Shown here: piece after piece, positions 1 through 33,819 of the stretch
How the letters are laid out: every line of letters starts with the position of its first letter
Position numbering within the stretch: the first letter of the stretch is position 1
DNA from: a virus
Virus record (IMG/VR): IMGVR_UViG_3300022851_000059
Span: 1 to 33,819 of that record
DNA: 33,819 nt
Strand: one strand, 5' to 3'
The notes under the pieces: model-generated
Database searches by the model: none
What the model was told of the DNA's origin: nothing
Seen by the model: only the letters and a program-made list of their open reading frames with translations
Program-made: the position numbers and the translations under genes

Positions 1-1
1 G

Positions 2-361
2 ACTAATGAAGAGAAGGTAATATACATCCTATCAAGTCCTGATGTTTCCTTGATGTGCAGTGTGCTTGAGAAATCAAACATGTGTTCATTAGCGTATACT
101 GAGTTTCATGCGATAGCCACAAGCCCGTCAGTTTTAGAAGCAGTAGGAGCAAGCTGTAAACATCAATTACTCATGGCCCAACCAGCAGTTACAAGGGCAA
201 CGATTGAATATGCAGTCAGTTCCCTCAGGGCATCATCAGATAGAAAGTTACTCATTCAGCTTGCCCAACCTAAGGATGGCGAGGGCGGGGCTGACCTTGA
301 TGTAACATCAGTCTTAAAAGAACTCCTATCAGAGTCTGACGATAAGGACTTCGTGTCTTAA
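2..361 (+). CDS. Left-truncated phage protein, probable small terminase subunit (module A)
   Basis: The reading frame is open to the left edge, so the first visible codon (base 2) is internal and the true start lies outside the window. The 119 visible residues are mostly helical, polar and acidic at the end, with no membrane segment or catalytic motif that I recognise. The assignment rests mainly on position: the gene ends 12 bases before a large terminase gene, where small terminase subunits normally sit, and module B has a small terminase-like gene at the equivalent place. A small terminase would recognise phage DNA and recruit the large subunit for packaging. The sequence is not obviously alignable with the module B protein, so the role is inferred. 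It could also be another small DNA-binding protein. Confidence 0.5.
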   Translation, partial: TNEEKVIYILSSPDVSLMCSVLEKSNMCSLAYTEFHAIATSPSVLEAVGASCKHQLLMAQPAVTRATIEYAVSSLRASSDRKLLIQLAQPKDGEGGADLDVTSVLKELLSESDDKDFVS

Positions 362-373
362 GAGGGGGGTGCT

Positions 374-2278
374 ATGATGTATCTTCATATATCCCTCTTC
401 AAGTACTTACAGCTAACGTGGTCGATGATTGAGCCTAACACTCCCTTCATATCCAACTGGCACATTCGTTACTTGTGCGATGTCTTAGAAAACGTGGGGC
501 CGGGAGAACGATTACTAATCAACCTCCCCCCAAGGTCTACAAAGAGTCTCCTAATCAATGTCATCTATCCTTGCTGGATGTGGGCGTGTAAAAATGCGGG
601 GGAGAAAGTTATCAACGTATCATATGCATCTCAATTGGCAACGACATTTAATATCCAACGTAGAACAATCTTACAGCACCCTCTACATAAAAAGCTTTTT
701 ACGCACATACGTATAACCGACATGAACAGACAAGCTAAGACAATCAACGACCAGCAAGGTTTCTTCTACGCAGTATCAACTAATGGACAAATTACGGGGA
801 GCGGCGGTAGTTGCTTTGTGGGAGAGACTGAGCTCATCACACCAACAGGACGGGAACTTATAGAAAATATTAAAGTAGGAGACTACGTACTATCATATAA
901 TCACACAACTAAAATAAATGAATTCAAACGAGTTGAAGTTACACGAACCTTAAATGACAAGGAAGTCATTCAATTAACGTGGTTGGGCGGGGTTAAAGGA
1001 TTAACATGTACCCCTGACCACTTGTTATTTAACGGGAGTGAATACATTGAAGCACAATCCATTACACAACTGTTTTTATTGTCAGATACAGTTCAGGCTA
1101 AAGACGGGACAAATGAACAAGTTAACTACACATCCGAACACCCAACTCTTCTGCAAGGGAGAGTGTTATCACATGGCAAGACGGGAAGGGCGGAAAGAAG
1201 AACTGTCTTTGATATACAAGTTGAAGGAAACCATAACTTCTACGCCAACGATATCTTAGCACACAACTGTATCATATTAGATGACCCAGAGAATCCATTA
1301 CATATAGAGAGTCCGACATACAGAGATAATACAAAGCACTTTGCAACACAGGTATTACCCTCAAGGCTTAACAGCGCGAACGGGGTAATCATATGTGTTC
1401 AACAAAGGTTACATCCTGATGACCTCTCAGCCCATTATAAAAAGGCGGGGTGGCGGCACATCTCTATACCAGCAACTACTGATATAGATAGACTCTATAG
1501 CTTACACAGTGGCAAGACATACACTTACAAAGCAGGTACAACATTAGATAATATACGATTACCACAATCAAAGCTTAATCAATTACGTTTAGACATGGGT
1601 GATGGCCCATTCAATGCACAATATCTACAAGATCCTAAAGAAGAAGACGTACAAACTGTTCAACGTTCATGGCTTAAGTTTAGTGAACCAGAGTTTCCTA
1701 TCCCTGAAACGGGGGGTAAAGGGTTCACAAAGGTTATATCAGTAGACTGTAGCTTTACTAAGTCTGTTAACAGTGACTATAACGCATTCGTTTGTGCGAG
1801 ACACAACAACGTTGATTACATGGTTGATTGGGTGATGAATAAGAAACTTGATTTCACTGAACTCACAGAGCACTTAATTAAAAGCATAAAGAATTACAGA
1901 CCTGATTACATACTTATTGAAGAGAAGGCAAATGGTGCTGCACTAATTGCTACCCTACGGAAGGCGGGCATAGAGAACATCATAAGCTATAGCCCCTCTT
2001 CAAGTAAGATACAGCGGTTCAATCAGTGCCTCCCCCGCATCAAGCAAGGTCATCTATATTTAAGTGGGGCGGTACCTGAAGAATTTATATCACAGCTAAC
2101 TTACTTCCCTAACGTAAAGCACGATGACATGGTCGATGCACTGGTTCAAATATTCCTTGCTTCAACATTCGTACCCCCGGTTAAGAAGAACCCTAAAGAT
2201 ATTCCTCACAGTAAAGAATGGTTCCAGGAAATGGCGAGAGCAAATAAAAAGCCTAGAGCAAGTGTTAATGATTGGTAA
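374..2278 (+). CDS. terL: Phage terminase large subunit interrupted by a mini-intein (module A)
   Basis: This is the packaging motor ATPase and nuclease. The precursor has 634 residues; removing the intein (residues 147-298) leaves 482, matching the 483-residue core of the module B terminase. The Walker A-like loop is LPPRSTKS (51-58). Walker B is IILDDP (300-305), directly after the intein. The C-terminal RNase H-like nuclease shows the expected acidic residues in VISVDCSF, YILIEEKANG and KHDDMVDA. All catalytic residues appear intact. The start ATG at 374 is preceded by the G-rich ribosome site AGAGGGGGGTG, and a second ATG follows immediately. Portal follows after about 30 bases, the usual packaging order. 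Activity should depend on protein splicing, because the intein separates the two ATPase motifs. Confidence 0.96.
   Translation: MMYLHISLFKYLQLTWSMIEPNTPFISNWHIRYLCDVLENVGPGERLLINLPPRSTKSLLINVIYPCWMWACKNAGEKVINVSYASQLATTFNIQRRTILQHPLHKKLFTHIRITDMNRQAKTINDQQGFFYAVSTNGQITGSGGSCFVGETELITPTGRELIENIKVGDYVLSYNHTTKINEFKRVEVTRTLNDKEVIQLTWLGGVKGLTCTPDHLLFNGSEYIEAQSITQLFLLSDTVQAKDGTNEQVNYTSEHPTLLQGRVLSHGKTGRAERRTVFDIQVEGNHNFYANDILAHNCIILDDPENPLHIESPTYRDNTKHFATQVLPSRLNSANGVIICVQQRLHPDDLSAHYKKAGWRHISIPATTDIDRLYSLHSGKTYTYKAGTTLDNIRLPQSKLNQLRLDMGDGPFNAQYLQDPKEEDVQTVQRSWLKFSEPEFPIPETGGKGFTKVISVDCSFTKSVNSDYNAFVCARHNNVDYMVDWVMNKKLDFTELTEHLIKSIKNYRPDYILIEEKANGAALIATLRKAGIENIISYSPSSSKIQRFNQCLPRIKQGHLYLSGAVPEEFISQLTYFPNVKHDDMVDALVQIFLASTFVPPVKKNPKDIPHSKEWFQEMARANKKPRASVNDW
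812..1267 (+). other. Mini-intein (152 aa) inside the module A large terminase
   Basis: The intein starts at Cys147 (CFVGETELITPTG, block A) and ends at His297-Asn298 followed by Cys299 as the +1 extein nucleophile (ILAHN/C, block G). A block B-like CTPDH motif lies in the middle, and a block F-like stretch ending in NHNFYAND lies just before the C-terminal junction. There is no LAGLIDADG or other homing-endonuclease domain, and the length fits a splicing-only mini-intein. It sits exactly between a GSGGS loop and the Walker B strand, a conserved ATPase site of the kind inteins favour. The GC-rich words typical of module A (for example GGGCGGGG near 985) also occur inside it, suggesting long residence. 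Every residue needed for splicing appears present. Confidence 0.95.
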
Positions 2279-2312
2279 CCCTCTACATAAAAACATAAAT
2301 CATTAAAAGGTG

Positions 2313-4025
2313 GTGAGTATCATCGATTGGTTTAACGCTAACGATCAAGGTAATAAAAATAAGACTGATATATTTAAAGAATATCAGAAGGTTCATACGT
2401 ACTTAGAGGTTACTGGTTACTACAAAAAGTTTCAAGAGTCATGGGACGTATGCTTAGGTAAGCAATGGCAAGACCTTGCAAACCTCCCCCCAATCATTCT
2501 GAATGTGGTGGGCCGGGTAGTTGACTTGTTCGTTGCATTCATATGTAGTGAGAAAATTGTAGTGCGACTAAGGGATGAATCGAACATTAATCTGGTAAGC
2601 AAAATAAACACTATCATAACAAAACGGTGGGAAGCAAGTAAGATGGACTCTCTTATTAGGAAGAACATCAAAGAACTAGCGGTTGGCGGGGATATGGCAT
2701 TCCATGTTTATTGGGATTCGAACATTAAGACCTCATTCAAGGAGGTTAAGAATAAAATCAGTGGAGACTTCTCTACTGAGACTATAGATCCTAACCGTGT
2801 ATTCCTTGGTAACACATCTAGCCCCACCATTAATAAGGAAGGGCGGGCGTGGCAGCCATGGATTATCCTTACCTCAGTAGAGCATATTTATAACATAAGA
2901 CAAATGGCTAGAGATAATGGTCACCCGAATCCTGAAACAATTGTTACCTCTGCATTAACGGGTAGTAGTGAGAACCATTATAACCAGGACTTACTCATCC
3001 AGGACGATTTGATTCAACTCTACACTAAGTATTATATAGAGAGCGGAACGGTGTGGTGTGTTCAAGCTACTGACCGTGACATTATACGACAACCATGGGA
3101 TACAGGTTTAACCCTCTACCCCATTGCTTATACTAACTGGCACAGTAAGCCTAACTCATATCGCGGGGTCGGGGCTGTTGAGAATGTTATATCGACTCAA
3201 TATATATTAAATCAATTACATTCAATGATGGCTAAGTGGATTAAGGCAATGGCATTCGGTAAGTATGCGTTCAACGTGGACATTATGCAGGAAATGAATA
3301 ATCTTGTAGGTGAAGCCATCCCGGTACGTGGGGCGGAGGATCTTAATAAAGTTATCTATCCGCTGCCCGTAGCCTCGATGCATCCAGGCGTCATGAGGTT
3401 TATTGAATCCACCTATAGCAAGTTACTTGATACTATGGGTGCAACAGATGCATTGATGGGTAATGTTAGACCTGATAATGCCTCAGCTATTGTAGCCGCC
3501 CAAAGGTTTGCGGCAGTTCCATTAGAGAACCCTAAGCAATCCCTCTACCAATGCATTGAGGATCTATCCCTTATATGGTTGGACTTCATGGGAACTTACT
3601 ATACAGCCCCACGGGACGGGGTAAGTACTGATACCCTTAAGAAATTAGATTTAGATGTACTCATAGATATAGGAGCTTCAACCTTCTATTCAGATATCTC
3701 TGTAATGCAGACACTTGATAACTTAATAAGTAAGCAACTCATTACTAAGCGGCAGTACTTGGAACGTGCAGTCGATAACTTCATACCTGATAAGCAAGGG
3801 ATCCTTGATGATCTTATAGAGGAAGAAGAAGCAGCTCAAGCTATGCAGGAACAGCAACCTCCTGTAGATGGACAACAACCTCCTGCGGGCGGCGGCCCAC
3901 CTGATGTAGCACAAGTAATAGAATCATTACCCCCAGATTTACGAGAACAGATAATGCATGTGTATCAAACTAAAGGGTCTGAAGAAGCATTAGCATTACT
4001 ACAGGATATTACGAGCCAACAATAA
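2313..4025 (+). CDS. Phage portal protein (module A)
   Basis: About 570 residues, homologous to the module B portal. Shared landmarks include the N-terminal LGKQWQDL versus EGDHWRGL region, the central NxxRPxNAxAIxAxQ stretch (GNVRPDNASAIVAAQRFAAVPLENPK in A, split by minor differences in B), and a C-terminal Pro/Gln-rich linker followed by a short helical tail. It would form the dodecameric ring at the capsid vertex through which DNA is packaged and ejected. Start choice is uncertain. GTG codons at 2310 and 2313 overlap an almost perfect ribosome binding site (AAGGTGGTGA, 2307-2316), which would be better spaced for ATC at 2322. An in-frame TAA at 2304 excludes any start further upstream. 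It lies between terminase and scaffold, as expected. Confidence 0.93.
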   Translation: MSIIDWFNANDQGNKNKTDIFKEYQKVHTYLEVTGYYKKFQESWDVCLGKQWQDLANLPPIILNVVGRVVDLFVAFICSEKIVVRLRDESNINLVSKINTIITKRWEASKMDSLIRKNIKELAVGGDMAFHVYWDSNIKTSFKEVKNKISGDFSTETIDPNRVFLGNTSSPTINKEGRAWQPWIILTSVEHIYNIRQMARDNGHPNPETIVTSALTGSSENHYNQDLLIQDDLIQLYTKYYIESGTVWCVQATDRDIIRQPWDTGLTLYPIAYTNWHSKPNSYRGVGAVENVISTQYILNQLHSMMAKWIKAMAFGKYAFNVDIMQEMNNLVGEAIPVRGAEDLNKVIYPLPVASMHPGVMRFIESTYSKLLDTMGATDALMGNVRPDNASAIVAAQRFAAVPLENPKQSLYQCIEDLSLIWLDFMGTYYTAPRDGVSTDTLKKLDLDVLIDIGASTFYSDISVMQTLDNLISKQLITKRQYLERAVDNFIPDKQGILDDLIEEEEAAQAMQEQQPPVDGQQPPAGGGPPDVAQVIESLPPDLREQIMHVYQTKGSEEALALLQDITSQQ

Positions 4026-4189
4026 CGACCTCATACGAGCCCCGTTAAGCCACCTGTTTTATTTATCAGGCATCAAGACACCTTACTTATCAAAGCCCTC
4101 TACGGGTTAGCAGTACATAACATTACCGACCGGGCGGCTACTCGGGTGAAAACATCAGTCCACTCAGGACTTAAAAGGGAGGGCTTTAC
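4026..4189 (+). other. Intergenic stretch between module A portal and scaffold
   Basis: This 164-base gap holds no convincing gene. It contains one copy of the CCCTCTA word (about 4099), which with GGGTT forms a small hairpin (AGCCC, tctac, GGGTT), and a weak CCTG/CAGG inverted repeat near 4050-4070. The scaffold ribosome binding site (AAAAGGGAGGG) lies at its right end. No convincing sigma-70 promoter was seen, although a leader or processing signal for the scaffold-coat transcript is possible. Confidence 0.4.
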
Positions 4190-5032
4190 ATGGAAGAACA
4201 AAAAGACTACAGCGTAGACGACCTATTAAATATGAGCGAAGAAGACTTCGAAGCTCTAGCAACAGATACGGTTAAGTGTACTGGATGTGGAATGACTCCT
4301 TGTATCTGTGATAGTGCAGAGGCTACTACTGAGGCACCAACAGACAATGACCCCGAACCGGGCGGGGAAGAGGACTTAGAGGATTATGACACTAATACGG
4401 AAACAGATGAGGGGGCGAACGAATCTACTGGTAAGACATTCACCCAAGAAGAGGTTAATACAATCATTAAGAAGCGGCTGGCTAAGGAGAAGGGTAAAGC
4501 ACCAGATGACCCCCTCTATTCATTCGCTATGGAGATTGTATCTGAATCTGGTATGGCACCTGAAGACTTCATCGCCCAAGCAAGGGCGGGGCGGGCTAAG
4601 AATCGTGAAGCTTATGAAACTAAGAAAGCATCTATGGAAGGTGTATCCCCTGAAGTCTATAAGGAGCTACAAGAGGCTAGGCAGATAAAGTCACAACATG
4701 CAGAGGATCAACGTAGGCGGCAAGGTGTAACTGAATTCCAAGCAGAGTTCCCTGATGTTTCATTGGATGATGTACCGGATGATATCGTACAGAAGTTCTT
4801 TGATAATGGTGGATCCCTGGTTGACCTATATGCCCGCCACGCGGTGAAACAGTTAAGGTCACAGAAACCTGATACTACTAAGCAAGCACCCGGTTCAGTA
4901 TCTAGCAAAGGGGCGGCTAAGAAGACACTGACTATGAAGGATCTGGAAGGTAAAGATAAACAATTCTTTATGGACAACTTAGATGAGATTGAAAAGCTAT
5001 ATGGTGATAAGCAGAAGAGGGGCGGGTATTAA
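4190..5032 (+). CDS. Capsid scaffold protein with an N-terminal Cys cluster (module A)
   Basis: 280 residues, strongly acidic N-terminal half (many Asp, Glu, Thr), then the motif TFTQEEVNTIIKKRLAKEKG that is typical of phage scaffold proteins. A helical middle and a lysine-rich end (KQKRGGY) follow. Scaffolds template procapsid assembly and then leave the shell. The module B gene at the same position has the equivalent YYTQDEINRMMADRARRE motif. Unlike B, the A protein carries four cysteines near its start, C30-x2-C33-x4-C38-x-C40, which could bind zinc. ATG 4190 has a good ribosome site (AAGGGAGGG, 9 bases upstream). The coat protein follows after 58 bases that contain two CCCTCTA words, one of them in a small CCCT-ctac-AGGG hairpin. 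Confidence 0.85.
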   Translation: MEEQKDYSVDDLLNMSEEDFEALATDTVKCTGCGMTPCICDSAEATTEAPTDNDPEPGGEEDLEDYDTNTETDEGANESTGKTFTQEEVNTIIKKRLAKEKGKAPDDPLYSFAMEIVSESGMAPEDFIAQARAGRAKNREAYETKKASMEGVSPEVYKELQEARQIKSQHAEDQRRRQGVTEFQAEFPDVSLDDVPDDIVQKFFDNGGSLVDLYARHAVKQLRSQKPDTTKQAPGSVSSKGAAKKTLTMKDLEGKDKQFFMDNLDEIEKLYGDKQKRGGY

Positions 5033-5090
5033 GCCCTCTAAAACAACAGGCCCTCTACAGGGTACTATAAATGAAGAGAGATGATTTATC

Positions 5091-5918
5091 ATGGCATTAT
5101 CAAATTTCCATTCAAACATCGTGGCGGCTACGGTATTGCGTACGCTGGAGGCAGAACTAGTAACAGATAAGATTACATTTCAGAAATATTCAGGGAAGGT
5201 TAAGTCAGGTGCAAGCTTAACATTCCCTTCACTTGCTGATCCTACAGTTTCTGCATATGGTGGGACTGTAACGTACGAAGAGTTGGTTGACTCCGCTGTT
5301 ACTATGCCTATCAACCAAGAAACCTACTTTGGATTTAAGGTAGATAAGCTGGATCAACAGAGAGCTGGAGTTAATCTGTTGATGGATCAATCAAAACGTG
5401 CGGGCTACGGACTAAAGAAATCTTGTGATGAGTATGTATTAGGTTTATATGCAGGACTTACTGCCGGCGTAACTGCAACTATCACTACTGCTAATATCCT
5501 CTCAACACTTGCTGAGATCGGTACTCAGCTTGCAGAGCAGAATGTTGACCATCCCTGGATTGTTCTCCCTCCTTCCGTCATCGCTAAGATTAAACTTGCA
5601 GGAGTTAGGTTCCAGGTTAACTCAGGTTCTAAAGGTGGAAAAGGCGGGGCTGAGGTATTTGTACAGGATGATATCAAAATGGATATCTACCAAAGTAACT
5701 TAGTAACAGAGTCTAGCTCTGATGTATTTGAAGTCCTTGCTGGTTCTTATGAGTCTATCGGGTTCGCTCAGCAAATCATGGATGTAGAAACTATCCAGGT
5801 ACTTCAAGGTTACCGTGGTTCAGCAGTACAAGGCTTCCATGTATATGGTGCTAAGATCTTGAAAGAGTATGAGTTGGTTCGTGCAACACTGACAATCGGT
5901 TCAGAGACAACTATCTAA
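5091..5918 (+). CDS. Major capsid protein, P22 coat-like (module A)
   Basis: 275 residues. The sequence aligns along its whole length with the module B coat protein: the N-terminal helix, the TFPSLADPTVSAY versus RFPGLNRPTVQAY strand, VTYEELVDSAVTM, the YFGFKVDKLD segment, and the closing HVYGAKILKEYELVRATL versus HVFGADILRPKEVIRLSL. This pattern is that of P22 gene 5-like, HK97-fold coat proteins, and about 275 residues is short for the family. It would build the icosahedral shell around the scaffold. ATG 5091 follows GAGAGATGATTTATC, nearly the same leader as the next gene, and the ribosome site is weak for such a highly expressed protein. A perfect 7-bp hairpin (5925-5944) follows the stop codon. 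Confidence 0.92.
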   Translation: MALSNFHSNIVAATVLRTLEAELVTDKITFQKYSGKVKSGASLTFPSLADPTVSAYGGTVTYEELVDSAVTMPINQETYFGFKVDKLDQQRAGVNLLMDQSKRAGYGLKKSCDEYVLGLYAGLTAGVTATITTANILSTLAEIGTQLAEQNVDHPWIVLPPSVIAKIKLAGVRFQVNSGSKGGKGGAEVFVQDDIKMDIYQSNLVTESSSDVFEVLAGSYESIGFAQQIMDVETIQVLQGYRGSAVQGFHVYGAKILKEYELVRATLTIGSETTI

Positions 5919-5924
5919 TTAAGT

Positions 5925-5944
5925 AGAGGGGTTCAGTCCCCTCT
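5925..5944 (+). other. Stem-loop after the module A coat gene
   Basis: AGAGGGG (5925-5931), loop TTCAGT, CCCCTCT (5938-5944): a perfect 7-bp stem seven bases after the coat-gene stop. There is no T-run, so it is more likely an mRNA 3' stabiliser or processing site than a full terminator. It contains the reverse complement of the CCCTCTA word that is frequent in this module. Confidence 0.6.
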
Positions 5945-5981
5945 TCAATTAAACTAAATATGAGAGAGAGAGTGATTTATA

Positions 5982-6365
5982 ATGGGTCTTTTAGTTGTAA
6001 ACAAAACTTTAACCTTTAATACATTAGCAACATCAGCAGCAACAGCGGCTACTTCAACTACTGCAGATGGAGCTCAATTGTTTGATATTGTACCTACTAC
6101 TAAAGCAGGTATCATCAAGATAGTTAACGCTTCAGGAGCCAATGGTACAGTTACGTTCAGCTTAGCAGTTGGTACACATGGCGGGAAGGCTAGTGCAGCT
6201 CTAACAGGTTCAGTAGCACAAGGTGTTACATCTTACCTTCAGGTTGATAGTGGTAAGTATGCAAACGATGATGGTGAGTTCGCTCTTACTATTACACCTG
6301 CCTCGGGTAAGAAGCTTCTGACAGACCACGCACTGACAGTTGAATACATTCAAGCAGCCCTATAA
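5982..6365 (+). CDS. Capsid decoration-like protein (module A)
   Basis: 127 residues, rich in Ala, Thr and Gly, with no Cys or membrane segment; it looks like a small beta-rich domain. It is homologous to the module B protein directly after the B coat gene: both end in a shared stretch (TPASGKKLLTDHALTVEY in A, TPATGKRLLTDHALTVSV in B). Position after coat and size fit a head decoration or stabilisation protein that binds the outer shell. That role is inferred from order; no named family was recognised. ATG 5982 is preceded by GAGAGAGAGTGATTTATA, resembling the coat-gene leader. An intrinsic terminator follows at 6376-6423. Confidence 0.65.
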   Translation: MGLLVVNKTLTFNTLATSAATAATSTTADGAQLFDIVPTTKAGIIKIVNASGANGTVTFSLAVGTHGGKASAALTGSVAQGVTSYLQVDSGKYANDDGEFALTITPASGKKLLTDHALTVEYIQAAL

Positions 6366-6375
6366 TAAAACTAGG

Positions 6376-6423
6376 TAGCCCCTCTCCTTTGCTCAGTCAT
6401 CGGTGGGGGGGCTATTTTTATTT
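6376..6423 (+). terminator. Intrinsic terminator after the module A decoration gene
   Basis: TAGCCCC (6376-6382) pairs with GGGGCTA (6408-6414), followed by TTTTTATTT. The loop of about 25 nt is long. It lies just upstream of the next gene's ribosome site, so incomplete termination would lower expression of the fibre-like genes relative to coat and decoration proteins. Module B has a terminator at exactly the same point (17464-17487). Confidence 0.75.
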
Positions 6424-6447
6424 CGAAAGAAAGGATGGTGCATAACG

Positions 6448-6963
6448 ATGAGCTTAACAGATCCAGTATTTGATGATGACACTATTCAACAGCTATCAGA
6501 TACACCTAACGCAACCGAGGGATTAACACCTGCACAACTCAAGGCTAAGTTCGACAAAGGTGTTGCAGATATTAAGACATACCTTGGATCATTAATAGAT
6601 GAACTTGAAAACTCCACCAGCGGTGCAGAGGGGGCGGCATCAATTGGTGTGACATACAAAAGCTTGCCCTCTACAGTACAGTCAGCATTAGATACAGTCA
6701 CTACGGATATAGAAGCCAACGTAGACACAGTTCAAGGTAACGTAGACACAGTTCAAGGTAACGTCGATGCAGTGCAGTCTAATGTAGATTCCCTGACATC
6801 AGCAGACATTAGTTATGATAATAGCGTGTCAAACATCCCTAACGCACCCTCTACAGCTCAGCAAGCTATCGAGGAAGTGGCAGTGTTGACGGGGGTAGAT
6901 GGCCTTCAGGCACTGATAGATAACAGTCTAAAGCGGATTGCATGGGGCGGCGCACCATACTAA
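6448..6963 (+). CDS. Fibre-like structural protein with coiled-coil heptads (module A)
   Basis: 171 residues from ATG 6448, chosen because AAAGGATGGTG lies 8 bases upstream; the open frame extends further but would overlap the terminator. The start (SLTDPVFDDDTIQQLSDTP) and the LTPAQLKAKFDKGVADIKTYL region resemble N-terminal attachment segments of phage fibres and baseplate accessory proteins. Next comes a run of seven-residue repeats (VDTVQGN, VDTVQGN, VDAVQSN, VDSLTSA) that should form a trimeric coiled coil, then a second helical part. It probably contributes to the receptor-binding apparatus together with the next gene. No enzyme motif is visible. Family assignment is tentative. Confidence 0.65.
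   Translation: MSLTDPVFDDDTIQQLSDTPNATEGLTPAQLKAKFDKGVADIKTYLGSLIDELENSTSGAEGAASIGVTYKSLPSTVQSALDTVTTDIEANVDTVQGNVDTVQGNVDAVQSNVDSLTSADISYDNSVSNIPNAPSTAQQAIEEVAVLTGVDGLQALIDNSLKRIAWGGAPY
6721..6783 (+). repeat. 21-bp tandem repeat encoding VDxVQxN heptads
   Basis: Two identical 21-bp units (6721-6741 and 6742-6762) and one diverged unit (6763-6783) encode the coiled-coil heptads of the fibre-like gene. The exact identity of the first two suggests a recent slippage duplication that lengthened the coil by one heptad. Confidence 0.85.
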
Positions 6964-6982
6964 ATATAAGGAGTGATGAACA

Positions 6983-8503
6983 ATGGCAGATTTACCATTT
7001 GATAGTGTTGTTGGCGTTGAGACCGCCGGAGTAGCGGTTGATATTTATGCTGATGGTTACGTTGGGGCGTGGTCAACTAGCAATCAATTAGTGTACTTAA
7101 CTGATGGATTAGGAGTGAATGTATTTACAACTCCATTGGGGGGCTTTAGTGCTAGAGCTTTTAAACATGAGCCGGGTAATGTGAGGGCTTATTCCGATCA
7201 AGGTGAGCGGTTCAATCACCCAGATCTTACATCTATAAATTCTAGCTTTCTAACTTATCTTTGTGCATGTAGAGTGACTGACACAAGGGCTATTGCGTTT
7301 ATAAGAGATAACAACGGCGTTGATGAGGTTGTTGCAGTACAAGTAGATGTAGACCCAGTGACGCTTGATGTAACAATGTCTGATGCAATCTCAATAAGTG
7401 GGACCGCAGGAGTACCTCTTGGCTGTGATTATGTAGATGCAGACAGGGTTATTGCTTTCTATAAAAACACAGTGGATAATAAGGGCTATGCTTGCATGGT
7501 GGACACTTCGGGAGTTGACCCTCTTCCGGGAACACTTAAGGAAGTTACGTTCTTCATAGCAGTTGACACTGGAACCAATAAAAGCTCTAACCATCAAATA
7601 GCTACACTGACTACTGTTAGCGCAGTCGCGACGTGGGTTACAGCTAGCGCGGTATACACTAAGTTCTTAAGTATATCAGATATGACGATAACGACATCCA
7701 CTTCTGAGGTCACCTATGCTCTTGCTGAACAGACGTATCAACCCGTAATCGTTCGCTTAACAGACACTTCATTCTTCGTTGTTGGTAGGCAGACTACTAG
7801 TAACTTTATGTACCAAGCCATAGGTAACGTTCCTGTCGCAACAATAACACTTTCTACGGGAACTATTAACTTATCTACTCATAATTTTTGGGGGGCTGTC
7901 GTAATAAATCCAACAACAGTTCGGTTAATTCATGACTATAGCAACACGCTTTCCCAGATAGACGTCACCCATAATGGGACTAGTGTTTCATCGTATGCCA
8001 GCACGACTATTTCAGCCTTGACCGATTATCACGGACCACCAAGGCCGAGTCCAACTTACGAACACAACACTTTTAATTTAGTGCTTTTAAACGGCGTAGT
8101 ACTTGCAGGTTACAACACAAATCATTATAATGCCAGAATGACTTTATTTAATGGAGTACAAGACAAGACGTTTGTTACGGAGTTGTACACTGTGCCAACA
8201 GGGTATCTTCTTGAGTTGACGTTGGTTATTGCTGCGTTGCCGGAACTTACTGGTTATCTATATGGCTTTGCGTACAACGATGTTACATCAATAAAATCAC
8301 CTGATATGAACCTTGCAGTTAATAGCTCGGAAAATGTTGCGTTGACTAGTAGCCGTAGTGAAGACGTTAATATGAAAATCATATCTTTACCCAACACGCC
8401 AATATTCTTGAGCGCGGGTGACAAGCTTCTCTACTACACAACGCACCAAAATAGTGGAAATCACAGAGTAACACTATCCGGCGTGCTCCGTGACATAAGC
8501 TAG
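6983..8503 (+). CDS. Probable tail fibre or receptor-binding protein (end of module A)
   Basis: 506 residues, beta-rich, with a repeating pattern of short strands and loops such as RVIAFYKN, PVIVRLTDTSFFVVG and NPTTVRLIHDYS, suggestive of a beta-propeller. It closes with a compact C-terminal part (TVPTGYLLELTLVIAALPELTGYLYG to VTLSGVLRDIS). No catalytic motif is evident. Position after a coiled-coil fibre protein and lack of homology to the other morphogenesis genes point to host recognition. ATG 6983 has AAGGAG 10 bases upstream. Base composition changes here: the CCCTCTA and GGCGG words of the upstream genes stop at about 6960, so this gene may have another origin. No further tail genes follow before the insertion sequence. 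Confidence 0.6.
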   Translation: MADLPFDSVVGVETAGVAVDIYADGYVGAWSTSNQLVYLTDGLGVNVFTTPLGGFSARAFKHEPGNVRAYSDQGERFNHPDLTSINSSFLTYLCACRVTDTRAIAFIRDNNGVDEVVAVQVDVDPVTLDVTMSDAISISGTAGVPLGCDYVDADRVIAFYKNTVDNKGYACMVDTSGVDPLPGTLKEVTFFIAVDTGTNKSSNHQIATLTTVSAVATWVTASAVYTKFLSISDMTITTSTSEVTYALAEQTYQPVIVRLTDTSFFVVGRQTTSNFMYQAIGNVPVATITLSTGTINLSTHNFWGAVVINPTTVRLIHDYSNTLSQIDVTHNGTSVSSYASTTISALTDYHGPPRPSPTYEHNTFNLVLLNGVVLAGYNTNHYNARMTLFNGVQDKTFVTELYTVPTGYLLELTLVIAALPELTGYLYGFAYNDVTSIKSPDMNLAVNSSENVALTSSRSEDVNMKIISLPNTPIFLSAGDKLLYYTTHQNSGNHRVTLSGVLRDIS

Positions 8504-8504
8504 T

Positions 8505-8533
8505 TTGAACACCGCGACAAAGTATGTTAGTAT
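8505..8533 (+). promoter_or_regulatory. Candidate sigma-70-type promoter after module A
   Basis: TTGAAC (8505-8510), a 17-bp spacer, then TAGTAT (8528-8533), starting one base after the fibre gene's stop. It points toward the stem-loop that the insertion sequence has split, so its original product may have been a short RNA. Weak evidence on its own. Confidence 0.35.
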
Positions 8534-8564
8534 ATTTTTAAACCAATTGCACTCCTTCAAATTT

Positions 8565-8577
8565 GAAATGCCCTTGC
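8565..8577 (+). terminator. Left arm of a stem-loop split by the insertion sequence
   Basis: GAAATGCCCTTGC (8565-8577) pairs with GCAGGGGCATTTC (10018-10030) over 13 bp with one G-T wobble. Before the insertion these arms were separated by a 7-nt loop. The element interrupts what looks like the hairpin closing module A. A T-run is lacking, so terminator strength is uncertain. Confidence 0.6.
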
Positions 8578-8580
8578 AGC

Positions 8581-8590
8581 CAACGCAGGG
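8581..8590 (+). repeat. Target-site duplication of the insertion sequence (left copy)
   Basis: CAACGCAGGG is directly repeated at 10014-10023 beyond the right inverted repeat. Ten bases is compatible with ISAs1-type transposition. Removing one copy plus the element rebuilds a continuous 13-bp stem-loop. Confidence 0.9.
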
Positions 8591-8617
8591 CAGGGTAATC
8601 GCTTACGGAAATTCGCT

Positions 8618-8645
8618 CTAAAAGCCTGTTCTAATAGGCTTTTAG
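8618..8645 (+). terminator. Perfect stem-loop at the left end of the insertion sequence
   Basis: CTAAAAGCCT (8618-8627), an 8-nt loop, AGGCTTTTAG (8636-8645): a perfect 10-bp stem whose 3' arm contains a TTTT run. Many insertion sequences carry such a hairpin near the transposase-proximal end to stop outside transcripts from driving transposase. That function is inferred. Confidence 0.55.
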
Positions 8646-9153
8646 ATGATAGATTGAATACAGAAGTCGAGCGATTCTTTCGTTAATGGATATTCATCCA
8701 ACAGAGTTGCTACTTGAGAATAAATCCGTTGTCGATTAGTCTAAACCAGACTATACACTGACATCGGGGAGACTTAAAATGATTGATTCACTGAAAACTT
8801 GCTTTGAAAAAATACCGGACTATAGAACAGGAAATGGATTGAAACATAAACTAATTGATATCCTAGTACTTTCAGTATTGGGCACACTTTGTGGGGCCGA
8901 TGGCTACACGGATATACAAGAATGGGGTAACTCTAACGAGGAATGGCTCAAAGATATTTTAGAGCTTCCGTTTGGTGTGCCTAGCCATGATGTGTTCGGA
9001 GACGTACTGGGGCGCTTGGAACCCGAAGGAATCCATGAGGCTTTTATGGAATGGGTTGCCTACTTGGACACAAAAATATCTGGGCGACAAATAGCCATCG
9101 ATGGGAAAACATTATGCGGCTCTGCAGATAAAGCTAATGGAAAAAAAGCATTG

Positions 9154-9253
9154 CATGTCGTAAGCGCATGGGCACGAGAAACTAGCCCGTGTGGGTGCGT
9201 GGATTGAAACTTTAAGTCTATCATGTCGTAAGCGCATGGGCACGAGAAACTAG
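9154..9253 (+). repeat. 32-bp direct repeat flanking a 36-bp insert inside the transposase
   Basis: Bases 9154-9185 and 9222-9253 are identical over 32 bp (they begin CATGTCGTAAGCGCATGG). Flanking bases differ on both sides, so 32 is the exact length. Between them lie 36 bp (9186-9221) not related to transposase. The layout, one unit duplicated around a spacer-sized insert, matches a single Cas1-Cas2 integration event: type I-C repeats are about 32 nt and spacers about 33-37 nt. Confidence 0.95.
9186..9210 (+). CRISPR. Fragment of a type I-C-like CRISPR repeat inside the insert
   Basis: These 25 bases start CCCGTGT and continue GGGTGCGTGGATTGAAAC, the 3' part of a type I-C repeat (3' end GCGTGGATTGAAAC or -AAAT; half of the palindromic stem). 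About 7 bases of the usual GTCGC... 5' end are missing. The next 11 bases (9211-9221, TTTAAGTCTAT) would be the beginning of a spacer in the source array. There is no CRISPR array here, only this fragment, and no cas gene in the window. The identification rests on my knowledge of the repeat family, not on a search. Confidence 0.75.
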
Positions 9254-10032
9254 GGTTGTTTTAGGTCAGTTAGCGACAGAAGAGAAAAGTAATGAAATAA
9301 CTGCTATACCTGAATTGTTAAAGAAACTCTGTTTGAAAAATGCAGTGATCACGATCGATGCGATGGGTACTCAAAAGAAAATAGCTGAGCAGATTATTAA
9401 GCAGGAAGCCGATTATGTCCTTGCTCTAAAAGATAATCAAAAGACGTTATGCCAGGATACAGTGCTGCTGTTTGACGAGCTGATAAGCGATATAAACCCA
9501 GAGGAAAAAGAGCTGTTGAAGCAGCAAAAGCGCTATCATAGAACACTTGATAACAGTCATGGACGAATGGAAATCCGTGAGTACTATGTGATTCACGATA
9601 TAGAATACATCAAGCAAAATCATCACTTCAAAGGGTTATCTTGTCTTGGCATGTGTGTCAGTCGCAGGCAGGTAGGCGATAAAACTACTGTAAATTATCA
9701 CTACGATATTTGTAGCATTGAACATTGTACTGCCGAGGCGTATGCACAGTATAAACGCGGACATTGGTCTGTTGAAAACGGCCTCCACTGGGTATTAGAC
9801 GTAGCCTTCCGAGAAGATCTCAGCAGGATTCGCAAAGGTAGTGGAGCTGAGAACGTCTCTGTATTTAGGCACCTTGCAACGAGTTTACTCAAGCAAGAAC
9901 CCTCGAAACTGGGCATTGCGGCTAAGCGGAAAAAGTGTGGATGGGATAAAACATTTCTTTTTAAAGTCCTTGGAATTGATTTAACTGGGATTAATCGGTA
10001 AGCGATTACCCTGCAACGCAGGGGCATTTCGC

Positions 10033-10061
10033 TTTACACTGCGCTATTAAGCGCGTATAAT
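10033..10061 (+). promoter_or_regulatory. Near-consensus sigma-70-type promoter with a dyad in its spacer
   Basis: TTTACA (10033-10038), a 17-bp spacer, TATAAT (10056-10061): five of six and six of six consensus bases at optimal spacing. The spacer contains the inverted repeat GCGCT-atta-AGCGC, a possible operator. Transcription should begin near 10068 and meets a terminator at 10116-10138. Confidence 0.65.
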
Positions 10062-10067
10062 AAGCCG

Positions 10068-10138
10068 TAGCTGCATGTTGTAACATTAAATTTTTCTTCC
10101 GAAAATTGCTGAGATGGGCGCCTAACGGCGTCCTTTTT
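10068..10138 (+). ncRNA. Candidate ~70-nt small RNA or attenuated leader
   Basis: The interval runs from the predicted start of the strong promoter to an intrinsic terminator. It contains a small hairpin (TTTTC 10092-10096, loop TTCC, GAAAA 10101-10105) before the terminator stem. Only two- or three-codon reading frames occur in it, so it is not a peptide gene. It could act as a free regulatory RNA or as a leader that attenuates transcription into the 288-residue gene downstream. No known RNA family was recognised. Confidence 0.4.
10116..10138 (+). terminator. Intrinsic terminator upstream of the accessory gene
   Basis: GGGCGCC (10116-10122) pairs with GGCGTCC (10127-10133) with one G-T wobble and a 4-nt loop, followed by TTTTT (10134-10138). 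It ends the candidate small RNA and would insulate the downstream gene from transcription coming out of module A and the insertion sequence. Confidence 0.85.
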
Positions 10139-10141
10139 AGT

Positions 10142-10174
10142 ATGTTGAAAAACATCATTAGATTATGGTATGCT
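10142..10174 (+). promoter_or_regulatory. Promoter with overlapping dyad for the 288-residue gene
   Basis: TTGAAA (10145-10150), an 18-bp spacer and TATGCT (10169-10174). The -35 box lies inside the inverted repeat ATGTT-gaaa-AACAT (10142-10155), which could be a repressor site. It lies directly after a terminator and about 40 bases before the start codon, so the gene downstream probably has its own transcription unit. Confidence 0.5.
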
Positions 10175-10214
10175 CACTAAGCAGCAATTTTTAAAATTCG
10201 GAAGGAGAATGATT

Positions 10215-11081
10215 ATGTGCCAAATAAAAGCAGGAGAATTAACGCCAGTGGATGTTGAGATGGAGTTTGTAAACGAGGTTTTTAACTTGAGGATTTCGGC
10301 GAATTATGAAATTAAAGGGGATATATTAGTACTGCAACTGCACGAGATAAAAGCGGGATTGGCATCACTTTCTGGCGAAGCACGCTTACCGTCCGGCGAG
10401 CTAAAGTGTTTTGATAATCTTGCAGATAGCGTAGCCACGCTTTCAGATGAAATTGGTTTGGGAACTCATAAACTCAAAAATAAGTACGAAACGTACCTGT
10501 CAATTGTAATTAATGCGCTGGGCTACGCATACCGAAACGAATTGTTTGAACTACGAGATTTCCAGACGCAAAGAGGTGATATTGAGGTTGATAAATTCAA
10601 TGCTGAGCATGTAAACTTACAACTAAGCGACATCCCTAAATATGTCATGAACATGATTCTCGGGTTGCGCAGTCTCATAAAGACGGATGAATTCAGTGCC
10701 AGGTTAAAGAGTGGAGAAAAGGAGTTCGCAAACGTAGTCGTGATGCTTGGTGTGATGCTCCGGCTTGTTTGCAGGAAGTTTAGTGACGGCGTGAAACGCT
10801 GTGATAATGAACCGATAGCTCTTAGATACTTCTTTATGCATGAGATAGAAGATGTCAACAAGGCGCTCAGGACCGTTGAAGGCGGTCCTGAGTCTGTCGG
10901 AGGTACCTGCCCAAGATATAGGTCAGTGAATAATAAAGTGAAGCCTAGCGATATAAAAGAGTTGTCAGATTTAGTTGGTGATCTAATTGGGTTAATAAAA
11001 GGTAAGGAAGGTAAGAAGAGCTACGAAGACGGTATGACGCCTGATATGCGCGAAATGTTGAAGAAGCTGACGAAGCGATAA
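10215..11081 (+). CDS. Unknown 288-residue protein, autonomous accessory (moron-like) gene
   Basis: I do not recognise this protein. It is soluble and mixed alpha/beta at first (CQIKAGELTPVDVEMEFVNEVFNLR), mainly helical in the middle (KYVMNMILGLRSLIKTDEF), and ends in a basic helical tail (MTPDMREMLKKLTKR). No signal peptide or catalytic motif is obvious. ATG 10215 was chosen because GGAAGGAG ends 7 bases upstream; ATG 10209 is an alternative. The gene sits alone between a terminator-promoter pair and its own strong terminator, separating two late gene modules. That is the pattern of a moron: a gene added to a phage and expressed independently, often for host fitness or phage exclusion. That role is inferred from layout only. 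TCCGG words link it to module B. Confidence 0.75.
   Translation: MCQIKAGELTPVDVEMEFVNEVFNLRISANYEIKGDILVLQLHEIKAGLASLSGEARLPSGELKCFDNLADSVATLSDEIGLGTHKLKNKYETYLSIVINALGYAYRNELFELRDFQTQRGDIEVDKFNAEHVNLQLSDIPKYVMNMILGLRSLIKTDEFSARLKSGEKEFANVVVMLGVMLRLVCRKFSDGVKRCDNEPIALRYFFMHEIEDVNKALRTVEGGPESVGGTCPRYRSVNNKVKPSDIKELSDLVGDLIGLIKGKEGKKSYEDGMTPDMREMLKKLTKR
10866..10892 (+). other. Perfect 10-bp stem-loop inside the accessory gene
   Basis: CTCAGGACCG (10866-10875), loop TTGAAGG, CGGTCCTGAG (10883-10892). A perfect GC-rich stem in coding sequence with no T-run. It could be an RNA structure or a protein-binding dyad, or coincidence. Confidence 0.5.
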
Positions 11082-11129
11082 ATAACACGCATCCGGGATA
11101 TAAGCGATAAATAAAAAACGATAAATAAA
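11073..11129 (+). repeat. Short direct repeats around the end of the accessory gene
   Basis: AAGCGATAAATAA occurs at 11073-11085 (spanning the stop codon) and 11102-11114, and CGATAAATAAA follows at 11119-11129. Three copies of a CGATAAATAA core within 60 bases look like small duplications between the gene and its terminator. Confidence 0.7.
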
Positions 11130-11160
11130 AACCCTTACACATTACGTGTGGGGGTTTTTT
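11127..11160 (+). terminator. Strong intrinsic terminator before module B
   Basis: AAAAACCC (11127-11134) pairs with GGGTTTTT (11152-11159). The stem continues through two T-G wobbles into ACAC/GTGT with a 5-nt loop, about 14 bp in all, ending in a T-run. It closes the accessory gene and separates it from the module B small terminase gene. Confidence 0.85.
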
Positions 11161-11191
11161 TATGGTACACTGATATAAAGGGGGTGAAGCT

Positions 11192-11500
11192 ATGTCTACA
11201 TATACCGAGGAGCAGAAAAAAGTACTTGAGTATTTCACGGAGGTTATGAACGGCGATATCCGGGATGAACATATTGTCATCACTAAGGATTCGGACGGAC
11301 GAACTGATGCGGATATTAAGAGTACACGCGCTGCGGTAAAGGACAGAAACAACGCTGCAAAGATGCTAGCTGAAATCTATGACCTTGTAGATTCATCTAT
11401 GCAAGTCAACGTCAGCAACGGCGATACTCAAAAGCTGTATGATGACTTGATAGCAGCAAAGGAGGCACTTAGCAATTCGAAGTCTGATAACACCGGATAG
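11192..11500 (+). CDS. terS: Probable phage terminase small subunit (module B)
   Basis: 102 residues. The central stretch (IKSTRAAVKDRNNAAKMLAEIYDL) resembles the C-terminal segment of many small terminases, where a conserved arginine-rich helix with the pattern KDRxxAxxxLxxxYxL occurs. The N-terminus (TYTEEQKKVLEYFTEVMNGD) is helical. The protein would bind the packaging site and deliver DNA to the large subunit. ATG 11192 follows AAAGGGGGTGAAGCT. It directly precedes the large terminase gene, whose ribosome binding site (AAAGGAGG, 11458-11465) lies inside this coding sequence, so the two are probably translationally coupled. It is shorter than typical small terminases. Confidence 0.7.
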   Translation: MSTYTEEQKKVLEYFTEVMNGDIRDEHIVITKDSDGRTDADIKSTRAAVKDRNNAAKMLAEIYDLVDSSMQVNVSNGDTQKLYDDLIAAKEALSNSKSDNTG

Positions 11501-13025
11501 CGTACCACCGGAGTTACAGAGCCAGTACAATCAATATATCCTTAGTGAGCTGAGAGACACGTGCTTCAATTCCTTGTTGGCGTATCAGACAACATTCTGG
11601 AAGGTACTTGAACCAGCTACGGAGTACAAGGATAATTGGCATTTGCACTATATGATTGAGCATTTAGAAGCCGTGGAAGCAGGACAAATAACACGGTTGC
11701 TACTCAATCTCCCCCCCCGTTGTATGAAAAGCATACTTACAAACGTCATGTACGGCTCTTGGTTATGGGCTAGAAGACCGGAAACGAGAATGTTGTCATT
11801 CTCCTATTCCGACTCGCTCGCAAAGAAGTTCAACATCGACAGGCGTAATATTATGCAATCCAACCTATATAAGCAGCTATTCCCAGATGTAAAGCTGAAA
11901 GGTGACATGAATACCCAAAAGAAAATTGAAAACACAAAAACAGGAATGATGCTTGCTTCTCCTATGCCTGGTACCGCGACGGGTGAGGGTGGCGATTTGA
12001 TTATCATTGATGATCCACATGACCCACAGGGCGCTGAGAGTGATGCGGAACGTGGTAAACAAGTCGATTACTTCCGGCAAAGTATTCCTTCGAGGCTTAA
12101 CGATAAGCAAACGGGCGCGATTATTGTCGTTATGCAACGCCTTAACCAAGGTGATGTATCCGGGGTAGCTCTTGAACTTGATGATTATGTACACGTCAAG
12201 TTGCCATCTGAAGAACGCTTAGAGCGTACTTTAATATTCCCTATGTCCGGCAGAACCATACACCGTAAGAAAGGTGATGTTTTATGGCCAGCACGTGAGC
12301 CGCAGGAAACGCTAGACAAGCTCAAAAGGATGTTGGGTGAGTACGGATATACCGGGCAGTATTTGCAAGAGCCATCGCCTTTATCCGGTGGGATGGTTAA
12401 AGAAGCGTGGTGGCAGTTCTACACCAAGATAGAAGAGCCGATAACACGGTGGTGCCTGTCAGTAGATGCCGCATTCAAGAAGTCGGACACCTCGGACTTT
12501 ATAGTTATTCAGCGTTGGGGGATTGGCGTCTCCGGAAGAATGTACCTAACTGAGATGGTCCGGGAGCGTATGACTTTTATTGAAACCGTGGACGCGATAC
12601 TGGTAATGCGTAGACGTAACGACATCTTGTACATTGAGGAAAAGGCGAATGGCAGCGCGATTATAGATGTACTCCGGCGCAAAGTAAGCGGAGTCATTGC
12701 TTACAATCCCACCGAAAGCAAGATTGCCAGGCTCCAAGCCGTATCGCCATGGATACAAGCTGAATCGGTGTACATTTACAAGTTTGCGCCATGGAAACAA
12801 ATCTTCATTGACGAGTTTAACTTTTTTCCTAATGGTAAGAACGATGACATAGTAGACGCCACAACACAGGCGATTATCAAGATAAAAGACATAAGGCCGG
12901 GAGAATTGCGAGAACCCGTCGTTGACGACGTAAGACATTTTGCTCCGGCTGTACAGCATGATGGTGATGGTGAACGGTGGGAAGATGAATTGTTTAGTGA
13001 CTTCTCGGGTGAATTTAACGGATAG
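11475..13025 (+). CDS. terL: Phage terminase large subunit, intein-free (module B)
   Basis: Packaging ATPase and nuclease. Numbering from the TTG at 11574 gives a 483-residue core: Walker A-like LPPRCMKS (46-53), Walker B LIIIDDP (142-148), and nuclease residues D298 (CLSVDAAF), E355 (YIEEKANG) and D424/D428 (KNDDIVDA). It aligns with the spliced module A terminase throughout. The frame stays open and protein-like upstream of TTG 11574 (ELRDTCFNSLLAYQTTFWK), but contains no ATG, GTG or TTG. AAAGGAGG at 11458-11465 lies 9 bases before ATT 11475, so I use this rare AUU start; CTG 11484 and TTG 11574 are alternatives. At the intein site of copy A this protein has Asp-Leu, without the +1 Cys. Confidence 0.93.
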   Translation: MRSLITPDSVPPELQSQYNQYILSELRDTCFNSLLAYQTTFWKVLEPATEYKDNWHLHYMIEHLEAVEAGQITRLLLNLPPRCMKSILTNVMYGSWLWARRPETRMLSFSYSDSLAKKFNIDRRNIMQSNLYKQLFPDVKLKGDMNTQKKIENTKTGMMLASPMPGTATGEGGDLIIIDDPHDPQGAESDAERGKQVDYFRQSIPSRLNDKQTGAIIVVMQRLNQGDVSGVALELDDYVHVKLPSEERLERTLIFPMSGRTIHRKKGDVLWPAREPQETLDKLKRMLGEYGYTGQYLQEPSPLSGGMVKEAWWQFYTKIEEPITRWCLSVDAAFKKSDTSDFIVIQRWGIGVSGRMYLTEMVRERMTFIETVDAILVMRRRNDILYIEEKANGSAIIDVLRRKVSGVIAYNPTESKIARLQAVSPWIQAESVYIYKFAPWKQIFIDEFNFFPNGKNDDIVDATTQAIIKIKDIRPGELREPVVDDVRHFAPAVQHDGDGERWEDELFSDFSGEFNG

Positions 13026-13035
13026 GTGGGATGAT

Positions 13036-13299
13036 ATGGAAACATTGCTTTCGGCAGCCTTGGTGGTTGTGTGGCTTTTGATAGCGTCAGCATTAGTGAT
13101 TATTGCTTATGCGATCCTGATGGTTGCGCATATAGCAAGCGCGTTACATCTAAGTAATGGAGCGCCTAAAAAAGCGCGTGTTGCTAGTAAGCCGATGGGT
13201 GACGAACCAAGTGCAGTGGAGATTAAGTACGCGCAAGAACAGGAAGATGCCTTAAATCAAGTGCTAGGATATCATCCGAAAATGGGTGATACAGTATGA
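13036..13299 (+). CDS. Small single-pass membrane protein between terminase and portal
   Basis: 87 residues from ATG 13036, chosen because AGGTGGGATG lies directly upstream and follows the terminase stop. One long hydrophobic segment (residues about 5-33, SAALVVVWLLIASALVII...) is followed by a basic, then polar tail (APKKARVASKPMGDE) that should face the cytoplasm or capsid side. The stop overlaps the portal start (GTATGA), so the genes are coupled. Module A has no equivalent at this place. Function unknown; membrane proteins are unusual between terminase and portal. Superinfection exclusion or membrane anchoring of assembly are possibilities without direct support. Confidence 0.7.
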   Translation: METLLSAALVVVWLLIASALVIIAYAILMVAHIASALHLSNGAPKKARVASKPMGDEPSAVEIKYAQEQEDALNQVLGYHPKMGDTV

Positions 13300-15263
13300 T
13301 TAATAAAATCAAGGACATGCTCAAAGGTAACGGGAAAATTGCAGAAACGCAAGCATGGCGTGAATTTGAAGCTGGAAGAGTGTATAATTCACAACTGGGG
13401 GCGTATCGTGATTTGGATCAATGCAATCGTTTTTACGAGGGCGACCATTGGCGTGGTCTTGAGTCCAGTGGACATCCCACGCCTGTCTTTAATCTCATTA
13501 AGAGAGTCATTGACTTCAAAGTCTCCGCAATAGCCTCAGAGCCGATCACGATGCGGTACACCTCATGGAGCGAAGAAGAGAACGACTTTATCAAGACGCT
13601 TAACGGACACACGAAAAACAAGTGGGAATGGCTAAAGATGGACTCCCACCTCCGGCAATCAACGCACACTGCTGCTGTTGAGGGCGTAGCTGTCTCTTAC
13701 ATGTATTGGGACGATGATATGGTTGCTGGTAAGTCAGATGGCTATGAGCCAAGCGTCAGCGACGATGGAGAGCCTTTGTATGGGCTTGATGGTACACCGC
13801 AAACAAAGCGCGTGCCTATCGAGGGCGACTACTGCATTGACCATATTCCTATTACGCAACTATTCTTATCAGAACCGCAGGACTCCAGGATTAATAAAAA
13901 CCAAAAGCCGAATCAAGAGTATGTGCTCCTCACTGGCAGAGAGAGCGTTGATAAGCTTATCCGCGAAGCTGAGGCCAATGGTGGAACACCTAAGCTAATC
14001 GGACCGGATGAGGATATCACCTATTCAGCCGGAGACCATGCAAAGTACGAGCTTGAGACTGCACGTAAAGCAACCTATATCATAAAGATGTTTTACAATC
14101 CAGACACGAAAACAGTGTGGAGCAGTAAGTACACCCGAAGTGCTGTCATTGTAAAGCCGTATGATACAAAGCTCACCTTGTACCCGGTAGCACTGATGCC
14201 GTGGACACCAAGGAAGAGTACTTATATCGGTCGTTCTGAGATTAAAGAAATGATTCCTAACAATGTCGTAATAAATAAAATACATGCCATTTGCGCACGC
14301 TGGACAATCGACAGCGCGTTCGGGCGTGTAATTTATGATGCAACCAGGATCCGGAATTGGTCTAACGGTGTGGGCAAAGCTATCAAGATGGACGGTCCGG
14401 TAAATGATGCGGTACAGCAAGTTATGCCGGCGCAAATTAACCCGATTGTCGTGCAACTATTCGACCGCACGATTGACCGTACATTCGAGGTTATGGGCGT
14501 AAATGACGTAATACTTGGTAATGTCAGACCAGAAAACGCTGCTGCGATTATTGCGATACAGCAGACGTCATCGGTGCCGCTTGAGAACGTCAAAGCTAAC
14601 CTGTATCAATATGTCGAAGACATTGCGTTGATTCAAAAGGACTTCATACGGACACGGTACACAGTACCGCGCGAAGTGAAGTATGAGAATAACGACAAGA
14701 AGGAATCCGGCATCCTTGATATCGAAGAAATGCCTGATGACGTGCGTGTCAAAGTTGACGTTGGCGCATCGTCGCACTGGTCACAGATTGCATCCATGGA
14801 GACGAGCAGTAACCTGTTGCAGGCCGGATACCTAACGCTTCCGCAATTCCTCAACCGTGCGCATGAAGGGTATGTGCCTAAGCGTGACCAGTTGATGGAG
14901 GAAATCAAGACAGACCCACCTCCGGCAATGGTTAACGCACTAATGCAAACTGAGCAGTTAAAAATGCAAATGCAACAAATGCAAAATCCGCAGCAACCAC
15001 CACCTCCAGGAACACCACCTCAAGGAGAGCCGGGAGCGCCACCACCGGGAGCACAACCGCCTCAAGGAGTACCACCAATGCCAACCGGAGAAATGCCTGA
15101 AGACATGTCACCACCGCAACAGTTGTCACAGATTGACCAAGTGACAGAGTACTTCCAATCGTTACCGCTTAACCTGCAAGAACGCATAAAAGCACTCCCT
15201 CAAGAGCAACAAGCACAAGCATTAATAGAATTAGTTTCACAGCAAGGCGGAAATGTTGTATAA
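13296..15263 (+). CDS. Phage portal protein (module B)
   Basis: 655 residues, homologous to the module A portal but with about 80 more residues, partly in a segment around residues 140-160 (KSDGYEPSVSDDGEPLYG) and in a longer Pro/Gln-rich linker near residues 550-610 (PPPPGTPPQGEPGAPPPG). After the linker comes a short helical tail (VTEYFQSLPLNLQERIKALP) that also ends copy A (VIESLPPDLREQIMHVY). It would form the portal ring at the capsid vertex. ATG 13296 overlaps the stop of the preceding membrane protein gene. A good promoter lies in its last 30 bases, apparently for scaffold and coat genes. Identification is firm from order and homology. Confidence 0.93.
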   Translation: MINKIKDMLKGNGKIAETQAWREFEAGRVYNSQLGAYRDLDQCNRFYEGDHWRGLESSGHPTPVFNLIKRVIDFKVSAIASEPITMRYTSWSEEENDFIKTLNGHTKNKWEWLKMDSHLRQSTHTAAVEGVAVSYMYWDDDMVAGKSDGYEPSVSDDGEPLYGLDGTPQTKRVPIEGDYCIDHIPITQLFLSEPQDSRINKNQKPNQEYVLLTGRESVDKLIREAEANGGTPKLIGPDEDITYSAGDHAKYELETARKATYIIKMFYNPDTKTVWSSKYTRSAVIVKPYDTKLTLYPVALMPWTPRKSTYIGRSEIKEMIPNNVVINKIHAICARWTIDSAFGRVIYDATRIRNWSNGVGKAIKMDGPVNDAVQQVMPAQINPIVVQLFDRTIDRTFEVMGVNDVILGNVRPENAAAIIAIQQTSSVPLENVKANLYQYVEDIALIQKDFIRTRYTVPREVKYENNDKKESGILDIEEMPDDVRVKVDVGASSHWSQIASMETSSNLLQAGYLTLPQFLNRAHEGYVPKRDQLMEEIKTDPPPAMVNALMQTEQLKMQMQQMQNPQQPPPPGTPPQGEPGAPPPGAQPPQGVPPMPTGEMPEDMSPPQQLSQIDQVTEYFQSLPLNLQERIKALPQEQQAQALIELVSQQGGNVV

Positions 15264-15264
15264 T
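15236..15264 (+). promoter_or_regulatory. Promoter inside the end of the portal gene, driving scaffold and coat
   Basis: TTCACA (15236-15241), a 17-bp spacer, TATAAT (15259-15264): five of six and six of six consensus bases. It lies 26 bases before the scaffold start codon, with the ribosome site AACGGAGG in between. It would boost scaffold, coat and decoration proteins above terminase and portal levels. Confidence 0.6.
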
Positions 15265-15289
15265 TATTTTGTAAACGGAGGTTTTATAC

Positions 15290-16159
15290 ATGCTTGACAT
15301 GTACGCTCAAAGCGGAGACTTGACCGCTCAAAAAAACGATGGAGAAGATGGAGCAACTACGGATACCGGGGACTTCCACGATACGGATGGTCAGGAAACA
15401 CAAATTCCTAATACTGATGAGCAGGATAACTCAGACGAATTAAATAGTGATACGTCGTCAACTACGGACGATGAAGAGTCGCAGGACGAATCCGATGATG
15501 TTTCTACGAAGCCTGATGAAGATACCGCTGACAAAGGCAAGTATTACACTCAGGACGAAATAAATCGGATGATGGCAGACCGTGCACGAAGAGAGCGTGA
15601 ATCAGCCCTCAAGACGGATCCTGTGCGTCAGTTTGTCGAACAGCGAGCTTCTAAGTTAGGGATGACGCCGGAACAGTTGATGCGTGAGACTGAGCGAATG
15701 GAAGCTGAAGATGAAACTAAGCGCATAGCTCAGGAAAACAACATTCCGGAACACATTGCGCAAGACATGCAAAGACAAGCTGCTGAAAAAAGGTCTAGAA
15801 TAACGCAAGAAAAAGAACAACAAATGTACCGTGACTTCATGACAACGCATCCGGACGTGCAGCCCTCACAGATTTCTGAAGATACCTGGTATCAAGTAAA
15901 GGTGTTGGGTAAAAGCTTAACGGAAGCTTACTCCGTACAGCGCGTCAAAGAACTCACAACAAAGATGCAACAGCTTGAGAAGGGTAAAACGGTACGCGCG
16001 TCGAACGAAGCAAATAAGAAGAGCGCACCGGGTAAGGTTGGCGGAACTGCAACGCAGAGTGGGTTCATTACTGAGAAAGAGTACACGAACATGTCTCTCC
16101 AACAGCTAACGGATCCGGCAGTGTACAAGCGAGTCGAAGACTCAATGAAGCACTGGTAA
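15290..16159 (+). CDS. Capsid scaffold protein (module B)
   Basis: 289 residues. The N-terminal 85 residues are extremely acidic and rich in Asp, Glu, Ser and Thr (DDEESQDESDDVSTKPDEDT). The scaffold-type motif YYTQDEINRMMADRARRE follows, then a long helical charged middle and a C-terminal segment (ITEKEYTNMSLQQLTDPAVYKR). This organisation matches the module A scaffold but lacks its Cys cluster. It should co-assemble with the coat protein during procapsid formation. ATG 15290 has AACGGAGG 9 bases upstream. The 52-base gap to the coat gene carries no clear signal apart from the coat gene's ribosome site. Confidence 0.85.
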   Translation: MLDMYAQSGDLTAQKNDGEDGATTDTGDFHDTDGQETQIPNTDEQDNSDELNSDTSSTTDDEESQDESDDVSTKPDEDTADKGKYYTQDEINRMMADRARRERESALKTDPVRQFVEQRASKLGMTPEQLMRETERMEAEDETKRIAQENNIPEHIAQDMQRQAAEKRSRITQEKEQQMYRDFMTTHPDVQPSQISEDTWYQVKVLGKSLTEAYSVQRVKELTTKMQQLEKGKTVRASNEANKKSAPGKVGGTATQSGFITEKEYTNMSLQQLTDPAVYKRVEDSMKHW

Positions 16160-16211
16160 GAAAATAAAATACCTCATACACACTACTACTATACTCTAAG
16201 AGGTGATCAGC

Positions 16212-17036
16212 ATGGCTTTTAAGAATTTAACGCCTGAGCATATTGCTGCAACGATTTTTCACGATTTGCATAAAAATCTGGCAGCGACTCAAATTTGCTA
16301 CACAGAATATATGGGTGAAATCAAGCAGTCAGGTGACACAGTAAGATTTCCGGGTCTTAATCGCCCAACAGTTCAAGCCTACACAGGCAGTGTTACGTAC
16401 ACAGAACCTACAGACGCAGGCGCAGTAATCAAGGTTGACCAGGACAACTACTACGGTATTAAAATCGAGTCCTTGGACGAGAAGCGTTCCGTTGTTAGTA
16501 TCCAAAAAGACCAGGCGCGAGAAGCTATGTATGAGTTGCAGGACATTTGCGACACGTACATTCTTGGACTTGCGCAAAAACTGCCTGAAGAGTTTGCAGT
16601 TACCGTTACTCCGGCTAATGTGCTCTCGACAATTGCTCGCGCTAAGCAGGTAATGCTTGAAAACAACGTGCCGATGAAGATGATTAAGATGGTATACCCA
16701 CCTTGGATGGAGACAATGCTCTCTCTCGCAGGTATCGTATTCCAGATTAAAAACGGTTCCGATGCTGGTGATGGCGTGAGCTATGCCAAAGTGCTCGGTG
16801 TTGATGTGTATATCTCCAACAACGTGTACCAGACAGGTGGAGTGGATTACGTAATGTGTCTATCAGGTCGTGCGATTGCGTTTGCTGACCAGATGATGGA
16901 ATCCCAAGTCATCAATCCGCATCCAAACTTCTTCGGCGCTGGTATCCGTGGACGGCATGTATTCGGTGCTGACATTCTCCGGCCGAAAGAGGTTATCCGC
17001 TTGAGCTTGACTGAAGGTACTATCAGCACTATCTAA
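16212..17036 (+). CDS. Major capsid protein, P22 coat-like (module B)
   Basis: 274 residues, aligned end to end with the module A coat protein (landmarks RFPGLNRPTVQAY, VTYTEPTDAGAVI, YYGIKIESLDEKR, HVFGADILRPKEVIRL). I start at ATG 16212, which has AAGAGGTGA 5 bases upstream, rather than the GTG three codons earlier, which overlaps that ribosome site. The fold expected is the HK97 fold as in P22 gene 5. It lies between scaffold and decoration-like genes and is probably expressed from the promoter at 15236-15264. No maturation protease gene is visible nearby, as in P22-like systems. Confidence 0.93.
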   Translation: MAFKNLTPEHIAATIFHDLHKNLAATQICYTEYMGEIKQSGDTVRFPGLNRPTVQAYTGSVTYTEPTDAGAVIKVDQDNYYGIKIESLDEKRSVVSIQKDQAREAMYELQDICDTYILGLAQKLPEEFAVTVTPANVLSTIARAKQVMLENNVPMKMIKMVYPPWMETMLSLAGIVFQIKNGSDAGDGVSYAKVLGVDVYISNNVYQTGGVDYVMCLSGRAIAFADQMMESQVINPHPNFFGAGIRGRHVFGADILRPKEVIRLSLTEGTISTI

Positions 17037-17064
17037 TATGCCATAAGAAAAAGGAGGTTATTTT

Positions 17065-17454
17065 ATGCCGACAGTAACTAATACGCAAGGAAAGATTAAC
17101 GAAGGTGTTGCATTGGTCCTGGCTGCTGCAGCAAGCTCTGTAGTTAACGCTACGGAAGACTTCGTAATGACTCTCGATGGAGACCACCGTACAGCTATTC
17201 TTGTAAAGAATGGCGCGGGCCATGGAGCCGTAACGATTGCTATTCCCGTTGGGGATGGTTTTTGGTTTGGCAAAGGCGATGCAGGAGCTTTGACCGTCGC
17301 AGACGGCACGGAGCAAGTGCTTTACCTTGAGTCAGCAAAGTATCAGGCTAACGCAGGAACAATCACAATGACCGCGACTCCGGCAACCGGTAAACGTTTG
17401 TTGACGGATCACGCTCTCACTGTCTCTGTCCTTGAAGAGCCTATTGCAAACTAA
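17065..17454 (+). CDS. Capsid decoration-like protein (module B)
   Basis: 129 residues, Ala-, Gly- and Thr-rich, beta-rich pattern, no Cys. It shares its C-terminal stretch (TPATGKRLLTDHALTVSV) with the decoration-like protein of module A and occupies the same position after the coat gene. The likely role, binding the outside of the shell, is inferred from order and size. ATG 17065 has one of the best ribosome sites in the window (AAAAAGGAGG, 7 bases upstream), consistent with a high-copy virion protein. A terminator follows at 17464-17487. Confidence 0.65.
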   Translation: MPTVTNTQGKINEGVALVLAAAASSVVNATEDFVMTLDGDHRTAILVKNGAGHGAVTIAIPVGDGFWFGKGDAGALTVADGTEQVLYLESAKYQANAGTITMTATPATGKRLLTDHALTVSVLEEPIAN

Positions 17455-17463
17455 TGATAAATA

Positions 17464-17487
17464 GGGGGGGCTATGCTCCCCTTTTTT
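17464..17487 (+). terminator. Intrinsic terminator after the module B decoration gene
   Basis: A G7 run (17464-17470), a short loop and CCCC (17478-17481) are followed by TTTTTT (17482-17487). The next gene's ribosome site starts two bases later. Module A has a terminator at the same place, so partial termination after the capsid genes appears to be a conserved way of setting expression ratios. Confidence 0.7.
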
Positions 17488-17501
17488 AGGTGGTGGACGT
17501 A

Positions 17502-18431
17502 ATGATTGCAAGTGAAATTGTAAATATGGCCTACGATTTAATGCAAATGCGAGACTGTCTCGCAGGAACATTTACAGCGGGGCGAAGAATTAGGACGGAT
17601 GCCGAGGCACCGTCACTTTTGACGTTATGGCAAAAAGAAGTGTTCCCATTTGGTAAGTCATACTCGGAGTACGAGTACAATCATCGAGTACATAAAGACT
17701 TGATTACTAGTGGTTACGACGACGAAACAATGTCCGATGATTCGCTCATCGTTTCTGGCAGTGGCTCGGTAAAAGCATACACGTTCGAAGTGGACGCGCC
17801 TTGTGTTGTTACGATTGAAGCCTATGATGGCGCAGCATGGGCAGTGCTAGTTACGCACACAAAGCTAACAGGCGGTGTCGAGCGATTTAGTGGAAGCGTC
17901 ACACCTCCGGCAGGAACGACAACATCAAGGATTTCCATAACAGGTAACTACTACACAATTTTAAAGAACTATGCGCTGTATTCTTACGCATATTATGTCG
18001 TGCCAGAGTACCGCAGATTCATCAAGATTCCGCTACCGGCTGATTGTCGCTTTATTGATATTGTGCTTGAGGATTCGCAGTGGGACCGCATAGGCATTAC
18101 ATTAAACACCCAAGGGAATAACTTCATCCTGGACAACGAGCATGACGCATCTTTGAAGATAGTGTATAGGCCAACGCCAGTAATGATAACAGCGCTTACA
18201 GATACGCTCGTCGTTGACAACGTAGCCGCTTTATCCGGGGCATACTTTTTGGCAGCACAGTTTTCGTTATTTATAGATCCGACGTCAGGCAGTTTTTTTC
18301 AGGAAAAATACGAAGAAGAAAGGGAGCGGTTACGTGAGCCAGGATCCTTTGTCGATATTGAAGACGAGCACCGAAGCTTTAACCATGCAGCGGAATCTGG
18401 TATTTCTTCTTTCAGCAATCCTTATCGTTAG
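17502..18431 (+). CDS. Probable head-tail connector (adaptor) protein
   Basis: 309 residues. The N-terminal helices (IASEIVNMAYDLMQMRDCL) and the C-terminal part (SLKIVYRPTPVMITALTD, then a membrane-like helix and PTSGSFFQEKYEEERERL) have the pattern of connector proteins that sit under the portal ring in podoviruses. A beta-rich insertion (about residues 75-150, KAYTFEVDAPCVVTIEAYDGA) looks like a carbohydrate- or protein-binding sandwich placed between the halves. ATG 17502 was chosen over the GTG codons at 17490/17493 because AGGTGGTGGA lies 4 bases upstream. The last 98 bases overlap the next gene in another frame. Function is inferred from order and general pattern. Confidence 0.6.
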   Translation: MIASEIVNMAYDLMQMRDCLAGTFTAGRRIRTDAEAPSLLTLWQKEVFPFGKSYSEYEYNHRVHKDLITSGYDDETMSDDSLIVSGSGSVKAYTFEVDAPCVVTIEAYDGAAWAVLVTHTKLTGGVERFSGSVTPPAGTTTSRISITGNYYTILKNYALYSYAYYVVPEYRRFIKIPLPADCRFIDIVLEDSQWDRIGITLNTQGNNFILDNEHDASLKIVYRPTPVMITALTDTLVVDNVAALSGAYFLAAQFSLFIDPTSGSFFQEKYEEERERLREPGSFVDIEDEHRSFNHAAESGISSFSNPYR

Positions 18432-18705
18432 TTTTGCGATGTTTCTTTACGAAAGAAACAAGAAAAAGCTCTATCCGCTTAAAGGAGAGCCACCGACATA
18501 TCAAGACTCAGACGGCTTACATTACTACCTCCTGTCCGGGGAAGCTATGTTTGACGGTGGGTATGACGCTAGGGAGTTTTGTGTTTATTGTCATGTGGAG
18601 GATATTAACAACCGGGACACTTGGATGATTAAATCCAGCACAGAGTTTTTTGGGAAAGAGTCTAAGATGATTGATTTCGACAGATTTATAAAAGTGAGTA
18701 GGTGA
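18334..18705 (+). CDS. Unknown membrane protein overlapping the connector gene
   Basis: 123 residues with GTG start at 18334; GGGAG ends 7 bases upstream. ATG 18385 is a possible later start. One hydrophobic segment (VFLLSAILIVSFAMFLYE, residues about 23-40) is followed by a basic stretch (RNKKKLYPLKGE) and a polar domain with CVYC (C83, C86). The first 98 bases overlap the connector gene in a different frame, so both proteins constrain the same DNA. Without it, an unusual 277-base gap would separate connector and nozzle genes. I do not recognise the family; a role in lysis, exclusion or ejection is possible but unsupported. Confidence 0.7.
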   Translation: MSQDPLSILKTSTEALTMQRNLVFLLSAILIVSFAMFLYERNKKKLYPLKGEPPTYQDSDGLHYYLLSGEAMFDGGYDAREFCVYCHVEDINNRDTWMIKSSTEFFGKESKMIDFDRFIKVSR

Positions 18706-18708
18706 GTC

Positions 18709-20493
18709 ATGGCTAGGATTACTAGGCGCAGAGAACAACAAGCGAAAATTATAAGTAAGTTCTTGGGGCTGAACTTGTCTGATGTATCCGCACTTAACCT
18801 CAAGGACGGCGAAGCCTCCGTCATGAATAACTGGAGGCTCAACCTTCAGCAAGCTCTTGAAAAGCGTCCGGGATGGGAAGTCAAGAACGCTCTATCAGCA
18901 CAGCCTATTAGAGGTGGTTGGTACGGTGACCTTTCAGGCGTCCTATTCTTGCTCGTAGCTACAGATTCCGGCATATACAGCCTTGATTTGACGGACTTCA
19001 CAGAGACGCTACTAGGCGCGTGTAGCACGACAGGTGATGTAACGTTCCAACAGTTCGGCACAAAGGTTTATATCAGGGATGGTGCTAGCTATTACTCATA
19101 TGACGGGACAACCTACAGTGAGGTGTCGGGTTATCGACCTAAAATATTCATCTCGACGCCTCCAACAGGTGGGGGAACGGCGTTTGATGAAGTCAATTTA
19201 CTCACAGGTGAGAAGACGCAGACGTTTAATGGCAGTGGCTCCGCAACGACCTTCCAGGTAGCTGAGACTACTATAGATTCCATTGATGAAGTATATGTGA
19301 ATGCGGTGTTAATGGTTGTATCGGTGGACTACTCTGTTAACCTGACCAATGGCACAGTAACCTTTACGGTTGCTCCATCAAACGGTACGGACAATGTGGA
19401 AATCCAGTGGACCAAAGACAACGGCACTCGTTCTGAGATTGTAGGGCATAGGTACATGCAAGTGTTTTCAGGGAAGACCTCTAACCGTATGTTTGTATGG
19501 GGCGATCCCTTAGCTCCGGCGAGAAGGTATTGGAGCGACATAGCAAACGGCATCCCAAGCGCAGAGTATTTCCCTGCAAATAGCTTTGATGAGGTGGGTG
19601 ACGGAACGCCTATCACAGGCATGATTGTCCAATACAGCACGCTAAAGGTATTCACGCAAGACCAAGCGTACTACTCGATTCAAGAGACTGTGAATGTGGC
19701 AGGCGTGGATTTGACCACGTTCCCGATATTCAACCTCAGTGAAGAGGTAGGCAATGCCGCTGTAGACCAAGTTATAACGATTGAGAATAGCCCTGTCACA
19801 TTAGACCAAGGCATATACGCCTGGCGTTCTACGGCAATAGAGTATCAAACGAACTCAAAGCGTATCAGCCAAAAGGTCGAGGCTAGCTTGCTTACTTACG
19901 ACCTATCCACCGCTAAGATGGTGCATGTGAAGGACAAGAACGAGTTCTGGATAGGTTTTCCGGATGGCGTTGTTTTCGTGCACAACTACCTGCACAAGGC
20001 GTTCTATAAGTACACCGGGATAGCGGCAACCTGCTTCATCGTCGTTGACAACGACTTGCTGTTTGGGGATGCTAACGGAAATATATGCCGATTCTCGGAA
20101 GGTTTGCTAGCGGATAACGGCAATTCCTTCGAATGTCTGTTCCGGCTTGCGTACATGGATTTCGGGGCGCCTCACTTACACAAAGTAATGAGCAACGCAT
20201 ACATAACGTTAGCACCGCAGCCTAACACCTATGTCGAGACGGCATTGATTTCTAGTAACGAGGGCAGGTTATTCACGAGTAACTTTAAAATTAGCCTGTT
20301 CAGCTTTGAGAACATGGATTTTGAAGACTTCAGCTTCAATACGAACTACGAGCCGACACCGTTTTACATTCAAGGGCCAGTGCACCGATTCAACTACCTG
20401 TCTATTGAGTTAAGGCTCGATAGTGCAACAAAGACAGCGCGTGTGCTCAACTTGATATTCCCAGCACAACCGCTCGACAAAACAAGATGTTAG
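18709..20493 (+). CDS. Probable podovirus tail nozzle or hub protein
   Basis: 594 residues. The start (FLGLNLSDVSALNLKDGEA, then MNNWRLNLQQALEKRPGW) is typical of P22 gp10- or T7 gp12-like tail proteins, where a short RPGW/F motif opens a beta-propeller-like body. The body has repeated segments such as GDLSGVLFLLVATDSGIYSL and VYIRDGASYYSYDGTTYSE. An inserted beta-sandwich lies at about residues 170-237 (VYVNAVLMVVSVDYSV...GTVTFTVAP). It would form the tail tube that closes the packaged capsid and binds receptor proteins. ATG 18709 starts within a few bases of the previous stop. Family placement rests on motif recall, so moderate confidence. Confidence 0.65.
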   Translation: MARITRRREQQAKIISKFLGLNLSDVSALNLKDGEASVMNNWRLNLQQALEKRPGWEVKNALSAQPIRGGWYGDLSGVLFLLVATDSGIYSLDLTDFTETLLGACSTTGDVTFQQFGTKVYIRDGASYYSYDGTTYSEVSGYRPKIFISTPPTGGGTAFDEVNLLTGEKTQTFNGSGSATTFQVAETTIDSIDEVYVNAVLMVVSVDYSVNLTNGTVTFTVAPSNGTDNVEIQWTKDNGTRSEIVGHRYMQVFSGKTSNRMFVWGDPLAPARRYWSDIANGIPSAEYFPANSFDEVGDGTPITGMIVQYSTLKVFTQDQAYYSIQETVNVAGVDLTTFPIFNLSEEVGNAAVDQVITIENSPVTLDQGIYAWRSTAIEYQTNSKRISQKVEASLLTYDLSTAKMVHVKDKNEFWIGFPDGVVFVHNYLHKAFYKYTGIAATCFIVVDNDLLFGDANGNICRFSEGLLADNGNSFECLFRLAYMDFGAPHLHKVMSNAYITLAPQPNTYVETALISSNEGRLFTSNFKISLFSFENMDFEDFSFNTNYEPTPFYIQGPVHRFNYLSIELRLDSATKTARVLNLIFPAQPLDKTRC

Positions 20494-20505
20494 GAGATGT
20501 TACGA

Positions 20506-21015
20506 GTGAATCATGAAGCAGCAGTAGCAATGATTAGAATGGGTAACGTTGGCATTAAGTCGAAGCTAATAGAGCACATAGAAACCATAACAAGAAGCGC
20601 AAGCACCACAGCGTATACAGCAAAAGATTTTATGTTTCAAGTTGAAATACCGAACGTTGGAGTTGTTGGCGACTATGTTGCGCTAGATAGCATAAATATA
20701 ATTCGCGACACAGGACATGAACACATTGCTGTGTGGGGGCCTGAATCTTTGGGGGCTTTTGCAGACAACTCAGCATTCGCGCCAACTAAAGACGTTATGT
20801 CAAAGGTTGGAGTAAGGAACTTGGGCTCTGCAATTATCGACCTCACCTCCGGCTACCTGACAAGTAAAAAGGTTGATGAGGCGAGTTCTATACTTATTAA
20901 ACTTACCTCAACGAGTTTGTTTATTAGCATCGTTTCTAATGGCTCCGGGACTCCTGGCTCGTTGGAGGAAATAATCTTTAGGGCTATCGTTAAAAATCAC
21001 GGGCAATCCGTGTAA
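20506..21015 (+). CDS. Unknown virion-operon protein
   Basis: 169 residues. GTG 20506 is preferred because TAGGAG lies 9 bases upstream; an ATG at 20497 touches the same ribosome site. The sequence is mixed alpha/beta, with an N-terminal helix (HEAAVAMIRMGNVGIKSKLIEHIETI) and a beta-rich rest (FMFQVEIPNVGVVGDYVALDSINI). There is no Cys, membrane segment or recognised motif. Placed between the nozzle-like gene and the internal virion proteins, it is probably a small tail component or tail assembly factor. I do not recognise the family. Confidence 0.65.
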   Translation: MNHEAAVAMIRMGNVGIKSKLIEHIETITRSASTTAYTAKDFMFQVEIPNVGVVGDYVALDSINIIRDTGHEHIAVWGPESLGAFADNSAFAPTKDVMSKVGVRNLGSAIIDLTSGYLTSKKVDEASSILIKLTSTSLFISIVSNGSGTPGSLEEIIFRAIVKNHGQSV

Positions 21016-21027
21016 GGAGGTGTACTC

Positions 21028-22932
21028 ATGGCTAATATGAGTGATTTCAAAGCAGCCAGTGAAAAGGCTGGATACAAAGACTATAACCAATTTGCTCAAA
21101 CATTAGGCTACCAATCTTCTCCGGTTGCAGGGAGTAATGTACAGCCTATAGGGGCATATATGGGTGCGCTCCAGGACAACTTCTCTAAGTTGCCTCAACA
21201 GCAAAACCAGCAACAAGGAATGAGTTCGAGTCAGTTCAGCAACCAACTGCCTCAAAGTCAGTATAACTTTGGGCAACAGCCAGAGCAGTACAATAGGAGC
21301 TACGATTCTACTGCGGATATACAAGCATACGCACAGGCTCAATCGGATGCCCTTGAAGCTAAGCTAAGAGGCCAGGCCGACAGACAGCTTGCCGCGATTA
21401 ATGAGTCAATCGCTAAAGTGCAACCAAGATTTGATGAAGCCCGGCAAATGACTTCCTCAGACGCTGCGATTGCCGAACGCAACTTCCAGAGATTTTTAGC
21501 TGACCGTGGCATCTCTAACACCGGCGCTACAGGTTCACAGATACAAGCTAACTTGATGAATCAACAGGGATTGCAAGGGGCTATGGGTTCGCTCAATTCT
21601 CAACAAGAGGAAATGACAAAGGATTATGACTTCCAAAAGTTCGACGCTGAGAAAGCGTTTAACAATTCCCTTGCGTCCGGCTTGACGGATATCAACCTGT
21701 CAGCAATGCAAGAGCAGATTCGTTCAAAGGAGCAACAAGACGAGAACAAGTATCAATCCTATCGGGACCAAATGCTTGATTTCTACAAAAACGCAGAACT
21801 ACAGTTCAACGCTGATACGACAACGGCTGGGCTTGCAGAGGCGAATGCCAGGATGGATTCGATTCTCTACGATAGAGGCTTTGACAATGAGCAATTCAAC
21901 TATGGCAAAGGGCAGGACGAAATAGGGAATCAACGAGAAGACCGCAGGCTAGATATTAACGTAGACCAATTCATGCAGGATATGGCACTGCGTCAAACGG
22001 AAGCAGACCGAGTTGAGCGTCAACGACAGTTTGAGAACGAGTTCCAGTCAAACCGTGAGATGGGCTATGTCTTCCCGGTCGATAAGATGATGCAAGAGTA
22101 TGATGTCAACAAGGTTACACCTTACTCCGGTGACTATCAGGCCGAAATCAACAGGCGTGAACAACTTGTCAAGAGCGGGCAAATGACCTACCAAGAATCG
22201 ATGATACCGGAGTTAGAAGCAGCAAGGTTAGACAAACTCCGTAGCTCACCAAGTTTACTCCGGCAATACGGGGATGAGTACCGGACCACTGACAGCCGGA
22301 CCGCAGAGAAACAACAGCTTGGACTGGATATCAGTAACGAGATTAACAAGATTAACCTTGAAGCTCTCCCGGAGAAGCAACGCTTGGAGTTTGAGCAAAT
22401 CCGGCAGTTACTTGAGTCAGGCCAGTTAGAAATCGTGGAGCAGGAAATCCGGAATAGCTTCTTGCCGGAGGAATTGAAGACAGATATTTTGGCAGTTAAA
22501 ACGCAAATGGAAGTCTCGCGTGGACAGCTTGCCGTTTCTCAAGGTCAGCTAGGCGTTGCGCAGGGTAACTTGTCGTTAAGCCAGCAGAAAGAAGGACGTA
22601 TGGCTTCTAATGCGGCTCAAGGGCTAGCACTGGACCAGCAAAAAATGCAGTTGGCAGCGAAAGAGCTTCAAGCGAGAGTTAAGCAGAGTGAGTACGGGGA
22701 TGTTACATCCTCAATCTTAGTTGGTAATATTGCAGACCACTTTGGTTACATGGACGGAGACGGAAGGATAAGGATGGAGCCGGAGTCATACGTGCAAGCT
22801 AATGACTACATCGACAACCTTCAGGCGTCCGACTACGTATCACCATCTGTTGTTAATGGCGTCAAAGCTCAAATGGCGCAATTTAAAGTTAGTGGAGGCT
22901 CTAACAATTCAGCGATTGGAGGTGGCCACTAA
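21028..22932 (+). CDS. Internal virion (ejection) protein candidate, Gln-rich coiled coil
   Basis: 634 residues, very rich in Gln, Asn and charged residues, no Cys, largely predicted coiled coil. A segment near residues 150-190 (NFQRFLADRGISNTGATGSQ) is of a type seen in internal or ejection proteins of Gram-positive podoviruses. Another region has short repeats (GQLAVSQ, GQLGVAQ, GNLSLSQ). It would be packaged in the capsid and leave with the DNA to help it cross the envelope. ATG 21028 has a perfect AAGGAGGTG 6 bases upstream. The stop overlaps the next start (TAATG), so the two large proteins are probably made in fixed ratio. Confidence 0.6.
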   Translation: MANMSDFKAASEKAGYKDYNQFAQTLGYQSSPVAGSNVQPIGAYMGALQDNFSKLPQQQNQQQGMSSSQFSNQLPQSQYNFGQQPEQYNRSYDSTADIQAYAQAQSDALEAKLRGQADRQLAAINESIAKVQPRFDEARQMTSSDAAIAERNFQRFLADRGISNTGATGSQIQANLMNQQGLQGAMGSLNSQQEEMTKDYDFQKFDAEKAFNNSLASGLTDINLSAMQEQIRSKEQQDENKYQSYRDQMLDFYKNAELQFNADTTTAGLAEANARMDSILYDRGFDNEQFNYGKGQDEIGNQREDRRLDINVDQFMQDMALRQTEADRVERQRQFENEFQSNREMGYVFPVDKMMQEYDVNKVTPYSGDYQAEINRREQLVKSGQMTYQESMIPELEAARLDKLRSSPSLLRQYGDEYRTTDSRTAEKQQLGLDISNEINKINLEALPEKQRLEFEQIRQLLESGQLEIVEQEIRNSFLPEELKTDILAVKTQMEVSRGQLAVSQGQLGVAQGNLSLSQQKEGRMASNAAQGLALDQQKMQLAAKELQARVKQSEYGDVTSSILVGNIADHFGYMDGDGRIRMEPESYVQANDYIDNLQASDYVSPSVVNGVKAQMAQFKVSGGSNNSAIGGGH

Positions 22933-25900
22933 TGGCTATTAGATTCTACAGCAATAGTTTGTCTGACCTAACACCAAGCCTTGGTCAAGGCGAAGACCCG
23001 GAAGAGCGGCGCAGACAGCAAGAAGAAGCTGCTGCGGCTCGCGCTCAGGCTAACGCCAATAAAGCGTATGAGATGTATCAAGAAAGGCGCTCCGGGGATA
23101 ATCCCGGAGGCTTGATTCAGATGCTTCAAACCATGGGTTCCCAAGAAGGTGAGCGACGGAGAATGGCTGCTGAGAATGCCCGTTCTCTTGAGCGTAGCAA
23201 CGCCTTTGCAGCGCGACAAGAAGCTGAAACCTTCCAGCGTAATAAAGAGCTTGAAACTAAGAAAGCGCAATTCGGGGAAATAAAGATGCCGACATTCAGT
23301 CAGCGCTACATTGACCCTATTACACGGCCTATGAGAGCGTTTAACGAAGGGTTTAACTCAATGGATCCGCTTACCGGGCTTGGTAATGCTGCAGCGGAAA
23401 AATTGATGGAGCTTATCCGTGGGAAAGAAGTGATGGATGAGAAGCGCTCTCAAAGAGCTTCGATCAGAGAAGCTTTGTCAGACTCTAATCCGAAATCAAG
23501 TTTCGCAGGTAAAGCTGCAGGTTTATTTGGTTCTATGGCTGTCACTCCTGGAGTCGGTCAAACTGGGGCGTTTGCTAAAGCTGGGATGGCTGGCAAAGCT
23601 GGTTTAATGGGCGCTGAGGGCGCTGCCTACGGTGGCGGTATGCAGATGATAGATAACGCCAACAACAACAGACCACTCACTGAAGGCGTGGGCGCGTCTA
23701 CAGCGCTCGGGGCTGGCATGGGCGCTGGGTTAGGGGTGTTGACAACTAAGTTTGGCAACTGGCTATCCTCGCGCAACCTACAGCCAACCGAGGATGCAGT
23801 AGAGAAGTTTATCCAAGAGATGCCCGAGGCACAGCACATCCTTGCTAGTATGCCTGAGTACTCCGGACCCGGTGCCATGCCAAGTCTTGACATCCCACAA
23901 CCTCAAGCGATGGGTGCAACAACAGCCCTTGCAAAGCTCAAAGGAGAATTGCTTGATGGCGTCACTTCGGGTAACAAGAATTATACCTTAACTCCTGAGC
24001 CAACAGAGAACGCCTTTGTGCGCTCGTTGGGCAGATACAACAGGCCGGACCAAAAATCACAGTCATTCATGGATTCCCTGCGAGGAGTTGATACTCCGGC
24101 TGGGGGAGTCAATGCGCCACGAACTGACATTCAAATGCCTGGTGGTCATGGAACCTCAGCCTTACGTGATGATGCGTTCACAAAGTCTCTGAGTAGATTT
24201 GGTCAACCGGAACCAATGGCACCTGTGCGGTCAGTTGCCCAACCGCAAATTCAAGCACCTAAACTACAGGGCGATGGCTTTATTTCTCCGATGGGTGGAG
24301 CACGCTTTAACACAGGCAACATTGAGTCTATTCCTCCGGCGAGATACTTAGAAGCCGTAAAGGAGTTTGCAGGGCCTGATGTGCCGTATGGAGCCAGTGA
24401 ACAAGACTTCCTGATTAAGCTATGGGGGAAACTCTCAAAGCAAGAGCAGGAGTTTGTCATTAAACAAAAGTATGGAGACCTTGAAAATTTTAATCCTGGG
24501 GCGCGTGCAACTGTTGATCCGGCAGTGAACGTGAGTGGTGAACCTCCGACGACCACGACCCCACGGATTATTCCTTCAGCGGAGAATGCGCAATCCTTTC
24601 CTCCAACGCCTTACAGCACTGATGCGGAGGTTGGCATTGCTAATAAAGTGCAGGAGTCTTACGGCGAGGCTATGGAGTCGTCTATCCGGCAAAAGATTAA
24701 TCCAGCCGGCGCAAATACCACCTCAACCATAAGGCGTTCTGACTTATCCGCGAGCTTGAGTGAAGCTCCGACAGCAAAGCCAAAGGTGGATAAGCAATTC
24801 CCCGGTGCTGTGCTTGACGATACGATTACTCAAAAGGCTACGGGTGATGAAGCAGCACAATGGTACAACCAGTTTTACGATGAGGGTTTGTCCTTTGGGC
24901 AGATAAATAAAGTGAAGACGTTTAACACGAAAATATTACCACTCAACCTGCAACTTTTTGCAGATAAGTTCGCAGGAAAGCCGCTCAAGTTTATTGAGAA
25001 CTCCGTTATGGGCAGTGACCTGACTGCGAAAGAAGTGCTTGAGAACTTTGCACAGCACATGCCACGGCGTATGCCGATGCCAATGAAGGTTGCGTGGGAT
25101 AAAGCATGGGAAGCTGTCGAAGCTGACTTGAGTGGATCCATATCAAAATTCACTTCATCCGGCGATACCCTGAATAAGGACATGGCAGCGCTCGGACAAG
25201 CAATCATCGTAAAGCAGATGAAAGCGGGTGACTTTGCTGCAGCTAATGACACCATCATAATGCTTGCCGAAAAAGGTGCGGCAACCGGGGGAGGCGTTCA
25301 GATGCTATCAGCATTCAAAACGCTTTCCCCTGAAGGTTGGTTGCGCATGGGGAACAAGCAGATTGAAGCTGCTAAAAAGATACTCCTCGAAGCAGGCCAT
25401 AAGCCGAACGAGTGGGTGAACGCTGGCGTCAAGAACGCTGGTGATAAGTTATTGCCGGAGGATGCAACTGCGATAGTGAAGTTGTACGACGAGTTCCATA
25501 GCTTAACAAGAGCGCAGCAATTCGACCGACCGGGGCAAGTTGTTTTGGCTAAGTATAAAAAAATACTGGACAACTATGTATTGCCAGGTGTCGGGGATAA
25601 ACTGCGAAGCTACCAGCGCGTTAACCTGCTTCTTAATCCGACTTCGCTAGAGAAAAATGTTTATGGCAACGTTGGTTACAACGCGCTTTGGGTTGCTCCA
25701 TCACAGGCGATCTCCGTTGTAGCGGATAACATCTTAGTCAGAGCAAGCAAATTAAAAGGCACTTGGGTTGATAAACTTCTTAGAGGTTCGCTGTCGAAGC
25801 TAAGCTCTGAGAAGACGCAGTACTTACCACAACTTGCAGATAACAATCCGTACAAAGCGCTCAAAGAAGGTGTTGGAGCTACTTATAACTTCGCGACTAA

Positions 25901-27608
25901 AAGAAAGAACTTTAGGGCCAACCCTAACGCAAAAACATCCATGGGCCGGGCTGTGAATGAAGTTCTCGAAGACTCAGCGCTTGGGATTGATACGTCACCT
26001 GCTGGCACGGCTGTTGAGTTTGACACGAACGTACAAAACGCATGGAGAGATTGGGTGAATGCTGACCTCCCAACCTTCCCGGGCAGCTTGAAAGAAGCGA
26101 AAGAGATGGCAACGTTTGCCGTTAAATATCCGGTGGCGAAATCAAAAAGGGTAATCGGCTCACTGTATTCCGGCACCGATAAGGTAGTCAAAACCGCGCT
26201 CAAGATTGGTGACCGGCCTTTCTATCAAATGCACTACGACACAGTGATTCATGGCTACCAAAAGACCGCCTACAAAGCTATGTCGGAGGAAGCTAAAAAA
26301 GGTGTCAGCATGTACGATATCGAGATTCCGGATGCCGTCTATAAACAAGCTCGTCAAATCGGGCTGCAGAGAACATTCCAGGATTTGAATAAGTTCAGTG
26401 AGCTTATGCTGGACCTGAGAAGGGCTGTGAACAAAGGCGGATACATCACAAGCGCTGGTCAAAAGTTCGGTGCTGGTAACATCGGTGCGCCTTTCGTACT
26501 AACTCCATCAAACCTTGCAGCAAGGGCAGGGGATCATACTGTTGGCGGCGTGGCGAAGGTTGCTAAGCAAGCGTTAAACCTTGCGTCTAAAGGTGGCGAG
26601 TTTGACCAGTACAAGTTCACTCGCTACATAGGTGACACTGTAACGGGCATGGGTTCGCTCTATGTCGGTGTCTGGATGTACCGCAACGGCTATATCACAG
26701 GTGGCATACCTAATGACAAAGACGCACGCGTGCACGCTGACCAGCAGATGAACACAGGGTTTTACACCATGAAGGTACCCGGCACGGATACATGGGTTCC
26801 TTACGATTGGATGCAGCCGGAGGCACTAGCTATTGCCATGGGTGCAGACTATGAACAGAACAGGCAAAACGGAACTCCGGAGGACAGCGCGGTTTTAAAT
26901 GCGGTCGGCACCGGGGCTAACACTCTGTTCAATCAAGCTATGTTGCAAACAATCCAACGGCTCTTTGGTGGTTACTCTTCGACTGGTAATAGCAACGTCG
27001 TTGAGAACGCAACAAAAATAGGCGCTCAAGCGTTCAGCCAGTTTGTTCCGCTAGGTGGGATGCAGAGCACGCTTGGTAAAACATTCGACACTAACAAGCG
27101 CGAGAACGACGACCCTAACAGCATCATGAAGCACGGCGTAAACCCCATGAAGCAAAGGATGTTGCCTTTAACTCAAGGAACTAATTCATTCTCAAGGTTG
27201 GGCTTACCTGAGAAGGTGGACACGTGGGGAGAGAAAGTACCCGAGCAAAGCTTAATCGAGACCTGGCTATCTCCGGCAAGAATCCGTAACTCTAAGCCGG
27301 AGTATATAGATACTGAGTTGCAGCGCATGTACAAAGAGTCCGGAGAAACAAAGCAGTTCCCACGCTATCAAGACTTTGAACTCAAGAGAACAAAAAACAA
27401 AGTTGTCCAAAGTTATAGCATGTCAGCGGAAGAAAGGGTACAATATCAAAAGGCCTATGGTCAACTAGCTAAAGGAGCTGTCGAAGAGTTCATGAGTTCC
27501 GGTGACTATAACCAGATGGATGATGTGGAACGTGCGAACGAGATAAGCAGTATATACACCGACATTGAATCGCTGTTAAAGGACAGTTACTTACAAGGGA
27601 GAGAGTGA
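22932..27608 (+). CDS. Giant internal virion protein (1558 aa)
   Basis: 1558 residues, the largest gene here. The N-terminus is charged and coiled-coil (DPEERRRQQEEAAAARAQANANKAYE). A glycine- and alanine-rich, membrane-active-looking stretch follows near residues 195-285 (KAAGLFGSMAVTPGVG, AYGGGMQMIDN, ALGAGMGAGLGVL). LPLNLQLFAD appears at residues 669-678, and a segment near residue 900 (YQRVNLLLNPTSLEKNVYGN) matches a pattern recurrent in large phage internal proteins. Length, position after the coiled-coil protein and lack of enzyme motifs suggest a T7 gp16-like role in DNA ejection. I saw no clear transglycosylase motif. ATG 22932 has GGAGGTGG upstream and overlaps the previous stop. Confidence 0.6.
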   Translation: MAIRFYSNSLSDLTPSLGQGEDPEERRRQQEEAAAARAQANANKAYEMYQERRSGDNPGGLIQMLQTMGSQEGERRRMAAENARSLERSNAFAARQEAETFQRNKELETKKAQFGEIKMPTFSQRYIDPITRPMRAFNEGFNSMDPLTGLGNAAAEKLMELIRGKEVMDEKRSQRASIREALSDSNPKSSFAGKAAGLFGSMAVTPGVGQTGAFAKAGMAGKAGLMGAEGAAYGGGMQMIDNANNNRPLTEGVGASTALGAGMGAGLGVLTTKFGNWLSSRNLQPTEDAVEKFIQEMPEAQHILASMPEYSGPGAMPSLDIPQPQAMGATTALAKLKGELLDGVTSGNKNYTLTPEPTENAFVRSLGRYNRPDQKSQSFMDSLRGVDTPAGGVNAPRTDIQMPGGHGTSALRDDAFTKSLSRFGQPEPMAPVRSVAQPQIQAPKLQGDGFISPMGGARFNTGNIESIPPARYLEAVKEFAGPDVPYGASEQDFLIKLWGKLSKQEQEFVIKQKYGDLENFNPGARATVDPAVNVSGEPPTTTTPRIIPSAENAQSFPPTPYSTDAEVGIANKVQESYGEAMESSIRQKINPAGANTTSTIRRSDLSASLSEAPTAKPKVDKQFPGAVLDDTITQKATGDEAAQWYNQFYDEGLSFGQINKVKTFNTKILPLNLQLFADKFAGKPLKFIENSVMGSDLTAKEVLENFAQHMPRRMPMPMKVAWDKAWEAVEADLSGSISKFTSSGDTLNKDMAALGQAIIVKQMKAGDFAAANDTIIMLAEKGAATGGGVQMLSAFKTLSPEGWLRMGNKQIEAAKKILLEAGHKPNEWVNAGVKNAGDKLLPEDATAIVKLYDEFHSLTRAQQFDRPGQVVLAKYKKILDNYVLPGVGDKLRSYQRVNLLLNPTSLEKNVYGNVGYNALWVAPSQAISVVADNILVRASKLKGTWVDKLLRGSLSKLSSEKTQYLPQLADNNPYKALKEGVGATYNFATKRKNFRANPNAKTSMGRAVNEVLEDSALGIDTSPAGTAVEFDTNVQNAWRDWVNADLPTFPGSLKEAKEMATFAVKYPVAKSKRVIGSLYSGTDKVVKTALKIGDRPFYQMHYDTVIHGYQKTAYKAMSEEAKKGVSMYDIEIPDAVYKQARQIGLQRTFQDLNKFSELMLDLRRAVNKGGYITSAGQKFGAGNIGAPFVLTPSNLAARAGDHTVGGVAKVAKQALNLASKGGEFDQYKFTRYIGDTVTGMGSLYVGVWMYRNGYITGGIPNDKDARVHADQQMNTGFYTMKVPGTDTWVPYDWMQPEALAIAMGADYEQNRQNGTPEDSAVLNAVGTGANTLFNQAMLQTIQRLFGGYSSTGNSNVVENATKIGAQAFSQFVPLGGMQSTLGKTFDTNKRENDDPNSIMKHGVNPMKQRMLPLTQGTNSFSRLGLPEKVDTWGEKVPEQSLIETWLSPARIRNSKPEYIDTELQRMYKESGETKQFPRYQDFELKRTKNKVVQSYSMSAEERVQYQKAYGQLAKGAVEEFMSSGDYNQMDDVERANEISSIYTDIESLLKDSYLQGRE

Positions 27609-27609
27609 G

Positions 27610-27945
27610 ATGGACAACGCAGTTGACTTGACTCAAAAGATTATTGCGACGCACGATATTGAAGTTTTGATAACTATGTTCTATTGGTTTTTGGGCATCT
27701 TGATTACAGCGATTGCCGCACTATTTACGCTGATATCAAAGCTGATAGTCTACATGCAAGCTTCAGCTAAAGAGCGTGAGGACTTCTTGCATCAAAGTAT
27801 AGTCAAAACCCTTGACCAGAACAAGATGAACATGGAGCTAATGGTGCAGCAGGTTGAGAATATTGCTAGGTCAACCGTAGAAATGGCAAAGAGCATTGAG
27901 TTTTGCTCAAGCAGACCGAGAGTTCTTCGAGACAAGCAACGTTAG
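27610..27945 (+). CDS. Holin-like or membrane-anchored small protein
   Basis: 111 residues. One hydrophobic segment (residues about 21-48, ITMFYWFLGILITAIAALFTLISKLIVYM) is followed by a long polar, probably coiled-coil tail (KEREDFLHQSIVKTLDQNKMNMELMVQQVENIARS). This resembles haemolysin XhlA-like or single-pass holin accessory proteins. It ends the late operon, the usual place for a lysis gene. ATG 27610 directly follows the giant gene's stop, with AAGGGAGAG as ribosome site. The endolysin is on the opposite strand just beyond the shared terminator. The lysis role is inferred. Confidence 0.6.
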   Translation: MDNAVDLTQKIIATHDIEVLITMFYWFLGILITAIAALFTLISKLIVYMQASAKEREDFLHQSIVKTLDQNKMNMELMVQQVENIARSTVEMAKSIEFCSSRPRVLRDKQR

Positions 27946-27977
27946 CCGTGTTATAATTAATTGGCTCAAGCGCAAGC

Positions 27978-28015
27978 AAAAAGCCTCTAGGAGCTGTCAC
28001 CTCCGGAGGCTTTTT
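27978..28015. terminator. Bidirectional terminator between the convergent operons
   Basis: AAAAAGCCTC (27978-27987) pairs with GAGGCTTTTT (28006-28015). Inside this an additional GGAG/CTCC pairing extends the stem. There is a T7 run on the + strand and an A5 run that serves as a T-run on the other strand. It lies between the last + strand gene (ends 27945) and the first - strand gene (ends 28022). Confidence 0.92.
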
Positions 28016-28021
28016 TTGCGT

Positions 28022-28846
28022 TTACTTCGCTGCTTTTAACTCATTTATTTGCTTGTGTAGCTCGTCAATTTGATCTTGCATCTTATCGTATAACCTGTTG
28101 TTTGTTACGGCATCAAACCAAAGCGGTGATGGCTCATTGAATCGCTTAGCCCAATCCACGGAGGTTATTAACTCGCGCTCGTGCATCCCCATAACTGCGT
28201 CGTGCTTCCACATTTCCTGATCGGCAACAGTCTTAGGTCTAAGGCTGTTTTGGTAGTCAACAACATCCTTCTTAAATTTAGCCCATGCTTGAGGGTTGTC
28301 AATCCAGTACCTATGACATCCTCTTGGCGATAACTTGCCGGTCGCAGGATCTTTGTCCAGGACAACTTCCCCATGTAGGTAGAAGTCGGTCAACGGATTC
28401 AAGCCCCATGCTGTCGCTTTTTCGGCTCCCCAGGACACGGCCAGTTTGTAAGTAAGGTCGTCGGGTTTTCCGGTCCAGTCCGGATGACACAGTTCTACGC
28501 CCATGAGTGACTGGTTCGGATTCCGGCACCCCTCCATTAAGCGCTTCCCGACCTCCGTATAGTTGTTTGCGCCCACGTGAAAGGCTTCCTCGCTGTCCGC
28601 CATGTTGCAGATGATGCGCTTGAAACCAATGATAGATACGGCACTTGCATAAATTAACGTGCCGACCCCAGATTGGTCTTTCAATCCTTCGAAGTAGTTC
28701 CGGTTCATACGTTCGTCGGTATTTGCGTTCGCGACCCAGTGCCACACAATGCCTCGTGTGAATTTTCTATTCCTCCCCGGACGGCTGAATGCGTTTGGCG
28801 TTAAATAGTTTAGATAAGAGTATGGTGTATGAAAGTACATATGCAT
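28022..28846 (-). CDS. N-acetylmuramoyl-L-alanine amidase (endolysin)
   Basis: 274 residues. The amidase_2-type catalytic domain occupies about residues 28-190: H36 in GIVWHWVANA, H158 in FYLHGEVV and C177/H178 in RGCHRYWID are the probable zinc ligands. The product would cut the peptide stem from the glycan in peptidoglycan. The C-terminal 80 residues end in a coiled coil (YDKMQDQIDELHKQINELKAAK), a possible wall-binding or oligomerisation part. ATG 28846 follows AAAGGAG by 5 bases; ATG 28840 is also possible. It is the last gene of the replication operon, tightly coupled to a 29-residue membrane peptide. An endolysin in the early-type operon is unusual. Confidence 0.9.
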   Translation of the reverse strand: MHMYFHTPYSYLNYLTPNAFSRPGRNRKFTRGIVWHWVANANTDERMNRNYFEGLKDQSGVGTLIYASAVSIIGFKRIICNMADSEEAFHVGANNYTEVGKRLMEGCRNPNQSLMGVELCHPDWTGKPDDLTYKLAVSWGAEKATAWGLNPLTDFYLHGEVVLDKDPATGKLSPRGCHRYWIDNPQAWAKFKKDVVDYQNSLRPKTVADQEMWKHDAVMGMHERELITSVDWAKRFNEPSPLWFDAVTNNRLYDKMQDQIDELHKQINELKAAK

Positions 28847-28858
28847 TCAGCTCCTTTG

Positions 28859-28948
28859 TTATTGGCTACATGACCGTTTAAACAAGTATTGCCCTACTCC
28901 TAGCCCGAGCACGCAACTAAATGTTACTATCGCAAGATGTAGTGCCAT
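28859..28948 (-). CDS. 29-residue hydrophobic peptide, possible holin-like partner of the amidase
   Basis: ATG 28948 has GAGGAGG 9 bases upstream. The peptide has one hydrophobic stretch (LAIVTFSCVLGLGVGQYLF) ending in a basic tail (KRSCSQ), long enough for a single membrane span. It overlaps the end of the nuclease gene in another frame and stops 12 bases before the amidase start, at the amidase ribosome site. Position and topology suggest a tiny lysis-timing or membrane-targeting peptide, but so short a gene needs expression evidence. Confidence 0.5.
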   Translation of the reverse strand: MALHLAIVTFSCVLGLGVGQYLFKRSCSQ

Positions 28949-29453
28949 TTTTCAATTCCTCCTCGCAATCTTCGCAGATGAACCTGCGTTCCGGCATAAC
29001 AGACTTGCATCGTGGGCACTGCAATGCCTTAGCTAGTGCGTCCAATAAGTCTTTAGCTCTAATCCGGACAATTACGGTGTCCGTAACGATTACGCTGTCC
29101 GTAACGATGTCCCACACTCTCGCGTTTTGGTACAAGTACGCGAACCACTCTTGTCTATCACTCCGGACAAAGACAACAGGCGTTGCTTTGCCTTTAGCGT
29201 CTATCTTTGCTTGCTCAAGCCATGAGTGGATCATTGTGTGCTTGTTGTGTACATCGTCGGCATATCTCTTGCTCTCGATATATAGTCCTGGTATGTTCGA
29301 GCGTACATCGGCTGAGTCGGACCCCTTACCGCAAAACTGCTGCGTTCGTTCCGCTGTGAAACCGTAGGAGTCAATAAGCTTCTTCAACTCCCTTTCTCCG
29401 GCTCCACCCTTAGCCTTTCTCCACTTACCTAGTTGTTGCGGTGTTCTTTCCAT
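28917..29453 (-). CDS. PDDEXK-type nuclease with C-terminal zinc ribbon
   Basis: 178 residues. The pattern AKGGAGERELKKLIDSYGF, then D49 (SADV), then E60-x-K62 (YIESKRY) and W78/Q81 (HSWLEQA) is that of RecB-like or Holliday-junction-resolvase-like PDDEXK nucleases found in phage replication clusters. A four-Cys zinc ribbon follows: C146-x2-C149 ... C160-x2-C163. An 18-bp imperfect tandem repeat at about 29078-29108 encodes TDSVIV/TDTVIV. ATG 29453 has GAGGAGG 8 bases upstream and is preferred to an earlier in-frame start. It may resolve or trim branched replication DNA. The start overlaps the preceding gene's end. Confidence 0.65.
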   Translation of the reverse strand: MERTPQQLGKWRKAKGGAGERELKKLIDSYGFTAERTQQFCGKGSDSADVRSNIPGLYIESKRYADDVHNKHTMIHSWLEQAKIDAKGKATPVVFVRSDRQEWFAYLYQNARVWDIVTDSVIVTDTVIVRIRAKDLLDALAKALQCPRCKSVMPERRFICEDCEEELKNGTTSCDSNI

Positions 29454-29727
29454 GCTCGACCTCCTCAAGTCGTTGCATCATGGCGTCTGTTTCAGTGTTG
29501 TAAATCCCCTCGTGCATTTCTAAAAGACACTCCTTACACAGTGCAGCGTGTCGGTGTGTAAATAAATAATCTTCACTTCCGCAGAACACACAAGATGTCT
29601 TTCCGGCCTCTTTGATAAGCACGTTCCCCGGCACTCCATGAACCTCCACTTCATACCCTTCGATACAGTGCCTTAAATCTTTCTTTATGTACACTAGACC
29701 CGTGTTATATATCTTTTGTATCTTCAT
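29425..29727 (-). CDS. AbrB-like protein with C-terminal zinc ribbon
   Basis: 100 residues from ATG 29727, which has GGAGG 9 bases upstream; a longer frame starts inside the previous gene without a ribosome site. The N-terminal 40 residues (IQKIYNTGLVYIKKDLRH, then VEVHGVPGNVLIKEAG) follow the strand pattern of AbrB/SpoVT DNA-binding domains, with the usual gly-Arg-Ile-Val-Pro motif eroded. Next comes a zinc ribbon (C46-x2-C49, C64-x2-C67) of the CVFCGSED...CKEC type that follows such domains in Bacillota. It may regulate the early operon or host genes. Erosion of the key AbrB motif makes DNA binding uncertain. It overlaps both neighbouring genes. Confidence 0.6.
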   Translation of the reverse strand: MKIQKIYNTGLVYIKKDLRHCIEGYEVEVHGVPGNVLIKEAGKTSCVFCGSEDYLFTHRHAALCKECLLEMHEGIYNTETDAMMQRLEEVEHGKNTATTR

Positions 29728-30286
29728 CCTCCAATACCTCCAATAAAAATTCTTCTCTGTCTGTGTTGCCGTCAAAGGCGTAGCCACATCTATCTGTTGC
29801 GTACTCGTCATACATGGGCGCGTCAGCCATGATAAGCGCTTTCTTGAGCTTGCATCGGTGGTGGTCTTTAATCGTGCACCCTTGACAGGTAGCGCCGGAG
29901 ATTCCGACATATAGTTCTTCAAGCAAGGCGCGGTCAATCGTTTGCAGTTTGTCCAGGCGTCTAAGTTCCTCACGAACTTTTTTTATGTCACCTTTGGGCA
30001 GTGAAACGAGGTCGCATTCAGCGAGAGTTTTAACAGCGCGTTGGATTTGCGTCTTATCCATCCGGCTGAGCAGTTCGTAATTCGCCGCTGAAAGGTGGTA
30101 GCTTGCCGCTAGCAAGTGCCGTTGCTCCTTTTGATTATAGAGACTGGTGTTGGGTATCAGGCCAATCACCTTATTCTCTACGTACCCCCCAAGGCAAAGC
30201 AGTGTTGTGATGAGTTCAAGCTCAAAGGCGTTAAAGTATTTCTTTAACTGCTTCGGTTGTCGCGTAGCTACATGGTTGTCATTCAT
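29705..30286 (-). CDS. Unknown Cys-containing protein of the early operon
   Basis: 193 residues. ATG 30286 overlaps the stop of the gene before it (TAATG), and GGAGGAG lies upstream. The N-terminal part is helical (FNAFELELITTLLCLGGYVE) and includes a long helix with QIQRAVKTLAECDLV. Near the C-terminus four cysteines (C134-x2-C137-x7-C145 and C167) may bind a metal, and the tail is acidic (LLEVLEDEDTKDI). I recall similar Cys patterns in small phage proteins of unknown function, but cannot name the family. Being co-translated with a primase-helicase gene suggests a DNA-metabolism role. Confidence 0.65.
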   Translation of the reverse strand: MNDNHVATRQPKQLKKYFNAFELELITTLLCLGGYVENKVIGLIPNTSLYNQKEQRHLLAASYHLSAANYELLSRMDKTQIQRAVKTLAECDLVSLPKGDIKKVREELRRLDKLQTIDRALLEELYVGISGATCQGCTIKDHHRCKLKKALIMADAPMYDEYATDRCGYAFDGNTDREEFLLEVLEDEDTKDI

Positions 30287-30675
30287 TAAAATTCTCCTCC
30301 CTCCGGTAAGTTACCAGCCTTCTTGTCTTCAATCCAGCCGGAGACAGTGACTTGTGCGTGCTTGCGCCGTGCATCGTTGTTAACAATCCAACCGCAAAGT
30401 CTTACTCTGTCCGGATTAAAGTACTGGTGTTTGTGCTTCCAAACGATTGAGCCTGATTCGGCAAGCTGCATAATATACTCAATGTCCTCGTCCGTCTCCG
30501 GCTCCATAGGTAGCAGGTAATGGCAAAGGTCTTCTAATTCCTTACTCTCAAAGCAAGCCATGAGGTAGGTCATTAGGATGGTGTCAATAAATAACTCCTG
30601 GTGTTTTATCATTCCTTCGAGCGGTTGGCTCCTATAGTCTACAATCTTTTTTAAAAGATAATCAATGTCTGGCAC
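30286..30675 (-). CDS. Unknown 129-residue protein of the early operon
   Basis: GTG start at 30675 is preceded by AAGGAGG 8 bases upstream and directly follows the primase-helicase stop. The protein is helical in its first half (LLKKIVDYRSQPLEGMIKHQELF, LMTYLMACFESKELEDLCHYLL) and more mixed later (IVWKHKHQYFNPDRVRLCGWIV). No motif was recognised. It overlaps the next gene by four bases, and the arrangement suggests a replication accessory factor, but this is only context. Confidence 0.65.
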   Translation of the reverse strand: MPDIDYLLKKIVDYRSQPLEGMIKHQELFIDTILMTYLMACFESKELEDLCHYLLPMEPETDEDIEYIMQLAESGSIVWKHKHQYFNPDRVRLCGWIVNNDARRKHAQVTVSGWIEDKKAGNLPEGGEF

Positions 30676-33168
30676 CTAGTTAACCTCCTTAGCAAATTTG
30701 ACTCTGTGTCCACGCACCACATGTCCGGCCATCTTTGGGTGTCTTGATGTGCCGGGTTCAATAATTCCGCAGTCCTTTAGCTGGCTGAGCACTGCTGTCC
30801 GGCTCAAACATATATCCTTAGCGAACGCATCGAATGCGCTGTTAATCAAGAATATATGAGAATCCCCGGTCCACCCAAGCAAATCTCTCACGGTACCGGT
30901 TTCTGTGATGAACGGAATCCGTGAGGAGTTCTTTGCTAGCCAGTCATAAAAAGCATCAGGCACCTGCTCTATGATGGGTACCTTGATAGCCTCGTAGCCG
31001 TAGATGGCGTCCAGAAAGTCAGATAGCTTGCTAGGCTTTTCCCTCAAGTGCATGGATAATATTTCGTCAGCCAGAACTATTGCTGTTAAGTTTGCTGTGT
31101 GTTGGTTAACAGCTCCCCTATAACGTTTCATATGCTCTCTCACTTGCTCGTTGAGCACCTTGAATCTCTCTTTGATTTGACCCCGGAAGCGTTGCACATA
31201 ATCAATATAGATTGGGCCTATGTGACCGTAGTTATCCGACAGCATAGCGTACATTGCATCCGCTTTGCTCTGGTCTTCGAACGGTGCGCCATAGGCTTCT
31301 AGTACACGTGTTCGGATCCCCTGCAGGTTACTCTTGTCCGTGAGTGGAAACTCGCCGGAGGTAACGAAGCATAAACGCCATGAATCGACGGGTACGCTCT
31401 CAAGCCTTACGTTCGAACGTGCCTTTGACACCCCTTGAATGAGCTTGTATATCTCATTAACAAACTTCTCTTTTTCAAACTCGTTGAGCATTTGATATTC
31501 GTCCAGGCATAAGCCGATATCGTTGTGCTGCGCTGCTGCTCTTTCTAATCCAGTGATGGTCGAATTGAATGTCCGGATAACCTTTTCCGGATCACCATAC
31601 AGGGAACAGGCCAGCTTTTGAGCGCAGGTCTTGCCTACCCCGGATTGATGGTTGAACATGTGAAAGAAGAATGAGCGCAGGTTAAGTATCTTGAGTAGTG
31701 CGCTGGATGCGTACGCAGCCATGACCGCGCGAACAAAGTAGTTTTTCCTCGCGTCCACCGCTCCTGCTACCCACGTACTAATATCTCCAGATGCTTCATA
31801 TCCGGCAAACAGGTTAGTATCAACACACGCATCCGCTGACATTTTGAGTGGCACGAACTCACGCATGTTGTTGCTCCACCCTCCGCGCTGGTACTGCGTC
31901 TTGTAAGGCGTCTCAGGGTTGTAACGGAGCAAGTCACACATGAAGTTGGCTAATCGCTTTGAACTGCTCTCGGACACGTCAAGCCCCCTATCAGCGAGTT
32001 CAAGTATCTTGCGTCCGGACACGACATCCCCTCGTTTCACAGTCGTGTATATCCACCCTTTGATATGGTGCCGGAAGCAAAGTCGTACATACTCTAAGCC
32101 GGAATCATCCGTGAGGATAGCGTCAATGCAGATAGGTGTGCTTGTTACCAGCTTTGCGCTACCGTCCTCGTCGTAGCAGTAGATGCCACGCTTGGTGAAG
32201 GTGTAGCCGTTAGGCGTGTTGAAGGCAACAGGGCAGTCGTGTGATTTGCGTGCAAGCTCGTTGCGCTCCACCAGCACGGCTCCTGCCATCACCTTGTCCC
32301 AATTTTCTTTAAAGTTAATGCACTGCAGGTGCATGTCGGAAGGATCCTTGTATCCGATTGCAGCCGATGAAAGGCGATATACCTTTACATCAGACGCCCA
32401 AGCAGCACTGGCAATATCCCTGAAGAAATGCTCTCCGGCATCCTGCTTTTCGTCCGGTGGTTCGACTAATACATACACGTTCTTGACGTGCGGTATAACC
32501 TTTACAAAGTCTTTGTTGAATGCCGTTGCTCCGGGTACACCATATGCCGGAACTCGGTGGTGCCATAAGGTATGACAGTCTGACTCACCTTCGACAAAGA
32601 CGATGCTCTCAGAGTTCTTGTTTAGGTCCAGCCATAGGCCATAGAGAGAGACAACATTCTTTTCGTCCCACCCAAACTTGGGCCGTCCTTCAGTCCGGTA
32701 TCTAACTGCAGTAACGACACCCTCCGGATTCATGTATGGCATGGCAACGCAGTGTAGTTTCCACTGAGGATGCACCTTGTCTGTTACCGCCAGCGACATG
32801 AGGAATTCTGGTGGTATCTTCTTCATGTTGGAGTAGCCAGTCAGGGAGAGTGCTTCACGTGCGGAACGACTCTTCTTTTTCTTTGGCTCGTCAATGACTC
32901 CACCAAGCGCCATAACATGTTTAAATGCATCACCTGCAGAGAGATTAAGTACCTTCTCGAATATCTGGTGCCCGTTGCCAGTGCAAAGACAGGCTCCACG
33001 ACATTGCCACATACCATTCTTACCGTTGAAGGTGAATGATGCGTGTTTATCATCATGCCCAGGTATCGGGCACGACATAGAGTAGTTGTCTCCGGTTGAT
33101 TTTTTAGGCTTGCCCCAGGCAGCGAAAACATCTACCCAGTTAATGTGTAGCGCGTCATAGGCAGCCAT
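30676..33168 (-). CDS. Phage primase-helicase with CHC2-type zinc finger, Toprim and DUF927-like ATPase
   Basis: 830 residues. The N-terminal zinc finger has C33, H38, C56 and C60 (SCPIPGHDD and WQCRGAC). A Toprim-like domain shows VEGESD at 192-197 and a divergent second motif around EPPD (236-239). The C-terminal helicase-like part has Walker A SGVGKT (509-514) and Walker B LCLDEY (553-558), followed by FVTSGEFPL. This is the DUF927-type architecture of primase-helicases in phages and plasmids. It would unwind the replication fork and synthesise primers. ATG 33168 has AAGGGGGTGA 5 bases upstream, 12 bases after the previous stop. The second Toprim acidic motif is weak. Confidence 0.9.
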   Translation of the reverse strand: MAAYDALHINWVDVFAAWGKPKKSTGDNYSMSCPIPGHDDKHASFTFNGKNGMWQCRGACLCTGNGHQIFEKVLNLSAGDAFKHVMALGGVIDEPKKKKSRSAREALSLTGYSNMKKIPPEFLMSLAVTDKVHPQWKLHCVAMPYMNPEGVVTAVRYRTEGRPKFGWDEKNVVSLYGLWLDLNKNSESIVFVEGESDCHTLWHHRVPAYGVPGATAFNKDFVKVIPHVKNVYVLVEPPDEKQDAGEHFFRDIASAAWASDVKVYRLSSAAIGYKDPSDMHLQCINFKENWDKVMAGAVLVERNELARKSHDCPVAFNTPNGYTFTKRGIYCYDEDGSAKLVTSTPICIDAILTDDSGLEYVRLCFRHHIKGWIYTTVKRGDVVSGRKILELADRGLDVSESSSKRLANFMCDLLRYNPETPYKTQYQRGGWSNNMREFVPLKMSADACVDTNLFAGYEASGDISTWVAGAVDARKNYFVRAVMAAYASSALLKILNLRSFFFHMFNHQSGVGKTCAQKLACSLYGDPEKVIRTFNSTITGLERAAAQHNDIGLCLDEYQMLNEFEKEKFVNEIYKLIQGVSKARSNVRLESVPVDSWRLCFVTSGEFPLTDKSNLQGIRTRVLEAYGAPFEDQSKADAMYAMLSDNYGHIGPIYIDYVQRFRGQIKERFKVLNEQVREHMKRYRGAVNQHTANLTAIVLADEILSMHLREKPSKLSDFLDAIYGYEAIKVPIIEQVPDAFYDWLAKNSSRIPFITETGTVRDLLGWTGDSHIFLINSAFDAFAKDICLSRTAVLSQLKDCGIIEPGTSRHPKMAGHVVRGHRVKFAKEVN

Positions 33169-33180
33169 CGGCTCACCCCC

Positions 33181-33819
33181 TTAACCGTTTGATAGGAGTT
33201 GCTTGATGGCCATCTTTTGACTATAGAAATCAATCGCTGCATCCCGCTCATGCTCCGGACCAATCTCAAACTTAGCTTTGCAGAACTCTGCACCGCCGGA
33301 TGACTTACCCAGAAACAACGTGACAGTCGCCTGAAATTGAAACGGGTTCTTTCTTCGACCGATGAACGCATTTAAAAAGCTTTGGTATGCATTTAAGCTG
33401 GTGGGTGGAACATCCAAGATGTAGGGCATTGATTGCCCAGCCGGACAGAAATACACTCTGATTCGATTTGTACACGCCTTATGCCCGTCAACAAACTGGT
33501 TTAAAGGGCATGTCTCACACTCTATTTCGTTGCCAGTGATGCGCTCAATCCCTGTCTCGCCATCCTGACTTGCGCAATCCGGTGCCTTTTCATCCTCCGG
33601 CTTCTTATCAGCAAACGGAACTTTGTAATAAGCATTTGTCCGGTGGTGGTGCAGGATGGTGCCTTTAAGCTCAGTGAGGGCAACGCCATCCACCATGAAC
33701 ACTGTTGTTGTTCCTTGAGGGAACTTAATCGTCGGGTACCTGGCTTCTACACCGTTGAGCAAATCGTCCATGTTAAAGGCTAGTGGATCGAAAGGGATAG
33801 CAAGCTCTGTAGGGTTTGC
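33181..33819 (-). CDS. Cys-rich early protein, 5' end beyond the window
   Basis: The frame is open to the right edge. An internal ATG at 33771 has no ribosome site, so the gene probably starts outside. At least 213 residues are visible. A Cys cluster (IECETCPLNQF, HKACTNRIRVYFC) could bind zinc. The following part (LDVPPTSLNAYQSFLNAF, then PFQFQATVTLFLGKSSGG) is beta-rich. I have seen proteins of this general pattern next to replication genes in phages, but know no function; single-strand DNA binding is a guess. It is the most upstream visible gene of the leftward operon. Confidence 0.6.
   Translation of the reverse strand, partial: ANPTELAIPFDPLAFNMDDLLNGVEARYPTIKFPQGTTTVFMVDGVALTELKGTILHHHRTNAYYKVPFADKKPEDEKAPDCASQDGETGIERITGNEIECETCPLNQFVDGHKACTNRIRVYFCPAGQSMPYILDVPPTSLNAYQSFLNAFIGRRKNPFQFQATVTLFLGKSSGGAEFCKAKFEIGPEHERDAAIDFYSQKMAIKQLLSNG

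Follow-up and report, generated by a model that had tools for sequence, protein, structure and literature searches.

A large terminase subunit (TerL A) encoded near the left end of the window contained, as judged from its motifs, family matches and alignment, a class 1 mini-intein that consists of the splicing domain only and precedes the Walker B strand. The window is the whole stretch of 33,819 nucleotides that was analyzed (IMG/VR virus record IMGVR_UViG_3300022851_000059, positions 1 to 33,819). It is highly probable that this is an ordinary, constitutive mini-intein of one phage (phage A), and that the second, uninterrupted terminase in the window (TerL B) comes from a co-occurring phage (phage B), the contig having been joined at a near-identical gene.

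The TerL A reading frame (374–2278, plus strand) encodes 634 residues, of which 152 form an in-frame insert at 812–1267. The sequence across the insert reads QITGSGGS/CFVGETELITPTG...RRTVFDIQVEGNHNFYANDILAHN/CIILDDP. According to the family matches and the TerL alignment, the N-terminal extein (374–811) comprises the ATPase domain up to ITGSGGS, with a Walker A motif, PPRSTKS, read from the sequence at 527–547 in a column conserved in the TerL alignment. The C-terminal extein (1268–2275) carries Walker B (CIILDDP), the QRLHPDD coupling motif and the RNase H-like nuclease. These motifs were all found in the exteins by alignment, and the exteins matched Terminase_6C (3.1e-13) and phrog_38 (3.8e-77). 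Removal of the intein leaves 634 − 152 = 482 residues. The sequence-only reading had proposed a splicing-only intein of this length between GSGGS and CIILDDP, and a spliced product of this size; both agreed with the motifs, the family matches and the arithmetic.

The insert matched the Pfam family Intein_splicing (5.9e-9) and both NCBIfam end models, intein_Nterm and intein_Cterm, above their curated cut-offs, so it is not a chance match. The Pfam and NCBIfam matches of the 152-residue intein included none to an endonuclease between blocks B and F. The signature of a class 1 intein was present at both ends: the N-terminal nucleophile (C1 of CFVGETELITP, 812–814), the TxxH of block B (T67-P-D-H70, 1010–1021) and the C-terminal H151-N152/C+1. 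The last includes block G (His151-Asn152, 1262–1267), in which Asn152 (1265–1267) is the residue for cyclization, and Cys+1 (1268–1270), the first residue of the C-extein, which was placed by the sequence, the site pattern and the TerL alignment. C1, T6, T67, H70, H151 and N152 were invariant when the TerL A intein was aligned with 14 further ones, of which 13 occupy this TerL site and one (L006, IMGVR_UViG_3300020454_000018) comes from another protein. L006 itself is a 779-residue reading frame with two consecutive HINT domains, the first of which is followed by Arg and not by a nucleophile; they therefore resemble the intein-like domains of bacteria (BIL domains) more than inteins.

An AlphaFold model of the intein was built from this 15-intein alignment. 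It had a mean pLDDT of 82.7, with residues 93–111 (a linker) unreliable. The predicted structure matched solved inteins with E values from 1e-9 to 1e-7, which points to a HINT fold. The matches included NrdJ-1 (TMq 0.72), gp41-1 (0.70), NpuDnaB (0.77) and also Ssp DnaB, and a profile search against PDB sequences with the intein gave the same families. gp41-1, NrdJ-1 and NpuDnaB, which are solved mini-inteins, share the HINT fold and the block F/G motif with the TerL A intein but sit in other host proteins, and two of them, gp41-1 and NrdJ-1, occur in nature as split inteins. Third-position GC was equal in the intein (0.36) and the C-extein (0.375), and thus gave no sign of a very recent import.

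The same insertion point was found in many other terminases. The DNA pattern for HN/C-x-I-(hydrophobic)-DDP, in which the Cys at +1 was fixed so that inteins followed by Ser or Thr would escape, occurred in at least 119 stretches of IMG/VR. In one-per-species bacterial genomes it occurred in 17 stretches, several of them clear prophage terminases and a few matches by chance. Among the 136 reading frames translated from the matches listed in the two scans combined, 104 matched the TerL A extein. In Escherichia phage BUCT618 (OM735461), Gordonia phage Clown (MT771343) and more than 100 IMG/VR TerLs, the insertion lay in the identical alignment column, before C-x-I-I-D-D-P. The inteins at this site share Cys1 and Cys+1 with that of TerL A, and block F/G is typical in most; their identity to it, on the other hand, is only about 25–44%. 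Among the matches listed, sizes of about 135–146 residues were frequent and sizes of 280–400 residues likewise, the latter contrasting with the 135–152 residues of mini-inteins such as the present one. A search for close relatives of TerL A recovered only the contig G001. Judged from these patterns and alignments, inteins are found again and again at the position before Walker B of phage terminases, with more than 100 examples that include mini-inteins of 135–152 residues.

Inteins at Walker B of terminases (TerL1-e) have been described by Kelley et al. 2016, and the representative from Gaia gp2 splices readily (PMC5050341). These mycobacteriophage inteins resemble the TerL A intein in interrupting Walker B of the large terminase, a likeness at the level of the motif (PMC5050341). 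They are, however, of class 3, with a WCT triplet and no Cys1, whereas the TerL A intein has Cys1 and falls outside that group. AceL-TerL and GOS-TerL are likewise small terminase inteins of metagenomic phages, and AceL-TerL also uses Cys1 and Cys+1; both are naturally split, while the TerL A intein is contiguous; the likeness is one of size and, for AceL-TerL, of chemistry (PMC11766414). The terminase inteins of Kelley et al. 2016 were in the ATPase domain only (PMC5050341). Two TerL reading frames (L015 and L019, 776 and 635 residues) have an intein in the nuclease domain, NAHDDA/CFVAGT...NNVLVSN/CDAVTG, adjoining a catalytic-Asp motif. At 7899–8273 of IMGVR_UViG_3300023240_000409 (L041), just to the left of the start of the window and about 1 kb upstream of the intein-bearing TerL A, there is a gene for a free-standing GIY-YIG endonuclease (Pfam 6.4e-12). 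It is a candidate that might mobilize the endonuclease-less intein (collaborative homing).

TerL A would be translated as the 634-residue precursor, with the intein just before the Walker B strand. By established intein chemistry, a class 1 intein should splice through Cys1, Cys+1 and Asn152. The intein would thus remove itself by an N-S shift at Cys1, transfer to Cys+1, cyclization of Asn152 and an S-N shift, to give a 482-residue TerL with a continuous ITGSGGS-CIILDDP. We infer that the TerL A intein does splice. Because the insertion lies between Walker A on one side and Walker B and the nuclease on the other, the unspliced precursor should be an inactive motor that packages no DNA, and splicing should be obligatory. 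The same separation supports the earlier proposal that TerL A needs splicing in order to package DNA.

As a further reading, the segment would be the remnant of an intein that no longer splices, or a domain of the extein retained in the protein. This is hardly likely at all, since the catalytic residues are all intact and the frame is open, and the intein-free relatives lack exactly this segment. A chance match or an extein domain was also ruled out by the family matches, the TerL alignment and the invariant catalytic residues. As for the timing, splicing is most likely constitutive, after translation. A conditional switch, in which Cys1/Cys+1 or metal binding ties the maturation of TerL A to redox, zinc or temperature and thereby times the packaging of phage A, is improbable. 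Redox and temperature effects do exist in other inteins. AceL-TerL, a split terminase intein adapted to the cold, comes from an Antarctic saline lake and has its optimum at 8 degrees C (PMC11766414), and the retention of inteins at catalytic sites has been interpreted as regulatory (PMC5050341). On the other hand, the TerL A intein is without any peculiar feature that would indicate a switch, and the combination of Cys1 with Cys+1 is very common and no evidence of regulation. Moreover, the TerL inteins so far tested, including one at Walker B, spliced quickly in E. coli, and the precursor was readily visible in only one of the five (PMC5050341). AceL-TerL shows that TerL inteins can be tuned to the environment; it is no evidence of such tuning in the TerL A intein.

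TerL B (11574–13025, plus strand), assigned to phage B by family matches, contig comparison and the TerL alignment, is uninterrupted at the homologous point (GEGGD/LIIIDDP; ATGEGGDLIIIDDP / GEGGDLIIIDDP). Its Asp-Leu aligns with the Ser-Cys of TerL A and, as had been noted before, provides no nucleophile at +1. Eighty TerL relatives were fetched, by a search that favored contiguous matches, and 73 of them were classifiable at +1 and intein-free. None of the 73 had Cys at this position (I in 37, R in 14, V in 7, T in 6, F in 5, A in 2 and L in 2). The Asp-Leu of TerL B is therefore the normal state and no special arrangement. The presence of an intein in only one of the two terminases, which the sequence-only reading had singled out, is thus true of the sequence, but not special: more than 100 other TerLs share the site, and none of the 73 classified intein-free relatives has the Cys.

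The two terminases probably do not belong to one genome. Annotation and contig comparison assigned 1–6930 (plus strand) to phage A, with a possible TerS, TerL A, the portal, the scaffold, the major capsid and decoration proteins and a fiber-like gene. To the right of it lies a 506-residue reading frame common to phages A and B (6983–8503, plus strand), probably for a receptor-binding or fiber protein, in which the contigs are joined. G003 (IMGVR 3300022848_000022, 39,298 bp) contains window 6931–33819 with TerL B only, and to the left of 6931 it has other genes and no TerL A. Its 12 mismatches with the window are all at 6936–7197, followed by none in 26,622 bp. In another sample (3300023240), phages A and B are on separate contigs: G001 (8,785 bp), in which TerL A is 100% identical, ends at window position 7324, and G002 (32,245 bp), with TerL B, starts at 7198. 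The overlap of the two is exactly 127 bp (7198–7324), which probably marks a fork in the assembly graph and the chimera junction; metaSPAdes is commonly run with k-mers of up to 127. G003 begins with 220 bp that are identical to the right end of G002, so that phage B can be closed to a circle of about 41.1 kb in which module A is absent. We interpreted the window as probably a chimeric contig, in which the assembler joined the co-occurring phages A and B at the shared gene, near 7198.

The alternative, that the contig is real and represents a recombinant phage with two complete head and packaging modules, in which the motor used depends on whether the TerL A intein has spliced, is unlikely. 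The sequence is contiguous in the given sample, the adjacency of the A part and the shared gene recurs in another sample as abutting contigs, and the matching 8-bp duplications at the flanks of an insertion sequence (IS) to the right of the junction indicate that this stretch is sound. Against it stand the closed circle of phage B and the 127-bp overlap, exactly the length expected at a fork from an assembler with k = 127. Composition also differs on the two sides: the tetranucleotide correlation of the left part of A was 0.62 with its own extension and 0.61 with the shared gene, and that of the left and right parts of B was 0.51–0.67, versus 0.24–0.42 between A and B. Polymorphism was unequal as well; in one and the same sample pair, 3 differences fell in the 7.3 kb of the A part and none in the 26.6 kb of the B part. 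Furthermore, two head modules would be hard to package in a phage of about 40 kb. It counts against the chimera, on the other hand, that a search for contigs in which phage A continues differently to the right of 7324, through the shared 506-residue gene and an exact 61-mer, gave only the three known contigs. A genuine recombinant with two divergent head and packaging modules, in which one motor is released only by splicing, so that splicing selects the set of capsid and motor, is less probable still, and we consider it very doubtful. The suggestion that the two motors could be differently regulated in the same cell was not upheld, as the modules most likely come from two co-occurring phages, and no evidence of conditional splicing was found.

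The shared gene was 97–100% identical in DNA between the otherwise different phages, in the part seen in both, and its tetranucleotide signature was A-like. The likely explanation is that a gene for host recognition was exchanged recently.

The IS, an ISAs1-like element at 8590–10014 with 20-nt terminal inverted repeats, was rejected as the point of the chimera: the same 8-bp target duplication, AACGCAGG, is present at both ends, and the phage B contigs cross it unchanged. Its insertion site is a stem-loop, GAAATGCCC...GGGGCATTTC, resembling a transcription terminator, and an Rfam search of 8400–10400 found nothing. Inside its transposase gene, at 9154–9253, a 32-bp exact duplication surrounds a 36-nt insert, CCCGTGTGGGTGCGTGGATTGAAACTTTAAGTCTAT, which shifts the reading frame and was seen in three assemblies. 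The insert begins with 25 nt that make up the 3' end of a CRISPR repeat of 32 nt, GTCGCACCCCGTGTGGGTGCGTGGATTGAAAC, from an array on a Parabacteroides plasmid. The duplication is as long as the repeat, and the insert is close in length to the spacers of that array (about 33–35 nt). The insert thus carries the sequence signature of off-target integration, by Cas1-Cas2, of DNA derived from an array.

Other findings of a 'duplicated head module' from this window probably reflect the chimeric contig. For the phage terminases, the TerL A case adds one mini-intein to a very common site.
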